64,000 nucleotides of DNA from Saccharopolyspora galaxeae (GTDB taxonomy: Bacteria > Actinomycetota > Actinomycetes > Mycobacteriales > Pseudonocardiaceae). Of this stretch, positions 1 through 64,000 are shown one piece after another; positions within the stretch are counted from its first letter, which is position 1; each line of letters opens with the position of its first letter. The stretch spans positions 248,001 to 312,000 of the forward strand of contig NZ_JADDUE010000009.1 in NCBI RefSeq assembly GCF_016526145.1, in the 5' to 3' direction. The translations under genes and the position numbers were made by a program. The notes beneath the pieces are model-generated. The model made no database searches and was not told the origin of the DNA. It saw nothing but the letters and a program-made list of their open reading frames with translations.

Positions 1-1235
1 ATCTTCCGCGCGAGTTTGATGCCCTCGGTCATGACCCTGATGTCGTGCGGGTCGGTGAAGTACCGGGGGTCGACCTTCGGCTTGTCCCGGAAATCTCGAG
101 TGCGCAACCGGACGTTGCCGATCGAGCGGCTGCGGGTGACGTTCGGCGTCAGGCAGAAGCCGTTCTCCGTCGTCGGGTATCCCTGCCGCATGGTGTGCAT
201 GTCGAACGGCACCGAACCGTAGTGGAACATCAGGTCGGGCCGGTTCAGGCCGGCTTCGGTGGTGGTGAAGATGCCGATCTCCCACCATTGCGTGGATTCG
301 GTGACCATCGGCTGCTTCGCGTCCCATCCGATGACGCCTTCGGGATGGTCCTGGAGGTTGGATCCGACACCGGGTGAGTCGACGAGCACGTCGATCCCGA
401 CTTCCCGCAGGTGTTCGCCCGGCCCGATTCCGGACAGCATCAGCAGCTTGGGCGTGTCGATGGCCCCGGAGGACAGCACCACTTCTTGCCGGGCGCGCAC
501 CGTGCGGGTGTGGACGAGGTCGGGGTCGAGGTAGGCGATCCCGGTCGCCCGCTTCCCATCGAACTCGACCTTTTTGGCCCGCACTTCGGTGCGCACCTCG
601 AGGTTCGGCCGCCTGCCCATGATCGGGTGCAGGTAGGACACCGAGGACGACGACCGCGTGCCGTCTTCCCGCGCGTTGATCTGGAACCAGTTCGCGCCGT
701 GCGTGACGGTGCGTCCCGAGTTGAATTCGGTCGTCGGGATGCCCGCTTGTTCGCAGGCTTGCAGCAGCGCAACCCCGGACGGGTCGTTGGGCGGAACGCT
801 GCGAATGTTCACCGGCCCGCTGCGCCCGTGGTGGTCGCCTGGTCCGTCGTTGGTCTCGAGCCTCTTGTACAGCGGGAAGACGTCGCTGGCGCCCCATCCG
901 GTGGCGCCCATCCGTTCCCATTCGTCTAGGTCTTCGGCGGGCGCCCAGAACGCGATGCACGAGTTGTGCGAGGAGCAGCCGCCGAGCACGCGGGCACGGG
1001 CGTGCCGCATGTAGGAGTTGCCTTGCTCTTGCGGTTCGACGAGGTAATCCCAGTCGTAGCCGGATTCGAGCAGCGCCATCCACCGGTCGAGTTCGAGGAT
1101 GGCTTTGTCCCCGACATCGGATGGTCCGGCTTCGAGCAGGCAAACAGTGGTGCCGGGGTCTTCGGAAAGGCGAGCCGCCAGCGCGGCGCCTGCGCTTCCG
1201 CCGCCCACCACGACGTAGTCGAATTCTTCGGCCAT
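1..1235 (-). CDS. codA: Choline oxidase (GMC oxidoreductase), 3' end cut by window edge
   Basis: About 411 codons are visible and the reading frame runs off the left edge without a stop. The N-terminus has the FAD-binding motif GGGSAGAALAARLSE (about residues 11-25). The stretch around residues 78-95 includes GGCSSHNSC, whose His90 matches the histidine that carries covalent FAD in Arthrobacter choline oxidase. The segment STQWWEIG contains the glutamate that binds the choline ammonium group there. The whole visible part resembles choline oxidase (oxygen-dependent, choline to glycine betaine) more than membrane choline dehydrogenase BetA. The catalytic His and Asn near the C-terminus lie outside the window. 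It is last in a permease/aldehyde dehydrogenase operon, 19 bp behind the permease gene, consistent with osmoprotectant synthesis or choline catabolism. Confidence 0.85.
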   Translation of the reverse strand, partial: MAEEFDYVVVGGGSAGAALAARLSEDPGTTVCLLEAGPSDVGDKAILELDRWMALLESGYDWDYLVEPQEQGNSYMRHARARVLGGCSSHNSCIAFWAPAEDLDEWERMGATGWGASDVFPLYKRLETNDGPGDHHGRSGPVNIRSVPPNDPSGVALLQACEQAGIPTTEFNSGRTVTHGANWFQINAREDGTRSSSSVSYLHPIMGRRPNLEVRTEVRAKKVEFDGKRATGIAYLDPDLVHTRTVRARQEVVLSSGAIDTPKLLMLSGIGPGEHLREVGIDVLVDSPGVGSNLQDHPEGVIGWDAKQPMVTESTQWWEIGIFTTTEAGLNRPDLMFHYGSVPFDMHTMRQGYPTTENGFCLTPNVTRSRSIGNVRLRTRDFRDKPKVDPRYFTDPHDIRVMTEGIKLARK

Positions 1236-1254
1236 GGTCTCAGCTCCGTTCCCT

Positions 1255-2787
1255 TCAGGACAGTGCGGACTTGGTCGTATCGGTGTCGCCCGTGGCCGCG
1301 TGGTCGGCGAGCACGCCGACGCGGTGTCGCTGCACGAACCAGTAGTAGGCGAATCCGCCGAGCGCGGCGATGCCGACGAACAGCACGGAGCTCCACTGCA
1401 GGTACCAGTGGTAGGGCGGTTCGGCGTTGTAGACGTCGCGCCGCGGCCAGGCGAGGTTGGTGGTCATCCCGATTCCCCACAGCACCGCGAGCACGTTCAC
1501 GGGCAGTCCCCACCGCCCGAGGGTGAATCGGCCTTCCTGCTTCCGGGAGGACCATTCGCCGCGCAGGCGGGCGACCAGCATGGGGATGGTCACCAGCAGG
1601 TACGACACGTAGATGAGGATGATCGCGAGGCTGGTGACGGCGGAGAAGATCTGCGGTTGCCCGATGTTGACGACCAGCAGTGCCACTGCGATGACGCCGA
1701 TGACGATGGCCGGTACGACCGGCGTCTGAAAGCGTGGGCTGACTCGTGCGAGTTTCGACCCGCCGGGCAGTGCGTTGTCCCGCGCCATGGCGAATGCGAT
1801 GCGGATGGCCGCGGTGTGCACCGCGAGCACGCACACGGTGATCGCCACGAACACCACGAGCAGGAACAGCCGTCCGATGAGTGGTCCGAGCGAGTCGGTG
1901 AGCACGAACTGGAGGCCGACTTCGGTCAGCTCCGGCGCGTTGAGGTCTCTGGCGGCCATCAGCGCCAGCAGGATGATCAACCCGCCGAGCACGAACGATG
2001 CGATCAGCGATCGCAGAATGGCTTTGGGCGCGTTCCGATGCGGGTTGATCGATTCTTCGCCGAGGGACGAGGCGGTGTCGAACCCGTACATCACGTAGGA
2101 CGACGCGAGCGCGGCGACGAGGAACGCGCCGAGGTATCCGTGCGGGTTGGTGCTTCCGGTGTTCTGCGTTTCGAGCACGACGTCCGGCCCGCGGGTCGCG
2201 GCCACGGCCAGGAACAGGATCAGCAGCACGGCCGCGATCAGTTCGATGGTCACCCCGGCGCTGTTGATCCGCGCCATGAGTTTCACGCCGAAAGCGTTGA
2301 CCAGCGTGGTGAACACGATCAGCATCGTCGCGAGCAGCACGCCGTTGGCGGCTTCGCTGGTTCCGCTCCCGTTACCGATGATTTGGAAAGCGCCCCATAT
2401 TTGCGGGAGCGTGTGCTGGTAGGCGAGTGCGGTGGCGGCGATGGAAACGATCGACGCCAGCAGCATCATCCAGCCGGCCAGCCAGGCCACGTGTTTGCCC
2501 CCGAGCTTTTTCGACCAGTTGTAGATCGATCCGGCGATGGGGTAGTGCGAGGCCAGTTCGGCGAAGCTCAACGCCACCATCAGCTGGCCGAAGAACACCA
2601 GCGGCCAGGACCACCAGTAGGCGGGTCCTCCGGACGACAATCCGAAGTAGGAGAGCTGGAAGGTGCCGGTCAGCACCGAGATGTAGCTGATTCCTGCGGC
2701 GAAGGTGTGGAAGCCGCCGAGGGATCTTTTCAGTTTGTTGGTGTAGCCGAACTCGCTGAGCTCGGCGTCCCCGGTGGGCGCGCTCAT
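1255..2787 (-). CDS. APC-superfamily amino acid/amine permease
   Basis: 510 residues with about 12 hydrophobic segments and the APC N-terminal region (GYTNKLKRSLGGFHTFAAG) followed by the first helix. The ATG at 2787 has a good ribosome binding site (AAAGGAG). It sits between the betaine aldehyde dehydrogenase gene (93 bp upstream) and the choline oxidase gene (19 bp downstream), so the likely substrate is choline or a related quaternary amine. APC members of this type usually carry amino acids or GABA, so the choline assignment rests on context only. The C-terminal tail after residue 485 is short and cytoplasmic in appearance. Confidence 0.8.
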   Translation of the reverse strand: MSAPTGDAELSEFGYTNKLKRSLGGFHTFAAGISYISVLTGTFQLSYFGLSSGGPAYWWSWPLVFFGQLMVALSFAELASHYPIAGSIYNWSKKLGGKHVAWLAGWMMLLASIVSIAATALAYQHTLPQIWGAFQIIGNGSGTSEAANGVLLATMLIVFTTLVNAFGVKLMARINSAGVTIELIAAVLLILFLAVAATRGPDVVLETQNTGSTNPHGYLGAFLVAALASSYVMYGFDTASSLGEESINPHRNAPKAILRSLIASFVLGGLIILLALMAARDLNAPELTEVGLQFVLTDSLGPLIGRLFLLVVFVAITVCVLAVHTAAIRIAFAMARDNALPGGSKLARVSPRFQTPVVPAIVIGVIAVALLVVNIGQPQIFSAVTSLAIILIYVSYLLVTIPMLVARLRGEWSSRKQEGRFTLGRWGLPVNVLAVLWGIGMTTNLAWPRRDVYNAEPPYHWYLQWSSVLFVGIAALGGFAYYWFVQRHRVGVLADHAATGDTDTTKSALS

Positions 2788-2880
2788 GCCCGAACTCCTT
2801 TCCCGCGCTCGGTGTCCCGCGGGCTGCGGGGCCGAGCGGCGGGTGGTTGTTGCGCAGTATGGGTTTGTGCCTGCCCCCGG

Positions 2881-4371
2881 TCAGCGGCCGTCGAACCACC
2901 GCGGCGGCTGCGGGCGCAGGTTTTGATGGATGTGCTTGGCCTCCTGGTATTCGCCGAGCCCGGCGCGTCCGAGTTCGCGGCCGATGCCGGATTGCTTGTA
3001 GCCGCCCCATTCGGCTTGGGGCAGGTACGGGTGGAAGTCGTTGATCCAGACGGTGCCGTGCCGCAGCCGGTGCGCGACGCGCTGGGCTTTGCTCACGTCG
3101 CTGCTGAACACCGCGCCGGCGAGCCCGTAGTGCGTGTCGTTGGCGATGCGCACGGCGTCGTCTTCGTCGGTGAAGCGTTCCACGGTGAGCACGGGCCCGA
3201 AGGATTCTTCGGTGACGGCGTAGCTGCCTTGCGCGACTTCGTCGAGCACGGTCGGCAGGTAGTAGTGCCCGTTGGCGTAGCGCTCGCCTTCGGGGCGGCG
3301 CCCGCCGGTGCGCAACACAGCGCCTTCTTCCACGGCCTTGGCCACGTGCGCGGAAACTTTCTCGAGGTGTGCGGCGGAGATCAGCGGCCCGGTTTCGGCG
3401 TCTTCGTCGTAGGGCCCGCCGATGCGGATCTTCTCGGTTCGCCGCACGAGTTCGTCGACGAACTCGTCGTGGATGTCGTCTTGCACGACGAGTCGCGCCC
3501 CGGCGGAGCACACTTGCCCGGAGTGCAGGAACACGGCCATCAGCGCGTAGTCGACGGCGGTGTCGAAGTCGGCGTCGGCGAAGACCACGTTGGGGTTCTT
3601 CCCGCCGAGTTCGAGGGCGACCTTCTTGACGGTGGCTGCGGCGGAGGCGGCGATGGACCGGCCGGTGTGCAGTCCGCCGGTGAACGAGATGAGGTCGATG
3701 TCGCGGTGTTCGGCCAGCAGCGCGCCGGTTTCCGGACCGCTGCCGAGCACGAGGTTGCCCACGCCTGCGGGCAGCCCTGCTTCGTCGAGCGCGCGCATCA
3801 GCAGGATCGCGGTGCTGGGCGTGAGTTCGCTGGGTTTGAGCACGAAGGTGTCGCCTGCGGCGATCGCGGGCGCGACCTTCCACGCGACCTGCAGCAGCGG
3901 GAAGTTCCAGGGCGTGATCATGCCGCAGACGCCGACGGGTTCGTAGCGCACGCGGCTGAACGAGTCGGGCGAGCCGGTGTCGACCACGTCGCCGCCGTTG
4001 ACCCCGGCGAGTTTGCCGAAGTAGCGGAAGCAGGCGGCGATGTCGGCCATGTCCTGTTCGCTCTCCACCAGGCGTTTGCCGGTGTCGCCGGATTCGGCGC
4101 GGGCGAATTCGGCTTGGTCGCGCACCAGGATGTCGCTGACGCGCAGCAGCAGGTCACCGCGGTCCCATGCGGAGGTGTTCGCCCAGGTGCCGTCGTCGAA
4201 GGTCCGGCGGGCGGCGTGGATGGCCCGTTCGGTGTCGTTCCGGTCGCCTTCGGAGACGGTGGTGACGAGGGTGCCGTCGGCGGGGCTGCGGATTTCGCGC
4301 ACGCCGCCGGCGCCTGCGGGTTGCCAGGTTCCGTCGATGAACAGCGTGTTCGGGCTTTCGTCGTTCGACAT
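2881..4371 (-). CDS. betB: Betaine aldehyde dehydrogenase (ALDH superfamily)
   Basis: 496 residues. The frame stays open 52 codons further upstream, but the ATG at 4371 (MSNDESPN) matches the usual family N-terminus. ALDH landmarks are present: PWNFPLLQ with the oxyanion Asn156, general-base Glu254 in LELGG, and nucleophile Cys288 in SGQVCSAG. It oxidises an aldehyde with NAD(P)+. Being first in an operon with choline oxidase and a permease, betaine aldehyde is the probable substrate. Choline oxidase itself can perform both oxidations, so this enzyme may be partly redundant or may act on other aminoaldehydes. It is divergent from a TetR regulator, with an imperfect palindrome between them. 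Confidence 0.85.
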   Translation of the reverse strand: MSNDESPNTLFIDGTWQPAGAGGVREIRSPADGTLVTTVSEGDRNDTERAIHAARRTFDDGTWANTSAWDRGDLLLRVSDILVRDQAEFARAESGDTGKRLVESEQDMADIAACFRYFGKLAGVNGGDVVDTGSPDSFSRVRYEPVGVCGMITPWNFPLLQVAWKVAPAIAAGDTFVLKPSELTPSTAILLMRALDEAGLPAGVGNLVLGSGPETGALLAEHRDIDLISFTGGLHTGRSIAASAAATVKKVALELGGKNPNVVFADADFDTAVDYALMAVFLHSGQVCSAGARLVVQDDIHDEFVDELVRRTEKIRIGGPYDEDAETGPLISAAHLEKVSAHVAKAVEEGAVLRTGGRRPEGERYANGHYYLPTVLDEVAQGSYAVTEESFGPVLTVERFTDEDDAVRIANDTHYGLAGAVFSSDVSKAQRVAHRLRHGTVWINDFHPYLPQAEWGGYKQSGIGRELGRAGLGEYQEAKHIHQNLRPQPPRWFDGR

Positions 4372-4509
4372 GGGTGTCCCTGTAGTTGGCTGCGTGGCGG
4401 GTTTGCGCGGGCTCTTCCGCGGCGCGCCGGTGCGGTCGGCGTCGGGGCGCGCCTGGCCGGGACGTCGGTGCCCTGCGGCGGCGCTGCCGGAGGACCCTAG
4501 CACCGGTCG

Positions 4510-4523
4510 TGTACATCTGTACA
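4510..4523. promoter_or_regulatory. Candidate TetR operator between betB and tetR
   Basis: TGTACA-TC-TGTACA: two palindromic hexamers separated by 2 bp give a near-perfect 14-bp dyad. It lies 139 bp upstream of betB and 118 bp upstream of the TetR gene. Such placement fits autoregulation and control of the choline operon. Functional assignment is inference. Confidence 0.45.
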
Positions 4524-4640
4524 TCATCGTGGTTCGGGGCTCGCGTTTCGGCGCTCACTTCAGGATCGTGCGCAGGGGAAACGCACGCAGCGTGATGTGG
4601 GCCGCAACGCTGCGAGGACGTTTCGTGGCAGGCTTGCCGC

Positions 4641-5210
4641 ATGGTGTCGACGGGGGCTGCGACGCGCCGCAAGGATCCGGCGAGGAGGGAGCGCATCGCC
4701 AGGGCGGCGATCGACGTCGTGGCCGAGCGGGGGATCGAGAAGCTCACGCACCGCGCTGTCGCGGCTGCCGCCGGCGTGCCGCTCGGATCGACGACGTACT
4801 ACTTCCGGACGCTCGACGATTTGCTCGCGGAGGCGTTGCGCCAGTCCGCGCAGGACGACGTCGCCGAGCTGCGCGCGTGGGCGAACTCGCTGTCCGGCGA
4901 GGACGACTTGGCCGCCGCGCTCGGTGATCTCATACTGCGCTACCTCGGCCCGCAACGTTCGCGCACTGTCGTGCAACACGAGCTCTACATGGCCGCGTTG
5001 CACCGGCCCGCGTTGGCGCACGTCAGCAACGAGTGGGACGCGGAGCTGGTGGAGCTGTTCACGTGCTATACCGATTCGGTGACGGGCCGTGCACTGTCGG
5101 CGCTTTTTTGCGGCTTGTTGCTGCAAGGCGTCGTCCGGGAGTCGGTGCCGAGTCGAGATGAAATCGAAACCACTTTCCGGCGCGTGCTGGCGCCTGCCGC
5201 AAATCGCTGA
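4641..5210 (+). CDS. TetR/AcrR-family transcriptional regulator
   Basis: 189 residues. The N-terminal helix-turn-helix spans about residues 15-60, with the typical pattern of a helix (RIARAAIDVVAERG) followed by HRAVAAAAGVPLGSTTYYF. The remainder is an all-helical ligand-binding domain in the usual size range. It is divergently placed from the betaine aldehyde dehydrogenase operon, so it is the probable local repressor, comparable in role to BetI. The sequence resembles BetI only at the level of the superfamily, and the inducer cannot be told from sequence. Confidence 0.85.
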   Translation: MVSTGAATRRKDPARRERIARAAIDVVAERGIEKLTHRAVAAAAGVPLGSTTYYFRTLDDLLAEALRQSAQDDVAELRAWANSLSGEDDLAAALGDLILRYLGPQRSRTVVQHELYMAALHRPALAHVSNEWDAELVELFTCYTDSVTGRALSALFCGLLLQGVVRESVPSRDEIETTFRRVLAPAANR

Positions 5211-5548
5211 CGCCGCAACGGTTTTCGGCCTCGGTGGCGGGTCGGCCGACCGAGGATGTCCCGCGGGTTTCGGAAATTCAAACAGTTGATCTTATGCGCG
5301 GTCGGGGTGGACAATGCACTCAGCGATCCGTGACACCGTTGCCCGGCGGCGCCTGCCGGTGAGGTCCGGCGTGATCTTTCCGGTCGGCAGGCTCGTCGCG
5401 GCAATGTCGCGCAAGTGGCGTCCGGGGTTCGCCGGTTCCTCCCGGCGGAGCACATCGCCGAAGGCTTTCGCGGGTGTACAACGGATTTTGCCGCGTCGGG
5501 GCGTGGCTCGCTCCCAGCAGAACAACTGATGATCAATGGGGTGAGACC
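5211..5548. other. Non-coding interval with possible hairpin terminator
   Basis: 338 bp between the TetR gene and the coiled-coil gene. At 5229-5255 there is a 7-bp stem (CCTCGGT / ACCGAGG) with a 13-nt loop that could end the TetR transcript. From about 5260 to 5320 the sequence is less GC-rich than its surroundings, as expected for a promoter region. No convincing small ORF was found. Confidence 0.4.
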
Positions 5549-6553
5549 GTGGGCTACAACAACGAAGATCGTGACCTGGTACCGCTGAAGTCCGATTTCG
5601 ACACCGTCTGGTACGGCTACCGCCGTTCGCAGGTCCGGTTCTACATCCAGCAGACCGATGCCGAGGTCCGGATGCTCACCGAGGATCGCGACGCGGCGTT
5701 GAGCCAGGTCGCGGACCTCTCGGCGGAGCTGGAGCAGGCGCGTGCCGAGATCGAGCAGCTGCGCGAGCAGTACGACGCGGTCTGCCGCACGCCGATCGAG
5801 GAGACGGCGCTGTCCGACCGGATGCGCCGGATGGTGCGGCTGGCCCACGACGAGGCCGCGGAGGTCGTGTCGTCCGCGCAGGCGGCGTCCGAGCACGAGT
5901 GGGCGCGCGCCGAGCAGTCCGCCGCTGAGCTGCGTACCCGTTACGAGAACCTGGTCGCCGAGGCCGACCAGTGGCGCAGGCAGTCGGAGACGCAGCGCAA
6001 CGAGGCGCTGGCCGAGACCCGCCGGGACATCCAGCACATGGCGCGCGAGGCCGAGGCGCACCGCCGCAAGCTGGACAACGAGGCGGAGGCCCGGCGCACC
6101 CAGGTGGAGAACGATTTCGAGATCTCCATGGCGGCACGCCGCGAGGAGGCCACCAGGGTCCAGGCCGAGCGCGAGCAGCGCAGCCGTGCGGAGGCGCAGC
6201 GCCGAGTCGTGGAGGCCACCGCCGAGTCGGAGCGCCGGCTCCGCCGCGCCGACGAGCACTCGGAGGCGATGCTGCGGATGCGGCAGGACCTGGCCAAGCG
6301 GGTGCGGGCGGCCCAGCAGATCATGGCCGACGCCGAGCCGTTCTTGACCGCGGTGGAGTCGGATGCGGACTCCGAGGCGGGGGACTCCTACGTCGCCGGT
6401 GTCGTGCACGACGATCTGCTCGGCGATGAGCAGGAGGTGGATGTTCCCCGCCAGCGCGGCCTCACGGCGAAGGCGGCCGAGGCGGAGGCGGCCGAGGCAC
6501 CGGAGCCAGCGGTCGCCGCGAACGCCGAGGCGGGGTCGGCCAGCTCCCGCTGA
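5549..6553 (+). CDS. DivIVA/FilP-like coiled-coil cytoskeletal protein
   Basis: 334 residues from the GTG at 5549, which is preceded by a GGGGTGAG ribosome binding site; a longer start at 5474 has no such site. Residues about 15-75 resemble the DivIVA N-terminal domain (a short conserved WYGYRRSQVRFYIQQ segment followed by heptads). Residues about 40-290 are almost entirely charged heptad coiled coil rich in Glu, Arg and Ala. The C-terminus is an acidic, Ala-rich tail. Proteins of this type in actinomycetes (Wag31/DivIVA, Scy, FilP) organise polar growth. It appears monocistronic. Which subgroup it belongs to cannot be settled here; length and layout fit FilP or a DivIVA-domain paralogue rather than Wag31. 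Confidence 0.65.
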   Translation: MGYNNEDRDLVPLKSDFDTVWYGYRRSQVRFYIQQTDAEVRMLTEDRDAALSQVADLSAELEQARAEIEQLREQYDAVCRTPIEETALSDRMRRMVRLAHDEAAEVVSSAQAASEHEWARAEQSAAELRTRYENLVAEADQWRRQSETQRNEALAETRRDIQHMAREAEAHRRKLDNEAEARRTQVENDFEISMAARREEATRVQAEREQRSRAEAQRRVVEATAESERRLRRADEHSEAMLRMRQDLAKRVRAAQQIMADAEPFLTAVESDADSEAGDSYVAGVVHDDLLGDEQEVDVPRQRGLTAKAAEAEAAEAPEPAVAANAEAGSASSR

Positions 6554-6783
6554 ACCACCACCCGCGCCGGCGATCTCCGCTGGTGCGCCTGAGCTCGGGG
6601 CGCGCTGGTGCGTCCGCAGGCCGAGGTCCACGAGGCCCGGGTCGTCAGCTCGGACGGCCCGGCCTCGGCGGCCGGCGTGCAGCTCGGCCTGCCGCGACGG
6701 CTGCCCGGCCACGTCTTCCGCGGGTGTTGTGCCGATCCGTTACCCATTAGGTTCGTCGTGATTGATGGTCATGGGGAGGCGCG

Positions 6784-8148
6784 GTGCGTGGCTGGCTGGC
6801 AGCGGTAGTGGCCGGGTGCATGTTGCTCGCCGGGATGCCGGCCGCGGCACAACCCGTGGATGAGCTGCGGATTCGCCTGGAATCGGTGCCCGGCCTGACG
6901 GTGTTCGGCGAGCGGCCCACCGAGTCCGGCTTCCGCCTGCTGGATCTCGGTTTCGCGCAACCGGCCGATCACCACCATCCGGAACGAGGCGGTTTCGTCC
7001 AGCGCCTCACCCTGTTGCACCGCGGTTTCGACCGCCCCACGGTCGCCCACACCACCGGCTACGACCTGCCGGAGCAGCCGACGCGGGCCGAGCCGACACG
7101 GTTGGTGGACGGCAACCAGGTGTCCTTGGAACACCGCTTCTTCACCCCGTCCCGCCCGGAGCCCGCGGACTGGACCGATCTGGACATCTGGCAGTCGGCG
7201 ACCGACGAGCACCGGGTGATCGAGGCGCTGCGTTCGGTCTACTCGACCCACTGGCTGACCACGGGCGCGAGCAAGGGCGGGATGACCGCGGTCTACCACC
7301 GCCACTTCTACCCGCGTGACGTCGCCGCAACGATCGCTTATGTCGCGCCGAACGACGTGGACAACGACGACGACCGCTACGACGAGTTCCTCGCGAACGT
7401 CGGTTCCGATCCGGCGTGCCGCCGCGCGCTGACGACGGCGCAGCGGGAGGCGTTGCTGCGTCGCGACGAGATGCGCGCGAAGTACGTGGCCTACGCCGAG
7501 TCCCGTGGCATGACCTTCGATCGGATCGTCGGCGACGTGGACCGTGCGCTGGAGGCGGTGGTCGTGGATGCCCCGTTCGCGTTCTGGCAGTACCGCGGCC
7601 AGCAGGACTGCCCGAAGATTCCCGCGCCGTCGGCGAGCACGGACGCCCTGTACGCCTTCTTCGACGAGACGGTGCAGTTCGGCACCTACACCGACCAGGG
7701 CTTGGACTCCTACGTGCCGTACTACTACCAGGCGGGCACCCAGCTCGGCTGGCAGGACATCTCGCACGAGCCGCTGGCGGACCTGCTGCACGACCCGGAG
7801 ATCGGCAGGCCGCGCGATTTCGTCCCGCGGGAGATCGAGATGAGTTTCCGCCCGGGCGCGATGGCGCGGGTGGACGCCTGGGTTCGCGGGCGCGGTTCGG
7901 AGTTGATGTTCGTCAACGGCGGCAATGACCCCTGGAGCGCGGAGCCGTTCCGTCTCGGTCCGGGAAGCCGGGATTCCTACCGCTACACCGTGCCCGGTGG
8001 CAACCACGGCTCGAAGATCGAGAACCTGCCGCCGCAGCAACGCGCCGAGGCCGAGGGGACGGTGCGTCGGTGGGCGGGTGTGGAGCGGCCACCTGCTCCG
8101 CTCCACACCGAACTGGACCGTCCGGTCGTGCCGCGGATGCCCCGCTAG
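6784..8148 (+). CDS. Secreted S37-family tripeptidyl aminopeptidase
   Basis: 454 residues from a GTG start behind GGGGAGG. Residues 1-22 form a signal peptide (hydrophobic core, then AAA before the mature end). The serine nucleophile is Ser163 in GASKGGM. The triad is completed by Asp in GGNDPWS (near residue 380) and His in GNHGSKI (near residue 405). This is the peptidase S37 arrangement of Streptomyces prolyl tripeptidyl peptidase PS-10, which removes N-terminal tripeptides outside the cell. It stands alone, and its stop lies 1 bp from the convergent acyltransferase stop. Confidence 0.85.
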   Translation: MRGWLAAVVAGCMLLAGMPAAAQPVDELRIRLESVPGLTVFGERPTESGFRLLDLGFAQPADHHHPERGGFVQRLTLLHRGFDRPTVAHTTGYDLPEQPTRAEPTRLVDGNQVSLEHRFFTPSRPEPADWTDLDIWQSATDEHRVIEALRSVYSTHWLTTGASKGGMTAVYHRHFYPRDVAATIAYVAPNDVDNDDDRYDEFLANVGSDPACRRALTTAQREALLRRDEMRAKYVAYAESRGMTFDRIVGDVDRALEAVVVDAPFAFWQYRGQQDCPKIPAPSASTDALYAFFDETVQFGTYTDQGLDSYVPYYYQAGTQLGWQDISHEPLADLLHDPEIGRPRDFVPREIEMSFRPGAMARVDAWVRGRGSELMFVNGGNDPWSAEPFRLGPGSRDSYRYTVPGGNHGSKIENLPPQQRAEAEGTVRRWAGVERPPAPLHTELDRPVVPRMPR

Positions 8149-8149
8149 T

Positions 8150-9277
8150 TCAAGCCTGAGCGGTCCGCCGGGCGGCCAGCCGGTCGAACCCCTTCATCAG
8201 CCAGCGGTGCATCGGCCGTTCCACGACCTTGGTCAGCGCCCAGCCCAGCAACACACCGGTGACGAGGAACCCCGCGGTTTGCAGCGTCGGCCCGAAACCG
8301 AGGTCTTGGAGCTCGCGCGAGACCAGGTAGCCGACGCTCTGGTGAGTCAGGAACACGCCGTAGGAGATCCCGGCGAACCACTGCACGGCCCGCGCCGGCC
8401 GTCCCGAGACCACCTTGTTCCAGTCCGGCCCGCGCGCGGTCAACGCGATCACGACCATCCCGATGCACACCGCCACGGTCGAGCCCCAGTCGGCGACCAG
8501 TCCCTCCGGCGTTTCGGCGTAGTTGTGCAGCGCTTGTCCGATCATGCAGAAGCCGAGCAGCGCGGCGAAGTGCGGCCAGCTGATCCGCTTGGTCGACCAC
8601 AGCCAGATCGCCACGCCCACCACGAACAGGTGCCAGCGGTGCACGCCGATCCCGTCGACGATCGTGCGGTACAGCTCCGGCGGTTGGGAGACCCGCAGCG
8701 GCCACTGCGCCATCGGCACCAGCACTGCCGCCCACAACACCACCAGGATCCGCCGCCCGTGCCCCCATCGGCTGCGGTACAGCACTGCGGCCGCGGTGAA
8801 CCCCATTAGCTGCAGCGGAACCGTCCAGTGCGACCCGTCGATGAACGCGTAGTCCGCCGGTCGCCAGTTCCACAGCATGAGCAGGTTCCAGGTCAGGTCG
8901 TACCAGGTGGGCCAGAACCAGCCCTCGATCGCGGCGAGCCGGGTCAGCAGGAAGATGACCAGCACGGCGCCGATGAACGGCGGCAGCAGCCGCGCGATCC
9001 GTCCCCACCAGTAACGCAGCGTCGTACCGCGCCCGATCGTCACGCACGCGAAGTAGGCCGAGATCACCAGCAGCAGGCTCGCGCCCACCTGGTACGGGAA
9101 CGCGATCTTGCGCGGGATCAGCTCGGGGTGCAGGTACACACCGAGGAAAGTCGCGTGGTAGAGCATCACCAGCAGCACGCAGCCGGCCCGCACGAGGTCC
9201 CAGCTGATCTTGCGGCGGCTCTTCGTGCCCGAGGCAGTGCGTGCTGGGGCGGTGGTTCCTTCAGGCACGCCGGTCAC
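8150..9277 (-). CDS. Membrane acyltransferase 3 family protein
   Basis: About 375 residues with ten or so transmembrane helices. The family signature is an Arg in helix 1 and a His ten residues on (RAGCVLLVMLYHATF). Members O-acylate cell-surface sugars, antibiotics or peptidoglycan at the membrane. The frame is open for hundreds of codons upstream, but only from about 9277 does the translation look like a protein. GTG at 9277 or 9268 are both possible and neither has a strong ribosome binding site. It is divergent from hypF, and substrate and partner are unknown. Confidence 0.75.
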   Translation of the reverse strand: MTGVPEGTTAPARTASGTKSRRKISWDLVRAGCVLLVMLYHATFLGVYLHPELIPRKIAFPYQVGASLLLVISAYFACVTIGRGTTLRYWWGRIARLLPPFIGAVLVIFLLTRLAAIEGWFWPTWYDLTWNLLMLWNWRPADYAFIDGSHWTVPLQLMGFTAAAVLYRSRWGHGRRILVVLWAAVLVPMAQWPLRVSQPPELYRTIVDGIGVHRWHLFVVGVAIWLWSTKRISWPHFAALLGFCMIGQALHNYAETPEGLVADWGSTVAVCIGMVVIALTARGPDWNKVVSGRPARAVQWFAGISYGVFLTHQSVGYLVSRELQDLGFGPTLQTAGFLVTGVLLGWALTKVVERPMHRWLMKGFDRLAARRTAQA

Positions 9278-9415
9278 GGTACCAATCCGGTTGTGCCCGC
9301 TTTCGCCACCGACCCGCGGCTGCCCTGCGGTGCAGCTGGTGGCGATGGCACTCCGCTTAGCCCGGTGGGGTGAGCAGCGTTCGCCGCCTCGACGCAGCGG
9401 CAGCAGACTCGGCGA

Positions 9416-11704
9416 GTGGTCGATCGGGTGCGCAGGCGGGTCCGGGTGGCGGGTGTCGTGCAGGGCGTCGGTTTCCGGCCGTTCACCCACGCGTTGGCTT
9501 CCCGCCTCGGTTTGGGCGGGCACGTCGGCAACGACGGCCACGGAGTGTTCATCGACGTGGAAGGTCCCGCCGCGAAGATCGAGGTGTTCCTCGGCGATCT
9601 GCGCGACCAGGCGCCGCCCATGGCGGTGGTGGACGGCATCGACGTCGTTGCGCTGCCCCCGCTCGGTGTGCGCGGGTTCCGGATCGTGCTGAGCCGCCGG
9701 GAGGATTCCCGCAGCACCTTCGTCCCGCCGGACAGCGCCACGTGCACGGAGTGCCTGCGCGAGCTGACCGACCGGGCGGATCGCCGCTTCGCCCACCCGT
9801 TCGCCAACTGCACGCATTGCGGCCCGCGCTTCACGATCGTCCGCGACATCCCGTATGACCGCCCTGCGACCACGATGTCCGATTTCGGGATGTGCCCGGC
9901 GTGCGCGGCCGAGTACGACGATCCGGTCGACCGCCGGTTCCACGCGCAGCCGGTGTGCTGCCCCGCTTGCGGTCCGGCTCTGAACCTGTCCGACGCCGCG
10001 GGAGCCCCCATCCCGGGCGACCCGATCGCAGCGGCCGCGCAAGCGTTGCGCCGCGGCGAGGTCCTGGCGGTGAAGGGCATCGGCGGCTTCCACTTGGCCG
10101 TCGATGCCCGAGCGGAGGCCGCGGTGGCCGAGCTGCGCGCCCGTAAGCACCGCTCGGAGAAGCCGTTCGCCGTCATGGTTCCGAGCGTGCGTGAAGCCAG
10201 GCGGCTGTGCTCGGTCGACGAGGCCGCGGAGCGCGTGTTGAGCTCGTGGCGAGCGCCGATCGTCCTGCTGGATCGCCTGGCGAGCACCGGCTTGGCCCCT
10301 TCGGTGGCGCCGGGCAATCGGCAGCTCGGCGTGCTCGTCGCCTACACCCCGATGCACCACTTGCTGCTCCGCGAGTTCGCCGGACCGATCGTCTTGACCA
10401 GCGGAAACGTGGCGGAGGAGCCGATCTGCCACGAGGACGCCAAGGTGCTCGGCGCCCTCTCCGGCATCGCCGACGAGTTCCTCGGCCACGACCGCGAGAT
10501 CCACATCCGCGCCGACGATTCCGTCGTGCGGATGTTCCGCGGCCGACCGATGCCGTTGCGCCGTTCCCGCGGCTACGTTCCGGAGCCGGTGCGGGTGCCG
10601 TGGGAGTTCCCGCGTGCGGTGCTGGCCTGCGGTGCTGAGCTGAAGAGCACTTTCGCGCTCGCCCGCGGCAGGGAGGTGTTCGTCTCGCAGCACATCGGCG
10701 ACTTGGAGAACTTCCAGACGTTGCGTTCCTTCCGGGCGGGCGTCGAGCACTTCCGCAAGCTGTTCGGCATCGACCCGCAGGTGGTGGCGCACGACCTGCA
10801 TCCCGAGTATCTCTCGACCAAGCACGCCCAGCACCTCATGGAGACCGAGTTGGTCCCGGACATCGAGTTGATCGGGGTGCAACACCACCATGCGCACATC
10901 GCCGCGTGTCTCGCGGACAACGAGGAGGCGGGGCCGGTGCTCGGCGTGGCGTTCGACGGCTTGGGCTTCGGCACCGACGGGACGATGTGGGGCGGTGAGT
11001 TCCTGATCGCGGACTTGGCCGGTTTCCAGCGCGCCGCGCACCTGGAGCCGGTGGCGATGCCGGGTGGCCGGGCCGCGATCCTGCAACCATGGCGGATGGC
11101 CGCGGCTTTCTTGCGCGCTTGCCCGGACTTGGACGGTCCCGAGCCGGAACTGGCGCAGCGCCAGCAGAATTGGCGCGCGGTCACCGAACTCGCAGGCCAC
11201 CCCGAGCTGTGTCCGCGAACCTCGAGCGCGGGAAGGTTGTTCGACGCCGTCGCGGCCCTGCTCGGGGTGCGCGATCAGGTCGGCTACGAAGGCCAAGCCG
11301 CGATCGAGCTCGAACAGCTCGCCGACCCTGGCGAAACCGGCGAACTCGGCGAACCTCCCGGGTCCGTTGTGGACGGTGGGAAGCTCGTGCTGCGCAGCAC
11401 CGATCTGGTGCGTTCGGTGGTCACCGAACTGCGGGCGGGAATCCCTGCACCGTCCGTGGCGGCCCGCTTCCACAACTCGGTCGCCCGTCTGATCGCAGAA
11501 ACCTGCTTGCTGCTGCGGGAATCCACCGGCTTGTCGTCGGTGGCGCTGTCCGGCGGGGTTTTCCAGAACGCTCTGCTTTTGAACCGCGCGGTCACCGAGT
11601 TGGAGCACAACGGGTTCCGAGTTCTGGTGCACTCACGGGTACCTGCCAATGACGGCGGCATCAGCCTGGGGCAGGCCGTCGTTGCCGGAGCCCGGATCAG
11701 CTGA
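9416..11704 (+). CDS. hypF: Carbamoyltransferase HypF
   Basis: 762 residues. Domains in order: acylphosphatase-like (GVVQGVGFRPF, residues 13-23); two zinc fingers (Cys110/113/132/135 and Cys160/163/182/185); YrdC-like carbamoyl-adenylate domain (about 200-380); Kae1-like domain with the metal motif VQHHHAH. HypF uses carbamoyl phosphate and ATP to carbamoylate the C-terminal Cys of HypE, the first step to the cyanide ligands of the NiFe site. It lies on the opposite strand to all other hyp genes and converges on hypB with an 8-bp overlap of the two coding ends. It must therefore have its own promoter, in the 138-bp divergent space shared with the acyltransferase gene. Confidence 0.96.
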   Translation: MVDRVRRRVRVAGVVQGVGFRPFTHALASRLGLGGHVGNDGHGVFIDVEGPAAKIEVFLGDLRDQAPPMAVVDGIDVVALPPLGVRGFRIVLSRREDSRSTFVPPDSATCTECLRELTDRADRRFAHPFANCTHCGPRFTIVRDIPYDRPATTMSDFGMCPACAAEYDDPVDRRFHAQPVCCPACGPALNLSDAAGAPIPGDPIAAAAQALRRGEVLAVKGIGGFHLAVDARAEAAVAELRARKHRSEKPFAVMVPSVREARRLCSVDEAAERVLSSWRAPIVLLDRLASTGLAPSVAPGNRQLGVLVAYTPMHHLLLREFAGPIVLTSGNVAEEPICHEDAKVLGALSGIADEFLGHDREIHIRADDSVVRMFRGRPMPLRRSRGYVPEPVRVPWEFPRAVLACGAELKSTFALARGREVFVSQHIGDLENFQTLRSFRAGVEHFRKLFGIDPQVVAHDLHPEYLSTKHAQHLMETELVPDIELIGVQHHHAHIAACLADNEEAGPVLGVAFDGLGFGTDGTMWGGEFLIADLAGFQRAAHLEPVAMPGGRAAILQPWRMAAAFLRACPDLDGPEPELAQRQQNWRAVTELAGHPELCPRTSSAGRLFDAVAALLGVRDQVGYEGQAAIELEQLADPGETGELGEPPGSVVDGGKLVLRSTDLVRSVVTELRAGIPAPSVAARFHNSVARLIAETCLLLRESTGLSSVALSGGVFQNALLLNRAVTELEHNGFRVLVHSRVPANDGGISLGQAVVAGARIS

Positions 11705-12533
11705 GGGTGTTCGCGGCCAGTTCGTCCACCCGCTCGCTGAGCCAGTCGTACCAGGCACGCATCCCCTGACCGGTATCCGCTGAAACACGCAGCATTCGCA
11801 CGGCGGGGTTGGCCAGCTGCGCATTGCGCACGAACCTGTCCACATCGAACCGTAGGTGCGGCAACAGGTCGATCTTGTTGAGCAGCACCATGTTCGCCGC
11901 GCGGAACATGTGCGGGTATTTCAGCGGCTTGTCCTCGCCTTCGGTGGTTGAGGCCACCACGATCCGGTGCTGCTCGCCGAGCTCGAACAACGCCGGGCAC
12001 ACCAGATTCCCGACGTTCTCCACGAAAATCACCGACCGCGGTTCGGGACGCAGGGTGCGGATGCCATCGGCGACCATCTCGGCGTCCAGGTGGCATCCCG
12101 CACCGGTGTTGATCTGCACGACGTCGCGGCCGGTGGCGCGCAGTCGGTCGGCGTCGAAGTCGGTTTCCTGGTCTCCCTCCACCACTGAGACCGCGATCTT
12201 CGGTCCGAGTTCGGTGAGGGTGCGCGCGAGCAGTGTCGTCTTCCCGGAACCGGGCGAACTCATCACGTTGAGCACCAGAAGACCCGCGTCGTCGAACCAC
12301 GCCGCGTTGCGGCGCGCGAGGCCGTCGTTCTTGGCCAGCACCCGCTGCTCCAGCAGCAAGGTAGCGGAGTCCGATGTGGACCGTTCGTGCCCGTGCCCGT
12401 GGCCATGGTCTACGCCGTTCTCATGCTCGATTTCGAGGCCTTGCCGGTGTTCCGGGACGATCCCATCAGCGGCACCGACTGCCCGGCCGTCCACCCGCGC
12501 CGACCCGTCCGAGCACCCGCATGTCGCGCACAT
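11697..12533 (-). CDS. hypB: Hydrogenase nickel-insertion GTPase HypB
   Basis: 278 residues. It starts with the high-affinity metal motif CxxCxC (Cys2, Cys5, Cys7), then a short histidine run (His43, 45, 47, 49) that can store Ni or Zn. The P-loop SSPGSGKTT is at 92-100, and Cys147-His148 forms the G-domain metal site. HypB with HypA delivers nickel to the large subunit in a GTP-dependent step. The start codon follows directly on the hypA stop with no spacer. It is the last gene of the long hydrogenase operon; its end overlaps the convergent hypF by 8 bp. Confidence 0.96.
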   Translation of the reverse strand: MCATCGCSDGSARVDGRAVGAADGIVPEHRQGLEIEHENGVDHGHGHGHERSTSDSATLLLEQRVLAKNDGLARRNAAWFDDAGLLVLNVMSSPGSGKTTLLARTLTELGPKIAVSVVEGDQETDFDADRLRATGRDVVQINTGAGCHLDAEMVADGIRTLRPEPRSVIFVENVGNLVCPALFELGEQHRIVVASTTEGEDKPLKYPHMFRAANMVLLNKIDLLPHLRFDVDRFVRNAQLANPAVRMLRVSADTGQGMRAWYDWLSERVDELAANTLS

Positions 12534-12863
12534 TCACGCCACCTCGACTTCCTTGATCCGAAGTTCCTGTCCGGCGATCAGCGCGACGTTCGCACTGCCG
12601 CAGGAACACAGCGCGAGCACCGAGTCCACTTCGAACTCGCGCCCGCAGGCCCGGCATTCCGCCCGCCCGCCCGGTTCCGTGATCTCCAACCGCGCCCCGG
12701 CCAGCGAAGTGCCCTCCGCGGCCAGCTCGAAGCAGAACCGCACCGAGTCCGTCACCACCCCGGACAACCGGCCGATCTCCAACCGCAGCCGGATGATCCG
12801 GGCATCACCGGCCGCATCGAGCACGGCTTCGACGACACCTCGGGTGATGCCGAGTTCGTGCAC
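12534..12863 (-). CDS. hypA: Hydrogenase nickel metallochaperone HypA
   Basis: 109 residues starting MHELGIT; the N-terminal Met-His-Glu is the nickel site of the family. The zinc site has Cys70 and Cys73, then a compact second half CSCGS (Cys86, Cys88) where many homologues have CxxC. The gene is 24 bp behind hypE and directly abuts hypB. It hands nickel to HypB and the large-subunit precursor. Confidence 0.95.
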   Translation of the reverse strand: MHELGITRGVVEAVLDAAGDARIIRLRLEIGRLSGVVTDSVRFCFELAAEGTSLAGARLEITEPGGRAECRACGREFEVDSVLALCSCGSANVALIAGQELRIKEVEVA

Positions 12864-12887
12864 AGCGTCTCCGATCGCAGTGCGAGC

Positions 12888-13976
12888 TCAGCAGATCCGC
12901 GGCAGCGGATCGCCGACGAGCAGGTCCACCACCCGCGTACCGCCGAACGCGGTGTTGGCCAGCACCATCCCCGGCGGGTCGGCGCCGATCCGGCCGATCA
13001 CCGCCGATTCCGCCCCCAGCGGGTGTTTCCGCATCGACGCCAGTGCCGCTTCGGATTCCGAGCCGTCGACGACGACAACGGCGCGCCCTTCGCAGGCGAC
13101 GTAGAGCGGATCGATGCCGAGCAGTTCCGCGGCTCCGCGTACCTGCCCGCCGACCGGGACCGAACCTTCGTCGAGGACGACGGCCACTTCCGAGGCTCGC
13201 GCGATCTCGTTGAGCACGGTGGCGACTCCACCGCGGGTGGCGTCCCGCAGCGCGCGCACCCCGGGGACGTCGTCCAACAGGCTCGCGACGAGCCCGTGCA
13301 GCGCGGCGGTGTCCGAAACGATGTCGGCTTCGATGTCGAGTTCTCCCCGGGCGAGCATGATCGTCGCTCCGTGCGCGCCGATCGGCCCGGTCACCAGCAC
13401 TGCATCGCCCGGCTGTGCCTGCGAAATCCCGAGCCTGTGGGAACCGGACAGGACGCCGACCCCGGTCGTGTTGATGTAGCAGCCGTCCGCTTTGCCCTTG
13501 TCCACGACCTTCGTGTCCCCGGTGACGATGCGGACCCCGGCGGCGGTCGCGGCTGCGGACATCGCGCGCACCACGCGCTTCAGGTCGGCCACCGGAAATC
13601 CTTCCTCGAGCACGAAGCCGGCCGACAGGTAGAGCGGATCCGCGCCGGAGACGGCGAGGTCGTTGACCGTTCCGTTGACCGCGAGATCACCGATGTTCCC
13701 GCCGGGGAAGAACAGCGGGGACACCACGAACGAATCCGTGGTGAGCGCGATCCTGTTGTGCGGCAACGAGATTTCGGCACCGTCCCCGAGCGGTTCGAGC
13801 AACTCGTTGCGGAACTCGGCCAGGAACAGCGCCTCGACCAAGGTCTGGGTGGCTTTGCCGCCCGCGCCGTGCGCGAGGGTGATCCGCTCTTCCTTGATCC
13901 GCGGCCGGGCCCCGCGGGCGCGCTCGATCCGGTGCAGCACGAGTGCTTCCGCATCGCGGGTCGGGTTCTCGGTCAT
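12888..13976 (-). CDS. hypE: Carbamoyl-dehydratase HypE
   Basis: 362 residues from the ATG at 13976, which overlaps the hypD stop as ATGA; the frame is open further upstream but that part only mirrors hypD. The protein ends in PRIC, with the terminal cysteine (Cys362) that is carbamoylated by HypF and dehydrated to a thiocyanate with ATP. The AIRS-type nucleotide motifs are present, such as LTTDSFVVSPLFFPGG and GDTKVVDKG. It passes cyanide to the HypC-HypD iron complex. Confidence 0.96.
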   Translation of the reverse strand: MTENPTRDAEALVLHRIERARGARPRIKEERITLAHGAGGKATQTLVEALFLAEFRNELLEPLGDGAEISLPHNRIALTTDSFVVSPLFFPGGNIGDLAVNGTVNDLAVSGADPLYLSAGFVLEEGFPVADLKRVVRAMSAAATAAGVRIVTGDTKVVDKGKADGCYINTTGVGVLSGSHRLGISQAQPGDAVLVTGPIGAHGATIMLARGELDIEADIVSDTAALHGLVASLLDDVPGVRALRDATRGGVATVLNEIARASEVAVVLDEGSVPVGGQVRGAAELLGIDPLYVACEGRAVVVVDGSESEAALASMRKHPLGAESAVIGRIGADPPGMVLANTAFGGTRVVDLLVGDPLPRIC

Positions 13977-15100
13977 GCTTTGCTCGCTTCCCGGACGCGT
14001 TCCCGGCTGAACCGGCCGAAGTTGTAGTAGGCCGCGCAAGCGCCCTCGGGGGAGACCATGCAGGTCCCGATCGGTGTCTCCGGCGTGCAGGCGGTGCCGA
14101 ACACCTTGCACTCCCACGGTTTCAGCACTCCCTTGAGGACTTCACCGCATTGGCAGGACTTCGGGTCCGCCACTCGCACTCCGGGCAGCTCGAAGCGCTC
14201 TTCCGCGTCGAACCGCGAGTACTCCTCGCGCAGCCGCAGCGCGGAGTGCGAGATGAAGCCGAGACCGCGCCACTCGAAGTACGGCCGCGGCCGCATCGTG
14301 CGGGAAATGGCTTCCAGCGCGGCCCGGTTTCCCTGCCACGGCACGACCCTGCGGTACTGGTTCTCGACCTCGCTGCGGCCCTCGGCGAGTTGCACCAGCA
14401 GCAGGTGGATCGACTGCAGCACGTCGAGCGGCTCGAAGCCGGCCACCACCAGTGGTTTCCCGTACTCCTCGGCGATGAACCGGTACGGTGCGCAACCGAT
14501 CACGGTGGACACGTGACCGGGCCCGAGGAATCCGTCCAGCCGCAGGTCCGGTGAGTCCAGGATCGCCTTGATCGCCGGGATGATCGTCACGTGGTTGCAG
14601 AAGACCGAGAAGTTCTTCAGCCCTTCCTGCTGCGCGCGCAGCAGCGTCATCGCGGTCGACGGGGCGGTGGTCTCGAACCCGATCGCCATGAACACGACGT
14701 GCTGGCCGGGGTTGTGCCGCGCGGCCTTCAGCGCGTCGAGCGGGGAGTACACCACGCGGATGTTGGTGCCTTCCGCGTTGGAATCGAAGAAGTTCCCGTC
14801 GCCACCGGGAACGCGCATCATGTCCCCGAACGAGGTCATCAAGACCTCGGGCTGCCGCGCGATGTGGATCGCGTCGTCGACACGTCCCATCGGGATCACG
14901 CACACCGGGCATCCCGGCCCGTGCACGAGCGTGATGTTCTCCGGCAGGTAGTCCTCGATGCCGTGCTTGTAGATCGCGTGCGTGTGCCCGCCGCAGACTT
15001 CCATGAACCGGTACTCCCGCGCCGGGTCCGCGAGCTTGGCGATCTCGGCAGCCAGTGCACGAGCTTTCGCGGCGTCCCGGTATTCGTCGACGAAACGCAT
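13973..15100 (-). CDS. hypD: Fe(CN)2CO assembly scaffold HypD
   Basis: 375 residues. The family motifs are all visible: MEVCGGHTH with the active Cys, GPGCPVC, GFETTAP, and a C-terminal cluster of cysteines (SCQCGEVLKG..WECKVFGTAC..GTCMVSPEGAC) that bind a 4Fe-4S cluster. HypD with HypC builds the iron centre that is later moved to the large subunit. The gene is 10 bp behind hypC and overlaps hypE by 4 bp. Confidence 0.97.
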   Translation of the reverse strand: MRFVDEYRDAAKARALAAEIAKLADPAREYRFMEVCGGHTHAIYKHGIEDYLPENITLVHGPGCPVCVIPMGRVDDAIHIARQPEVLMTSFGDMMRVPGGDGNFFDSNAEGTNIRVVYSPLDALKAARHNPGQHVVFMAIGFETTAPSTAMTLLRAQQEGLKNFSVFCNHVTIIPAIKAILDSPDLRLDGFLGPGHVSTVIGCAPYRFIAEEYGKPLVVAGFEPLDVLQSIHLLLVQLAEGRSEVENQYRRVVPWQGNRAALEAISRTMRPRPYFEWRGLGFISHSALRLREEYSRFDAEERFELPGVRVADPKSCQCGEVLKGVLKPWECKVFGTACTPETPIGTCMVSPEGACAAYYNFGRFSRERVREASKA

Positions 15101-15110
15101 CGACCCTCCT

Positions 15111-15383
15111 CTACTCGACGTCCGTGCCGCTCAGCGCGTCGAGCTCGTCGGCGTACGCCTGACCGACCGATTCGAGCAGTTCCAGCACGGCTTTCGCTTC
15201 TTGCTCGTCGATGGCCGACAGGGCGAATCCGACGTGGATCAGCACCCAGTCGCCGGGTCCGGGCGGCTGTTCGCTCAGCAGCCCGATGTTGATGACGCGG
15301 CGTACACCGCCGACGTCCACTGTGGCCAGATCGGAGCCGTCGCCGCGTACCTCGACGATCTCACCGGGAATCGCCAGGCACAT
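15111..15383 (-). CDS. hypC: Hydrogenase assembly chaperone HypC
   Basis: 90 residues from the ATG at 15383. It starts MCLAIPGEI; Cys2, exposed after Met removal, is the residue that binds the iron centre. The OB-fold body has VDVGGVRRVINIGLL and GDWVLIHVGFALS. The start codon shares one base with the stop of the upstream SIS-domain gene (TGATG), so translation is probably coupled. Nineteen further in-frame codons upstream lack family similarity and were excluded. Confidence 0.95.
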   Translation of the reverse strand: MCLAIPGEIVEVRGDGSDLATVDVGGVRRVINIGLLSEQPPGPGDWVLIHVGFALSAIDEQEAKAVLELLESVGQAYADELDALSGTDVE

Positions 15384-16075
15384 CAGCTTCTCCCCGCTAG
15401 CGTTCCGGGCTCGCCGAGCGCGAGCAGGGTCAGTTCCCACAGGGCGTGGTACAGCGTGGTCTGCGCCTCCTGGATGCGGTGCACCGAGGTGGACGGGATC
15501 ACGAAGAGGTGCTCGATGCTCGCGGATTCCGCCATTCGTCCGCCGTGGTCTCCGGCGATCCCCACGGTCAACATCCCCATCCGGGCAGCTGCCTCGAAAC
15601 CGTCGAGCAAGTTCGCGGAATTCCCGCTGGTGGACAATCCGATGGCGATGTCGCCCGCGCGCCCGAACGCTCCGATTTGGCGCGCGAACACCACGTCGAA
15701 GCCGACGTCGTTGGACAGCGCGGTCACCACGGCGATGTCGCTGGTGAGTCCGAACGCGGGAAGCGAGCGCCGGTCCGGGTCGGAGTGCAGGAACAGGCTC
15801 GCGAGGTCTTGCGCGTCGGTGGAGCTGCCGCCGTTGCCGAACGCCAGCAACCGGCCGCCACCGGCGAACCGCTCGGCCATCGCTTCGGCGCAGGCGAGGA
15901 TGCGAGCCCCGTCGCGGCGCAGGAATTCCGCCCGCAGCTCGGTGATCTCGCGTGCTTTCGACCTGGTCGATTCGCGCACTTCCACCAGCAGCGCGTCGAT
16001 GTCCGCGATGGTCGGCGACAGGAACGGATACAGCATTTCCGCCCCGGCGGGTGCGGATTGTTCCACAGTGGTCAC
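15383..16075 (-). CDS. SIS-domain (GmhA-like) hydrogenase-locus protein 1
   Basis: About 230 residues from the GTG at 16075, which shares one base with the preceding TAG stop. The SIS phosphosugar-binding fold is recognisable from the FGNGGSSTDAQ motif (the GmhA signature region) and GLSTSGNSANLLDGFEAA, with GIAGDHGG further on. GmhA-type enzymes isomerise sedoheptulose 7-phosphate, but here the gene lies between hydrogenase maturation genes and no heptose pathway is visible. The role in hydrogenase assembly is unknown. A second SIS protein lies two genes upstream. Confidence 0.75.
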   Translation of the reverse strand: MTTVEQSAPAGAEMLYPFLSPTIADIDALLVEVRESTRSKAREITELRAEFLRRDGARILACAEAMAERFAGGGRLLAFGNGGSSTDAQDLASLFLHSDPDRRSLPAFGLTSDIAVVTALSNDVGFDVVFARQIGAFGRAGDIAIGLSTSGNSANLLDGFEAAARMGMLTVGIAGDHGGRMAESASIEHLFVIPSTSVHRIQEAQTTLYHALWELTLLALGEPGTLAGRS

Positions 16076-16296
16076 TACTCCTTCAGGACTGCGATGGCCT
16101 CGCCGGCGTGCGCGAGCACCGTGTCGCCCTCGCGGGCGTTCACCAGGCCGACGCTGATCTCTTCGCGGCCGTTCGTGGTCGACACGATGGCCAACCCGGA
16201 ACCGAGCAGCCGCTCCACGCGCACTGCAACGGCTTGGTCCGAACAAGTGACGCAGGACTCGGCGGACTCGCAGGAGTTGCCGAGATCGGCGCTCAT
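16075..16296 (-). CDS. Second HypC/HupF-like small chaperone
   Basis: 73 residues from the ATG at 16296. The body SDQAVAVRVERLLGSGLAIVST..REEISVGLVNAREGDTVLAHAGEAIAVL follows the HypC OB-fold pattern. The N-terminus differs: instead of starting Met-Cys it has MSADLGNSCESAESCVTC, placing three cysteines at positions 9, 15 and 18. It overlaps both flanking SIS genes (ATGA before, one base after), so the three are almost certainly made together. It may be a hydrogenase-specific chaperone alongside general HypC. Family assignment is by pattern, not by a database search. Confidence 0.65.
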   Translation of the reverse strand: MSADLGNSCESAESCVTCSDQAVAVRVERLLGSGLAIVSTTNGREEISVGLVNAREGDTVLAHAGEAIAVLKE

Positions 16297-16907
16297 GCGG
16301 CTTCCCAGACGCCGGGCTGCTCGAGGAAGACGTGCACGAGCTCCCACAGCACGTGGTAGATCGTCACGTGCACTTCCTTGACGACACGGGGATCGTCGGA
16401 GTGCGCGACCAGCACGTGATCCAGTCCGGTGGCCGCCATCGCACCGCCTTCGCCGCCCGCTAGCCCGATGCTCAGCAGTCCGCGCCGGTCGGCCTCGACG
16501 AGCCCGCGCAGCACGTTCTCGCAGTCGCCGTCGGCCGAGATCCCGAGGGCGATGTCATCGGGCTCGCCCAAGCACCGGACCTGATGCGCGAACACCTCGT
16601 CGATCCCGGCGCCGCGGGCGATCCCGGTGACGGTGGCGACGTCCGAAGTCAGCGACAACGCGGGCAGCGCGCGCTTGCCGACGATCACCGGGTGCACGAA
16701 TTCCACGGCGACGTGCTGCGCGTCCGTGCTCGGTCCCCCGTTTCCGGACACGATGAGCTTGCCGCCCGCATGAAATCGCCGTGCCATGTCGTGGCAGGCC
16801 CGCGCCACCGCTTCGGCGTCCCCGAGCAGGCGTTCGACCGGCTCGACGCGGCGGTCGAACAGGTCTTGCAGCGCCTGCCCGGCGCTGTCGGTGGATTGCC
16901 AGGACAT
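16293..16907 (-). CDS. SIS-domain (GmhA-like) hydrogenase-locus protein 2
   Basis: 204 residues, with ribosome binding site GAGGTGG before the ATG at 16907. SIS-fold motifs: VSGNGGPSTDAQHVAVEFVHP and IALGISADGDCENVLRGLVEA. In the second motif the usual STSG is replaced by SADG, and the first has GPST instead of GSST, so sugar-phosphate binding may be altered relative to its paralogue. The two SIS proteins share length, order of motifs and the C-terminal pattern IYHVLWELVHV / LYHALWELTLL, so they are duplicates. Function in the hydrogenase operon is unknown. Confidence 0.75.
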   Translation of the reverse strand: MSWQSTDSAGQALQDLFDRRVEPVERLLGDAEAVARACHDMARRFHAGGKLIVSGNGGPSTDAQHVAVEFVHPVIVGKRALPALSLTSDVATVTGIARGAGIDEVFAHQVRCLGEPDDIALGISADGDCENVLRGLVEADRRGLLSIGLAGGEGGAMAATGLDHVLVAHSDDPRVVKEVHVTIYHVLWELVHVFLEQPGVWEAA

Positions 16908-17020
16908 TCGTGCGCCACCTCGATTCCTGGGGGAGTCGCGCGGAAACGACCTTCAGCGTCGACCGCGGGTGAGCCGCGCACAATCCGAGTCCGATCGGGA
17001 CGCCTGAAAGAAGGACCGGA

Positions 17021-17152
17021 TCACATTCGTTCGATCCTGATGTAGCGCAGGATCTCGGGCAGCTGCATGGCGATGCCCGCGATGGCCACGACGGTCAGCG
17101 CGCCTGCGATCAGCAGCAGGTTCGGGTGCTTGATCTTTGTCCTGGTGTGCAA
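17021..17152 (-). CDS. 43-residue single-pass membrane peptide in hydrogenase operon
   Basis: Short ORF from a TTG start at 17152 with GAGAGG 9 bp upstream. The peptide has a basic N-terminus (MHTRTKIKHP), one hydrophobic helix of about 19 residues (LLLIAGALTVVAIAGIAMQ) and a C-terminal tail LPEILRYIRIERM. It lies 6 bp after the protease-like gene and 113 bp before the second SIS gene. It resembles the small proteins annotated as DUF6893 beside actinobacterial hydrogenases (from memory). A membrane anchor or assembly role is plausible because neither structural subunit has a membrane segment. Confidence 0.65.
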   Translation of the reverse strand: MHTRTKIKHPNLLLIAGALTVVAIAGIAMQLPEILRYIRIERM

Positions 17153-17158
17153 CGGGAT

Positions 17159-17794
17159 TCACCTCTCGCTTGGCGTGGCCGATTCGGCGAGTTCGGCCGT
17201 GAGTTCTTCGATGAGCCGCACCGCCTCGCCGATGGCGGTTTCGGGGACCGCACCGGTGCCGGGTTCGTACGCGACGACGTGGTGCACGTGCGGGAGTTCC
17301 TCGCAGTCGACCAGCCGCACCGTCGCGGGCTGGTGCCCGAGTCGCCGGGTACACGCTACGAGCGCCGCGTCGTATCCGCGTGCCGCGTGCACGAGGTCGC
17401 CGGTGCGGATGCCGAAGTCGTCGACGTCGACGCGACCGGGGAGCTCGGCGGTGCGCAGCCGCTGTACCACTGTGGACCCGAATACGTCGGCCGGATTGAA
17501 TCCGTCACCCAGCCCTGCGATGAGTGTTCGTGGGCCGGTGTCGCCGGGCTCGTCGAGCCGCTCGAGTTCTTCCGGTGTGAAGAAGAAGCGGTGTCCGATC
17601 TGGCTCATCGGCCCGAGGACGCGGGCGGGGTCGTCATCGAGTACGACCACGACGTGGATCCGTCCGTCGTTGCCGACCTCAATGCGATCCACCAGCGCGG
17701 TCCGGCCCGTCAGCGCCAGGTCGACGATGTCGGCCCGCTGGGATGGGCGCAGCCGAACGCGGGTTCCGGCGCGCCAAGCTCGATCGCGGTTCAT
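17159..17794 (-). CDS. Hydrogenase-maturation-protease-like protein with N-terminal extension
   Basis: 211 residues from the ATG at 17794 (ATGA overlap with the preceding gene). The first 95 residues form a separate domain with the segment VVLDDDPARVLGPMSQIGHRFFF. The C-terminal half follows the HyaD/HybD layout: GLGDGFNPADVFGSTVVQRL in place of GIGNxxxGDDGFG, then DDFGIRTGDLVHAARGYDAALVAC. The canonical metal-binding Asp-Asp pair is replaced and the later catalytic-region His is not in its usual context. A scaffold or regulator derived from the protease is therefore more likely than an active protease. A canonical protease is encoded upstream in the same operon. Confidence 0.6.
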   Translation of the reverse strand: MNRDRAWRAGTRVRLRPSQRADIVDLALTGRTALVDRIEVGNDGRIHVVVVLDDDPARVLGPMSQIGHRFFFTPEELERLDEPGDTGPRTLIAGLGDGFNPADVFGSTVVQRLRTAELPGRVDVDDFGIRTGDLVHAARGYDAALVACTRRLGHQPATVRLVDCEELPHVHHVVAYEPGTGAVPETAIGEAVRLIEELTAELAESATPSER

Positions 17795-18453
17795 GTGGCG
17801 GTTCCGTTCTCTTCGCCTGCGGTGAGCGCATCCACCACCGCATCCCAATCCGTCAAACCGCGTCGCGAGCGGTAGGCGCACAGCGCGTCGAACCGGTCTC
17901 CGGACAGCCGGAGCCATCGGTGACCGTGCGGGCCGGAGACGGCGTCGTGCCACACTTCCGCCGGGAGGGCGAAAGGCGCCTCGCTCGACCAGGAAATGCG
18001 CCGGGTGCGAAGTGATCCTTGCCGGTCGGTGTGGAATATGGTGCCGCTGAACAAGAATTGCAGCGGTACCTCGTCTGCGCGTACGGCGTGGAAGTACTTC
18101 GCGACCGCGAGCTCGTTGTCGTGCCCGCATTCCACCGGCAGATCAGCGACGATCTCACTGGTGAACGCGGGCACCACAGTGGTCACACGTGCCCAGGTGA
18201 GCGGACGCATCGTGTCGACCCACCGCGACGGTGCGCCGAAGAGGTCGGCCAACAGCGCGGCTTGCCGCTTGCTGTAGCGCCGCTTCGCCGGCGCGATGCG
18301 GATGGCGGTGCTCAGCGTGATCGATTGGATCGGCACGCCCGTCGTGTCCGAAACCCGGACCGCAAAGCGCAATGTGGGAACCGCTGCGAGTTCCGCCGCG
18401 CGCGCCTCGGTAACGGCGAATGCCAGTTCCGCGTCCGCGTTCGGCGCGTTCAC
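17791..18453 (-). CDS. DUF6084-like hydrogenase accessory protein
   Basis: 220 residues from a GTG at 18453 overlapping the previous stop (GTGA), and overlapping the next gene by 4 bp. It has no signal peptide or membrane segment. Conserved-looking features include PAKRRYSKRQAALLADLFGAPSRW and several Trp residues (TWARVTTVVPAF, ISWSSEAPFALPAEVWHDAV). I recognise it only as a conserved neighbour of actinobacterial hydrogenases, annotated DUF6084 as I recall. No activity can be assigned. Confidence 0.6.
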   Translation of the reverse strand: MNAPNADAELAFAVTEARAAELAAVPTLRFAVRVSDTTGVPIQSITLSTAIRIAPAKRRYSKRQAALLADLFGAPSRWVDTMRPLTWARVTTVVPAFTSEIVADLPVECGHDNELAVAKYFHAVRADEVPLQFLFSGTIFHTDRQGSLRTRRISWSSEAPFALPAEVWHDAVSGPHGHRWLRLSGDRFDALCAYRSRRGLTDWDAVVDALTAGEENGTAT

Positions 18454-18659
18454 GACGGTGACAGGTTCGGCATCGAAGGCAGGATCGGATCCCGGTCCTT
18501 GGCACGGACACCGGTGGAGCGGCGCGCGGTGGCGTGCCCGTCCGGCAGGTGCCCGGGTTGCTTCTCGTAGTTGCCGGTCTCATTGCCTTCCGCGATGCCG
18601 TCGATGTGCGACGGAGTGTCCGGGTGGATCCCGGACCTGCCTACTTCGATCTTGCTCAT
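18450..18659 (-). CDS. 69-residue conserved hydrogenase-locus protein
   Basis: Small hydrophilic protein rich in Gly, Pro and charged residues, ending with MPNLSPS; it contains SGIHPDTPSH and GNYEKQPGHLPDGHATARR. It overlaps the following gene by 4 bp (GTGA), and GGAGGAGCGG lies before the ATG at 18659. Its position inside a tightly overlapping operon supports it as real. It has no recognisable fold and could be a peptide partner of one of the large accessory proteins. Confidence 0.6.
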   Translation of the reverse strand: MSKIEVGRSGIHPDTPSHIDGIAEGNETGNYEKQPGHLPDGHATARRSTGVRAKDRDPILPSMPNLSPS

Positions 18660-18681
18660 GTTCCGCTCCTCCTTGCCCGGA

Positions 18682-19296
18682 TCAGCGCAGCCGCGCGAAG
18701 AACCGGTCGACGTGCTCCCACACCTCGGGGCCTCCGCCGAAACCGCGCCAGTGCGTCCGCAGCACGGCGGTGAGGCGGTGGCATTCGTCCAGCGGCAGCA
18801 GCCAATACTCCGCTGGTTGGCGCAAGCGGTCGATCAGCAGCGCCTCCACGTCGTCGTCCATATCGGACAGCGGCGGGTTCGATGCGGTGACGGTCTTCCA
18901 GCACTCCGGGTCGACGTCGGTTCGCATGGTCCCGATCGGATTGGGGTAGAAGGCGGTGACCGCACCGGACGCACCGTCTCGGACGAAGAACGCCAAGCCG
19001 ACGGGTACGCCGAGGGCGATCCAAGCCAGGTCGTCGAGCACGAAATCGCCCAGCCGGCGAGGTCGTGACCGAATGAGCCTGCGCTGCCCGCCACCGTTGC
19101 CGTGGTCGAACAGCACTCCGCAGGAAGGGCACGCGCAGGAGACCGCGCCGCTGCCGGTGTCGAGCAGGTGCCGGTGCCGTTCGTCCAAAGCGTCCGCGCA
19201 AAGTTCGCATCGCGGCGCGGAATCGTCGCGAACCGCGGGACGTGAGTTCGCCTGCTGTGCGATGCGGCGCAGCACCGAGCCGGGCATCCGGCTCAC
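18682..19296 (-). CDS. DUF5947-like zinc-ribbon hydrogenase accessory protein
   Basis: 204 residues from a GTG at 19296 overlapping the NifU-like stop by 4 bp. The N-terminal third holds a zinc-ribbon-like arrangement, CELCADALDERH..(S)CACPSCGVLF, with four to five cysteines. The middle has FYPNPIGTMRTDVDPECW and the C-terminus a Trp-rich helical part (HWRGFGGGPEVWEHVDRFF). It corresponds to proteins annotated DUF5947 near actinobacterial hydrogenases, as I recall. Function is unknown; the metal ribbon suggests a role in metal or cluster handling. Confidence 0.6.
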   Translation of the reverse strand: MSRMPGSVLRRIAQQANSRPAVRDDSAPRCELCADALDERHRHLLDTGSGAVSCACPSCGVLFDHGNGGGQRRLIRSRPRRLGDFVLDDLAWIALGVPVGLAFFVRDGASGAVTAFYPNPIGTMRTDVDPECWKTVTASNPPLSDMDDDVEALLIDRLRQPAEYWLLPLDECHRLTAVLRTHWRGFGGGPEVWEHVDRFFARLR

Positions 19297-19826
19297 CCCG
19301 CTTCCGGTACGCGGCCACCGGTGAACAGCGCATCTACCGGTATCACGGTCGGTGAACCGTTCTCGCCCGCGTCGTCGATCTCGATGTGCTCGATCTCGGG
19401 GGCGAGGCGCCCGAGCGGTTCCTCAATGGCGGAGCGCAGGTTATGCAACGTCGATCGGCATCCCGCTGTTTCGCAGCGGATTCGCGCGGTGTTCCCGGAA
19501 AGGCCGGTGAGCTCGGCGCCGACGCCTCGTTCCCGAACCTGCTGCAACGCCATCTCCACCCGAGTCGCGCAATCCAGCGGATGCTGGTCGTGCACCAGGA
19601 GAAGATGCGACACCAACTCGTCGCCGACGAACGCATCAACGACCTCAGTGGACTCGAGCGCGTGATCGACCATGCGGGTCAGTGCTTCTCCGTACAGCGC
19701 CACGATCTGCGCGATGGCTTCCATCGCCTGCGCTGCGGGAACGAGACCGGTCTCCGCGCCGAGTGCGGACAGTTCCGCCTCGGTCCGTGCGACCCGGTCG
19801 CGGGCTTCCTCGTCGTTCCAAGGCAT
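19293..19826 (-). CDS. NifU C-terminal-domain protein
   Basis: 177 residues from the ATG at 19826 (GACGAGG 6 bp upstream), 11 bp after the large-subunit stop. The N-terminal 90 residues are helical. The C-terminal part (VEMALQQVRERGVGAELTGL..ARIRCETAGCRSTLHNLRSAIE) matches the NifU/Nfu scaffold domain, but the two cysteines are spaced Cx4C rather than the usual CxxC. Nfu proteins carry 4Fe-4S clusters to targets. The gene follows the structural genes directly, so a role in loading hydrogenase clusters is likely. Frame-open sequence further upstream mirrors the large subunit and is not part of it. Confidence 0.75.
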   Translation of the reverse strand: MPWNDEEARDRVARTEAELSALGAETGLVPAAQAMEAIAQIVALYGEALTRMVDHALESTEVVDAFVGDELVSHLLLVHDQHPLDCATRVEMALQQVRERGVGAELTGLSGNTARIRCETAGCRSTLHNLRSAIEEPLGRLAPEIEHIEIDDAGENGSPTVIPVDALFTGGRVPEAG

Positions 19827-19837
19827 CGCGAACCTCG

Positions 19838-21625
19838 TCAGGATCCGTTGCCGAACATCGGTGAGTGCGATTTCCGCAGCACGCGACCGTTGCCCAGGGA
19901 CATGTGCACACCGCACGGCAGGCACGGGTCGAAGCTGCGCACCGTGCGCATGATGTCGATCCCCTTGAAGTCGTCCTGCCCGTTCTCCTCGAAGATCGGC
20001 TGGCCCTGCACCGCGTCCTCGTACGGTCCGGGCGTGCCGTAGGTGTCGCGCGGGCTGGCGTTCCACGGAGTCGGCGGGTACGGGTGGTAGTTGGCGATCT
20101 TGCCGTCTTTGATCACCATGTGGTGCGAGAGCACACCCCGCACGGCCTCGTGGAATCCGACGCCGATGGCCTCGTCGGGCACCGTGAAGTCCTCGAAGAC
20201 CTTGGTGTTCCCGGAACGGACTTCGGCCAGCGCGCGGTCCAGGAAGTACTGCGCCATTCCGGCCGCGTAGGCGACGAAGTACATCCGCGCGCGGTTGCGT
20301 TCGAGGGTGTTCGGGAACTTCGGCGGTGTCCACTCCAGACTCATGCCGGGCAGCCCCTGCCCGCGGGGCAGGTCGATCTGCACGCTGTGGCCGGTGGAGC
20401 GGACGTAGGGCGTGTTGACCTTGCCGGCCAGCGAGGTGGCCCACAGCCGGGCCAGCGGTCCGCCGCCGGTGTCCAGCGCCAAGTGGTCGTCGGTGCGCTT
20501 GTCGTACCAGCGCGGACTCATGACCCAGCTGTAATTGCCGCCGTCGAGGTCGCGTTTCTGCGGTGCGGGCAACGTGGTCTGGTTCCACGGGTGGCGCTGG
20601 TCGATCGGGTTCCCCAGTGGATCGCGGTCGACGAAGGTGTGCTCGGCCGTCCAGTCCTCGTAGTACGAACTGCCCAGCAGGATCCGCATCCCGAGGTTGA
20701 TGTCCACCAGGTCGGTGGTGATCAGCTGATTGTCCACCACGATTCCCGGCGTCACGAACATCGCGTTTCCCGCGGCGTTGAGATTCCGGTACGAGTAGTC
20801 GACGACGCCGGGATCCTGGAAACAGCCCCAGCAGCCGAGCAGGGTGCGACGCCTGCCGACTTCTTCGTAGCCGGGCAGCGCTTCGTAGAAGAAGTCGAAC
20901 ACGTCGTCGTTCATCGCCACCGCGCGTTTGATGAAGTCCAGCACCCGCACCAGGCGGACCTGGTAGTCGGTGAATACCTGCGGTGTGGCGACGGTTCCCA
21001 CGCCACCCGGGTAGAGCGTCGACGGGTGGACGTGCCTGCCCTCCATGAGGCAGCACATCTCCCGCGTGATGCGCGACATTTCCAGCGCCGCCTTGTACAT
21101 CTCGCCTTCGAACGGGTTGAAGGCGCGCATGATCTCGGCGATGGTGCGGTAGCCGTGCACGTCCCCGCGAGGTGCGTCCTTGCGTTCCGCGCGGGGCAGC
21201 AGCGACGGGTTCGTCTCGGCGACCATCTTCTCGCAGAAGTCGATGAAGACCATGTTGTCCTGGAAGATGGTGTGGTCGAACATGAACTCGGCGGCCTCGC
21301 CGAGGTTCATGATCCACTCACCGAGCGGCGGAGTCTTCACGCCGTAGGCCATGTTCTGCGCGTAGATCGAGCAAACCGCGTGGTTGTCGCCGCAGATCCC
21401 GCAGATCCGGCTGGTGATGAAGTGCGCGTCGCGCGGGTCCTTGCCCTTCATGAACACGCTGTAGCCGCGGAACAGCGACGAGGTGCTCTTGCACTCGGCG
21501 ACTTCTCCGTTGGCGAAGTCGACTTTGGTGTAGATCCCGAGATTGCCGATGATCCGGGTGATCGGATCGAATTCGACGTCGACCAGGGTGCGCCGCTCGG
21601 TGTCCGTGGTGGGGTGGGTGGTCAT
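19838..21625 (-). CDS. hhyL: [NiFe]-hydrogenase large subunit, group 1h/5 (actinobacterial type)
   Basis: 595 residues from the ATG at 21625 with GGAG upstream. Nickel ligands: RICGICGDNH (residues 73-82; Cys75, Cys78) and DPCLPCGVH near the C-terminus (Cys568, Cys571). Twenty-one residues follow the last His, a C-terminal extension that would be removed by the endopeptidase if the usual rule holds. The wording of the two motifs and the set of neighbours match the high-affinity, oxygen-tolerant hydrogenases that oxidise atmospheric H2 in actinobacteria. Gene order is protease, small, large. Activity at trace H2 is known for the group and inferred here. Confidence 0.93.
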   Translation of the reverse strand: MTTHPTTDTERRTLVDVEFDPITRIIGNLGIYTKVDFANGEVAECKSTSSLFRGYSVFMKGKDPRDAHFITSRICGICGDNHAVCSIYAQNMAYGVKTPPLGEWIMNLGEAAEFMFDHTIFQDNMVFIDFCEKMVAETNPSLLPRAERKDAPRGDVHGYRTIAEIMRAFNPFEGEMYKAALEMSRITREMCCLMEGRHVHPSTLYPGGVGTVATPQVFTDYQVRLVRVLDFIKRAVAMNDDVFDFFYEALPGYEEVGRRRTLLGCWGCFQDPGVVDYSYRNLNAAGNAMFVTPGIVVDNQLITTDLVDINLGMRILLGSSYYEDWTAEHTFVDRDPLGNPIDQRHPWNQTTLPAPQKRDLDGGNYSWVMSPRWYDKRTDDHLALDTGGGPLARLWATSLAGKVNTPYVRSTGHSVQIDLPRGQGLPGMSLEWTPPKFPNTLERNRARMYFVAYAAGMAQYFLDRALAEVRSGNTKVFEDFTVPDEAIGVGFHEAVRGVLSHHMVIKDGKIANYHPYPPTPWNASPRDTYGTPGPYEDAVQGQPIFEENGQDDFKGIDIMRTVRSFDPCLPCGVHMSLGNGRVLRKSHSPMFGNGS

Positions 21626-21638
21626 CCGGGAGGGCTCC

Positions 21639-22712
21639 TTAGCTCTGTGCCCGGCCGTTCGGCCAGCGTGGCTCGTAGCCACTGGTGAGCGCCGGTTCCT
21701 TGTGGCGCCACTTGGGTTCCTTGTTCGCGGTGTGGTTGGTGATTCCGCGCATCGTGCGGATGAACGGGCCGTAGGCGCGCAGCAGTGTGGACGACAACGT
21801 GGCGCCGGGAGGCTCGTCCATGAACGGCATGAACTTGTCGGGGAAGCCGGGCATGGTGCAGCCGATGCAGATCCCGCCCACGTTGGGGCAGCCACCGATG
21901 CCGTCCATCCAGCCGCGCTTGGTGACGTTGCAGTTGACCACCGGGCCCCAGCAGCCGATTTTCACCTGGCACTTGGGGGAGTTGTAGTCGGCGGCGAAGT
22001 CGGCTTGTTCGTAGTAGGCGGCTCGGTCGCAGCCCTCGTGCACGGTCTTGCCGAACAGCCAGGTGGGCCGCAGCTGGTCGTCCAGCGGGATCGTCGGGGC
22101 GAGCCCTGCGGCTTGGTGCAGCACCCACAGCAGGGTTTCCATGAAGTTGTCCGGCTGCACCGGGCATCCGGGCACGTTGACGATCGGAAGTCCGCCCGCG
22201 GAGCGGAAATCCCAGCCGAGGTAGTCGGCAAGCCCCATCGAGCCGGTCGGGTTTCCCGCCATGGCGTGGATTCCGCCGTAGGTGGCGCAGGTGCCGATCG
22301 CCACCACGGCCCACGCTTTGGGCGCTAGGCGGTCGATCCATTCGTTGACCGTGATGGGTTCGCCGGTTTCGGGGTCGTTGCCCATTGCGGTCCAGTAGCC
22401 GTCGCCGTTGATCCGTTCGTTCGGAATGGAGCCTTCCACGACGAGCACGAACGGCCCGAGTTCGTCGCGCTCGGCCTTGCGGAACGCCGTCATGAAGTCC
22501 TCGCCGGTTTCGTAGGCGAGGACCTTGTTGTGCAAGTGGACCTTCGGCAGACCCGGCACGGTGCCGAGCACGACGTCCTCCAGGCTCGGCAGCTTCGCGT
22601 TGGTCACCGAGACCGTGTCGCCGTCGCAGCTCATTCCCTCGGAGGTCCAGAGGATGTGCAGTTCGTCGATGGCCCGCGGCGGCGAGTCCTGCTCGGCCGA
22701 TGTCGCACTCAT
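21639..22712 (-). CDS. hhyS: [NiFe]-hydrogenase small subunit, group 1h/5
   Basis: 357 residues from the ATG at 22712, 13 bp before the large-subunit gene. The proximal-cluster motif reads GMSCDGD (Cys29, Asp30, Asp32) where standard hydrogenases have CxxC. This fits the three-Cys one-Asp cluster known for the actinobacterial-type enzyme. Further cluster cysteines occur in IGTCATYGGI, VPGCPVQ and GGCPNVGGICIGCTMPGFPD. There is no twin-arginine signal and no C-terminal membrane helix, so the dimer is probably cytoplasmic or attached to the membrane through a partner. Confidence 0.93.
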   Translation of the reverse strand: MSATSAEQDSPPRAIDELHILWTSEGMSCDGDTVSVTNAKLPSLEDVVLGTVPGLPKVHLHNKVLAYETGEDFMTAFRKAERDELGPFVLVVEGSIPNERINGDGYWTAMGNDPETGEPITVNEWIDRLAPKAWAVVAIGTCATYGGIHAMAGNPTGSMGLADYLGWDFRSAGGLPIVNVPGCPVQPDNFMETLLWVLHQAAGLAPTIPLDDQLRPTWLFGKTVHEGCDRAAYYEQADFAADYNSPKCQVKIGCWGPVVNCNVTKRGWMDGIGGCPNVGGICIGCTMPGFPDKFMPFMDEPPGATLSSTLLRAYGPFIRTMRGITNHTANKEPKWRHKEPALTSGYEPRWPNGRAQS

Positions 22713-22845
22713 GGCACACCTCGTGTGGTCGGATGGCCGCGTGCGTCTCCGGTGCCCCACGACCGCGGCGTGCTCCGACGGTAGGCGGGGTTTCGTTGCG
22801 GTGCAGGGGGATCTAGCTGCGCACCGGCACCGTGGTCCGAAGGTG

Positions 22846-23319
22846 TCAGGATGCCGCTGGGCAGTCGATGATCTCGTCGAGGAGGCCGCGGGTGAGATCG
22901 ACGGCTTGGTCCACTGAGGCGTTTACCGCAGCGGAAAGACCGATCCTTTCGGAACAATCCACCGGCTCACATCCGACGACGAACGTTTTGCCGATCGTGC
23001 CACCGAGTTTGCGCAGCAGGCCGAGCACGACGTCGGGGGTCATGCCGTGCGCGTCCAGCACGTCCGGTGCGGTGGTGGGCATTTCCGCCTCGATCACGGA
23101 TACCGCGCCGGGCGTGCCACGTCCTGCGATGGCGTCGACGAGTACCAGCACGTCGTAGCCGTCGAGGAGCTCGTAGGCCAGGTGCAGTCCTCGGATTCCG
23201 AAGTCCGCGAAGCGAACCCCGTCCGGTGGCGTGCTTTCGGCGAGGCGTTCGACGACGTGGACGCCGAAGCCGTCGTCGCCGAGGAAGATGTTCCCGATCC
23301 CGGCTACCAGGACGCGCAT
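22846..23319 (-). CDS. Hydrogenase maturation endopeptidase (HyaD/HybD type)
   Basis: 157 residues. It starts MRVLVAGIGNIFLGDDGFG, the classic motif with the metal-binding Asp pair, followed by ADFGIRGLHLAYELLDGYD and DAHGMTPD, which supply the other Asp and His ligands. It clips the C-terminal extension of the large subunit after nickel insertion. Its start shares one base with the upstream stop (TGATG), and 133 bp separate it from the small-subunit gene. Confidence 0.92.
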   Translation of the reverse strand: MRVLVAGIGNIFLGDDGFGVHVVERLAESTPPDGVRFADFGIRGLHLAYELLDGYDVLVLVDAIAGRGTPGAVSVIEAEMPTTAPDVLDAHGMTPDVVLGLLRKLGGTIGKTFVVGCEPVDCSERIGLSAAVNASVDQAVDLTRGLLDEIIDCPAAS

Positions 23320-24239
23320 CAGTGCTCGTTCCGCGGGAAGCGCAGCGTCCCGTGCAGTCGTTCGAGGGCTTCAGCGGGCAGCTGCTCGACGCGGTCCAGC
23401 AGTTCCGCGGCGCGCGGATCGGTCTCGCGGACCTCGCGCTTCTCCTCGTCGGTCAAGGTCATCGTGCGCAGGGTGAGGATTTCGTCGATCTCGGTGGCGT
23501 CGAACAGGTCGCCGGGGCTCTGCGGGGCGATGGCGGGGTGGTCGTAGAGGATGATGGGCGAGGACAGCACGACGTCCCGGTCTTGCGGGTCGCCGACCAG
23601 CACCGGCCAGGTGTTGGTGTTGCGGCAGGCGGCCGCGATGTCCTGCGCCCACTCCGGAGGGTCCAGCAGCGAGAGGAAGCTCCCGTCGCGCACGGCGAGC
23701 ATGGTGTGCACCGAAGCCAGCGAGCGGCGCAGCACGTCGTCGCGCACGTCGGCCGCGCTCGGTGTCCACTCGGATCGGTTCTCCACCCGGACTTGGATGG
23801 TGCGCACGTCGCGCGAGTGCTCCACGCGCCGGCTCTCGATGTGGATCAGGCCGGGAACGCGGTAGCGGTGCCAGTTCGCACCGTCCCGGCGGTCGGTTCC
23901 GGCGGGCAGCTCGAACATCACGGTTCGCGGTTGCTCCAGCGCGGCCAACGGCACCGGCACGGCGAACTCGCGCACGATTCCTTCGTCCCAAGGCTTTTCT
24001 CCGCCGCGGTGGCGCAGTTGCAGGCAGCGGACTCGAATGTCCACTGTGGTCGAAGGGGTGGCCTCGAGCGCGCATTCGGTTCGTGCGAACCAGTTCTCCG
24101 CCGCACCGGCCCCGCGGGGCGCGAGCACGCCGAACTGCCAGCGCATCCGGTTCTTCAACGCCGAGGCGCGGTACGGGTAGAGCAGGTAACCCTCGAACAG
24201 CACGGCGTCCGCCACCGCGCGGGCCTTGCTGAGCGTCAT
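23319..24239 (-). CDS. Conserved hydrogenase-locus protein of unknown function
   Basis: 306 residues from the ATG at 24239, which follows GAGGTGG. There is no signal peptide or membrane segment. Notable segments are FEGYLLYPYRASALKNRMRW near the N-terminus and YDHPAIAPQSPGDLFDATEIDEILTLRTM near 240. It is mixed alpha/beta in appearance, with few cysteines. It is the first gene of the hydrogenase operon and is translationally coupled to the protease. I do not recognise the fold; context suggests a hydrogenase-specific accessory factor. Confidence 0.65.
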   Translation of the reverse strand: MTLSKARAVADAVLFEGYLLYPYRASALKNRMRWQFGVLAPRGAGAAENWFARTECALEATPSTTVDIRVRCLQLRHRGGEKPWDEGIVREFAVPVPLAALEQPRTVMFELPAGTDRRDGANWHRYRVPGLIHIESRRVEHSRDVRTIQVRVENRSEWTPSAADVRDDVLRRSLASVHTMLAVRDGSFLSLLDPPEWAQDIAAACRNTNTWPVLVGDPQDRDVVLSSPIILYDHPAIAPQSPGDLFDATEIDEILTLRTMTLTDEEKREVRETDPRAAELLDRVEQLPAEALERLHGTLRFPRNEH

Positions 24240-24372
24240 GCGGCCACCTCCCCGAGGTGTGCGAGCTCGCGCACGGCCGGCCCGCGGGCGAGCGAAAGGT
24301 GCTGGACGAGCGGCAGTGTCAGCCGCCGGACCGGTGGCCGCAACGGCGGCGCACGCGACCGGGGGAGACGGT

Positions 24373-25056
24373 TCAGCGGCTCCACCGGTAGCGGCGTTCC
24401 GGCCGTCCCGCACCGCCGTGGCGCAACCGCACCTCGGCGCGGCCGGTGGCGACGAAGTGCTCCAGGTACTTGCGCGCCGATACGCGGGAGAGTTCGGCGG
24501 CCTGCGCGCACTCGCTGGCGGACAGGTCGCCCTCGGTGCCCTGCAGCACCCGCTGCACGACCGCTGCGGTTTCGCTGGCGAGCCCTTTCGGCGTGCTCGC
24601 CCCGCGTTGCGGCGTGCCGAACAGCCGGTCCACGTCCTGCTGCGCCGCAGGTGCGTCGCCGGGCAGCTCGCTCAACCGCTCGTGCAGTTCCCGGAAGCGC
24701 TCCAGCTGCTCGCGCAACGCGTCGAAGCTGAACGGCTTGATCAGGTAGTGCAGCGCTCCGCCGCGCACCGCCCCGCGCACGGTGTCCAGGTCCTGCGCCG
24801 CGCTGATCACCAGCACGTCCGGTTCGGCCGCCGGCCGGTCGCCGGTGCGCAGCGCGCGCAGCACGCCGAGCCCGTCCATGTCCGGCAGGTAGATGTCCAG
24901 CAGCACCAGATCGGGCCGCAGGTCGGCGACCGAGCGCAGTGCTTCCGCGCCGGAATGCGCCACGGCGACCACCTCGAAGCCGGCGACCCGCTGCACGTAG
25001 CCACTGTGGATCTTGGCGACCATGAAGTCGTCGTCCACCACCAGCACTTTGATCAC
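24373..25056 (-). CDS. CitB/DctR-family response regulator
   Basis: 227 residues from a GTG at 25056 that overlaps the kinase stop (GTGA). The receiver domain starts MIKVLVVDDDFMVAK, with phosphoacceptor Asp in VLLDIYLPD and Lys in YLIKPF. A C-terminal helix-turn-helix (LSASECAQAAELSRVSARKYLEHF) replaces LuxR or OmpR domains, as in CitB/DpiA/DctR regulators of carboxylate uptake. It lies 133 bp upstream of, and in the same direction as, the hydrogenase operon, and is divergent from the TctCBA transporter. The transporter is the most likely target. Confidence 0.88.
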   Translation of the reverse strand: MIKVLVVDDDFMVAKIHSGYVQRVAGFEVVAVAHSGAEALRSVADLRPDLVLLDIYLPDMDGLGVLRALRTGDRPAAEPDVLVISAAQDLDTVRGAVRGGALHYLIKPFSFDALREQLERFRELHERLSELPGDAPAAQQDVDRLFGTPQRGASTPKGLASETAAVVQRVLQGTEGDLSASECAQAAELSRVSARKYLEHFVATGRAEVRLRHGGAGRPERRYRWSR

Positions 25057-26609
25057 GCGCGCACCTCCGAGGTCAGCCGGGCGGTGAACACTGCGCCGCG
25101 TTCGTTGCGCACGTCCACCCCGCCGCCGCGGCGGCGGCAGATCTGCCTGGTCAGCGCGAGCCCGAGGCCGCGTTGCTCGTCGCGGGCGGCTTTGGTGGTG
25201 AAACCGTGCCGGAACACCTCCTCGACGATCTCCGGCGCCACCCCCGGCCCGGAGTCGCGGACCACGACCGTGATCGCGCCGTCGCGCTGGCGCAGGTCGG
25301 CTTCGATCCGGCCGTCCGGGCCTTCGGCCGCGTCCAGCGCGTTGTCCACGAGGTTGCCCAGCACGGTGGTCAGGTCCGCGGACAGCTGCTCGTCGAGCTC
25401 GCCGAGTTCGCTGTCCTCGCTGAGCCGCAGCTGCACGCCCCGTTCGGCGGCGAGGCTGAACTTGGCCACCAGCAACGCTGCGGTGGCCGGGTCGGCGATG
25501 CGCCTGCCGACCTCCGCGCGCCACTGTTCGTGGGTGTGGCTGACCCGGTCGACGAACCGGGCCAGTTCGTCGTACTCGCCGAGTTCGATCAGCCCGGAGA
25601 TGGTGTGCAGCCGGTTGGTGAACTCGTGCGCCTGCGCCCGCAGCGTGTCCGAGGTCGTGCGGTGCGCCGCCAGCTCCCGTTGCAGGTCGACCAACTCGGT
25701 GCGGTCCCGCATGGTGACCACCGCGCCGACCGCGGGCAGCGGCATCCGGTTGAGCACCACGACGCGCCCGTGCCGCAGCACGATCTGGTCGACTCCGCCG
25801 GTGCGGCCGGTGAGCACGTCGCGTGCGCGGTCGCCCAATCCCAGCGAGTCGATGTGCCTGCCCACGCAGTCGGCGGGCAGCGCGAGCAGCTCGCGCGCCT
25901 GGTCGTTGACCACGGTGATCCGGTTCTGCTGGTCGGCGCCGAGCACTCCTTCGCGGATGCCGTGCAGCATCGCCTCCCGGTGCTCGACCAGGCGGGTGAT
26001 CTCCTGCGGCTCCAGCCCGAGCGTCTGCCGCTTCACCCGGCGCGCCAGCAGGATCGATCCGGCGATGCCGAGGAACCCGGCGAAGGCCAGCAGTCCCAGC
26101 GGTTCGCCCGGCGCTCGCTTGACGCCCGCGAAGAAGTCCGGGGTTTCCCGGCCCGCCGCGACCACGCCGACCACCCGCGCGCCCGGGCCGATCACCGGCA
26201 CGTGCGCGACCAGCGAATCCACTCCGCCTGCGCGGACTTCGCCGACCCATGCGTGCCCGGACAGCACGGTGCTCGCGCCCAGCGGCAGCGGTTGGCCGCG
26301 CTGATCCGGATCGGGCGAGGTGAGCACGGTTCCCCGCGGATCCGCGATGATCACGTGGTCGGCACCGGAGAGGCTGCGCGCGCTCTCGGCGAACGCGGGC
26401 AGCGCGTCCTGCCGGAACGGGTCGAGCAGGCTCATCCGCACGCCCTCGGTGGCGGCGAGGTCCTCGGCCACCGACAGCATCCGGCGGCCCTCGGTGGCCC
26501 GGAACGACGAGCCCGACTGCGACACCGAGAACACCGCGATCGAGGTCAGCAGCAGGAAGATGATCACGAGCTGCCAGCCGAGGAACTGGCGCGACAGCGG
26601 TCCCCGCAC
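25053..26609 (-). CDS. CitA/DctS-family sensor histidine kinase
   Basis: 518 residues from a GTG at 26609 behind AGGAGGTGGG. One helix near residues 10-30 and another near 185-205 enclose an extracytoplasmic PAS/Cache-like sensor (HVIIADPRGTVLTSPDPDQRG). A cytoplasmic PAS follows (GVLGADQQNRITVVN), then a SpoOB-type dimerisation box with the phospho-His in QAHEFTNRLHTI. The ATPase has NLVDNALDA, DSGPGVAPE and RGLGLALTR. Kinases of this type sense tri- and dicarboxylates. They usually pair with the adjacent regulator and a divergent transporter, exactly as seen here. Confidence 0.9.
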   Translation of the reverse strand: MRGPLSRQFLGWQLVIIFLLLTSIAVFSVSQSGSSFRATEGRRMLSVAEDLAATEGVRMSLLDPFRQDALPAFAESARSLSGADHVIIADPRGTVLTSPDPDQRGQPLPLGASTVLSGHAWVGEVRAGGVDSLVAHVPVIGPGARVVGVVAAGRETPDFFAGVKRAPGEPLGLLAFAGFLGIAGSILLARRVKRQTLGLEPQEITRLVEHREAMLHGIREGVLGADQQNRITVVNDQARELLALPADCVGRHIDSLGLGDRARDVLTGRTGGVDQIVLRHGRVVVLNRMPLPAVGAVVTMRDRTELVDLQRELAAHRTTSDTLRAQAHEFTNRLHTISGLIELGEYDELARFVDRVSHTHEQWRAEVGRRIADPATAALLVAKFSLAAERGVQLRLSEDSELGELDEQLSADLTTVLGNLVDNALDAAEGPDGRIEADLRQRDGAITVVVRDSGPGVAPEIVEEVFRHGFTTKAARDEQRGLGLALTRQICRRRGGGVDVRNERGAVFTARLTSEVRA

Positions 26610-26789
26610 CGGCCCACCTCCTCGTTGACCATGCTGACGGTAACCCGCTGACCTGCTGTGATCGCGCCCGGCCTCAGTGACACAACGACCAAAACCACCG
26701 TTACGTCCGCAACGCAGACAATCGGACCGCCGCTGTGCAGCATGTCCCGCGTCACTTGCGTCCCACCACGATGGAGAGGCGGGATCCCC

Positions 26790-27773
26790 GTGCGGCTGCG
26801 CACTGCGCTTTCCGTGGTCTTCTCGGTGCTGCTCGTGCTGCTGGTGCCACCGCTGATGAGCACCGGCTCCGACGAGGGCACCGACCAGATCCGCGGCTTG
26901 CGGATGCTGGTGCCGAACTCGCCAGGCGGCGGCTACGACGTCACCGCCCGCACCGCGGTCAAGGCGATGGAGGACACCAAGCTCAACAGCAACGTCGAAG
27001 TGTTCAACCTGCCCGGGGCGGGCGGCACCGTCGGGCTCGGCCGGGTGGTCAACGAGCGCGGCAACGGCAAGCTCGCGATGTCGATGGGCCTGGGCGTGGT
27101 CGGCAGCGTCTACACCAACCACTCGCCGGTTTCGCTGGAAGACACCACGCCGGTCGCCAAGCTCGTCGAGGAACCGAACGTGGTGGTGGTCGCCAAGGAC
27201 TCGCCGTACCACTCGCTGGACCAGCTGATCGCCGACTGGCGCCGTGATCCCGGGCAGACCCCGGTCGGCGGCGGATCCTCGCCGGGCGGGCCGGACCACT
27301 TGGCCCCGATGCTGATGGCCAAGGCGATCGGGCTGAGCCCGAAGCAGGTCAACTACGTGCCCTTCGACGGCGGCGGGGAACTGCTGGCCTCCGTGCTCGG
27401 CGGCAAGGTCGACTTCGGCGTGTCCGGCATGGGCGAGTACCGGGACCAGATCGAAGCCGGCGAGCTGCGCGTGCTCGGCGTCACCGGAGCGCAGCGGATC
27501 CCCGGCGTAAACGCGCCCACGCTCCAGGAGGCCGGCGTGGACGTCACGTTCACCAACTGGCGCGGCATCGTCGCCCCGCCCGGGCTTTCCGAGGCCGACC
27601 GCAACAAGCTGATCGACCTGTTCACCAGGCTCAGCGCCACACCCGAGTGGAAAGAGGCGTTGCGGCGCAACAACTGGACCGACGCGTTCCAGCCGGGCCC
27701 GCAGTTCGGCGAGTTCCTGCGGCAGGAGAACGACCGGGTCGTCTCGGTGCTCAAGGAGTTGGGACTGGCATGA
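26790..27773 (+). CDS. tctC: Tripartite tricarboxylate transporter binding protein TctC
   Basis: 327 residues from a GTG at 26790 with GGAGAGG upstream; an earlier in-frame start at 26658 would extend into the divergent promoter. The N-terminus has a hydrophobic signal/anchor segment without a lipobox cysteine. The mature part has the family pattern RMLVPNSPGGGYDVTARTAVKAM, NLPGAGGTVGLGRV and PFDGGGELLASVLGGKVDFGVSG. It binds a carboxylate outside the membrane and delivers it to TctAB. Its stop overlaps the tctB start (ATGA). Substrate is unknown. Confidence 0.9.
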   Translation: MRLRTALSVVFSVLLVLLVPPLMSTGSDEGTDQIRGLRMLVPNSPGGGYDVTARTAVKAMEDTKLNSNVEVFNLPGAGGTVGLGRVVNERGNGKLAMSMGLGVVGSVYTNHSPVSLEDTTPVAKLVEEPNVVVVAKDSPYHSLDQLIADWRRDPGQTPVGGGSSPGGPDHLAPMLMAKAIGLSPKQVNYVPFDGGGELLASVLGGKVDFGVSGMGEYRDQIEAGELRVLGVTGAQRIPGVNAPTLQEAGVDVTFTNWRGIVAPPGLSEADRNKLIDLFTRLSATPEWKEALRRNNWTDAFQPGPQFGEFLRQENDRVVSVLKELGLA

Positions 27774-28288
27774 ACACCACCACCGGAACCTCGTGGCGGG
27801 ATTGGCTGCGGGAGCGCTCCGAACTCGGCATCTGCGCGCTGCTGGCCGCGCTCGGTGTGCTCGTGCTGCTCGACGCCGCCACCATCGCCTCCGACTTCAC
27901 CCAGCGCGGGCCGCTCGGCCCGAAGACGGTGCCGATCGTCGTGGGCGTGCTGCTGCTGGTCGTGTCCTTGCTGCTGGCACGGGACGTGCTGCGCGGCGGG
28001 CGCGGCGAGTCCGAAGCGGGCGAGGACATCGACCTCACCGCGCCGAGCGACTGGCGCACCGTGCTGCTGCTGGCCGCGGCGTTCCTCGCCAACGCAGCGC
28101 TGATCAACGTGGTCGGCTTCCCGCTGTCCGGAATGATCTTGTTCTGGGGTTCGGCCTACGCCCTCGGCAGCCGCAACACCGCGCGGGACCCGCTGATCGC
28201 GGCGGTGCTCTCGGTCGTGACCTACGTGCTGTTCAACCAGCTGCTCGGGGTTCCGCTGCCGGGCGGTCCGCTGATGGGGGTGTTGTGA
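27770..28288 (+). CDS. tctB: Tripartite tricarboxylate transporter small membrane subunit TctB
   Basis: 172 residues from the ATG at 27770, overlapping tctC by 4 bp. There are four predicted helices ([55 protein letters not shown]; and a C-terminal one), the usual TctB layout. It forms the membrane part with TctA. It ends one base before the tctA start, so the three genes form one transcript. Confidence 0.88.
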
Positions 28289-28289
28289 C

Positions 28290-29816
28290 GTGGACTCGTT
28301 GCACTTGCTGATGCAGGGGTTCGCCACCGCGCTGACCCCGATGAACCTGGTTTGGGCCGCGCTCGGAGTGCTGCTGGGCACCGCGATCGGCGTGCTGCCC
28401 GGCATCGGACCGGCGATGGCCGTGGCGCTGCTGCTGCCGGTTACCTACGCGCTGGAGCCGACCGGGGCGTTCATCATGTTCGCCGGGATCTACTTCGGCG
28501 GCATGTTCGGCGGATCCACCACCTCGATCCTGCTGAACACGCCGGGGGAGAGCGCGGCGGTGGTGGCTGCGATGGAAGGCAACCCGATGGCGCGCCAGGG
28601 CCGCGGCGCGCAAGCGCTGGCAGCGGCCGCGATCGGGCACTTCGTCGGCGCCATCGTCGGCATCTCGCTGTTGACGCTGCTGGCACCGACGGTGGCTTCG
28701 GTGGCGGTGAACATCGGCGCACCGGACTACCTGGCGGTCATGGTGCTGGCGTTCATCGCGGTGACCTCGGTGCTGGGCAAGTCCCGCATCCGCGGGTTCG
28801 CCTCGCTGCTGATCGGGCTGACGATCGGGCTGATCGGGCTGGACGAGATGACCGGCCAGCAGCGGCTCACCTTCGGCATCCTGCACCTGGCCGACGGGGT
28901 GGACGTGGTCATCGTCGCGGTCGGGTTGTTCGCCATCGGCGAATCGCTGTGGGTGGCCGCGCACCTGCGGCAGACCTCCGGGAACGCGATCCCGGTCGGG
29001 CGGCCGTGGCTGGGTTCCGACGACCTGCGGCGGGCTTGGAAGCCGTGGCTGCGCGGGCCGGTGATCGGCTTCCCGTTCGGCGCGATCCCGGCCGGTGGCG
29101 CGGAGATCCCGACGTTCCTGTCCTACGTGGTGGAGAAGCGGCTGTCCAAGCGCCGCGATGAGTTCGGCAAGGGCGCCATCGAAGGTGTCGCCGGGCCGGA
29201 AGCCACCGCCAGCGCCTCGGCCGCGGGAACGATGGTGTCGATGCTGACCCTCGGGCTGCCGACCACCGCGGTCGCGGCGGTGATGCTCGCGGCGTTCCAG
29301 CAGTACGGCATCCAGCCCGGCCCGCTGCTGTTCCAACGGGAATCGGAGCTGGTGTGGGCGCTGATCGCGAGCATGTTCATCGGCTCGGTGCTGCTGCTGG
29401 TGCTGAACCTGCCGCTGGCCCCGCTGTGGGCGAAGCTGCTGCGGATCCCGCGGCCGTACCTGTACGCGGGGATCCTGTTCTTCGCCGCGATCGGGGCGTA
29501 CGCGGTCGGTGGCTCGCCGCTGGACCTGGTGGTGCTGTTCATCATCGGGCTCATCGGGTTCGCGATGCGCCGCTACGGGCTTCCGGTGCTGCCCGCGATC
29601 ATCGCGGTGATCCTCGGCCCCACCGCGGAACAGCAGATGCGGCGTGCGTTGCAGATCAGTGACGGCGAAGTCACCGGTTTGGTGAACACGCCGTTCGCGA
29701 TCACGGTCTACGTCATCGTGCTGCTGATCCTGCTGTGGCCGCTGCTGGCCCGGTTGCTGCCGCGTCGGCCGGGTGCGCAGGACGAACAGCACGAGTCCGA
29801 CCGGGTGGAGGTCTGA
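28290..29816 (+). CDS. tctA: Tripartite tricarboxylate transporter large membrane subunit TctA
   Basis: 508 residues from a GTG. About eleven or twelve helices, with the family motifs [40 protein letters not shown] and [15 protein letters not shown]. It is the pore-forming ion-coupled subunit. It is followed 18 bp later by a strong hairpin terminator, so tctCBA is a closed operon. It is divergent from, and probably controlled by, the CitA/DctS-type two-component system. Confidence 0.93.
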
Positions 29817-29833
29817 GCCCCACCCCGCGCGGA

Positions 29834-29877
29834 GGCGGTGGCCCGTTCCGGAACCCCCGGCGGAACGGGCCACCGCC
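29834..29877 (+). terminator. Strong hairpin terminator after tctCBA
   Basis: A perfect 17-bp stem (left arm 29834-29850, right arm 29861-29877) with a 10-nt loop, starting 18 bp after the tctA stop. There is no U-tract, as is usual in high-GC actinobacteria. Confidence 0.85.
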
Positions 29878-29918
29878 ACCGGTCCCGTGTGATCAACGGA
29901 GCAACTAGAATCCTGCGG

Positions 29919-30671
29919 GTGTCCGAATACCGGATCGACGACTTGGCTCGCGCTGCGGGAACGACGGTGCGCAACGTGCGGGTCTACCAGGACCGGGACC
30001 TGCTGCCGCCGCCGCGCAGGCAGGGCAGGCGGGCCATCTACTCGGATGCGCACCTCGTCCGGCTGCGCCTGATCATGAACATGCTGGAGCGCGGCTACGC
30101 CTTCGCCCAGATCCACGAGATGGTCTCGGCCTGGGAGTCCGGACGCAGCCTCGCCGACGTGCTCGGCGTGGAAGAGGTGATGGGGCGTTCCTGGGCGGAG
30201 CAGGCGCCGAAAGTGGTGTCGTTGCCGCAGCTGCGGGAGATGTTCGGCGGCGAGCTGACCCAGCGCAACATCCGTCGCGCCCTGGACCAGAAGCTGCTGG
30301 AGCGCTGGGGCGCGCGGTTCGTGGCCCCTTCGCCGCAGCTGCTGGAAGCCGGTCGTGAGCTGGTGCAGCTCGGCGTTCCGCTGGCGCGAGTGCTCGACCT
30401 GGCCGAGCAGTTGCAGCAGGACGTCGACCGCGTCTCGGCCCTGCTGGTGTCGCTGGTGCGCGAACACGTGCTGCGGGTCGGTGCCGGGGCGGCGCTCAAC
30501 GACGAAGAGGTCGCCCGGTTCTCCGACGTGGTCGCGCGGCTGCGGCCGCTGGCGATGTCGGCGCTGAACGCGGCGGCGGCGCGTTCAGCGGAACGGATCA
30601 TCCCCGAAGTGCTCGGTGACCGGCTCGCGGAGCTGCTCGAACCCGGGACGACTCCCGATGGGGCGCACTGA
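29919..30671 (+). CDS. MerR-family transcriptional regulator
   Basis: 250 residues from a GTG at 29919 (VSEYRIDDLAR). The N-terminal winged helix has the MerR hallmarks YRIDDLARAAGTTVRNVRVYQDRDLLPPPRRQGRRAIYSDAHL. The rest is helical and long for the family, without a metal-binding cysteine set, so it is a ligand or orphan type. A TAGAAT -10-like box at 29906-29911 lies only 7 bp before the GTG and there is no ribosome binding site, so the mRNA may be leaderless. The target is unknown. Confidence 0.85.
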   Translation: MSEYRIDDLARAAGTTVRNVRVYQDRDLLPPPRRQGRRAIYSDAHLVRLRLIMNMLERGYAFAQIHEMVSAWESGRSLADVLGVEEVMGRSWAEQAPKVVSLPQLREMFGGELTQRNIRRALDQKLLERWGARFVAPSPQLLEAGRELVQLGVPLARVLDLAEQLQQDVDRVSALLVSLVREHVLRVGAGAALNDEEVARFSDVVARLRPLAMSALNAAAARSAERIIPEVLGDRLAELLEPGTTPDGAH

Positions 30672-30992
30672 CCTGCAAAGACGGTAGACGTAGCGGTGGC
30701 GAGTGCGCCGGGCGACGGGCGTCAGCACGAGCGCGGTGCCGGTGGTCAGCGCCCTGCTGCCGACGAGATCGACTTCGCGGTGTGGATGATCTGCGAAGCG
30801 CTACACGGCTACTCGGGCATGCAGAACTAGAGGCGTGGCGGCAATGGCCGAGCGTCCGAGGTGGCCCCTCGGGGCGCCGCGTCGGCCGGATCCGCTGCAC
30901 CTGCTCGGCCGAACCCGCCGCCGACCCTGTGCGGCGGGGGAGCCGGGTCGCGCAGCCGTCGCGACCCGGCACCGCTCAGCACGCCCGCGCGC
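30672..30992. other. Interval between merR and tex: weak small ORF and two hairpins
   Basis: 321 bp. A 44-codon plus-strand ORF (30696-30830, GTG start, ending DFAVWMICEALHGYSGMQN) has no good ribosome binding site, and I rate it unlikely or a remnant. Downstream are two hairpins: 8-bp stem 30914-30921/30931-30938, and 11-bp perfect stem 30942-30952/30960-30970 (GCCGGGTCGCG arm) with a 7-nt loop. They can end transcription from both sides, chiefly tex. Confidence 0.5.
30942..30970. terminator. Terminator hairpin for tex
   Basis: Perfect 11-bp stem with a 7-nt loop, 23 bp past the tex stop codon in the direction of tex transcription; usable from both strands. Confidence 0.7.
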
Positions 30993-33434
<2,442 letters not shown>

Positions 33435-33600
33435 GATTTCCAACCGACCTTTCCTGATCTTCGCGGGGTCGTCGGCGGCATTCTGCCCGACCGCGCGAAT
33501 CCGCCTGCCCGGGACACACGTCGGCGTGTCGGTCGCAGTGCCGTCCTCGCGCGCGAGTGCGGCTGTGACCTGCGGAATATCCTCACCGAGGGAGGTGGGC

Positions 33601-35925
33601 ATGGAGTCGGCAACCACCGCGGGCGGCTCGATCAGCGGACTCCCGCCCGAGCCCGGGAGCTTCGTCGGCAGGCGCCGCGAACTCGCCGAAGCCCGCAGGC
33701 AGATGTACTTCGGGCGGCTGGTGACGCTGACCGGCCCCGGCGGCGTCGGCAAGAGCCGGCTGGCGCTGCGGCTGGCCCGCAAGGTCCGCCGCGCGTTCCC
33801 GGACGGTGTGCGGCGGGTCGACCTGGCCGCGTTGCAGGACCCCGAGCTGGTGCCGCAGACGGTCGCGGCCGTGTTCGGACTGCGCCCGAAAGCGGGCGAT
33901 CCCACCGCCGACCTGCTCGAAATGCTCAAAGACGCCCGGCTGCTGCTGATCCTGGACGACTGCGACCACGTATTGCAGGCCACCGCCCGATTCGTGCGCG
34001 ACGTGCTGGCGGTGCCGTCCGAAGTGCGCTTGCTGGTGACCAGCCGCGAGCCGCTCGGCGTGGCGGGTGAGCGGGTGCTGCCGGTCGCGCCGCTTTCGGT
34101 GCCGCAGGGCGGTTCCACGCCGGCCTCGGTGCACGGCGACGTGTTCGCCGACGCGATCCGCCTGTTCGTCGACCGTGCGGCGGCGGTGCAGCCCGGGTTC
34201 GCGCTCGACGAGCACAACCGGGACACGGTGGTGCGGATCTGCCGCAGGCTGGACGGGATGCCGCTGGCGATCGAACTGGCCGCGGCGCAGCTGGCCGACT
34301 GCTCCCCGCGCGAGGTGCTGCGCAGGCTCGACGATCGGTTCAGCCTGCTGACCAGCGGCGAGCGTCCGTCCCGTAACGATGCGCTGGTGGCGTCGATCGG
34401 CTGGAGCTATGGGTTGTGCACGGCGGACGAGCAACTGCTGTGGGCCCGCTTGGCGGTGTTCATCGGCGGGTTCGACAGTGTCGCGGCTCAGCAGGTGTGC
34501 GCCTTCGGCCGGTTGCCCGCCCACCGGGTCGTGGAGCTGCTCGACGTGCTGGTCACCAAGTCGGTCGTGCTGCGCGAGGAACACGAGGGCCGCGCCTACT
34601 ACCGCATGTTCGACAGCATCCGGGAGTACGGCCTGTCCCAGCTGCGAATTGCGGGTGAGGAGGATTCGCTGCGGCAGCGGCATCGGGACTGCTTCCACAA
34701 GCTCGCCGAACGCTTCAGCGCCGAGCAGTTCGGGCCGCAGCAGCTCGAGTGGATCCAGCACATGATCCGGATTCACCCGAACATCCGCCAAGTGCTGGCC
34801 GCCGATCTGCGCGAGCCGGAATGGGCGGCGATGGCGGTGGGGACGTCCGTACTGCTGTGGCCGTACTGGTTCTCCGGCAACGCGTTGCGCGAGGGCTACG
34901 GGTGGTTGCGGCGTTCGGTGGAGCTGCTCACCGAGCGGACCGGACCTCGTGCGGTCGGTCTGGCCACCGCTGCATTCGTGGCCGTGCACCTGGGGGAGCT
35001 GGACGTGGCCCGCAGCTCGCTGGTCACTGCGGACGAGATCGCCGACGAGCTCGGCAGAACGGCACTGCGCGCCCGGATGGGCATGGTGCACGGCATGGTG
35101 GCGATGTCCGAGGGACGGATGCGGGAGGCCGCCGACTTGCTGGAGCAGGCCGCGGCCGCGGAGAAGGTGGACGGCGATGCGTTCGGCTACGTCAATGCGA
35201 TGATCCTGCTCTCCAGCGTCGCCTTCGTCTCGGGCGATCCGCGGGGCGCGACCGCAGCGGTGGAATGCCTGCGGTTGTGCGAGAGCAGCGGCGCGACGTG
35301 GACCAAGTGCTACGCGTTGTGGGTGGTGGCGCTGCACCGCTGGCTCGCCGGTGATCACCGGGAGGCGGCACTGCTGGTGCAGCAAGCCGTCCGGTTGAAC
35401 CGCTCGGCGCGGGACCTTAACGGGCTGGCGCTCTACCTGGACGTGCTGTCGTGGTGCACCACCGCGGCCGACCAGCCGCACCGGAACGCGCACCTGACTG
35501 GGGCCGCGGATGCGCTGCGCCGGATCAGCGGTGGCCGGATGGGCGAGTCGACCTACTTCGACGACTACAACGCGGCGGCGCTCGCGTGGGGGCGGCAAGT
35601 GCTGGGCGAGCGGGAGTTCCAGGCGGCCTACCAGCGCGGAGCGGAATGGAGCCGGGAGGAGCTGTTCGCCTACGTGCTGGAGGAAGGCATCGGCCGCCCG
35701 GAACCGGCTCGTCCGGAGCCGGGTCGTTCCGCCCCCGGCGGGCTGAGTCCGCACGAGCTCCGCGCCGCGGTCCTGTCCGGAGAGGGTGTCACCGGCGCCG
35801 ACCTCGCCGCGCGCCTGGGCATGGAAAGGCGGTCGGCCGAGCAGCTGCTCGAGGGAGTGCTGGCGCGGCTGGGTTTCCAGGACCGCGAGCAGATCGAGGA
35901 CTGGCTGCGCGGACGGCAGCAGTAG
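33601..35925 (+). CDS. AfsR/LuxR-type signal-transduction ATPase with degenerate C-terminal HTH
   Basis: 774 residues from the ATG at 33601 behind GGGAGGTGGG. NB-ARC/STAND ATPase: Walker [10 protein letters not shown] near residue 49, Walker [10 protein letters not shown], then [12 protein letters not shown] and [13 protein letters not shown]. Residues about 400-650 look like TPR-type helical repeats. The last 60 residues align with a LuxR HTH ([45 protein letters not shown]). Several key LuxR positions differ, for example LTPREREV is replaced by LSPHELRA. It is probably a regulator, possibly acting through a partner if the HTH is inactive. It is divergent from tex, with 166 bp between them. 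Confidence 0.8.
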
Positions 35926-36114
35926 CGGCCCGGACCCTGCGCGAGCATTGATCGGCGGTCCGGTAGGGTGAGCCCGCTCTCCGCTCAGGCGGATCGTCTA
36001 CACGGGCTGTGACGATTTGGTCGTCACCTCGTCCCCCGTACTGAGCAAACTAGGTACCTGTGTACGTAATTACCGGGATGCACGTACACCCTCCGTGCCG
36101 GAGTCTGGGGTCTC

Positions 36115-37338
36115 GTGACACCCCCCGATCAACACACGAACCCCGAAGATGGCCGCGGGCCATCGACCCCGACCCCCGATCAACCGCAGAACCAAGACGT
36201 TTCCGCGGACAACAGCTGGCGGGCGTCGGCGCTGCGCGCCGACAACGCGGTGCGCTCCGGTGTCGACCGGGTGCGTCCGCACGCCCACCGGGCCTGGCAG
36301 CGGGTCCTTCCGCTGCTGCGCCGCATCTGGCTGGCGCTGTTGCCGCTGGTGAAGCGCGTGCAGGGCACGACTGCTTGGCAGCGCGCCGAGCAGCGGGTGC
36401 GCCCGCTGGCCCGCGACCTCTCCGGCCGGGTCCGTTCCGCGACGTCCGAGTCGACCGCCGGGCAACACCGCAAGCAGCACCCGCGGCTGCGGGCGTTGCA
36501 AGCCGGTGGCGTCGTGGCAGCGGTCGGCGTGCTCGGCGTGGCGCTGGTCAGCATCGGCACCGGTTCCTCGTCCGATGACGTCCGCACCGCCGCGCACGTC
36601 GACGACATGCCCTCGGCCGGCCAGCAGAAGTCCCAGGCCGACGGGTCCGGCGGCGGCCTGTTCGGCGGCGACGACTCCGAGGAGCCCCCAGGGCCGGTGC
36701 CGGGACCGCCCGCGCACGGCATCGACGTGTCCAACCACAACGGCCCGATCGACTGGAAGCGGGTCGCCGGCGCCGGGCAGAACTTCGCGTTCGTGCTCTC
36801 CACCGACGGCACCGACTTCGCCAGTCCCAAGTTCGACCAGCAGTACCACGGTGCGAAGGACGCCGGGATGATCGCCGGCGCCTACCACTTCGCCCGCCCC
36901 GACGAGTCCGCCGAGGCGCAGGCCGACAAGATGCTGTCGGTCATCGACTACAAGAAGGACGGCAAGACGCTGCCGCCGGTGCTCGACCTGGAGCCGAACT
37001 CCTCCGGCAGCAAGTGCTACGGCCTCTCGCCCGACCAGATGCACCAGTGGACGCAGAAGTTCAACGACCGCATCAAGGCCGCAACCGGCACGGACGTGAT
37101 CGTCTACGCCAACCCGTCGTTCTGGAAGCAATGCGCGGGCGGCACGGACAAGTTCGCCGACCACCCGCTGTGGGTCGCCTCCTACGGCGTGGACCAGCCG
37201 ACTCCGCCTGCCGGGTTCCACAACTGGAACTTCTGGCAGTACACGGACAAGGGCAAGGTCGACGGCGTGCAGGGCAAGGTCGACCTGGACCACTTCAACG
37301 GCAGCGTCGGCGACCTGCAGAACCTCGCCGAGCAGTGA
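36115..37338 (+). CDS. Membrane-anchored GH25 muramidase
   Basis: 407 residues from a GTG. A long basic, Pro/Gln-rich cytoplasmic N-terminus (about 1-125) is followed by one transmembrane helix (about 128-147), a Gly/Ser/Asp linker, and a GH25 lysozyme domain from residue 200. Catalytic landmarks are HGIDVSNHNGPIDW (Asp) and PVLDLEPN (Asp and Glu), with YANPSFWKQC and FWQYTDKG. It is a type II membrane muramidase acting on peptidoglycan. The upstream 189 bp hold a small hairpin (GTGACGA/TCGTCAC, 36009-36027) and a less GC-rich promoter-like stretch. A strong terminator follows. Confidence 0.87.
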   Translation: MTPPDQHTNPEDGRGPSTPTPDQPQNQDVSADNSWRASALRADNAVRSGVDRVRPHAHRAWQRVLPLLRRIWLALLPLVKRVQGTTAWQRAEQRVRPLARDLSGRVRSATSESTAGQHRKQHPRLRALQAGGVVAAVGVLGVALVSIGTGSSSDDVRTAAHVDDMPSAGQQKSQADGSGGGLFGGDDSEEPPGPVPGPPAHGIDVSNHNGPIDWKRVAGAGQNFAFVLSTDGTDFASPKFDQQYHGAKDAGMIAGAYHFARPDESAEAQADKMLSVIDYKKDGKTLPPVLDLEPNSSGSKCYGLSPDQMHQWTQKFNDRIKAATGTDVIVYANPSFWKQCAGGTDKFADHPLWVASYGVDQPTPPAGFHNWNFWQYTDKGKVDGVQGKVDLDHFNGSVGDLQNLAEQ

Positions 37339-37440
37339 GGTGCCGAGCAGTGCGGTTCCGGGCGGCCTGACCCCGTCCGGAACCGCAGGCCGCGACGTGC
37401 CCCGAACCGTCGTGGCCCGCAGACCGGTGGCGACACCGGA

Positions 37441-37482
37441 AACGGACCCCGCCTGCTACCCCGAATGCAGGCGGGGTCCGTT
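37441..37482 (+). terminator. Strong hairpin terminator after GH25 gene
   Basis: Perfect 16-bp stem (arms 37441-37456 and 37467-37482, AACGGACCCCGCCTGC) with a 10-nt loop, about 100 bp past the muramidase stop and 20 bp before the next small ORF. Confidence 0.85.
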
Positions 37483-37501
37483 GCTGCGCGAGCATCCCCG
37501 G

Positions 37502-37618
37502 GTGAGGTTCCGGATCACGGCCACCGACCGCACCGCCAGATGGCTCCGGACGGTCCTCGATCGGGCTCACGCGCGCGACCCGGACGGCACTACCGTCGAG
37601 CTCATCCAGCCCGCGTGA
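37502..37618 (+). CDS. 38-residue ORF coupled to the lipid kinase gene
   Basis: GTG start at 37502, peptide beginning MRFRITATDRTARWL and ending VELIQPA. Its stop overlaps the proposed GTG start of the lipid kinase gene (GTGA), a pattern seen throughout this genome for true operon partners. It comes just after a terminator, so it could be the first gene of a new transcript or only a leader peptide. There is no recognisable domain, and the ribosome binding site is weak. Confidence 0.35.
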   Translation: MRFRITATDRTARWLRTVLDRAHARDPDGTTVELIQPA

Positions 37619-38613
37619 GCGTCCTCACCGGTGCGAACCCCCGGTGGTCCGAGCCCGGTAGTCTCGCGCGGCAGCCGAAGGAGGTCACCATCCGCTACGA
37701 CGGGTCCGCGGCCAAGGCCGCTCTGATCGTCAACGCCCACTCCCGCACCGGCGGGCGCGCGTTCGAGTACGCGCGGGATCGGCTGCGCGAGCTGGACGTG
37801 CCGCTGCACGCGGCGTACCCGTTGCAGGACGCCTCGCGGCTGGTGGAGACCGTCGAGTCCGCCGTCGACGACGGGCACGACCTGATCGTGCTTGGCGGGG
37901 GTGACGGCACGGTGAGCTCGGTGGTCGACGTGCTCGCGCACCGCGAGGTGCCGATGGGCCTGCTGCCGCTGGGCACCGCGAACGACTTCGCCCGCACCAT
38001 GCACATCCCGGACGATCTCGACGCCGCTTGCCGCACCATCGCGCGCGGCCACGTGGTGGACGTCGACCTCGGGCTGTGCGGCGGGAACTATTACGTCAAC
38101 CGCGCTTCGGCCGGTCTCGGTGCCGCCGTGGCGCAGCACATGTCGGCGTCGCTGAAGAAGCGCGTCGGCGCGCTGGCCTACCCGGTCGCCACGGTGCAAG
38201 CGCTGCGCAAGCACCGCCCGTTCACCGCGACGCTGGAATTCCCCGACGGCGACCACGAGCCGATGGAGTTCCCGGACCTGTTGCAGGTGTCGGTGGCCAA
38301 CGGGCGCTATTTCGGCGGCGGCCAGGTCGCCGGGCAGGACGCCGGAATCGACGACGACACCCTCGACGTTTCGGTGCTGCGGCACGGGAGCCCGCTGCAG
38401 CTGCTTTCGGTGATGCGCGAACTGCGCACGGGCAGCAGCACCGACAGCAAGCTGGTGACCCACGTGCAGACCCGCTCGGTCGACCTGCGCACCGACGTCG
38501 ACCTGGCGATCAACGTGGACGGCGAACTCGTCGCCACCACGCCGCAGCGCTTCACGGTCGCCCGCAACGCCCTGCACGTGATCGCACCACCGACCTGGAC
38601 CGACGGCGAGTAG
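37615..38613 (+). CDS. YegS/DagK-type diacylglycerol/lipid kinase
   Basis: 332 residues from the GTG at 37615; a start near 37693 would also retain the domain. The catalytic domain starts at about residue 38 (AALIVNAHSRTGGRAF) with the nucleotide-binding loop DLIVLGGGDGTVSSVVDVL and GLLPLGTANDFAR. The C-terminal beta-sandwich region ends LAINVDGELVATTPQRFTVARNALHVIAP. Such enzymes phosphorylate diacylglycerol or related lipids. It converges on the PIN-domain gene with 4 bp between the stops. Confidence 0.87.
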   Translation: MSVLTGANPRWSEPGSLARQPKEVTIRYDGSAAKAALIVNAHSRTGGRAFEYARDRLRELDVPLHAAYPLQDASRLVETVESAVDDGHDLIVLGGGDGTVSSVVDVLAHREVPMGLLPLGTANDFARTMHIPDDLDAACRTIARGHVVDVDLGLCGGNYYVNRASAGLGAAVAQHMSASLKKRVGALAYPVATVQALRKHRPFTATLEFPDGDHEPMEFPDLLQVSVANGRYFGGGQVAGQDAGIDDDTLDVSVLRHGSPLQLLSVMRELRTGSSTDSKLVTHVQTRSVDLRTDVDLAINVDGELVATTPQRFTVARNALHVIAPPTWTDGE

Positions 38614-38617
38614 CGCG

Positions 38618-39127
38618 CTACCCGAACAGTTCGTCCGCCGTCGCGGGCATCCGGATGTGCCGTTCTTCCTGCAGCATGTCCATGAGCACGTCCCACGCCT
38701 TGTCCGGGTCGATCAGCTCCCGCGCCACGGCTTCCTGCATGAGTCCGGCGGTCTGCCTCGTGGGGATTCCCTGCCTGCTCGCGTAGCACACGGCTTCCTG
38801 GTCGTCGCTGATCCAATGCGAACCGCGCAACTCGGCGCGGTTGAGGATCACGTGGCAGGTCTGCGCCTCACCCAGATGCGCCCTCGGCCGCCGTGCGAGA
38901 CCGCCGAACACCGTCCGGCGGATCGTCTCTACTTGTCTGATCTCCGCGGTGGTGTCGATCTCGATCGGTACGCCGAGCCAGCCTTCGTACTCGATCCGGC
39001 TCAACGCCGGGTGGTGCCTGCTGGAAGTGCGCGCCTCGTAGGCGATCGCTTCCACCCAGCGTCCGCGCCCGTCCAGCGTGTCTTGGAGGATTTGCAGCCG
39101 GTCCACGGCTGCAAAGTTGCACAGCAC
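38618..39127 (-). CDS. PIN-domain putative nuclease (toxin-like), apparently frameshifted near its 5' end
   Basis: 169 residues in the open frame from a GTG at 39127. The later PIN acidic residues are present: LGEAQTCHV (Glu) and WISDDQEAVCYA (Asp-Asp), followed by GIPTRQTAGLMQEAV. The first catalytic Asp is missing from this frame. An ATG at 39159 overlapping the upstream stop (ATGA) starts the peptide MNRPYLFPDK in the neighbouring frame. Adding one base at the AAA run 39130-39132 joins it to TVLCNFAAVDRL, the normal PIN N-terminus with its Asp. So the gene is either disrupted, misread in sequencing, or shifted during translation. It lies downstream of a Xre-ImmA gene, a toxin-antitoxin-like arrangement. 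Confidence 0.65.
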   Translation of the reverse strand: MLCNFAAVDRLQILQDTLDGRGRWVEAIAYEARTSSRHHPALSRIEYEGWLGVPIEIDTTAEIRQVETIRRTVFGGLARRPRAHLGEAQTCHVILNRAELRGSHWISDDQEAVCYASRQGIPTRQTAGLMQEAVARELIDPDKAWDVLMDMLQEERHIRMPATADELFG

Positions 39128-39155
39128 CGTTTGTCGGGGAACAGGTACGGCCGGT

Positions 39156-40283
39156 TCATGGGTTGAAGACGGGCTCCTCGTCGGCGGGGTACGGACCGGA
39201 CCACGCGCCGGAATCGAGCGTGTCGCGAAGGGTTTCCACCGGTAGGCCGCAAAGCTGGGCGACCGGGCGCAAGGTGATCTTGCCTTCCAGATAGGCGTCG
39301 AGGGCGTCGCCGGTCAGCGCCGCGGGGGAGCGCGAGTGCTTGCTGGCGTTGCGCCATTCGCCGTACTGGTCCGTGCGTTCGGTCAGATGCGCGCATTGCA
39401 CGGTGCTCATGCGTCGGAATTGATCGCGTTGTGCCGGGCTGACTCGCGCCAGGCTGTGCAACCGCCAGGCGAGCGCGTCCGGCGAAACGGCCAGGTGCAT
39501 GACCAGTTCTGCGAAGGCCCTCCGGTCGATCGGTGCGTCCGTGGCCAGCCGCCCGGCGATCACGGCTTCGGGCATGAGGAAGTGGGCGGCGAAGGAGTTG
39601 GCACGCAGTTCGCTGACCGCGCGCCGCCACTCCATGACGTCCTCGTCGACGTGCAGCTGATCGTCTCCGGCCAGGATGTGCGCGAGTTCGTGCGCGAGCG
39701 TGAACCGTTGCCGGGTCGGTACTTCGGTCGTGCCCACGACGATCACCCGGGCGTCGTCGTCGATCCAGGCCAGGCCGTCGAACCGCCCGTTGAGGTGCTG
39801 CACAGCCACTTCGATTCCGAAGCATCGTTCGAGCGTGGCGAAAAGGTCCGCACCGACACCTGGCGGGCCCTCGGGTAGCCGTGCCAGTGCTTGCTGTGCC
39901 AGGTCCGCACCTTGCCGGATGCCGAGTTCTGCGGGTGCGAACCGCAGCTCCGGAGTCGATCGGGCGCGATAGCCGAGTCCGGCCAGTCCGGCCCGGACTT
40001 CCGAGATGGTCTCGGCGGTTTCGATCGCCTTGTCCGCGACGGATCCGGCCGGCGTTGCCGCACGTGCCGCCACCGCGGGTTTCGAGCGTTCGGTGCCGAG
40101 CAGCCAATCGACGGTGACGCCGCCGATTTCGGCGATGTTGGCCAGATCCAGCGAGCTGAAGCGGCGCGCTCCGCTGAGCGACTTGGACAGCTTCGAAGCG
40201 TCGAGCCCGGCCTGCTCCGCGAAGGCGGTCCGGTTGAGACCGGTCTTCTCGATCACCTCGCGTACTCGCTCCGAGATATCCAT
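39156..40283 (-). CDS. Xre-family regulator fused to ImmA/IrrE metallopeptidase
   Basis: 375 residues from the ATG at 40283 (MDISERVREVIEK); a TTG nine bases upstream is an alternative. The N-terminal Xre helix-turn-helix spans about residues 15-65 (LNRTAFAEQAGLDASKLSKSLSGARRFSSLDLANIAEIGG). The zinc peptidase motif is FTLAHELAHILAG near residue 195, with the third ligand likely in AVSELRANSFAAHFLMP. Such fusions cleave phage or element repressors, or act as antitoxin-regulators beside toxin genes. The PIN gene follows with an ATGA overlap. A perfect palindrome lies directly upstream and is the likely autoregulatory operator. Confidence 0.87.
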   Translation of the reverse strand: MDISERVREVIEKTGLNRTAFAEQAGLDASKLSKSLSGARRFSSLDLANIAEIGGVTVDWLLGTERSKPAVAARAATPAGSVADKAIETAETISEVRAGLAGLGYRARSTPELRFAPAELGIRQGADLAQQALARLPEGPPGVGADLFATLERCFGIEVAVQHLNGRFDGLAWIDDDARVIVVGTTEVPTRQRFTLAHELAHILAGDDQLHVDEDVMEWRRAVSELRANSFAAHFLMPEAVIAGRLATDAPIDRRAFAELVMHLAVSPDALAWRLHSLARVSPAQRDQFRRMSTVQCAHLTERTDQYGEWRNASKHSRSPAALTGDALDAYLEGKITLRPVAQLCGLPVETLRDTLDSGAWSGPYPADEEPVFNP

Positions 40284-40300
40284 GACCGCCAAGATAGCTG

Positions 40301-40321
40301 ATTTTGCGATTTTCGCAAAAT
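40301..40321. promoter_or_regulatory. Palindromic operator of the Xre-ImmA/PIN operon
   Basis: Perfect 9-bp inverted repeat ATTTTGCGA-TTT-TCGCAAAAT, 18 bp upstream of the ATG of the Xre-ImmA gene. It is strikingly AT-rich for this genome and lies where the promoter must be. Xre proteins bind such dyads; autorepression is inferred. Confidence 0.75.
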
Positions 40322-40507
40322 GGTCGATCGGTGTGTTTATCGGGAAAGCCGGTAACCGCTACGCCGTCACGCGTACATCTGATTGGTCCGCCCGATTCAC
40401 GCGCCGGTTCGCCTTCTCCTGAAAAACTTTCGCCTTGTCCTGAGTCCACCGTGCCGCACGGCCGGCGATCCCGGTCGGTGCGGCCGTTCTGGGGAGAGGA
40501 ACGCACC

Positions 40508-41329
40508 GTGCTGAACACCCGTTGGAAACGCGCCGCGCTGGCCGGGGCGCTGCCGCTCGCGCTCGCGCTGCCCCTGCCCGCCGCGGCGGCTCCGGCAGCG
40601 CAACCGGCTCCGGCAGCGCAGCCGGGTCCGGTGACCGCCTACGACGACTCCTACTACCAGCCGGCGCTGGGCAAGACCGGCGAAGAGCTCAAGGTCGCGC
40701 TCAACGACATCATCAGCACCAACGACCAGCTCACCTACGACCAGGTGTGGGACGCGCTGAAGGTCACCGACCAGGACCCGGCGAACCCGGACAACGTCGT
40801 CCTGCTCTACACCGGCCGCTCCCAGGGCAAGGACACCAACGGCGGCGACGCCGACCAGTGGAACCGCGAGCACACCTGGGCCAAGTCGCACGGTGACTTC
40901 GGCACCGACGTCGGCCCGGGTACGGATGTGCACCACTTGCGGCCCACCGACGTGTCGGTGAACTCCGAGCGCGGCAACAAGGACTTCGACATGGGCGGCA
41001 GCGAGGTCGGCGAGGCGCCCGGCAACTTCACCGACGACGACTCCTACGAGCCGCGGGACGCGGTCAAGGGCGACGTCGCCCGCATGATCATGTACATGGC
41101 GGTGCGCTACGAAGGCGAGGACGGCGCACCGGACCTGGAGCTCAACGACAACGTCGACAACGGCGAAGCGCCGCTGATGGGCAGGCAGTCGGTGCTGCTG
41201 CAGTGGAACGCGCAGGACCCGCCGGACGATTTCGAGCGCAACCGCAACCAGGTCATCTTCGACCAGTTCCAGCACAACCGGAACCCGTTCGTCGACCACC
41301 CCGAGTGGGCGGGCGAGATCTGGCGCTGA
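40508..41329 (+). CDS. Secreted endonuclease I-like nuclease
   Basis: 273 residues from a GTG at 40508 with GGAGAGG upstream. A signal peptide (MLNTRWKRAALAGALPLALALP...AAAAP) is followed by a short duplicated PAAQPAPAAQP linker. The nuclease domain has the beta-beta-alpha metal motif WNREHTWAKSHG and HHLRPTDVSVNSERGNKDF, as in endonuclease I (EndA/NucM). It degrades DNA outside the cell. It stands alone, with a terminator directly after it. Confidence 0.87.
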   Translation: MLNTRWKRAALAGALPLALALPLPAAAAPAAQPAPAAQPGPVTAYDDSYYQPALGKTGEELKVALNDIISTNDQLTYDQVWDALKVTDQDPANPDNVVLLYTGRSQGKDTNGGDADQWNREHTWAKSHGDFGTDVGPGTDVHHLRPTDVSVNSERGNKDFDMGGSEVGEAPGNFTDDDSYEPRDAVKGDVARMIMYMAVRYEGEDGAPDLELNDNVDNGEAPLMGRQSVLLQWNAQDPPDDFERNRNQVIFDQFQHNRNPFVDHPEWAGEIWR

Positions 41330-41338
41330 TCACCGGCA

Positions 41339-41366
41339 CGCACCACCGGGTTCGCCCGGTGGTGCG
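41339..41366 (+). terminator. Hairpin terminator after endonuclease gene
   Basis: Perfect 12-bp stem (CGCACCACCGGG / CCCGGTGGTGCG) closed by a TTCG tetraloop, 9 bp after the stop codon. Confidence 0.85.
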
Positions 41367-41567
41367 CTGCTCGTCGCCGTGCCGGATGCGGCCGCCGGGC
41401 TCCGGCTGCACGGGATTTGTGGTCCGGCCCCGAAGTCCGGCGGCGTACCGCCCCCGCGACGACTTCCCTCGTCATCCCGCGCGCACGTCGTGGGCTGGGT
41501 GTTTGCCGTTCGGCGTCGCTGCTGAAAAAACTGCGTACCGGCCGTTTCGACGAGGGAGGACCGTGTC

Positions 41568-42794
41568 ATGCGATCCAGCAGCGAAGGCATCGTGGCCACG
41601 CAGGCGGGCAGCCTGCCGCGCCCGGACGAGTTGATCGCGCTCAACGCCGCGGGCGCCGACGCGGCCCCGGCCGCAGGCGGTGAGCGGACGGCGCATTACC
41701 GGGCGAAACTCGACGACGAACTGACGTCGCTGGTCGCCAGGCAGCGCGACATCGGGATCGGACTCGTCGGCGACGGCGAGTTCGGCAAGGCCACCAGCCA
41801 GCAGGTGGACTACGGCGCCTGGTGGTCGTACTCGTTCCAGCGCCTCGGCGGGCTCGAGCTCGGCAAGGCGTCGCTGTCCGACATCGACACCAACCGCTCC
41901 GGCGCGGCCGGCATCCGGCTGACCAGCTTCGGCAACCGCCGCGACCGGGAGCGCTTCGCCGAGGCCTACGGCGACCCGGAATCCGGCGTCGACACCGGGC
42001 GCAAACCCCTCACCTTCCCGGTGTGCACCGGACCGTTGCACTACACCGGCCATGACGCGATCAACTCGGACATCGCCGGGTTCAAGCGCGCGCTCGGCGC
42101 GGCCGGCGTCGACGAAGGCTTCATGACCTCGATCGGCCCGGGCAGCTGTTCGCGCATCGGCAACGAGTACTACCGCGACGACGAGGAATGGCTCTACGCC
42201 TGCGCGGACGCGATGCGCGAGGAGTACAAGGCGATCCTGGACGCGGGCCTGATCCTGCAGATCGACGACCCGGCGATCGCGGAGAACTGGGACCAGATCA
42301 ACCCGGAGCCGCCGGTGGCGGACTACCGCGCGTTCACCATGCAGCGCGTGGAAGCGCTCAACTACGCGCTGCGCGATCTGCCGAAGGACCGCATCCGCTT
42401 CCACCTGTGCTGGGGCAGCTGGCACGGCCCGCACACCACCGACCTGCCGCTGGCCGAGCTGATCGAGGTGCTGCTGGCCATCGACGTGCGCGCTTACTCG
42501 TTCGAGGCGGGCAACGTGCGCCACGAGCACGAGTGGAAGGTGTGGCGCGACGTCCCGCTGCCCGAGGGCAAGCTGATCCTGCCCGGCGTGGTCAGCCACG
42601 CCACCAACGTCGTCGAGCATCCCGAGCTGGTCGCCGACCGGATCGTGCGGTTCGCCGAGTGCGTCGGCAGGGAGAACGTGCTCGCCTCCACCGACTGCGG
42701 CCTCGGCGGGCGGGTGCACCCGCAGATCGCGTGGGCGAAGCTGGAGTCGCTGGCGGCCGGTGCCGAGCTGGCGACGCGGCGGCTGTGGCCGTGA
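41568..42794 (+). CDS. Cobalamin-independent methionine synthase-like (MetE C-terminal/UROD fold) protein
   Basis: 408 residues from the ATG at 41568 with GAGGGAGGA upstream. One barrel domain only, so it corresponds to the catalytic half of MetE or to the short archaeal/epoxyalkane-CoM-transferase-like members. Zinc ligands visible are HLCWGSWHGPH (His and Cys) and STDCGLGGR (Cys), with GVVSHATNVVEHPE. It probably transfers methyl or alkyl groups to or from a thiol. The substrate is unknown and the single-domain length makes classic methyltetrahydrofolate-dependent methionine synthesis uncertain. It appears monocistronic. Confidence 0.75.
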   Translation: MRSSSEGIVATQAGSLPRPDELIALNAAGADAAPAAGGERTAHYRAKLDDELTSLVARQRDIGIGLVGDGEFGKATSQQVDYGAWWSYSFQRLGGLELGKASLSDIDTNRSGAAGIRLTSFGNRRDRERFAEAYGDPESGVDTGRKPLTFPVCTGPLHYTGHDAINSDIAGFKRALGAAGVDEGFMTSIGPGSCSRIGNEYYRDDEEWLYACADAMREEYKAILDAGLILQIDDPAIAENWDQINPEPPVADYRAFTMQRVEALNYALRDLPKDRIRFHLCWGSWHGPHTTDLPLAELIEVLLAIDVRAYSFEAGNVRHEHEWKVWRDVPLPEGKLILPGVVSHATNVVEHPELVADRIVRFAECVGRENVLASTDCGLGGRVHPQIAWAKLESLAAGAELATRRLWP

Positions 42795-42889
42795 TCCTCG
42801 GCGGGCGGTGAACCGTGCGGCGGGCGGTCGTGCTCTCGACCGCCCGCTGGCGCATCGACTTCCCGGGCCGGACGCATAGTCTTGATCCG

Positions 42890-43813
42890 ATGAGTTCGCC
42901 GCCTCCGCTGGTGCTGAGCAAGCCGGAACGGGCCGCGCTGCTGCGCTGGCTGCAGCTGCCGTCCACGTCACCGGCCATCGCGCTGCGCTGCCGCATCGTG
43001 CTGGCTTGCGCGCAGGGGCCGGCGAACGCGGTGGTGGCCCGCGAGCTCGGCGTGTCCGCGCGGGTCGTCGGCCGGTGGCGCGGCCGCTTCCTGGAGGGGC
43101 GGCTGCCCGCGCTGCGGGACCGGCCGCGGTCGGGTGCGCCCCGGTCGATCACCGAGCAGCAGGTGCGGCTGGTGCAGCAGGCCACGTTCACCGAGCCGCC
43201 GCCGAACGGGCGGCGCTGGACCAAGCGGGACATGGCCGCCCGCACCGGCATCTCGGCCTCGTCGGTGACGCGCATCTGGCGGCGCCTGCGCATCTTGCCC
43301 GGCGAAAGCGGCGGTGATCCGGATCGAGCCACGCCGTGGTCGGCGCTGTACGTGGCACCACCCGAGTCGATCATGGTGCTGGCGGTGCGCGGCGCGGACG
43401 GCCCGGAGGACGCGCGCGGGACCGGCTCCCCGGCCGCGCGCAACTACGACGCGGTGCTGCGCAAACAGCTCGCCGCCACCTTGTCGCAGCGCTGCACCGC
43501 GCTGGGCGATCTCCGCGGGTTCCTGCGGAACCTGGAACCGCGGTTGTTCGGCGACCACGAGGTGCACCTGATCTGCCACGGGAGCCCGACGCGCCGCCTG
43601 GAGGCGATCCGCCGCTGGCAGGAGCGGCACGCTTCGTTGCACGTCCACTTCCCGCCGACGAAGGAGTTCTGGCTGCAACTGGTGGAGCGCCACTTCACCG
43701 CGCTGCCGCCGGGCTGCCGCGCTCCGGGGGACACGCCGTTGTCGGTGCTGGCCCGCGCGGTGCGCAAGTGCAGTGCCCAGCGGTCCATGGAGCTGACCTG
43801 GTTCCACCCGTGA
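42890..43813 (+). CDS. IS630-type transposase-derived protein with lost catalytic residues
   Basis: 307 residues from the ATG at 42890. The N-terminal helix-turn-helix region is typical of IS630 (LSKPERAALLRWL..RCRIVLACAQGPANAVVARELGVSARVVGRWRGRFLEGRLPAL). The DDE domain is shortened and decayed. The strand that should hold the first Asp reads SIMVLAVRG, the LDN motif is replaced by LICHGSPTRR, and only the last part WLQLVERHF keeps its Glu. I see no terminal inverted repeats at its edges. It is either a relic or a protein recruited as a DNA-binding factor; the intact full-length frame favours recruitment. Confidence 0.65.
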   Translation: MSSPPPLVLSKPERAALLRWLQLPSTSPAIALRCRIVLACAQGPANAVVARELGVSARVVGRWRGRFLEGRLPALRDRPRSGAPRSITEQQVRLVQQATFTEPPPNGRRWTKRDMAARTGISASSVTRIWRRLRILPGESGGDPDRATPWSALYVAPPESIMVLAVRGADGPEDARGTGSPAARNYDAVLRKQLAATLSQRCTALGDLRGFLRNLEPRLFGDHEVHLICHGSPTRRLEAIRRWQERHASLHVHFPPTKEFWLQLVERHFTALPPGCRAPGDTPLSVLARAVRKCSAQRSMELTWFHP

Positions 43814-43878
43814 AAGCGGCCGGAACTTCTGGTCCAGGCGCGGATCGACGCGCTCGGCCCGACCTAGGTTCGGCGTTC

Positions 43879-44682
43879 ATGGACGAGCACCGAACGACTC
43901 CGGAGCAACGACCGGCCCACCCCACCCGCCGCTTCGTGCTGACCGCCCTCGGTCTCGGCGCAGCGGGCGGTCTCGGCGCCGCGTGCGCGCCGAACCAGGA
44001 TCAGCCCGCGGGCGCCGCCGCGGACCTGCCCGCGCCTGCCTGCGTACTGGCCCCGGAGGCGATCGAAGGCCCGTACTACATCGACCGCGACCTGGTCCGC
44101 TCCGAGATCGTGGAGGATCGCGGCGGGATCCCGGTCACGCTTCGCCTGCGCATCGTCGACGCGGCGGCGTGCACCGCGTTGCAGGGCGCCGCCGTGGACA
44201 TCTGGCACTGCGACGCGCGCGGCTACTACTCGGGCCACCTGGACCTGGACCCGAACGCGGCGCCGATGCCGGACCCGCACGTCGACCCGACCGACCCGTC
44301 GACGTTCCTGCGCGGCACCCAGATCAGCGACCGGGACGGGAACGTGCAGTTCCGCACCATCCACCCGGGCTGGTACTTCGGCCGCGCGATCCACATCCAC
44401 GTGATGGTCCACGCGGGCGGCAAACGGGTGCACACCGGCCAGCTCTACTTCCCGGAAGACCTCAACACCCGCATCGAGCGGACACCCGGATACGCCGATC
44501 GTCCGCTGCAGCGCGTCACCAACGAGACCGACTTCCTGTTCCAGCAGGAAGGCGGACCGCAGAGCACGCTCGCGGTCGAACCGGCGGGCCAGGACGTCGG
44601 CGCGGGCCACACGGCCTCGATCACCCTCGGCGTGAACCCTGCGGTCACTCCGCCACCGGCGACCTTCTCGCCGCCGCGCTGA
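43879..44682 (+). CDS. Tat-exported lipoprotein, intradiol dioxygenase-like
   Basis: 267 residues from the ATG at 43879. The N-terminus has a twin-arginine signal (TRRFVLTALGLGAAGGLGAAC), and its end also fits a lipobox (LGAAC, Cys36). The mature part is an intradiol dioxygenase fold: EGPYYID and GYYSGH (Tyr ligands), IHIHV (His ligands) and DIWHCDARGYY. Secreted members oxidise aromatic compounds at the cell surface, but substrate is unknown. The last 38 bp overlap the 3' end of the convergent sensor kinase gene. Confidence 0.8.
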   Translation: MDEHRTTPEQRPAHPTRRFVLTALGLGAAGGLGAACAPNQDQPAGAAADLPAPACVLAPEAIEGPYYIDRDLVRSEIVEDRGGIPVTLRLRIVDAAACTALQGAAVDIWHCDARGYYSGHLDLDPNAAPMPDPHVDPTDPSTFLRGTQISDRDGNVQFRTIHPGWYFGRAIHIHVMVHAGGKRVHTGQLYFPEDLNTRIERTPGYADRPLQRVTNETDFLFQQEGGPQSTLAVEPAGQDVGAGHTASITLGVNPAVTPPPATFSPPR

Positions 44683-46084
44683 GCGCGGGATCAGTCGCGT
44701 CAGCGCGATCCTCGGCGAGCGGGAACCGCGCCGCGAAGTTCGCGCCTCGGCCGGAATCGGTGATGCCCAGAGTTCCTTGGTGCAGTGCGGCGATCTCCCG
44801 GGCGAGCGCGAGGCCGAGCCCCGCGCCGCCTTCGCCGCGGCCGCGTGCGCTGTCCAGCCGCGCGAAGCGCTCGAAGACGTACTCGCGCGACTCGGCAGGG
44901 ACACCGGGTCCGTCGTCGGCGACGTTCAGGCGAGCGTGCCCGTCTTCGGCGCGCACGCTGATCCGCGCGCTTCGCGCCGCGTGCCGCTCGGCGTTGTCGG
45001 CGAGGTTGGTGATCAGCCGCACCAGGTGGCTGCGGTGGCCGTCGATGACGACTCCGCTTTCGAGGGCGGTGTCCCACTCGATGTCACCCGGTGCCCGGCG
45101 TTGCAGCACGTCCCGCACCAGTTCGCCGAGGTCGATCGCGGTTCCGCCGGTCGCCGGCGTCCCGTCCAGGCGCGCGAGCGCCAGCAGATCGCCGGTGAGC
45201 TGCTCCAGCCTCCCGAGGTCTTCGAGCGTGCCCGCGGCGATGTCCGGCCACTCCACCCGGTCCGGGTGCGCGCAGGCCACCTCCAGCGGTGTGCGCAGCG
45301 CGGCGAGCGGGCTGCGCAGTTCGTGCGAGGCGTCGGCGACGAATTGCCGCTGCCGCCGCACGGAGTGGTCCAGCCGGTCCAGCGTCTCGTTGAGGGTGCC
45401 CGCCAGGCGCGCCACTTCGTCCCGCCCGGCCGGTACGGGCATCCGCCCGCGCAGGTCGTGCGCGGACAGCCGGGCGAACTCGTCCCGGATCTCCTCCACG
45501 GGCCGCAATGCCCGGCCGGTGCTGAACCAGGTGAGCGCGGCGACGATGGCCAGCAGTACCGGCGAGGCGAGCAGCAGCGCCGCGGTCGCTGCCGCCGTTG
45601 CTTGCTGCACGGAACGGGTGGAGGCGCTGGCGACCAGGGTCGCGGTGCCGCCAGGGCCGACGACGGTCGTCGTGGCCGCGACCTGCCTCGCCGGTGCCGC
45701 GACCGGTTCGGCGGACGGAGCGGGTTGCGGCGCAGCACTCGTCTCGTTGGGTGCAGCGGGTTGCGGCGCCACGTTGGACTCGGCGAGCGGAGGTCGCTCC
45801 GACGGGCTCGGTCCCGCCGGTGGCACAGCGGCCGAGCGGTCCTCCGGCCGCATCAGCCGGACCGAGATCTCGTTCCCGCCGTCCGGCAGCGCAGCGCCGC
45901 GCCGGACCGCCTCGGTCGCTTCGGAGAGCTGTTCGTGCACCGTGGCTTCTAGATCGCTGGTGAGCCGGGACTGCAGGTACCCGACCAGCAGCAGCCCGAT
46001 GCCGACCGTGGCCAGCGCGACGATGGCGGTGGCCGTCAGCGTCGTGCGGGTGCGCACGGACAACCGCCGCGGCCGCTCACTCAT
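44645..46084 (-). CDS. OmpR-type sensor histidine kinase
   Basis: 479 residues. Helix near 16-38, an extracytoplasmic region rich in Pro, Ala and Glu (about 85-150, PPLAESNVAPQPAAPNETSAAP...), a second helix near 165-190, then HAMP. The H box is FVADASHELRSPLAAL. The ATPase has NLADNAERHA, VADDGPGVP and GAGLGLALAREIA. It overlaps the response regulator gene by 8 bp and, at its 3' end, the convergent dioxygenase gene by 38 bp. The signal is unknown; the unstructured sensor region suggests detection at the wall or envelope. Confidence 0.9.
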   Translation of the reverse strand: MSERPRRLSVRTRTTLTATAIVALATVGIGLLLVGYLQSRLTSDLEATVHEQLSEATEAVRRGAALPDGGNEISVRLMRPEDRSAAVPPAGPSPSERPPLAESNVAPQPAAPNETSAAPQPAPSAEPVAAPARQVAATTTVVGPGGTATLVASASTRSVQQATAAATAALLLASPVLLAIVAALTWFSTGRALRPVEEIRDEFARLSAHDLRGRMPVPAGRDEVARLAGTLNETLDRLDHSVRRQRQFVADASHELRSPLAALRTPLEVACAHPDRVEWPDIAAGTLEDLGRLEQLTGDLLALARLDGTPATGGTAIDLGELVRDVLQRRAPGDIEWDTALESGVVIDGHRSHLVRLITNLADNAERHAARSARISVRAEDGHARLNVADDGPGVPAESREYVFERFARLDSARGRGEGGAGLGLALAREIAALHQGTLGITDSGRGANFAARFPLAEDRADATDPALSAAARRSPVAE

Positions 46085-46763
46085 CCGCGGTGCCTTCCGG
46101 GACGAGCTGGTAGCCGTAGCCGCGCACGGTTCGGATGCTGCGGCGGCCGAACGGCGCGTCGATCTTGCGGCGCAGCGAGCTGACGTGCACCTCGACGAGG
46201 TTGGCGTCGGGTTCGGCTGCGAAGTCCCAGCCGCCGTCGAGCAGCTGCTGCTTGGACACCACCTGACCCTTGCTGCGGGCCAGCAGCTCCAGCACGGCGA
46301 ATTCCTTGCCGGTGAGCGTGATGTCCTGGCCCGCGCGGGAGCAGGTCCGCTGCGCCGGGTCGAGCACCAGATCGCCCGCGTGCAGCAGCGGCGGTCGCGC
46401 GACCGCGCGGCGCCGCACGGCGGTGCGCAGCCGCGCGAGCAGGACCACGTACGAGAACGGTTTCGTGACGTAGTCGTCGGCGCCCGCGTCGAGCGCGTCG
46501 GCCTCGTCGTACTCGCCGTCCTTGGCGGTCAGCATGATGATCGGCGTCCAGTTCTGCGCCGCCCGCAATCGCGCGCACACCCGATATCCGTTGAGCCCGG
46601 GCAGCATGATGTCCAGCAGGATCGCCGCGTAATCGGTGTGCTCGGCCTGCCACAGCGCCTCGTGCCCGTCGCCGAGCACGTCGACCGCCCAACCTTCGGC
46701 GTTCAGCCCGGTCCGCAGCGCCTCCGCGACCCGTTGTTCGTCCTCCACCACGAGCACCCGCAT
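46077..46763 (-). CDS. OmpR/PhoB-family response regulator
   Basis: 228 residues from the ATG at 46763 (MRVLVVEDEQR); an ATG four codons upstream is possible. The receiver has phospho-Asp in LLDIMLPG and Lys in DYVTKPF. The C-terminal winged helix has LTGKEFAVLELLARSKGQVVSKQQLL and VHVSSLRRKIDA..IRTVRGYGYQL. It is divergent from a proline-rich secreted protein gene. A 7-bp inverted repeat between the two genes may be its binding site. Confidence 0.92.
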   Translation of the reverse strand: MRVLVVEDEQRVAEALRTGLNAEGWAVDVLGDGHEALWQAEHTDYAAILLDIMLPGLNGYRVCARLRAAQNWTPIIMLTAKDGEYDEADALDAGADDYVTKPFSYVVLLARLRTAVRRRAVARPPLLHAGDLVLDPAQRTCSRAGQDITLTGKEFAVLELLARSKGQVVSKQQLLDGGWDFAAEPDANLVEVHVSSLRRKIDAPFGRRSIRTVRGYGYQLVPEGTADE

Positions 46764-46785
46764 GTGGATCAGCATGACACCGGTT

Positions 46786-46803
46786 CCTGAAGCGGTCTTC
46801 AGG
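46786..46803. promoter_or_regulatory. Inverted repeat between regulator and proline-rich protein genes
   Basis: CCTGAAG-CGGT-CTTCAGG, perfect 7-bp arms with a 4-bp spacer, 22 bp upstream of the regulator gene and 86 bp upstream of the divergent gene. A related half (TCCGCTTCAG) recurs about 20 bp further on. It is a candidate site for the adjacent OmpR-type regulator. Confidence 0.45.
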
Positions 46804-46889
46804 TTCGTCCAGGTCCGCTTCAGCGCCCGCCGGGCAACGTCTTCGGTGTCGCGGAACGGCCGCGACAACCGACGACAAGGAGTTCGATC

Positions 46890-47273
46890 ATGCCCAGCAA
46901 GCGAGTGACCCGCGCTGCGGTGCTGGTGACGGCGGGTGCCGCCTTCGGCATCGGCGGTCTCGGCATCGCTTCGGCCGAACAGGCGGCGCCGCGGCCGATC
47001 CCGAATGCCCCGGAGGCCGCTGCTCCGTCACCCGTGACGGAACCGGTCCCTGCTGCGGGGTCCTTCGTGGTCGTGCCCGCGAAGCCGGGCCCGGCTCCTG
47101 ACCCGGGCTCCGTCGTGGCCGTGCCCGCACAGCCGGCTCCGGTTCCTGCTCCTGGAACTGGCGTGCCACCGGCCCCGGCTCCTGATCCCGGACCGGGTGT
47201 GCCGCCGGCGCCGGCTCCGGCTCCTGACCCCGGGCCGGGTGTGCCGCCGAGCCCGGCCCCGCCCGTTCGCTGA
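46890..47273 (+). CDS. Small secreted proline-rich repeat protein
   Basis: 127 residues from the ATG at 46890 with AAGGAG upstream. A signal peptide (about 1-29, ending IASA) is followed by a mature chain made of Pro, Ala, Gly, Val and Asp only in the second half. It has imperfect repeats of the type PAPDPGPGVPPAPA. No cysteine or catalytic motif is present. It could be a wall-embedded or surface structural peptide. It is divergent from the OmpR-type system and may be its target. Confidence 0.7.
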   Translation: MPSKRVTRAAVLVTAGAAFGIGGLGIASAEQAAPRPIPNAPEAAAPSPVTEPVPAAGSFVVVPAKPGPAPDPGSVVAVPAQPAPVPAPGTGVPPAPAPDPGPGVPPAPAPAPDPGPGVPPSPAPPVR

Positions 47274-47297
47274 GGCGCTTCGGCACTGCACGGCGGA

Positions 47298-47324
47298 CGC
47301 CGGGAGGTCGGCGGCCTCCCGGCG
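47298..47324. terminator. Bidirectional hairpin terminator
   Basis: Perfect 10-bp stem CGCCGGGAGG / CCTCCCGGCG with a 7-nt loop, between the convergent proline-rich protein gene and the YciO-like gene. Confidence 0.75.
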
Positions 47325-47336
47325 CCCGCGCGCGGC

Positions 47337-47957
47337 TCACTCGAACCGCGCGGTGTCCCCCGAGCCGCGCCGCACGATTTCCGGTTCACCGCTGGAGAAA
47401 TCGATGACGGTGGTCGGCTCGGTGCCGCAATCGCCGGAGTCGACCACCGCGTCCACGACGTGGTCCAGCCGGTCCTTGATCTCCCAGCCCTGGGTGAGCG
47501 GTTCTTCCTCGTCCGGCAGCAGCAGCGTGCTCGACAGCAGCGGCCCGCCGAGCTCGGCCAGCAGCGCCTGCGCCGTGACGTGGTCCGGGATGCGGATCCC
47601 GACGGTCTTGCGCTTCGGATGCATCAGCCTGCGCGGCACTTCTTTGGTGGCGGGCAGGATGAACGTGTAACCGCCCGGCGTGCACGCCTTGATCGCGCGG
47701 AACACCGCGTTGTCCACGATCACGAACTGGCCGAGCTGCGCGAAGTTCCGGCACACCAGCGTGAAGTGGTGCCGCTCGTCGAGCTTCCGGATGGACCGGA
47801 TGCGATCCACCCCGCTCTTGTTGTCCAGCCCGCAGCCGAGCGCGAAGCACGAGTCGGTGGGGTAGGCGATCACCCCGTCGCCGCGCACGACGTCGGCGAC
47901 CTTGCCGATCGAGCGGGGTTGCGGGTTGTCCGGGTGCACGTCGTAGTACCTGGCCAC
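47337..47957 (-). CDS. YrdC/Sua5/YciO-family protein (threonylcarbamoyl-AMP synthase-like)
   Basis: 206 residues from a GTG. The YrdC fold has KVADVVRGDGVIAYPTDSCFALGCGLDNK, IRKLDERHHFTLVCRNF and KRKTVGIRIPDH. The KR-x-SD set of true Sua5/TsaC is only partly kept, and the PTDSCFALGC form with HPKRKTVGIRIP is characteristic of the YciO branch. It may therefore not be the essential tRNA t6A synthase. Nucleotide and double-stranded RNA binding is the expected property. No operon partner is visible. Confidence 0.8.
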   Translation of the reverse strand: MARYYDVHPDNPQPRSIGKVADVVRGDGVIAYPTDSCFALGCGLDNKSGVDRIRSIRKLDERHHFTLVCRNFAQLGQFVIVDNAVFRAIKACTPGGYTFILPATKEVPRRLMHPKRKTVGIRIPDHVTAQALLAELGGPLLSSTLLLPDEEEPLTQGWEIKDRLDHVVDAVVDSGDCGTEPTTVIDFSSGEPEIVRRGSGDTARFE

Positions 47958-48138
47958 CCGCCGACCCTAATCCCGCGCGGAAGCACCTCCGCTGCTGCCC
48001 ACAAGGACGTCGCTGCTGCCCCCCGGGGGTCCGGTCTTGACGTCCGGTTCAGTGGCGGTATGCGATCACGTGGGATCCGGCGGGCGAGCGCGCCGCGGCG
48101 CAAGTGAAGTGGCCGGAGTCCGGCCGGAGAGGAATGCG

Positions 48139-49374
48139 ATGAGCGAGCTCAAGACCGTCGTCCTGGACGACGACCCCACCGGCACCCAATCGGCCTCCGG
48201 CGTCGCGGTGTTGCTGCGCACCGACCGCAGCCACATCGCAGAAGCCGTCCGCGGCAACCGTTCGGTCTACGTGCAGACGAACAGCCGCGCGCTTCCCGAG
48301 CCGGAGGCCGTCGAGCTGGTCGAGCACATCCGCCGCACCGTGCAGGAGACCGCAGGCGCTCCGGTGCGTTTCGTGCTCCGCGGCGATTCCACGCTGCGCG
48401 GGCACGTTTTCGCGGAAAGCGACGTGTTCGCCACACCGGACGGCGTGCTGCTGTTCGTGCCCGCGTTCCCCGCGGGCGGGCGCACGACGCGCGGGGGAGT
48501 CCACTACGTGCGCCTCGGCGACCGTGAACTTCCGGCAGGGGAGACGGAGTTCGCCCGCGACCCGGTGTTCGGATACCGCAGCTCCGCGCTGGCCGACTAC
48601 GTCGCGGAGAAGGGCGACCGCGTCGGCGTGCCCGTGGACCTGGAGCAGGTGCGCGAGTCCGGGGGAGTGGCCCGCGCGCTGCTGGAAGCTCCGGCGGGTT
48701 CGGTCGTCGTTCCGGACGCGGTGACCGAGCAGGACGTCGACCTCATCCACACCGGGCTGCGCGAAGCCGAGCAGGCCGGACGCGCGGTGGTCGTGCGCTG
48801 CGGAGCACCGCTGGCGGCGCGCTGCGCCGACGCGGTCAGTCCAGGTCTGCTCACCACCCCGATCCAGCGCCCGGCCGGGCCGGTGCTGGTGGTGTGCGGC
48901 TCGCACACCGAGGCGGCCACGGCCCAGCTCGCCGAGCTCGCCGGGCGGACCGGCGAACCTGTCGTGCTCAGCACCGAAACCGCGATCGACGATCCGGAAC
49001 GGGCGGCCGACGAGGTGGTCGGCCCGCTGCGGCAGCAGCTCGGAGGCGGTGTCGCGGTGCTGAGCAGTGAGCGGGTGCGCGCGGCGGGCCACGGCACGCT
49101 GGATCACGGCAGGCAGGTCATGAGCGGCCTGACCACGGCCGTGCGGCGGCTGGCCGGTGCGGTCTCGGTGGTGGTCGCCAAGGGCGGCATCACCTCCGCC
49201 GAGGTCGCCACCAGCGGTCTCGGTGCCGATTCGGCGGTCGTGCGCGGCCAGGTTCTGCCGGGTGTTTCGATCTACGACCTCGCCCCGGACGGGCTGCCCT
49301 ACGCCGTCGTCCCCGGCAACGTCGGTTCCCCGACGACTCTGGTCGAGGTCCTGGAGGCGGTTCGCGCGCTCTGA
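48139..49374 (+). CDS. Four-carbon acid sugar kinase family protein (DUF1537)
   Basis: 411 residues from the ATG at 48139 with GGAGAGG upstream. The N-terminal domain starts KTVVLDDDPTGTQSASGVAVLLRT, has RFVLRGDSTLRGHV, and a nucleotide-binding C-terminal domain with VVVAKGGITSAEVA and LPYAVVPGNVGSP. Members (DtnK, OtnK) phosphorylate four-carbon sugar acids such as D-threonate or 3-oxo-tetronate. The usual partner genes (dehydrogenase, aldolase/decarboxylase) are absent nearby, so the substrate is uncertain. Confidence 0.85.
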   Translation: MSELKTVVLDDDPTGTQSASGVAVLLRTDRSHIAEAVRGNRSVYVQTNSRALPEPEAVELVEHIRRTVQETAGAPVRFVLRGDSTLRGHVFAESDVFATPDGVLLFVPAFPAGGRTTRGGVHYVRLGDRELPAGETEFARDPVFGYRSSALADYVAEKGDRVGVPVDLEQVRESGGVARALLEAPAGSVVVPDAVTEQDVDLIHTGLREAEQAGRAVVVRCGAPLAARCADAVSPGLLTTPIQRPAGPVLVVCGSHTEAATAQLAELAGRTGEPVVLSTETAIDDPERAADEVVGPLRQQLGGGVAVLSSERVRAAGHGTLDHGRQVMSGLTTAVRRLAGAVSVVVAKGGITSAEVATSGLGADSAVVRGQVLPGVSIYDLAPDGLPYAVVPGNVGSPTTLVEVLEAVRAL

Positions 49375-49509
49375 GGCGTCGGCTCCGGGAAAAATGCGAA
49401 TGTATTTCGTGTTTAACCGTGGTTCACTGCTCCGAAGTCCGTGTTTCGGACGATCTACACGTACCGGCGCAACGATGAGGCCGCCCGATGCCGAGATCCA
49501 GGAGCCGCC

Positions 49510-50433
49510 GTGAAACCGCACCGCCGTCTGCCCATCGCCCTCACCGCGACCACGCTCGGCGCCGTGGCCGCGCTGGCGGCGCCCACCGCCTTCGCGGGGA
49601 CCAAGGCCAACGAACTGCCCGACCCGAGCACCTATGACTCCGCGATCGCCTGGCTGCCGGACACGCAGTACTACTCCGCGAGCCACCCCGAGCACTTCGA
49701 CAACCAAACCCGTTGGCTCGCCGAGAACGCCGAGGCCCGCAAGATCGGCTACGCCGCGCACACCGGCGACATCGTCGACAGCGCCCTGCTCGAGAACCAG
49801 TGGAAGAACGCCGACGCCAGCATGCAGAAGCTGGACGAGGCCGGGCTGCCGTACGGCGTCGTGGAGGGCAACCACGACCGCGGTGGCGAGAACTACGAGA
49901 ACTACTTCGGGCAGGAGCGCTTCGCGGACTCCCCGGTCTACGGCGAGCAGCGCGAGGACAACCGCCAGCACTTCGACCTGGTCGACGTCGGCGGCAAGCA
50001 GGTCATGATGCTGTACCTGACCTGGGACATGCAGGAGGAGGACTTCGCCTGGGCGCAGCGCGTGCTCGCCGAGCACCCGGACGTGCCCGCGATCGTCAAC
50101 GTGCACGCCTACCTGAACACCGACGGCTCCTACGACCAGCAGGGCCAGGAGATCTTCGACCGGATCGTCAAGCCGCACGACAACGTCAAGGCCGTGCTGT
50201 GCGGGCACAACCACGGCGTCGCGCACAACGAGAAGGACCTCGGCGGCGGCCGCAAGGTCTCCGAGATCTTGGCCGACTACCAGAGCGCCGACGAGGGCGG
50301 CCTGGGCTACCTGCGGTTGCTGCAGTTCGACGTGGACGCGAACAAGATGATCGTCGACACCTACTCGCCGTCGCTGGACGACTCGAACTACTTCGACCAG
50401 GGCGACGACTTCACCGTCGACCTGTCGCTGTGA
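49510..50433 (+). CDS. Secreted metallophosphoesterase
   Basis: 307 residues from a GTG at 49510 with AGGAG upstream; an in-frame ATG at 49441 lacks a ribosome binding site. A signal peptide (about 1-29, ending AFAG) precedes a calcineurin-like phosphoesterase domain with WLPDTQYYS, HTGDIVDSA, VEGNHDRGG, NVHAYL and LCGHNHGVAH, the full set of two-metal ligands. It acts outside the cell on phosphate esters. It is monocistronic with its own terminator. Confidence 0.87.
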   Translation: MKPHRRLPIALTATTLGAVAALAAPTAFAGTKANELPDPSTYDSAIAWLPDTQYYSASHPEHFDNQTRWLAENAEARKIGYAAHTGDIVDSALLENQWKNADASMQKLDEAGLPYGVVEGNHDRGGENYENYFGQERFADSPVYGEQREDNRQHFDLVDVGGKQVMMLYLTWDMQEEDFAWAQRVLAEHPDVPAIVNVHAYLNTDGSYDQQGQEIFDRIVKPHDNVKAVLCGHNHGVAHNEKDLGGGRKVSEILADYQSADEGGLGYLRLLQFDVDANKMIVDTYSPSLDDSNYFDQGDDFTVDLSL

Positions 50434-50461
50434 ACCCGCACCGGTGAGCCCGCCTCAGCCT

Positions 50462-50484
50462 GGGGTGCGCCGTTCGCGCACCCC
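50462..50484 (+). terminator. Hairpin terminator after metallophosphoesterase gene
   Basis: Perfect 9-bp stem GGGGTGCGC / GCGCACCCC with a 5-nt loop, 28 bp after the stop. Confidence 0.75.
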
Positions 50485-50549
50485 GGGCTGGTCTCGGCAG
50501 GGCGTCGTCGTTGCTGTTCGCGGGTGTTCTCACCAGATCTTCATGAAAG

Positions 50550-50568
50550 TAAGGGTAGGCTAACTTCA
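50550..50568. promoter_or_regulatory. IdeR/DtxR-type iron box without an adjacent protein gene
   Basis: Positions 50550-50568 match the DtxR/IdeR consensus TTAGGTTAGGCTAACCTAA at 15 of 19 bases, with the central TAGGCTAAC exact. It could overlap a -10 element (TAGGCT). Downstream there is no convincing gene on the plus strand, and on the minus strand only the 3' end of the phosphoesterase gene. Confidence 0.65.
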
Positions 50569-50710
50569 GTTCGGGTGTCAGTGCCGCTGCGCGGTCTGCT
50601 CAGTCACATGCCTCGTCGCACGCGCTGCGCGGCCGCTGCTGACGTGCGAGACGGGCTCGCACGACGAAAACGGGGCCGCCCGCCGATGCGGACGACCCCG
50701 TTGCGGAAGT
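50569..50710 (+). ncRNA. Candidate iron-regulated small RNA
   Basis: About 140 nt between the iron box and the end of the convergent hydrolase gene. It contains two consecutive hairpins: an 8-bp perfect stem CGTGCGAG/CTCGCACG (50643-50663, 5-nt loop), then AACGGGG/CCCCGTT (50669-50675/50696-50702) with an inner CCGC/GCGG pairing. The second may end transcription. A GTG-started reading frame at 50575 crosses the region and runs antisense into the next gene; its composition (RRTRC...RKRGRPP) does not look like a protein. The RNA assignment is inference. Confidence 0.4.
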
Positions 50711-50717
50711 GTTCGGC

Positions 50718-51383
50718 TCACCAGCCCCGTTCGCGCCACTGCGCGAGCTGCGGCCGCTGCTCGCCGAGCGTCGAGTCGTCGCCGTGCCCGGGGTAGAACC
50801 ACGTGTCGTCCGGCAGCTCCGCGAACACCCGGTTCTCGACGTCGTCCAGCAACGACCGGAAGTCCTCCGGCGAGTTCGTCTTGCCCACCCCGCCGGGGAA
50901 CAGCGAGTCCCCGGTGAACAGGTGCGGATGCCCGGCCGGGTCGCGGTAGAGCAGCGCGATCGAGCCGGGGGTGTGCCCGCGCAGGTGGATGACCTCCAGC
51001 GCGGACTCGCCGACCTGCACCGTCTCGCCGTGCTCGACCAGCCGGTCCGGCGGCACCGGCAGCTCCGCCGCGTCCTTCGGGTGCGCCACGGTGTAGCAGC
51101 CGGTCTGGCCCGCGACCGGTCCCAGCGCCTGCCAGTGATCGGGGTGCTGGTGGGTCGTGACGATGGTGCGCAGCCGCGGCCGGTCGTCGTCGTGGCCGAG
51201 CAGGTCCGCGAGCCGCTCCGAGTCGTTCGCCGCGTCGATCAGCAGCGCGTCGCCGGTGCGGCGGCAGGTCAGCAGGTAGGCGTTGTTGTCCATCGGGCCG
51301 ACCGACAGCTTCGTGACGGTCAGCGCGTCCAGCACCCGCTTGGCGGGCGCTCCGCCGGGTTCCACGTGTCCGGTGTACTCCAC
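50718..51383 (-). CDS. Metallo-beta-lactamase-fold hydrolase (glyoxalase II-like)
   Basis: 221 residues from a GTG at 51383 (VEYTGHVEPGG). The metal motif is TTHQHPDHW, followed by HLRGHTPGSIALLY (His), FTGDSLFPGGVGKTN (Asp) and FYPGHGDDSTLGEQ (His), the full glyoxalase II-type set. It probably cleaves a thioester or similar; in an actinobacterium the thiol could be mycothiol. The next upstream gene, a mycothiol-type isomerase-fold protein 35 bp away, supports this weakly. Confidence 0.85.
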   Translation of the reverse strand: MEYTGHVEPGGAPAKRVLDALTVTKLSVGPMDNNAYLLTCRRTGDALLIDAANDSERLADLLGHDDDRPRLRTIVTTHQHPDHWQALGPVAGQTGCYTVAHPKDAAELPVPPDRLVEHGETVQVGESALEVIHLRGHTPGSIALLYRDPAGHPHLFTGDSLFPGGVGKTNSPEDFRSLLDDVENRVFAELPDDTWFYPGHGDDSTLGEQRPQLAQWRERGW

Positions 51384-51418
51384 GCCGCGAACCCTATCGG
51401 TATTGCGCGAGGTGCGGC

Positions 51419-52192
51419 TCACAGCCACGTCGGCAGGTCGGGCACTTCGCCTTCCAGCTGCTCGCCGCGTTCCCGGCCGAGCAGCCAGCCCAGCAGCGCG
51501 CCGGGAGTGCCGCGCACCTGGGCGGGCACCGAGGTCGTGCCGCGCAGTTCCCAGGAGCGGGTGCGCCCGTCGGCGAAGTCCGCCACGACCGTCACCGCGG
51601 GCACGTCCGAGCGGCCGCCGAACCGCTGCACCACGTCTTCCAGCAGCTGTTCGGCGTCCGCGCCGGGGATCTCGTCGAACCCGAGGCCGCAGTCCAGGTC
51701 GACCGAGTGCACCCACAGCTCCAGCAGGCGCTTGCGCAGCACGTGACGCGCGGGCATCGGCTCGCCGCCGGCATCGATCTCCGCTTCCCATGCCGACGCG
51801 GGCAGCGTGCGAACCGCGTGCGCGAACCGGCCGTGCGCGGCGGCCAGGTCCTCCACCAGCAGCCGGTGCGGGCGCACCGAGCCTTCCTCGATGTCCGCGG
51901 CCCGGTCCGCGGCGCTCGGGTACATCGGGTGCTCCGCGCCGGTCTTCGCCCAGGTCAGCAGGTTCACCAGGCCGTCGGCGTTGCGGGCGAGGTGGGTCAG
52001 CACGTGCGAGCGCCGCCAGCCGGGCAGCAGGCTCGGCGCGCGAACGCTCGCGTCGTCGAGTGCCTCGGCCGTCGCCAGCAGGTGCTGCGTGCTGCGTTCG
52101 ATCGCGGACAGTGCGGCGGTGACCTGTTCGGTCGGCTGCGGGGCTCCGGTGGGCGCGTGCGCGCCGCCGGCGCCGAGGACGGTGTCAGCCAT
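51419..52192 (-). CDS. Maleylpyruvate isomerase family mycothiol-dependent enzyme (DinB-like fold)
   Basis: 257 residues from the ATG at 52192 with AAGGAA upstream. The N-terminal four-helix DinB-like domain has metal-binding candidates in PGWRRSHVLTHLARNADGL (His) and LLELWVHSVDLDCGL (Glu, His, Asp). The C-terminal part is the SCP2-like domain common in this family. Members use mycothiol as cofactor, for example in maleylpyruvate isomerisation. No gentisate pathway genes are present, so the reaction is open. It probably shares a transcript with the downstream hydrolase. Confidence 0.8.
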   Translation of the reverse strand: MADTVLGAGGAHAPTGAPQPTEQVTAALSAIERSTQHLLATAEALDDASVRAPSLLPGWRRSHVLTHLARNADGLVNLLTWAKTGAEHPMYPSAADRAADIEEGSVRPHRLLVEDLAAAHGRFAHAVRTLPASAWEAEIDAGGEPMPARHVLRKRLLELWVHSVDLDCGLGFDEIPGADAEQLLEDVVQRFGGRSDVPAVTVVADFADGRTRSWELRGTTSVPAQVRGTPGALLGWLLGRERGEQLEGEVPDLPTWL

Positions 52193-52742
52193 CGGCAATT
52201 CCTTGACTTGTGCAGCGAATTTCCGGACCCACGAGGGGTGTCCGAGGGTAGGGGCAGACGTGGCCGGGCCGACAGTGCCCATTCCGGGGGAATTTGCGTA
52301 TCGTCGCGGCGGGCGGGGCAGGCGCCGCCGGGCCGGGAATGCCCGCCGCGGCCGCCCGCGTTGTGCGTGCGAGAGCCGTGTGACGAGGGACGAGTCCGGG
52401 ATTCCAGGAATTGTCGGTGCCTCGGCTTAGCATGGCGCGGCGACGTCCGAGCGTCACCGGGACGCACCGCGACCGGCCCGGCCGGGATGTTCCGAAACCG
52501 GATGTCCGGCCCGAGATGTCCGGGTTCGGCCCAGCTGCCGTCAACCCGGGACACCGGGCCGGTACCGGCGGTCCGCGAGCGCGGCCTCCGGGCACCGGCG
52601 GGGTCGCGGAACCGGCACGGCCCCCGGTGGGACCATTCGGCTGGGGAAGCACTCCGAGTCCCACCGGTGACCGGTACCGCCCGCAGGCGCGGTGTCCGGG
52701 CGTGCCTGCACCGAACCGGCGAGAACCTCCGAAGGGATCACA
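52193..52742. other. 550-bp interval upstream of uvrA
   Basis: GC-rich non-coding stretch between divergent genes. Open frames across it are compositionally odd (runs of Arg, Pro and Gly) and lack ribosome binding sites. Short repeats such as GGATGTCCGG / GAGATGTCCGGG occur near 52500-52530. I looked for an actinobacterial LexA (SOS) box and did not find a clear one. It presumably holds the uvrA promoter and that of the isomerase-fold gene. Confidence 0.5.
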
Positions 52743-55604
52743 GTGGCCGACCGCCTCGTCGTCCGCGGCGCCCGTGAGCACAACCTGCGCGGGATCGACC
52801 TCGACCTGCCGCGCGACAGCCTCATCGTGTTCACCGGGCTGTCCGGCTCCGGCAAGTCCAGCCTCGCATTCGACACCATCTTCGCGGAGGGCCAGCGGCG
52901 CTACGTGGAGTCGCTCTCGGCGTACGCGCGGCAGTTCCTGGGGCAGATGGACAAGCCCGACGTGGACTTCATCGAAGGCCTCTCGCCCGCGGTGTCGATC
53001 GACCAGAAGTCGACCAGCCGCAATCCGCGCTCCACGGTGGGCACCATCACCGAGGTGCACGACTACCTGCGGCTGCTCTACGCCCGCGCGGGCAACCCGC
53101 ACTGCCCGACCTGCGGTGAGCCGATCAGCAAGCAGACCCCGCAGCAGATCGTCGACCAGGTGCTGGAGATGCCGGAGCGCACCCGCTTCCAGGTGCTCGC
53201 CCCGGTGATCCGCGGCCGCAAGGGCGAGTACGTCGACCTGTTCGAGCAGCTGCAGTCGCAGGGCTACGCGCGCGCCCGGGTGGACGGCGAGGTGCACCAG
53301 CTGGAGTCGCCGCCGAAGCTGAAGAAGCAGGAGAAGCACGACATCGCCGTGGTCGTGGACCGGCTGACGGTGAAGGCGAACGCCAAGCAGCGGCTCACCG
53401 ATTCGATCGAGACCGCGCTGCGGCTGGCCGACGGGCTGGTGGTGCTGGAGTTCGTCGACGTCGAAGAGGGCGACCCGAACCGCGAGCGCCGCTTCTCCGA
53501 GCACCTGGCCTGCCCGAACGGGCACGCGCTGGGCGTGGACGAGCTGGAACCGCGCTCGTTCTCGTTCAACTCGCCCTACGGCGCCTGCGCGGAATGCGCC
53601 GGGCTCGGCATCCGCAAGGAGGTCGATCCCGAGCTCGTCGTGCCGGACGAGGACCTGCCGCTGGGCGATGGCGCCATCGCGCCGTGGGCCGGTGGGCACA
53701 CCGCCGAGTACTTCACCCGGCTGCTGACCTCGCTGTCCGAGTCGGTCGGTTTCCGCATGGACACCCCGTGGAAGCGGTTGCCGACGAAGGTGAAGAAGGC
53801 GGTCCTGCACGGCACCAGCGATCAGGTGCACGTGCGCTACCGGAACCGCTACGGGCGGCAGCGCTCCTACTACGCCTCCTACGAGGGCGTGATCCCGTTC
53901 CTGGAGCGGCGGCTGGAGCAGACCGAGTCCGATTACGCCCGCGAGAAGTACGAGGGCTACATGCGGGACGTGCCCTGCCCGGCCTGCGAGGGAACCCGGC
54001 TCAAGCCCGAGATCCTCGCGGTGACCATGCAGGGCGCCGATCGCGGCGAGCTCTCGATCGCGCAGGTCAGCGCGCTGAGCGTGCAGGACTGCGCGGATTT
54101 CCTGAACGGCCTGGTGCTGGGCCACCGGGAGGAGATGATCGCCGGCCGGGTGCTCAAGGAGGTGCAGGCCCGGCTGGGGTTCCTGCTGGACGTGGGCCTG
54201 GACTACCTGTCGCTGGACCGCGCGGCCGGGACGCTGTCCGGCGGTGAGGCGCAGCGCATCCGGCTGGCCACGCAGATCGGGTCCGGCCTGGTCGGCGTCC
54301 TCTACGTGCTGGACGAACCGTCGATCGGGCTGCACCAGCGGGACAACCACCGGCTGCTGGAGACGCTGAGCCGGCTGCGCGACCTGGGCAACACCCTCAT
54401 CGTCGTCGAGCACGACGAGGACACCGTGCGCAGCGCGGACTGGGTGGTCGACATCGGGCCGGGCGCCGGTGAGCACGGCGGCCACGTCGTGCACTCCGGC
54501 CCGTACAAGCAGCTGCTGGACAACGAGGAGTCGCTGACCGGCGATTACCTCGCCCGCCGCAAGCGGATCCCGTTGCCGCAGAGCCGCCGGGAGCGCAACC
54601 CGAAGCGGCAGTTGACCGTGGTCGGTGCCCGCGAGCACAACCTCGGCAAGATCGATGTGTCGTTTCCCCTGGGCTGCATGATCTCGGTGACCGGCGTGTC
54701 CGGCTCGGGCAAGTCCACCTTGGTCAACGACATCCTGGCGTCGAGCCTGGCGAACAAGCTCAACGGCGCGCGCCAGGTCCCGGGCAGGCACTCCCGGATC
54801 AAGGGCTTGGAGCACGTGGACAAGCTGGTGCAGGTGGACCAGTCGCCGATCGGGCGCACCCCGCGGTCGAACCCGGCGACCTACACCGGCGTGTTCGACC
54901 ACATCCGCAAGCTGTTCGCGGCCACCACGGAGGCGAAGGTCCGCGGCTACCAGCCGGGCCGGTTCTCGTTCAACATCAAGGGCGGCAGGTGCGAGGCGTG
55001 CGCGGGCGACGGCACGCTGCGCATCGAGATGAACTTCCTGCCGGACGTGTACGTGCCGTGCGAGGTGTGCGGCGGTGCGCGGTACAACCGCGAGACCCTC
55101 GAAGTGCACTACAAGGGCAAGACCATCGCCGAGGTGCTGGACATGCCCATCGAGGAGGCCGCGGAGTTCTTCGAGCCGATCAAGGCGATCCACCGGCACC
55201 TCAAGACCCTGGTGGACGTCGGGCTGGGCTACGTGCGGCTGGGCCAGCCGGCGCCGACGCTGTCCGGCGGTGAGGCGCAGCGGGTGAAGCTGGCCAGCGA
55301 GCTGCAGAAGCGTTCCACCGGCCAGACCGTCTACGTCCTCGACGAGCCCACCACGGGACTGCACTTCGAGGACATCCGCAAACTGCTCGGCGTGATCAAC
55401 GGGCTGGTCGACAAGGGCAACACGGTGATCGTGATCGAGCACAACCTGGACGTCATCAAGACTTCCGACTGGCTGCTCGACCTCGGCCCGGAGGGCGGTT
55501 CCGGTGGCGGCGAGCTGGTCGCCGAGGGCACCCCGGAGCAGGTCGCCGAGGTGGACGGCAGCTACACGGGCCGCTTCCTGGCGCCGATGCTCGCGGAGAG
55601 CTGA
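52743..55604 (+). CDS. uvrA: Excinuclease ABC subunit A
   Basis: 953 residues from a GTG at 52743 ([20 protein letters not shown]). Two ABC ATPase modules: [25 protein letters not shown] and [15 protein letters not shown], each with LSGGEAQR signatures and DEP Walker B segments. The zinc-binding modules [14 protein letters not shown] and [18 protein letters not shown] are complete. UvrA recognises DNA damage and loads UvrB. Full length and monocistronic here; a G+C-rich hairpin (55606-55635) follows. Confidence 0.98.
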
Positions 55605-55605
55605 G

Positions 55606-55635
55606 CCGCGGTCCCGGCTCGCGGGGACACCGCGG
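55606..55635 (+). terminator. Hairpin terminator after uvrA
   Basis: CCGCGGT / ACCGCGG 7-bp stem extended by CCC/GGG with a small bulge, directly after the stop codon. Confidence 0.5.
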
Positions 55636-55689
55636 GCCGGGGCGCGGGTTCTTGCCCGACCGCACCGGAATGCGGCGTTCACCCGGCCT

Positions 55690-55895
55690 GCAGTGATGCA
55701 TCCTGCTGTGCATGATTCAGGATTATTGTTGCATTTGCATTGCGCTGTATTTCGTCGCCGTTCTCCTCATTCGTTCAGCGTATTGTTGCGCGGTTTTCCC
55801 GCTCGTATTCTCTGTGTCTGACAGGTCTGCACGGTTTTCCGCCGGTTCGGCTTGCGCGCTGATTCGGCGCGTTGCGGAATGGTTCGGAGGGAATG
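55690..55895 (+). promoter_or_regulatory. AT-rich leader upstream of radical SAM gene
   Basis: About 200 bp that is clearly less GC-rich than the rest of the window, especially 55700-55815 with many T runs. It is followed by the GGAGGGA ribosome binding site before the ATG at 55896. This is the expected place for the cassette promoter, and the composition also hints at recent acquisition. An in-frame reading from ATG 55712 (MIQDYCCICIALYF...) is hydrophobic and Cys-rich but has no ribosome binding site, and I do not call it. Confidence 0.45.
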
Positions 55896-56909
55896 ATGAG
55901 CGGCTCGGCGGCCGGTCCGCAGAAAGTGATTTGGGACGTCACCTACGCTTGCCCGCTGCGGTGCGTGCACTGCTACTCGGAGTCGGGCAGGAGGCCGTCG
56001 CGGCGGCTCGGCCGGGAGGGGCTGCTGCGCGTCACCGACGCGATCATCGAACTCGGTCCGGAGTCCGTCGCGCTGGCCGGCGGCGAACCGTTGCTGGTCA
56101 ACGGCATTTTCGAGGTGGCAGCGCGGTTGCGCTCCGCGGGTGTGCAGGTCGCGTTGTTCACCGGCGGGTGGTCGTTGCGGGCCGAGATGGTCGGCGAACT
56201 CCTGCGCGTCTGCGACACCGTGGTGGTCAGCCTCGACGGAGCGACTGCGGAGGTGCACGACCGCATCCGGGGCAGACCGGGCTCGTTCGCCGCGGCGATG
56301 TCCGCGCTTTCCATGCTCGATAGCGCCATCGAATCGGGCGCGCGCGCCGAAATGGGCGTCGACGGCGTCGTGCTGCGGAGCAATTTCGACCAGCTGGAGC
56401 GGTATTGCACGGAAATCGCGCCGCGATTCCCGCGGTTGAGCGCGCTCGAATTCGGCGCGGTGGTCCCCGCCGGGCTGGCCAGTCGCACCGGATTCGGCGA
56501 GCACGAATTGCTGAGCGAAGAGCAGATGTCCGCGCTCGGCGGTGCCGAACTGCCGCGCCGCCTGCAGTCGCTGGCGCCCGATTCGGTGCAGGTCGGCTGC
56601 ACCGACAACCTCGAGCTGCGGATGGGACCGGACGCACCGGATGAGCTGCCCGTGGTCCAGGTCGAACCCGACGGTGCGGTGCGGGCGATGCCCGTTTACG
56701 AGGGCACCGTCGGCACGCTGCTGTCGGAACCGGGCGACGTGCTCTGGCAGCGTGCGCTTCAGCGCCGCCGCGACCCCTTCGTCGTCGAAGTCCTCTCCGG
56801 TGTGCGCACCGTCCAGCAGTGGGCCGAGGCCGCCCGCACGCTCGATCGGCACTTCGGTTCCGAGCAGGTCCGCGCCCGCATCGACCGCCGCCCGGCCTTC
56901 GCGCCGTAG
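55896..56909 (+). CDS. Radical SAM enzyme with cysteine-free SPASM/twitch-like C-terminus
   Basis: 337 residues from the ATG at 55896 with GGAGGGA upstream. The 4Fe-4S/SAM motif is CPLRCVHC (Cys19, Cys23, Cys26), followed by the SAM-binding LAGGEPLL and VVVSLDGATAEVHD. The C-terminal part (VEPDGAVRAMPVYEGTVGTLL...LWQRAL) has the outline of a SPASM/twitch region, where peptide-modifying enzymes such as MftC and PqqE bind extra clusters. Here the cysteines are missing; only one Cys (VGCTDN) remains. The N-terminal wording resembles RiPP-modifying enzymes. An 11-codon ORF and an MFS exporter follow, suggesting a small peptide pathway. Confidence 0.8.
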   Translation: MSGSAAGPQKVIWDVTYACPLRCVHCYSESGRRPSRRLGREGLLRVTDAIIELGPESVALAGGEPLLVNGIFEVAARLRSAGVQVALFTGGWSLRAEMVGELLRVCDTVVVSLDGATAEVHDRIRGRPGSFAAAMSALSMLDSAIESGARAEMGVDGVVLRSNFDQLERYCTEIAPRFPRLSALEFGAVVPAGLASRTGFGEHELLSEEQMSALGGAELPRRLQSLAPDSVQVGCTDNLELRMGPDAPDELPVVQVEPDGAVRAMPVYEGTVGTLLSEPGDVLWQRALQRRRDPFVVEVLSGVRTVQQWAEAARTLDRHFGSEQVRARIDRRPAFAP

Positions 56910-56982
56910 CGGCGGATTCCGGCGTGAACGCGCCGCACCGGCGCGTTCGGTGTCCCCGCGAGCGGGGGAGGAGGTGATCGTC

Positions 56983-57018
56983 ATGGCGTGGCCGTCCTGG
57001 CCGGAAGGCATTCGCTGA
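56983..57018 (+). CDS. 11-residue ORF MAWPSWPEGIR, candidate minimal RiPP precursor
   Basis: ATG at 56983 preceded by GGGGGAGGAGG (56964-56974), an unusually strong ribosome binding site 8 bp upstream; stop at 57016-57018. An in-frame GTG at 56974 is too close to that site. The peptide carries two Trp-Pro units separated by Ser (W3-P4-S5-W6-P7) and a C-terminal Arg. It starts 73 bp after the radical SAM stop and precedes an exporter gene. Very short RiPP precursors are known (biarylitide MRYYH-type), and Trp-X-Trp crosslinks are made by a radical SAM enzyme in darobactin. That this peptide is the substrate is inference; it could instead be a leader peptide of the MFS gene. Confidence 0.4.
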   Translation: MAWPSWPEGIR

Positions 57019-57337
57019 GGCGGGCCGTGCCGAGCGGCGCCCCGGTTGCTCTGCCGCGGGCGCCGCTCGGACCCGTGCGGGTGATCTTGAACGACTCCGG
57101 CCTGTCGATGGGACAACCGCGGACGCCGACCGGAAACTGGGGAACCGGTCGTTGCGGGACCGGGACGGGGGCAGCAGGCACAGGGCAGCCGGGAACAGGT
57201 CTCAGCCGGCAACGAAGTGCCTCCCGGAACCGGGCATCGCCGGGGATCAAGGCACTGCCGGGGAACGAGACAAGGCCGGCAACGAAGCACTGGGGACCAG
57301 GCCACCGGAGAAGGCCGGCGCAGAGATCTGGGGGCGT
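57019..57337. repeat. Imperfect ~70-bp duplication in leader of MFS gene
   Basis: 319 bp without a convincing gene. Two related blocks, 57177-57220 and 57250-57290, share AGGCAC at the start, a CCGGG(G)AAC centre and the exact 13-mer GCCGGCAACGAAG (57205-57217 and 57275-57287, 70 bp apart). Parts of the pattern recur on both sides. A frame from the GTG at 56988 crosses it and yields Gly-Thr-Gly repeats, which I take to be an artefact of the repeat. Confidence 0.45.
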
Positions 57338-58537
57338 ATGCGGGCCTATCGAGCGTTGTTCGGACACCGGGGAGTTCCCCGCTTGTTCGCCGCGGTCGCG
57401 CTGACCCGGATCGCCCCGCCGATCCTCAACCTGAGCCTGCTGCTGGCGGCCGCGGCCGCCCACGGCTACGCGATCGGCGGCCTGGTGCTGACCGGGTTCT
57501 CGGTCGCCCTGGCGGTGTGCGTGCCGGTTTCCGGCAGGCTGGTGGACCGCTTCCGGCCGCGCGCGGTGCTGCTCGCCCTGCTGGTCGTGCACGTCCTGGC
57601 CTGCGCGGCAACGGTGCTGGCGCTGGCCGCGCAGGCCGGTCCGGCGCTGTTGATCGCGGCAGCGATCGGGGTAGGAGGCAGCGCCCCGCCTGCCGCGCCG
57701 GTGATCCGGGCGAGCTGGCCCGGGATCCTGCCCGCCGAGCAGCTTCGCACCGCCTACGCGCTTGACGCGGTGCTGAACGAGACGATGGTCGTGGGCGGGT
57801 TGCTCGTGGTCTCCGGCCTGCTCGCGCTGGCAGCGCCGGTCGCGGCGGTCGGGGTCGCCGGCGTCTGCACCGCGCTCGGCGTGCTGATCGCAGTGCCGGG
57901 CCTGCGTGCGCCCGCCGAGCGTGTCCGCACCCGTGGCGTTCGCGGCTTCCTCGGCCCGCTCGCGCAAGGGCGGGTGCGGGTGCTGCTCGGCATGGCCGCG
58001 GCGGACATGGTGGCCTTCGGCTGCCTGCTGGTGGGGGTGTCCGCGCTGGCGACCTCGGCCGCCGCGCCGGAAGCCTCCGGCGTGCTGCTGAGCGTCTTCT
58101 CGGCCGGAGCCGTGTTCAGCGCGTTGTGCTACGGCATGCGGGAACGCGACACCGCCGCCCGCCCGCGCCTGGTGGCGTTGCACGCCGTTTCGGCGTTGCT
58201 GCTGGCGATCGTGGCGGCGACGTCCGGACCGGTGCTCGCGGGCGTGGTCCTGCTGCTGCTCGGGCTGGTCAGCGGGATGCGGGACACGCTGCACCAGCTG
58301 GTCCTGGGCAGCGCGGCCGCGGCAGAGCACCGCACCGAGGCGTTCGCGTGGCTGACCACCTGCATGTGGGGCGGCAACGGCATCGGAACCGCCGTGGCCG
58401 GTCAACTGGTCGGCTGGTCGGGCGGTTCGCACCGCGCGGCACTGCTGACCGCGGCGCTCGCGGCCGGGGCGGCCTCGGTGCTCGCGCTCATGCTGCGGGC
58501 GCGCGCGGGTGCGCCGCAGGTTCAGCGGCAGTCGTGA
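57338..58537 (+). CDS. MFS transporter (putative exporter)
   Basis: 399 residues from the ATG at 57338. Twelve predicted helices; the motif between helices 2 and 3 is GRLVDRFRPRAVLL, the usual MFS loop. The central loop is short (PAERVRTRGVRGFLGPLAQGR). It is of the DHA-like efflux layout, with no binding-protein or sugar-symporter hallmarks. It is the only transporter next to the radical SAM gene and the 11-residue ORF, same strand, so it may export their product. Alternatively it is an unrelated drug exporter. Confidence 0.8.
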   Translation: MRAYRALFGHRGVPRLFAAVALTRIAPPILNLSLLLAAAAAHGYAIGGLVLTGFSVALAVCVPVSGRLVDRFRPRAVLLALLVVHVLACAATVLALAAQAGPALLIAAAIGVGGSAPPAAPVIRASWPGILPAEQLRTAYALDAVLNETMVVGGLLVVSGLLALAAPVAAVGVAGVCTALGVLIAVPGLRAPAERVRTRGVRGFLGPLAQGRVRVLLGMAAADMVAFGCLLVGVSALATSAAAPEASGVLLSVFSAGAVFSALCYGMRERDTAARPRLVALHAVSALLLAIVAATSGPVLAGVVLLLLGLVSGMRDTLHQLVLGSAAAAEHRTEAFAWLTTCMWGGNGIGTAVAGQLVGWSGGSHRAALLTAALAAGAASVLALMLRARAGAPQVQRQS

Positions 58538-58669
58538 AGGCTCGCACGCGGTACGGCCACCGAGATGAGCGCAGCTGTCCTGGACGGTGCGCGTCAGTCG
58601 GCGGGACAGGAGAGGGAACCACGGTCCGGCGTGGAGTCCGGCGGCGACGCGGATCGGCGACTATCGCGC

Positions 58670-60052
58670 TCAGATCAGCACGCTCAGCCCGGCCGCCACC
58701 GCGAACGCGCTCAGCGACAGGATCGTCTCCAGCACCGTCCAGGTCTTGAGCATCTCGGCGACGGGGATGCCGAAGTACCGCGAGATGATCCAGAACCCGC
58801 CGTCGTTGACGTGCGAGGCGATGATCGACCCGGCGCCGATGGCGACCGCGACCAGCGCCAGCTGCGGCTGCGAGTAGGCGGATCCGGCCAGCAGCGGCGC
58901 GACGATGCCGCCGGTGGTCACGATCGCGACCGTCGCCGAGCCCTGCGCGATCCGCATCCCGGAGCTGATCAAGTACGCCGATGCGATCACCGGCAGTCCG
59001 GTGGCCTGCAACGATCCGGCCAGCGCATCGCCCACCCCGGTTTCCGAGAGCACTTCGCCGAAGAATCCGCCCGCACCGACGACCAGCAGGATCATGCCCA
59101 GCGGCCGCAGCGCCCGCGCGGTCAGCTCCGCGATGTCCGCCCCGCCCAGGCCGCGCCGCGTGCCCAGCAGCCAGAACGCGATCAACACCGCGATGGTCAG
59201 CGCGACGACCGGATTTCCCAGGAACGTCAACGCGTCCAGCGCGGCACCGGGCGGCAGCGTGATGCCTGCGAAGGTGCCGCCGAGGATCAGCAGCACCGGC
59301 AAGCCGATCACCAGCGCCACCACGCCGAGCGGCGGTTCGCCGGCGTCCTCGGGCGGTTCGCCCGCCGTTTCCGGCACCGGCAGGTGGATGCGGTTGCCGA
59401 TCCACGACGAGTACAGCACGCCCGCCACGACGAACGCGGGGAGTCCGCAGGCCAGCCCCATGATGATGAGCCAGCCCATGTCCACCCCGAGCAGCCCGGC
59501 GGCAACCACCGGCCCGGGGTGCGGCGGCAGGAAGGCGTGCGTCATCGAAAGTCCCGCCACCAGCGGCAGGCAGTACAGCAGGATCGACCGCCCGCCCTGC
59601 CGGGCCGCGACGTAGACCAGCGGCGCGAGCACGAAGATCCCGATGTCGAAGAACACCGGAACGCCGAACACCAGCCCGGCCAGCCCCATCGCCAGCGGCG
59701 CGCGCCGCTGCCCGAACGCCGCCAGCAGCCTGCGGGTGAGCAACTGTGCGCCGCCGGAGTTCTCCAGCACCGCGCCGAGGATCGCGCCGAGCCCGACGAT
59801 CGCGGTGATGTGCCCGAGGATGCTGCCGAATCCGTTCTCCAGCAGGGATTCGCTGCTCTTCTGCGCGGAGCCCACGATGTCGCGCACCGGCAATCCGGCG
59901 GCCAGCGCCAGCAGCAACCCGGTGATGATCAGCGCGATGAACGGCTCCACCCGGAACCGCATGATCATCGTCAGCAGCGCAGCGATCGCGGCCGCGGATA
60001 ACGTCAGCAGCCCGGCGGTGTCGTGCTGCAGCCAGTGCACAACGCTGTACAC
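58670..60052 (-). CDS. GntP-family permease
   Basis: 460 residues from a GTG at 60052 preceded by GAGGAG. About twelve to fourteen helices with the GntP motifs GVPVFFDIGIFVLAPLVY, THAFLPPHPGPVVAAG, QGSATVAIVTTGGIV and ASHVNDGGFWIISRYF. The family imports gluconate and related acids, and also D-serine (DsdX type). The gene directly follows a D-aminoacylase and a D-serine-dehydratase-like gene, so D-serine or another D-amino acid (or its N-acyl form) is the likely substrate. It is last in the operon. Confidence 0.88.
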   Translation of the reverse strand: MYSVVHWLQHDTAGLLTLSAAAIAALLTMIMRFRVEPFIALIITGLLLALAAGLPVRDIVGSAQKSSESLLENGFGSILGHITAIVGLGAILGAVLENSGGAQLLTRRLLAAFGQRRAPLAMGLAGLVFGVPVFFDIGIFVLAPLVYVAARQGGRSILLYCLPLVAGLSMTHAFLPPHPGPVVAAGLLGVDMGWLIIMGLACGLPAFVVAGVLYSSWIGNRIHLPVPETAGEPPEDAGEPPLGVVALVIGLPVLLILGGTFAGITLPPGAALDALTFLGNPVVALTIAVLIAFWLLGTRRGLGGADIAELTARALRPLGMILLVVGAGGFFGEVLSETGVGDALAGSLQATGLPVIASAYLISSGMRIAQGSATVAIVTTGGIVAPLLAGSAYSQPQLALVAVAIGAGSIIASHVNDGGFWIISRYFGIPVAEMLKTWTVLETILSLSAFAVAAGLSVLI

Positions 60053-60068
60053 AGTGGACTCCTCGGAT

Positions 60069-61673
60069 TCAGGGGTTGCGGCGCAGGGCGCGCCCGGGAA
60101 GCGCCTCGGTGCGGTTTCCGTGTTCCAGCACCGGGATTCCGTTGACCAGCACGCGGTGCACGCCGTCGGCGGTCCGGCGCGGGTCGTCGAACGTCGCGGT
60201 GTCGGCGATGGTGTCGGGGTCGAACAGCACGAGGTCGGCGGCCGCGCCTTCCCGGATCCGGCCGCGGTCGGGCAGGCCGAGCCGGTCGGCGGCGCGCGCG
60301 GTCAGGTGCGCGACGCATTCCTCCAGGCTCAGCACGCCGAGTTCCCGCACGTAGTGCCCCAGGTAGCGCGGGAACGTGCCCCACGCGCGCGGATGCGGCC
60401 GCGAGCCCACGAGCAGGCCGTCGCTGCCGCCGGTGTGCGCGCGGTGGTGCATGATCGTGCGCACGTTGTCCTCGTGTCCGACGTGCATCAGGCAGGACGT
60501 GCCGAGGCGTTCGTCCACGAGCACGTCCATGTACAGCTCGGCCGGAGCTTTCCCCGCCGTGCGGGCGGATTCGGCGATGCTGCGCCCGACCAGCCCGGTG
60601 TTGCCCGCATCGCGCACGCCGTTGATCTCGATGCTGTCCCAGTCGATCGGCACGCCGTGGTTGCCGTCCGAACCGTCCACCTCCATCACGTGCCGGATCC
60701 GCTCCCGCGCCGCGGAATCCCGCAGTCGCTCCAAAGTGGACTCGACGCCGCCTTCGGCCGCCCAGCTCGGCAGCAGCGCGTGCAGCGAGGTCGCGCCCGG
60801 CAGGTACGGATAGGTGTCCAGCGTGATGTCCACCCCGTCCGCCAGCGCACCGTCCACCATGGACAGCAGGTCGGCGGCGCGGTCCCGGTTCACCTCGAAG
60901 TTCATCGTGGCGTGCGCCAAGTGCAGCGCGCAGCCGGACCAGCGGCTGACCTCGATCATCTCCTCGTAGGCCGCCAGCGCGCCCGCGCCGTAGCTGCGGT
61001 GGTGCGGGCTGTAGAACCCGCCGTGCTCGGCCACCACCCGGCAAAGCTCCGCGAGCTCGGAGGTCGGTGCGTACATGCCGGGCGTGTAGGTCAGCCCCGA
61101 CGACATGCCGAACGCACCCTCGCGCAGCGATTCCGCCAGCACCCGCCGCATCGCCGCGAGCTCGTCGCCGGTGGCCTCCCGATCGTCGAACCCGACGCAC
61201 AGCATCCGCAACGTGCCCTGCGGCACCAGGTAGGCGGCGTTGACCGCGATCCCGCGGTCCAGCCGGTCCAGGTATTCCCGCACGCTGCGCCAATTCCAGT
61301 CGAACCCGGGCGGATCGTCGTTCCAACCCGCGATCTGCGTGCGCAGCGCGGCAAGCGTGGCGTCGTCCACCGGCGCGTAGGAGAGCCCGTCCTGGCCGAG
61401 CACTTCCAGCGTCACGCCCTGCGAAACCTTCGCCAGGTGGTCCGGTTCGGCGAGGATCTGCAGGTCCGAGTGCGAGTGCATGTCGATGAACCCGGGCGCG
61501 AGCACCAGCCCGTCCGCGTCCACCACGTGCCGCGCGCCGAGCGTCCCGGGCTCGCCGATCGCGGTGATGCGGTCTCCGGAAACGACGACGTCACCGCGGT
61601 ACGCGGGCCCTCCGGTGCCGTCGACCACCGTCGCCGCGCGGAAAACTGTGCCGGGGTGGGATTCCGGTGCCAT
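60069..61673 (-). CDS. N-acyl-D-amino-acid deacylase (D-aminoacylase, amidohydrolase superfamily)
   Basis: 534 residues from the ATG at 61673. Metal motif PGFIDMHSHSD near residue 60, with further ligands in FYSPHHRSYG, LHLAHATM and HVGHEDNVRTIMHHRAHTGGSDG. Family-typical segments are GMSSGLTYTPGMYA and GTFPRYLGHYVRE. It removes the acyl group from N-acyl-D-amino acids to give the free D-amino acid. Its neighbours are a D-amino-acid-type PLP enzyme 54 bp upstream and a GntP permease 16 bp downstream. Together they read as uptake, deacylation and breakdown. Confidence 0.92.
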   Translation of the reverse strand: MAPESHPGTVFRAATVVDGTGGPAYRGDVVVSGDRITAIGEPGTLGARHVVDADGLVLAPGFIDMHSHSDLQILAEPDHLAKVSQGVTLEVLGQDGLSYAPVDDATLAALRTQIAGWNDDPPGFDWNWRSVREYLDRLDRGIAVNAAYLVPQGTLRMLCVGFDDREATGDELAAMRRVLAESLREGAFGMSSGLTYTPGMYAPTSELAELCRVVAEHGGFYSPHHRSYGAGALAAYEEMIEVSRWSGCALHLAHATMNFEVNRDRAADLLSMVDGALADGVDITLDTYPYLPGATSLHALLPSWAAEGGVESTLERLRDSAARERIRHVMEVDGSDGNHGVPIDWDSIEINGVRDAGNTGLVGRSIAESARTAGKAPAELYMDVLVDERLGTSCLMHVGHEDNVRTIMHHRAHTGGSDGLLVGSRPHPRAWGTFPRYLGHYVRELGVLSLEECVAHLTARAADRLGLPDRGRIREGAAADLVLFDPDTIADTATFDDPRRTADGVHRVLVNGIPVLEHGNRTEALPGRALRRNP

Positions 61674-61727
61674 GGCTGGCCTCCGATCGGGCGCGTGGCT
61701 GCGGCCGGGCCTGGCCCGGCGACGGAC

Positions 61728-63041
61728 TCAGAAGAACGTGCGGACGAGGTCGACGACTTCTTCGCCGTCCACCACGGGAATCAGCGGCCACTTGTCGAAA
61801 ACCGTGCAGGGGTGCGACAACCCGAACCCGACCCATTCGCCGATCCGTGGCCCGGGCTCGTCCACCGCGAGGAAGGCGTGCTGGTCGGCCAGCGAGGTGA
61901 CCTTGCAGCCGGGCAGTTCGCGCACCACGCCGTCGCTGCCGCGATGCACCTGCGGTTCCGGCAGGTCCTGGTCGAAGGAGACGTCCCGGCGGCCCATCGT
62001 CACCAGCGCCAGCCCCGGCTCGGGACGCGAGGTCACCTGCGCCCAGATCCGCATCGCCGGGCGGAACGGCGACTCCTCGCCCGCCAGCCGGTGCGGCCTG
62101 CCGAACGGCGAGTTCCGCCGGTACAGCCCGTCGTCGTGGGTCACGTAGGCGCCGCTGCGCAGCACCGGATCGACCGGCTTCGCCGTCGGCCACGCGGCGG
62201 CGAAGGCTTCGGCGACCTGGTCGAAGTAGGCGCTGCCGCCGCCGGTGACGATGATCCGCTGCACCTCGCCGAACAGCTCCGCCCGCGCGAGTTCGCCGAC
62301 GACCTCCCGCATCCGCGCCATGTAGTCGTCCACAGTGGACAGCGCGGCGGCTGCGGTGCCGTGCGCCGCGGCACCCTCGTAACCGCCGACGCCCGCGAGC
62401 CGCAGCGCCGGCGACTCCGCGACCGCTCGCGCCACCTCCACCGCCTCCGCGACGGACCGCACACCGGTCCGCGCACCTTCCCAGCCGAGCTCCACGAGCA
62501 CGTCCAACGGCCGGGAACCGCGCCCGGCCAGCGCCTCGGTCATCAGCCGCACCCCGTCGACCGAATCCACCCAGCAGCTCACCTCGAACTCCGGGTCGCG
62601 GTCGAGCTCGCCGGCCAGCCACGCCAGCCCCGCCGGGTCGAGCAGCTGGTTCGCCAGCAGCACCCGCCGCACCCCGAACGCTCGGTACACCCGCAGCTGA
62701 CTGATGTTCGCCGCCGTGACGCCCCACGCCCCGTGGTCGAGCTGGCGGCGGAACAGCTGCGGCGCCATCGTCGTCTTGCCGTGCGGGGCCAGCAGCACGC
62801 CGTGCCGCTCGCACCAGCGCGCCATCGTCGCGAGGTTGTGCGTGAGCGCGGAATCGTCCAGCACCAGCAGCGGGCCGACGAACCCGGCGTCGAAGAGCCG
62901 CGGGCGGCCGCTCAGGAATTCCCCCGCGGTGCGGCCGAACGCCTCCGCCGGAACGCCCTTGAACCGCCAGTCGAGCCGTTCCTCGCGCAGCGCGTCCACA
63001 GCGGACGCATCGATACCGGGACTTTCGGGCGTCGCGGACAA
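61728..63041 (-). CDS. D-serine dehydratase/D-threonine aldolase-like PLP enzyme (alanine racemase fold)
   Basis: 437 residues from a TTG at 63041 with GGAGG 4 bp upstream, which decides the start; earlier in-frame codons lack a site. The N-terminal barrel carries the PLP lysine in LLAPHGKTTMAPQL. The C-terminal domain has GLSHPCTVFDKW, the His-Cys pair that binds zinc in eukaryotic-type D-serine dehydratase (DSD). The usual annotation is amino acid deaminase. It would convert D-serine or D-threonine to 2-oxo acid and ammonia through an enamine. Divergent RidA next door fits enamine/imine clean-up. Confidence 0.88.
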   Translation of the reverse strand: MSATPESPGIDASAVDALREERLDWRFKGVPAEAFGRTAGEFLSGRPRLFDAGFVGPLLVLDDSALTHNLATMARWCERHGVLLAPHGKTTMAPQLFRRQLDHGAWGVTAANISQLRVYRAFGVRRVLLANQLLDPAGLAWLAGELDRDPEFEVSCWVDSVDGVRLMTEALAGRGSRPLDVLVELGWEGARTGVRSVAEAVEVARAVAESPALRLAGVGGYEGAAAHGTAAAALSTVDDYMARMREVVGELARAELFGEVQRIIVTGGGSAYFDQVAEAFAAAWPTAKPVDPVLRSGAYVTHDDGLYRRNSPFGRPHRLAGEESPFRPAMRIWAQVTSRPEPGLALVTMGRRDVSFDQDLPEPQVHRGSDGVVRELPGCKVTSLADQHAFLAVDEPGPRIGEWVGFGLSHPCTVFDKWPLIPVVDGEEVVDLVRTFF

Positions 63042-63184
63042 CGAACCTCCAGAGATCGGGCCGCCGAGATGATAAGCACCACCGCAGTGCATTGGTCCAG
63101 ACGAATCTGATGGAATCTTCCGGCCGCCGCACCGCGACCCGCGGGTCGGCCGCCGAACGCAGCACGCACCACGAAGGAGCACAG

Positions 63185-63571
63185 ATGGCCCGCACCGTGA
63201 TCACCACCGGCGACGCGCCGACCCCGCCCGCGGGCACCCCGCTGTCGCAGGGCGTGCGCAAGGGCAACATCCTGCAGGTCTCCGGGCAGACCCCGGTCGA
63301 CCCGGCCACCGGCAAGCTGGTGCCCGGAGGCGTCGCCGAGCAGACCGAGCAGTCGCTGCGCAACGTGATCGCCGTGCTCAACGCCGGCGGCGCCGGGCTC
63401 GAGGACGTGCTGATGCTGCGGGTCTACCTCACCGACGTGTCGCAGTTCGCCGAGATGAACGAGACCTACGCCCGCGTGGTCGGTGAGCCGTTCCCCGCCC
63501 GCACCACCGTCTACGTCGGCCTGCCCGGGTTCGACGTCGAGATCGACGCCCTCGCCGTGCTCGGCGACTGA
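63185..63571 (+). CDS. ridA: RidA-family enamine/imine deaminase
   Basis: 128 residues from the ATG at 63185 with GAAGGAG upstream. The Rid motif EPFPARTTVYVGLPG contains the substrate-binding Arg, and the N-terminus has LSQGVRKGNILQVSGQTPVDPATGKLV. Rid proteins hydrolyse reactive 2-aminoacrylate and other enamines to 2-oxo acids. It is divergent from the D-serine-dehydratase-like gene (143 bp between), whose product would be such an enamine. Coordinated expression is likely. Confidence 0.9.
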   Translation: MARTVITTGDAPTPPAGTPLSQGVRKGNILQVSGQTPVDPATGKLVPGGVAEQTEQSLRNVIAVLNAGGAGLEDVLMLRVYLTDVSQFAEMNETYARVVGEPFPARTTVYVGLPGFDVEIDALAVLGD

Positions 63572-63608
63572 CCGGCCGCACCGCCCCGCGCCCGCCTCGG
63601 CGATGAGT

Positions 63609-63651
63609 GAACGGACCGTTCGTCCCACTAGATTGGTCGAACGGTCCGTTC
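63609..63651. promoter_or_regulatory. Paired palindromes flanking a -10-like element
   Basis: GAACGGACCGTTC (63609-63621) and GAACGGTCCGTTC (63639-63651) are each palindromic except the central base and are reverse complements of each other. They are 30 bp apart and flank TAGATT. The pattern is typical of a TetR-class double operator. The gene that should follow is only a 22-codon ORF. Confidence 0.6.
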
Positions 63652-63659
63652 GCTCGACG

Positions 63660-63728
63660 ATGGCGGGGCAGCGGAGGAGCCGGGCTGAAGTCGCGGGGGC
63701 CTCGCGGGTGCTCGTCGTGGCCCGGTGA
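63660..63728 (+). pseudogene. 22-codon ORF, possible remnant of a regulator gene
   Basis: ATG at 63660, 8 bp after the second palindrome, peptide starting MAGQRRSRAEV and ending at 63728. The basic start resembles TetR N-termini, and a TetR gene is what one expects behind this operator, but no helix-turn-helix follows in any frame. It may be a truncated regulator or a chance ORF. Confidence 0.25.
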
Positions 63729-63833
63729 CCGCTCGTCGCGCCGACCTTGACATCCCCGTGCGGTGCTCGGAAGGTCAAGACCATTACCCGGCCCGCCGGG
63801 CAGCGCCCCGGCCGGTGACTCCTGGGAGGGCGC

Positions 63834-64000
63834 ATGACCCGCAGCTCGGACGGCCGGATCGCGCAAGGCTGGGGCGGTCGCAAACCCAACGCCTGCCGGG
63901 CGATCGTCGTGCTGGCCCGCCGCAGCGGCACCGCGGTCGCCGGTCTGGTGACCACGCTGACCCGGCCCGCGGACCGGCTCGCGCCGATCCTGGTCTCGGC
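63834..64000 (+). CDS. Partial CDS of unknown function running off the window
   Basis: ATG at 63834 with GGGAGGG upstream; 55 codons are visible before the right edge. The start reads MTRSSDGRIAQGWGGRKP, followed by a mixed region with AIVVLARRSGTAVAGLV. No signal peptide or domain is recognisable. About 80 bp upstream is a TTGACA -35-like box (63747-63752) and the inverted pair CTTGAC / GTCAAG, a plausible promoter region. Confidence 0.4.
   Translation, partial: MTRSSDGRIAQGWGGRKPNACRAIVVLARRSGTAVAGLVTTLTRPADRLAPILVS

Follow-up and report, generated by a model that had tools for sequence, protein, structure and literature searches.

The analyzed 64,000-nucleotide stretch of DNA, hereafter the window, contains on its forward strand a radical SAM (rSAM) gene (55896–56909), an 11-codon open reading frame (56983–57018) and a gene of an MFS transporter (57338–58537); this trio, reported in the first-pass annotation, was found at these positions. 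A further in-frame ATG lies at 55893, so that the enzyme may be encoded by 55893–56909. The 11-codon micro-ORF (ATG GCG TGG CCG TCC TGG CCG GAA GGC ATT CGC TGA, stop codon included) starts 73 nt after the stop codon of the rSAM gene. Its product, MAWPSWPEGIR, contains a single Ser and lacks Cys; it is proposed as a leaderless precursor peptide, its 11 residues leaving no space for a leader, as had been supposed.

The micro-ORF is preceded by the Shine–Dalgarno (SD) sequence GGAGGTGATC (56970–56979, forward strand). SD sites were scored by the longest exact match to a reference string of the 16S tail, entered by hand. Previously listed among the strongest in the window, this site scored highest among all 983 ATGs of both strands with 10 matching bases; the runner-up, with 8 bases, occurred once. 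Among the 80 ATG ORFs of 8–16 codons in the window, the second-best score was 6. Immediately downstream of the micro-ORF, a terminator-like, perhaps leaky, stem-loop is predicted (57030–57070, forward strand; −45.7 kcal/mol for 70 nt, z −2.3). The transporter (MFS_1, 1.1e-10) is the proposed exporter.

Radical SAM enzyme and its distribution

The enzyme contained the motifs CPLRCVHC (CxxxCxxC) and GGEP and matched the Pfam model Radical_SAM (3.2e-17); its AF2 model, calculated for the protein alone, had a pLDDT of 94.5. The only invariant cysteines of the family alignment were the radical-SAM cysteines C19, C23 and C26 (85/85 rows), and no C-terminal auxiliary-cluster cysteine of the SPASM type was invariant among these 85 rows. 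The closest solved structures were SkfB and viperins: SkfB, a peptide maturase, ranked first by profile search and Foldseek and was level with a viperin by VIA-align. Taken together, motifs, Pfam, the AF2 model, fold search and alignment point to a putative peptide maturase with a single [4Fe-4S] cluster. Cys-donor radical SAM peptide epimerases have a conserved catalytic non-cluster Cys as the hydrogen donor. C171 was present in 73 of 85 rows and replaced by Ala, Ser, Leu or Val in the other 12, most of them with LWPC or VWPC precursors; epimerization via a conserved Cys is weakened by these replacements.

The locus was found in two of six genomes searched within the genus, both of one species; in the other four, DNA similarity to the window ended at the end of uvrA. 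A class-level search for the rSAM at 1e-60 yielded 5 of 394 genomes, the window's genome counted. Carriage on plasmids was rejected, as tblastn gave no match at 1e-50 among 72,556 plasmid records. The G+C content was 58% at 55700–55999, 63% in the overlapping preceding interval and 67–77% in the other intervals of 54500–59449. An AT-rich upstream region had been taken to fit acquisition as a cassette: the stretch is real and the locus patchy, but the AT-richness is modest.

Micro-ORFs beside related radical SAM genes

The rSAM gene is accompanied by a micro-ORF at the same place in four more loci, all from other species (L048, L034, L047 and L068). In orthologous loci of Amycolatopsis and of a genome of the same genus group, they encode MAYWPPTKVSH, MAYWPPTTVSH and MAFWPPAKGTHA. 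In L048 and L034, an MFS gene (59–60% identical to that of the window) also occupied the same place. The first-pass annotation had asked whether the short ORF is kept as codons beside orthologous rSAM genes and whether its bases are better conserved than the flanks. Both proved to be the case: L048 and L034 shared 34 of 36 bases in the micro-ORF and 852 of 1009 in the rSAM gene vs. 43 of 70 in the gap before the SD, where 34 more bases did not align. The micro-ORF of Kutzneria (L068), MALPKLDPRKTW, has Leu-Pro instead of aromatic-Pro. A second rSAM clade (12 loci; SH-aLRT 100) carried divergent ORFs of 9–14 codons 5′ of ABC-transporter genes, e.g., MMYPPPTVGD, MAYPPTGLGR and MRKYPDVGA, the shortest.

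A motif-blind scan, based on SD and length only, of 957 kb from 76 rSAM loci revealed 18 ATG ORFs of 8–14 codons with an SD score of at least 8; 16 of these were micro-ORFs, representing 10 loci with double ATGs counted twice, while the micro-ORFs of L047, L112 and L119 were below the SD threshold. The same scan of 166 kb of LanKC control loci gave no ORFs of 8–16 codons. We also searched 386 family genomes for MA[FY](W)PP behind GGAGGTG, a pattern that excludes the window's own peptide, GTG starts and other SDs. It produced 24 rows in 22 genomes; the in-frame matches were at five places, every one adjoining an rSAM, and the remaining rows (MAFSPP, MAFMPP or out of frame) were away from rSAM places.

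None of the 18 micro-ORF peptides contained Cys, and W-x-W was absent from the peptides of the window's relatives. The form M-A-W-P-x-W-P, expected earlier to be conserved, was confined to the window's species among the loci examined. Within its clade, the window peptide diverges most. It has been seen in two genomes of a single species (99.6% identity across 1804 bases at the locus), so that its own codons are hardly tested by this comparison. What the micro-ORF peptides share with the longer precursors of lanthipeptide type that accompany this rSAM family is an aromatic residue directly before Pro: Tyr, Phe, Trp or, in the lanthipeptide-type precursors, His.

LanKC neighborhood and the aromatic-proline motif

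A LanKC homologue was encoded near the rSAM in 51 of 76 relatives; this connection with lanthipeptide clusters was absent from the first-pass reading. No LanKC match was obtained in genome G000 at E 1e-60, nor in the stretches of the micro-ORF loci that were compared. Among leader-rule ORFs beside LanKC, aromatic/His-Pro occurred in 39 of the 40 ORFs from loci with the rSAM vs. 2 of the 23 from loci without it (Fisher 1.9e-13), a comparison not free of kinship, since cases and controls may have LanKC genes from different branches. Without counting His, the values were 32/40 and 0/23. Chance-like ORFs were kept in the count and account for one match (L074, VPIDADRAM...) and the single miss (L070, VHNDADLAM...). 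The rSAM was absent from all 30 control loci within the stretches covered; of the two exceptions among the controls, L130 lies on a contig that also carries two rSAM copies approximately 25–30 kb away. In the longer precursors, the motif is located in the core part, although one of the three precursors of L071 (LRSC) lacked it. A LanKC-linked rSAM of Streptomyces hiroshimensis, for instance, goes with an SLWPC precursor. The difference between loci with and without the rSAM suggests that enzymes of this family probably mature peptides at aromatic-Pro sites.

A candidate RiPP precursor was recognized in 69 of 76 rSAM loci; this count is not a motif test, because some longer precursors were found via [FYW]PC, [FYWH]P or leader-motif filters, the motif tests proper being the leader-rule comparison and the motif-blind scan. 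No precursor was recognized in L053, L055, L065, L079, L083 (which ends at a contig edge), L103 and L121, in the four class-level loci L124–L127 (1.5 kb flanks only) or, in the family search covering 17 rSAM places, for G263 and the second G101:C149 copy. An ORF beside the rSAM of G039 (L003) appeared FxLD-like by eye and contains DYPEPT; its identity as FxLD is not claimed, since no NCBIfam model matched. Genes c5, c7 and c10 were named by eye.

Proposed pathway and comparison with known systems

The conserved arrangement makes it likely that the locus is a leaderless micro-RiPP operon, the micro-ORF peptide being the substrate of the adjacent rSAM. The 11-codon gene would be translated at a high rate from its near-perfect SD, and the enzyme, with its single radical cluster, would recognize and modify the pair of aromatic residue and Pro, which is W-P in the window peptide and Y/F/W/H-P in relatives. 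Among the possible reactions, an aromatic-ring crosslink is tentatively ranked first; a C-alpha change such as epimerization is a more doubtful second and another oxidation is third. The stem-loop after the stop codon probably passes only part of transcription on to the exporter gene, and we propose that the precursor therefore outnumbers the exporter. Export would proceed via the MFS pump or, in the sister lineage, via the ABC pair. Three Amycolatopsis-group loci encode an M28 peptidase that has a PA domain and, by eye, a signal-peptide-like N-terminus; it could trim the N-terminus of the peptide and might stop before Pro. The rSAM family apparently descended from lanthipeptide-core-modifying enzymes with the loss of leader and LanKC, two lineages probably keeping 9–14-residue substrates without either.

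Alternatively, aromatic-Pro may be a protease signal, cut after Pro by a prolyl oligopeptidase or stopping an aminopeptidase before Pro, with the rSAM acting elsewhere on the peptide. This is compatible with a leaderless RiPP and has a precedent in POP FlaP (family S9), for which cleavage of a class III precursor after a leader Pro is described in the cited account (PMC10885120). S9-like homologues were found in 14 and M28 homologues in 5 of the 92 loci compared. However, in the stretches compared an S9-like gene was present in no micro-ORF locus and was missing from most LanKC loci, while the motif tracked the rSAM in the control comparison, in which precursor ORFs rather than peptidases were compared; we regard this explanation as unlikely.

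Even less probable is a regulatory leader peptide, in which ribosome stalling at Pro-rich codons would switch a stem-loop gating the transporter gene, as in drug-export attenuators. The strong SD, the Pro-rich peptides (PPP, WPP) and the transporter gene next in the window, L048, L034 and the ABC lineage agree with it, as does a stem-loop directly 3′ of the stop codon in eight of the nine micro-ORFs folded (that of the window and seven of the eight others, Kutzneria being the exception); in the ABC lineage (10 sequences), 5 of 14 stem pairs had at least one change on both sides. Yet the next gene in A. xylanica (L047) encodes an M28 peptidase, and within the stretches covered L047 and Kutzneria lacked homologues of the MFS and ABC exporters, the only two transporters sought. 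The constant partner of the micro-ORF is the rSAM, and the same motif lies in the core of longer lanthipeptide-type precursors, where attenuation makes little sense. It is very improbable that the rSAM acts on a small molecule while the micro-peptide stays unmodified, as a signal or small protein: viperins and BlsE, whose substrates are nucleotides or nucleosides, were also high in the fold search, but most rSAM loci contain a candidate RiPP precursor and the peptide maturase SkfB led two of the three rankings.

If the leaderless operon is as proposed, the micro-ORF peptides would be among the smallest substrates known for a radical SAM enzyme that modifies peptides, and the rSAM would be a leader-free tool to alter short Pro-containing peptides. 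The 11-codon gene very probably supplies a tiny peptide for modification by the enzyme, which would make this natural-product pathway unusually small. Within the family, lanthipeptides with a leader and micro-peptides form a natural series in which leader dependence is directly testable, and RiPP genes of fewer than 15 codons, easily missed in annotation, can be found via SD strength and neighboring enzymes.

Among known systems, triceptide formers make a three-residue cyclophane by crosslinking an aromatic ring within aromatic-x-x; their aromatic set W/F/Y/H agrees with that of the rSAM family, while the Leu of Kutzneria does not. SkfB, the mycofactocin maturase and other SPASM-type maturases rank among the closest functionally characterized relatives in sequence and fold and share the CxxxCxxC radical SAM domain, but the enzyme lacks the C-terminal auxiliary-cluster cysteines and scored far below family cut-offs (93.2 bits vs. 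the curated 265 for TIGR03962, the mycofactocin maturase). Proline is not known as a hallmark of biarylitides. Their likeness to the micro-ORF, as far as the cited accounts describe them, includes a precursor gene short enough to escape annotation, hardly any leader, aromatic residues and a single crosslinking enzyme (PMC13417212, PMC12951456). They differ in having a P450 and a 5-residue precursor instead of a radical SAM partner and 11 residues. BotA of bottromycin has a follower and several other enzymes, unlike the micro-ORF peptides of 9–14 residues in all. In the part of the cited account concerning it, BotA shares the lack of a canonical leader, and the aminopeptidase BotP takes off Met (PMC10885120).

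With DarE of the darobactins and daropeptides, the locus shares a radical SAM enzyme and a short Trp-containing core. According to the relevant part of the cited source, darobactin has a Trp-Trp ether link, a W-N-W core and a 48-residue leader, and DarE a SPASM/twitch domain with further clusters (PMC9055067), whereas the window has W-P-S-W and no leader. WPSWP had first been read as a darobactin-like core; as M-A-W-P-x-W-P is not conserved and relatives share aromatic-Pro without W-x-W, a Trp-Trp bridge is rejected as a general rule. Class III lanthipeptides (LanKC; ALQxL or LxLQxL leaders) share the rSAM family, aromatic-Pro and ABC exporters, but the micro-ORF loci are devoid of LanKC, within the stretches compared, and of a leader, and their peptides of the Cys that accompanies Ser/Thr in class III precursors. 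What the locus has in common with RiPPs in general is a putative precursor gene beside its proposed modifying enzyme, the two conserved together. We favor, with some caution, a new RiPP class, in which a single-cluster, leader-independent rSAM would read a two-residue aromatic-Pro signature. It would derive from lanthipeptide-tailoring enzymes that became independent of leader and LanKC in each of two lineages, and genes of 9–14 codons would supply its substrates.

The short gene behind the radical SAM gene

The radical SAM (rSAM) gene (55893/55896–56909, + strand) was followed on the same strand by the 11-codon micro-ORF MAWPSWPEGIR (56983–57018) and an MFS gene (57338–58537); a stem-loop (57030–57070) lay directly 3' of the micro-ORF stop. 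The Shine–Dalgarno (SD) site of the micro-ORF, which the first-pass annotation had counted among the window's strongest, was indeed the strongest: it matched the 16S tail over 10 bases versus at most 8 for the rest of the 983 ATGs on both strands, while the runner-up among the window's 80 ATG ORFs of 8–16 codons reached 6. A stretch (57090–57330) lying between the stem-loop and the MFS start looked repetitive by eye, with variants of GGCAACGAAG and CCGGGAACAGG.

The rSAM gene was sought in 60 relatives (14 matching at 1e-20) and in 390 genomes of the family (13 matching at 1e-45, 17 places); besides the window's own species, the relatives found had 50–65% identity. Short ORFs with an SD site were listed at these loci regardless of their sequence. 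Such an ORF occupied the same place, on the same strand, at four further loci: MAYWPPTKVSH in A. regifaucium (121 nt behind rSAM), MAYWPPTTVSH in genome G215 (73 nt), MAFWPPAKGTHA in A. xylanica (50 nt), and MALPKLDPRKTW in Kutzneria buriramensis (15 nt). G215 shares a genus group with A. regifaucium and A. xylanica, both Amycolatopsis; the second genome of the window's species (G401) encoded an identical micro-ORF peptide. L048 and L034 (the A. regifaucium/G215 pair) were the two most similar of these loci. Between them, the micro-ORF was conserved at 34/36 positions, its SD stretch at 16/17, and the rSAM gene at 852/1009, versus 43/70 for the gap between rSAM and SD, where 34 bases were unaligned. 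The first-pass annotation had named such conservation as support for its reading.

A scan for ATG ORFs of 8–14 codons with an SD match of at least 8, with neither motif nor place specified, gave 18 matches in 957 kb from 76 rSAM loci. Sixteen were micro-ORFs described here (10 loci, nested double ATGs being counted twice) and two were MSARSGPPH (L074, L091); the micro-ORFs of L047 (A. xylanica), L112, and L119 fell below the threshold. The same scan found no such ORFs of 8–16 codons in 166 kb of control loci of the class III lanthipeptide synthetase LanKC. A search of the family genomes (386) for the DNA pattern SD + MA[FY] + PP yielded 24 rows spread over 22 genomes; MA[FY](W)PP was in frame at five places (G019, G215, G218, G237, and G240), each adjoining an rSAM place of the family search.

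Within a six-genome sample of the genus (G000, which carries the window, G401, and G001–G004), rSAM was limited at 1e-45 to G000 and G401. DNA similarity of G001–G004 to the window ended where uvrA ends, and GC content dipped to 58% immediately upstream of the locus. The suggested gain of the locus as a cassette is plausible.

A second lineage with ABC transporters

In 12 further rSAM loci from 11 genomes (10 GTDB contigs and 2 family-search regions), rSAM was divergent from two ABC half-transporter genes, on the far side of which lay a gene whose LuxR-like end, judged by eye, suggests a regulator. A 9–14-codon ORF with an SD site opened the transporter side, 220–304 nt upstream of the rSAM match start. 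The encoded peptides were MMYPPPTVGD, MMYPPPTVGDAS, MRAYPPVDAS, MMYPPPTTSGPRPS, MAFPPTTLGGTR, MRKYPDVGA, MMYPPPTVGTGR (three loci), MAYPPTGLGR (two loci, with a GTG start in one), and MAYPPTGVGR; Tyr and Pro residues were kept while their codons differed at the third base. Across 10 sequences, the stem-loop after the ORF had 14 pairs, of which 5 were changed on both sides; some cells were broken at places of uncertain alignment. The DNA ahead of the ORF contained a conserved element: in L099, L102, L106, L111, L112, L114, L116, L119, L039, and L040, conservation was seen near TTGCGTACnCGAnTACGGAT, then TAGC, at most 120 nt upstream of the micro-ORF. This element is perhaps the promoter and operator of the lineage.

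LanKC-linked loci and the aromatic-proline motif

Among the 76 distinct GTDB-contig loci obtained from the best 80 of 158 rSAM relatives, 51 contained a LanKC homologue. Adding 16 wider regions, with partly overlapping places, gave 92 loci compared; LanKC was present in 55, an ABC exporter in 45, an S9-like peptidase in 14, and an M28 peptidase in 5 (3 distinct places). Neither LanKC nor the S9-like gene was found at any micro-ORF locus in the DNA compared. NCBIfam placed the single LanKC tested in class III (997 bits; cut-off 575). The ALQxL leader model matched two of three precursors tested. Precursor cores included LWPC, LYPC, LFPC, AHPC, AWPP, AWPEPT, and similar.

ORFs were also collected by a motif-blind leader rule: a length of 20–60 residues, L[QD]x[LM] among the first 30, an SD of at least 5, and a distance of at most 1.5 kb from a + strand LanKC gene (47 loci). 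An aromatic residue or His preceded Pro in 39/40 such ORFs of rSAM loci (32/40 without His) versus 2/23 beside LanKC genes of 30 family control loci (Fisher 1.9e-13, with LanKC-branch kinship still in the test). Of 160 genomes searched, 88 bore LanKC, and the loci of their best matches served as the controls; rSAM was absent from all 30 and from five wider regions of them. Both exceptions among the control ORFs were His-Pro; one, L130, shared its contig with two rSAM copies.

A P450-like gene (cluster c5, by eye) was seen in LanKC clusters with AHPC/LHPC precursors (L050–L052, L054, L056–L059, L073, L085, and L107); the peptides of these clusters may therefore carry multiple oxidative modifications. 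A 2-oxoglutarate oxygenase-like gene (c10, by eye) lay near rSAM in L060, L061, L066, L076, L077, and L083, five of which had LWPC, QWPC, or HWPC precursors. Actinobacterial names stood on 75 of the 76 GTDB-contig loci; the other, L079, was from Hyalangium versicolor, a myxobacterium, and no precursor was recognised there.

Enzyme, evolution, and proposed pathway

Only cysteines C19, C23, and C26 were invariant across 85 rSAM rows; no auxiliary-cluster cysteines were kept, and Pfam revealed no further domain above cut-off. In the AF2 model (pLDDT 94.5, 52 sequences), the first strand starts at residue 10, so an N-terminal leader-binding domain is lacking. The nearest solved folds included SkfB, viperins, and SuiB. 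These features are consistent with a maturase working without a leader.

A quick IQ-TREE search on 86 rSAM rows grouped the window with A. regifaucium, G215, and A. xylanica in one clade (SH-aLRT 94) and the ABC lineage in a separate one (SH-aLRT 100). Both fell inside a 40-row set (support 81), otherwise comprising 19 LanKC-linked rows, four of other kinds, and Kutzneria alone on a long branch. LanKC-linked rows of this set had AWPPPT, AWPEPT, and AWPPTT cores, close to AYWPPT. Because the root is uncertain, loss of the leader and LanKC in the micro-ORF lineages is the simpler reading of these sequences, not a proof.

A leaderless substrate would be translated from the micro-ORF, modified by rSAM at aromatic-Pro, and exported by the MFS or ABC transporter; aminopeptidases (M28 with a PA domain, three places) may trim the peptide, stepwise trimming having a class III precedent (PMC10885120). 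The W/F/Y/H set would fit ring crosslinking; Leu in the Kutzneria peptide would speak for backbone chemistry, or for an altered enzyme there.

Lanthipeptide clusters can hold radical SAM genes, according to PMC7268733. The rSAM-linked LanKC loci resemble the system of NorA, a known class III precursor, in leader type (LELQEL in NorA) and in the S9 peptidase of its cluster, for which the available portion of PMC10206099 names no rSAM. In the open-access literature seen in part, neither an rSAM with a 9–14-residue leaderless precursor nor the aromatic-Pro motif in rSAM-linked lanthipeptides was named; within it, the closest published idea to the micro-ORF system is that of the biarylitides.
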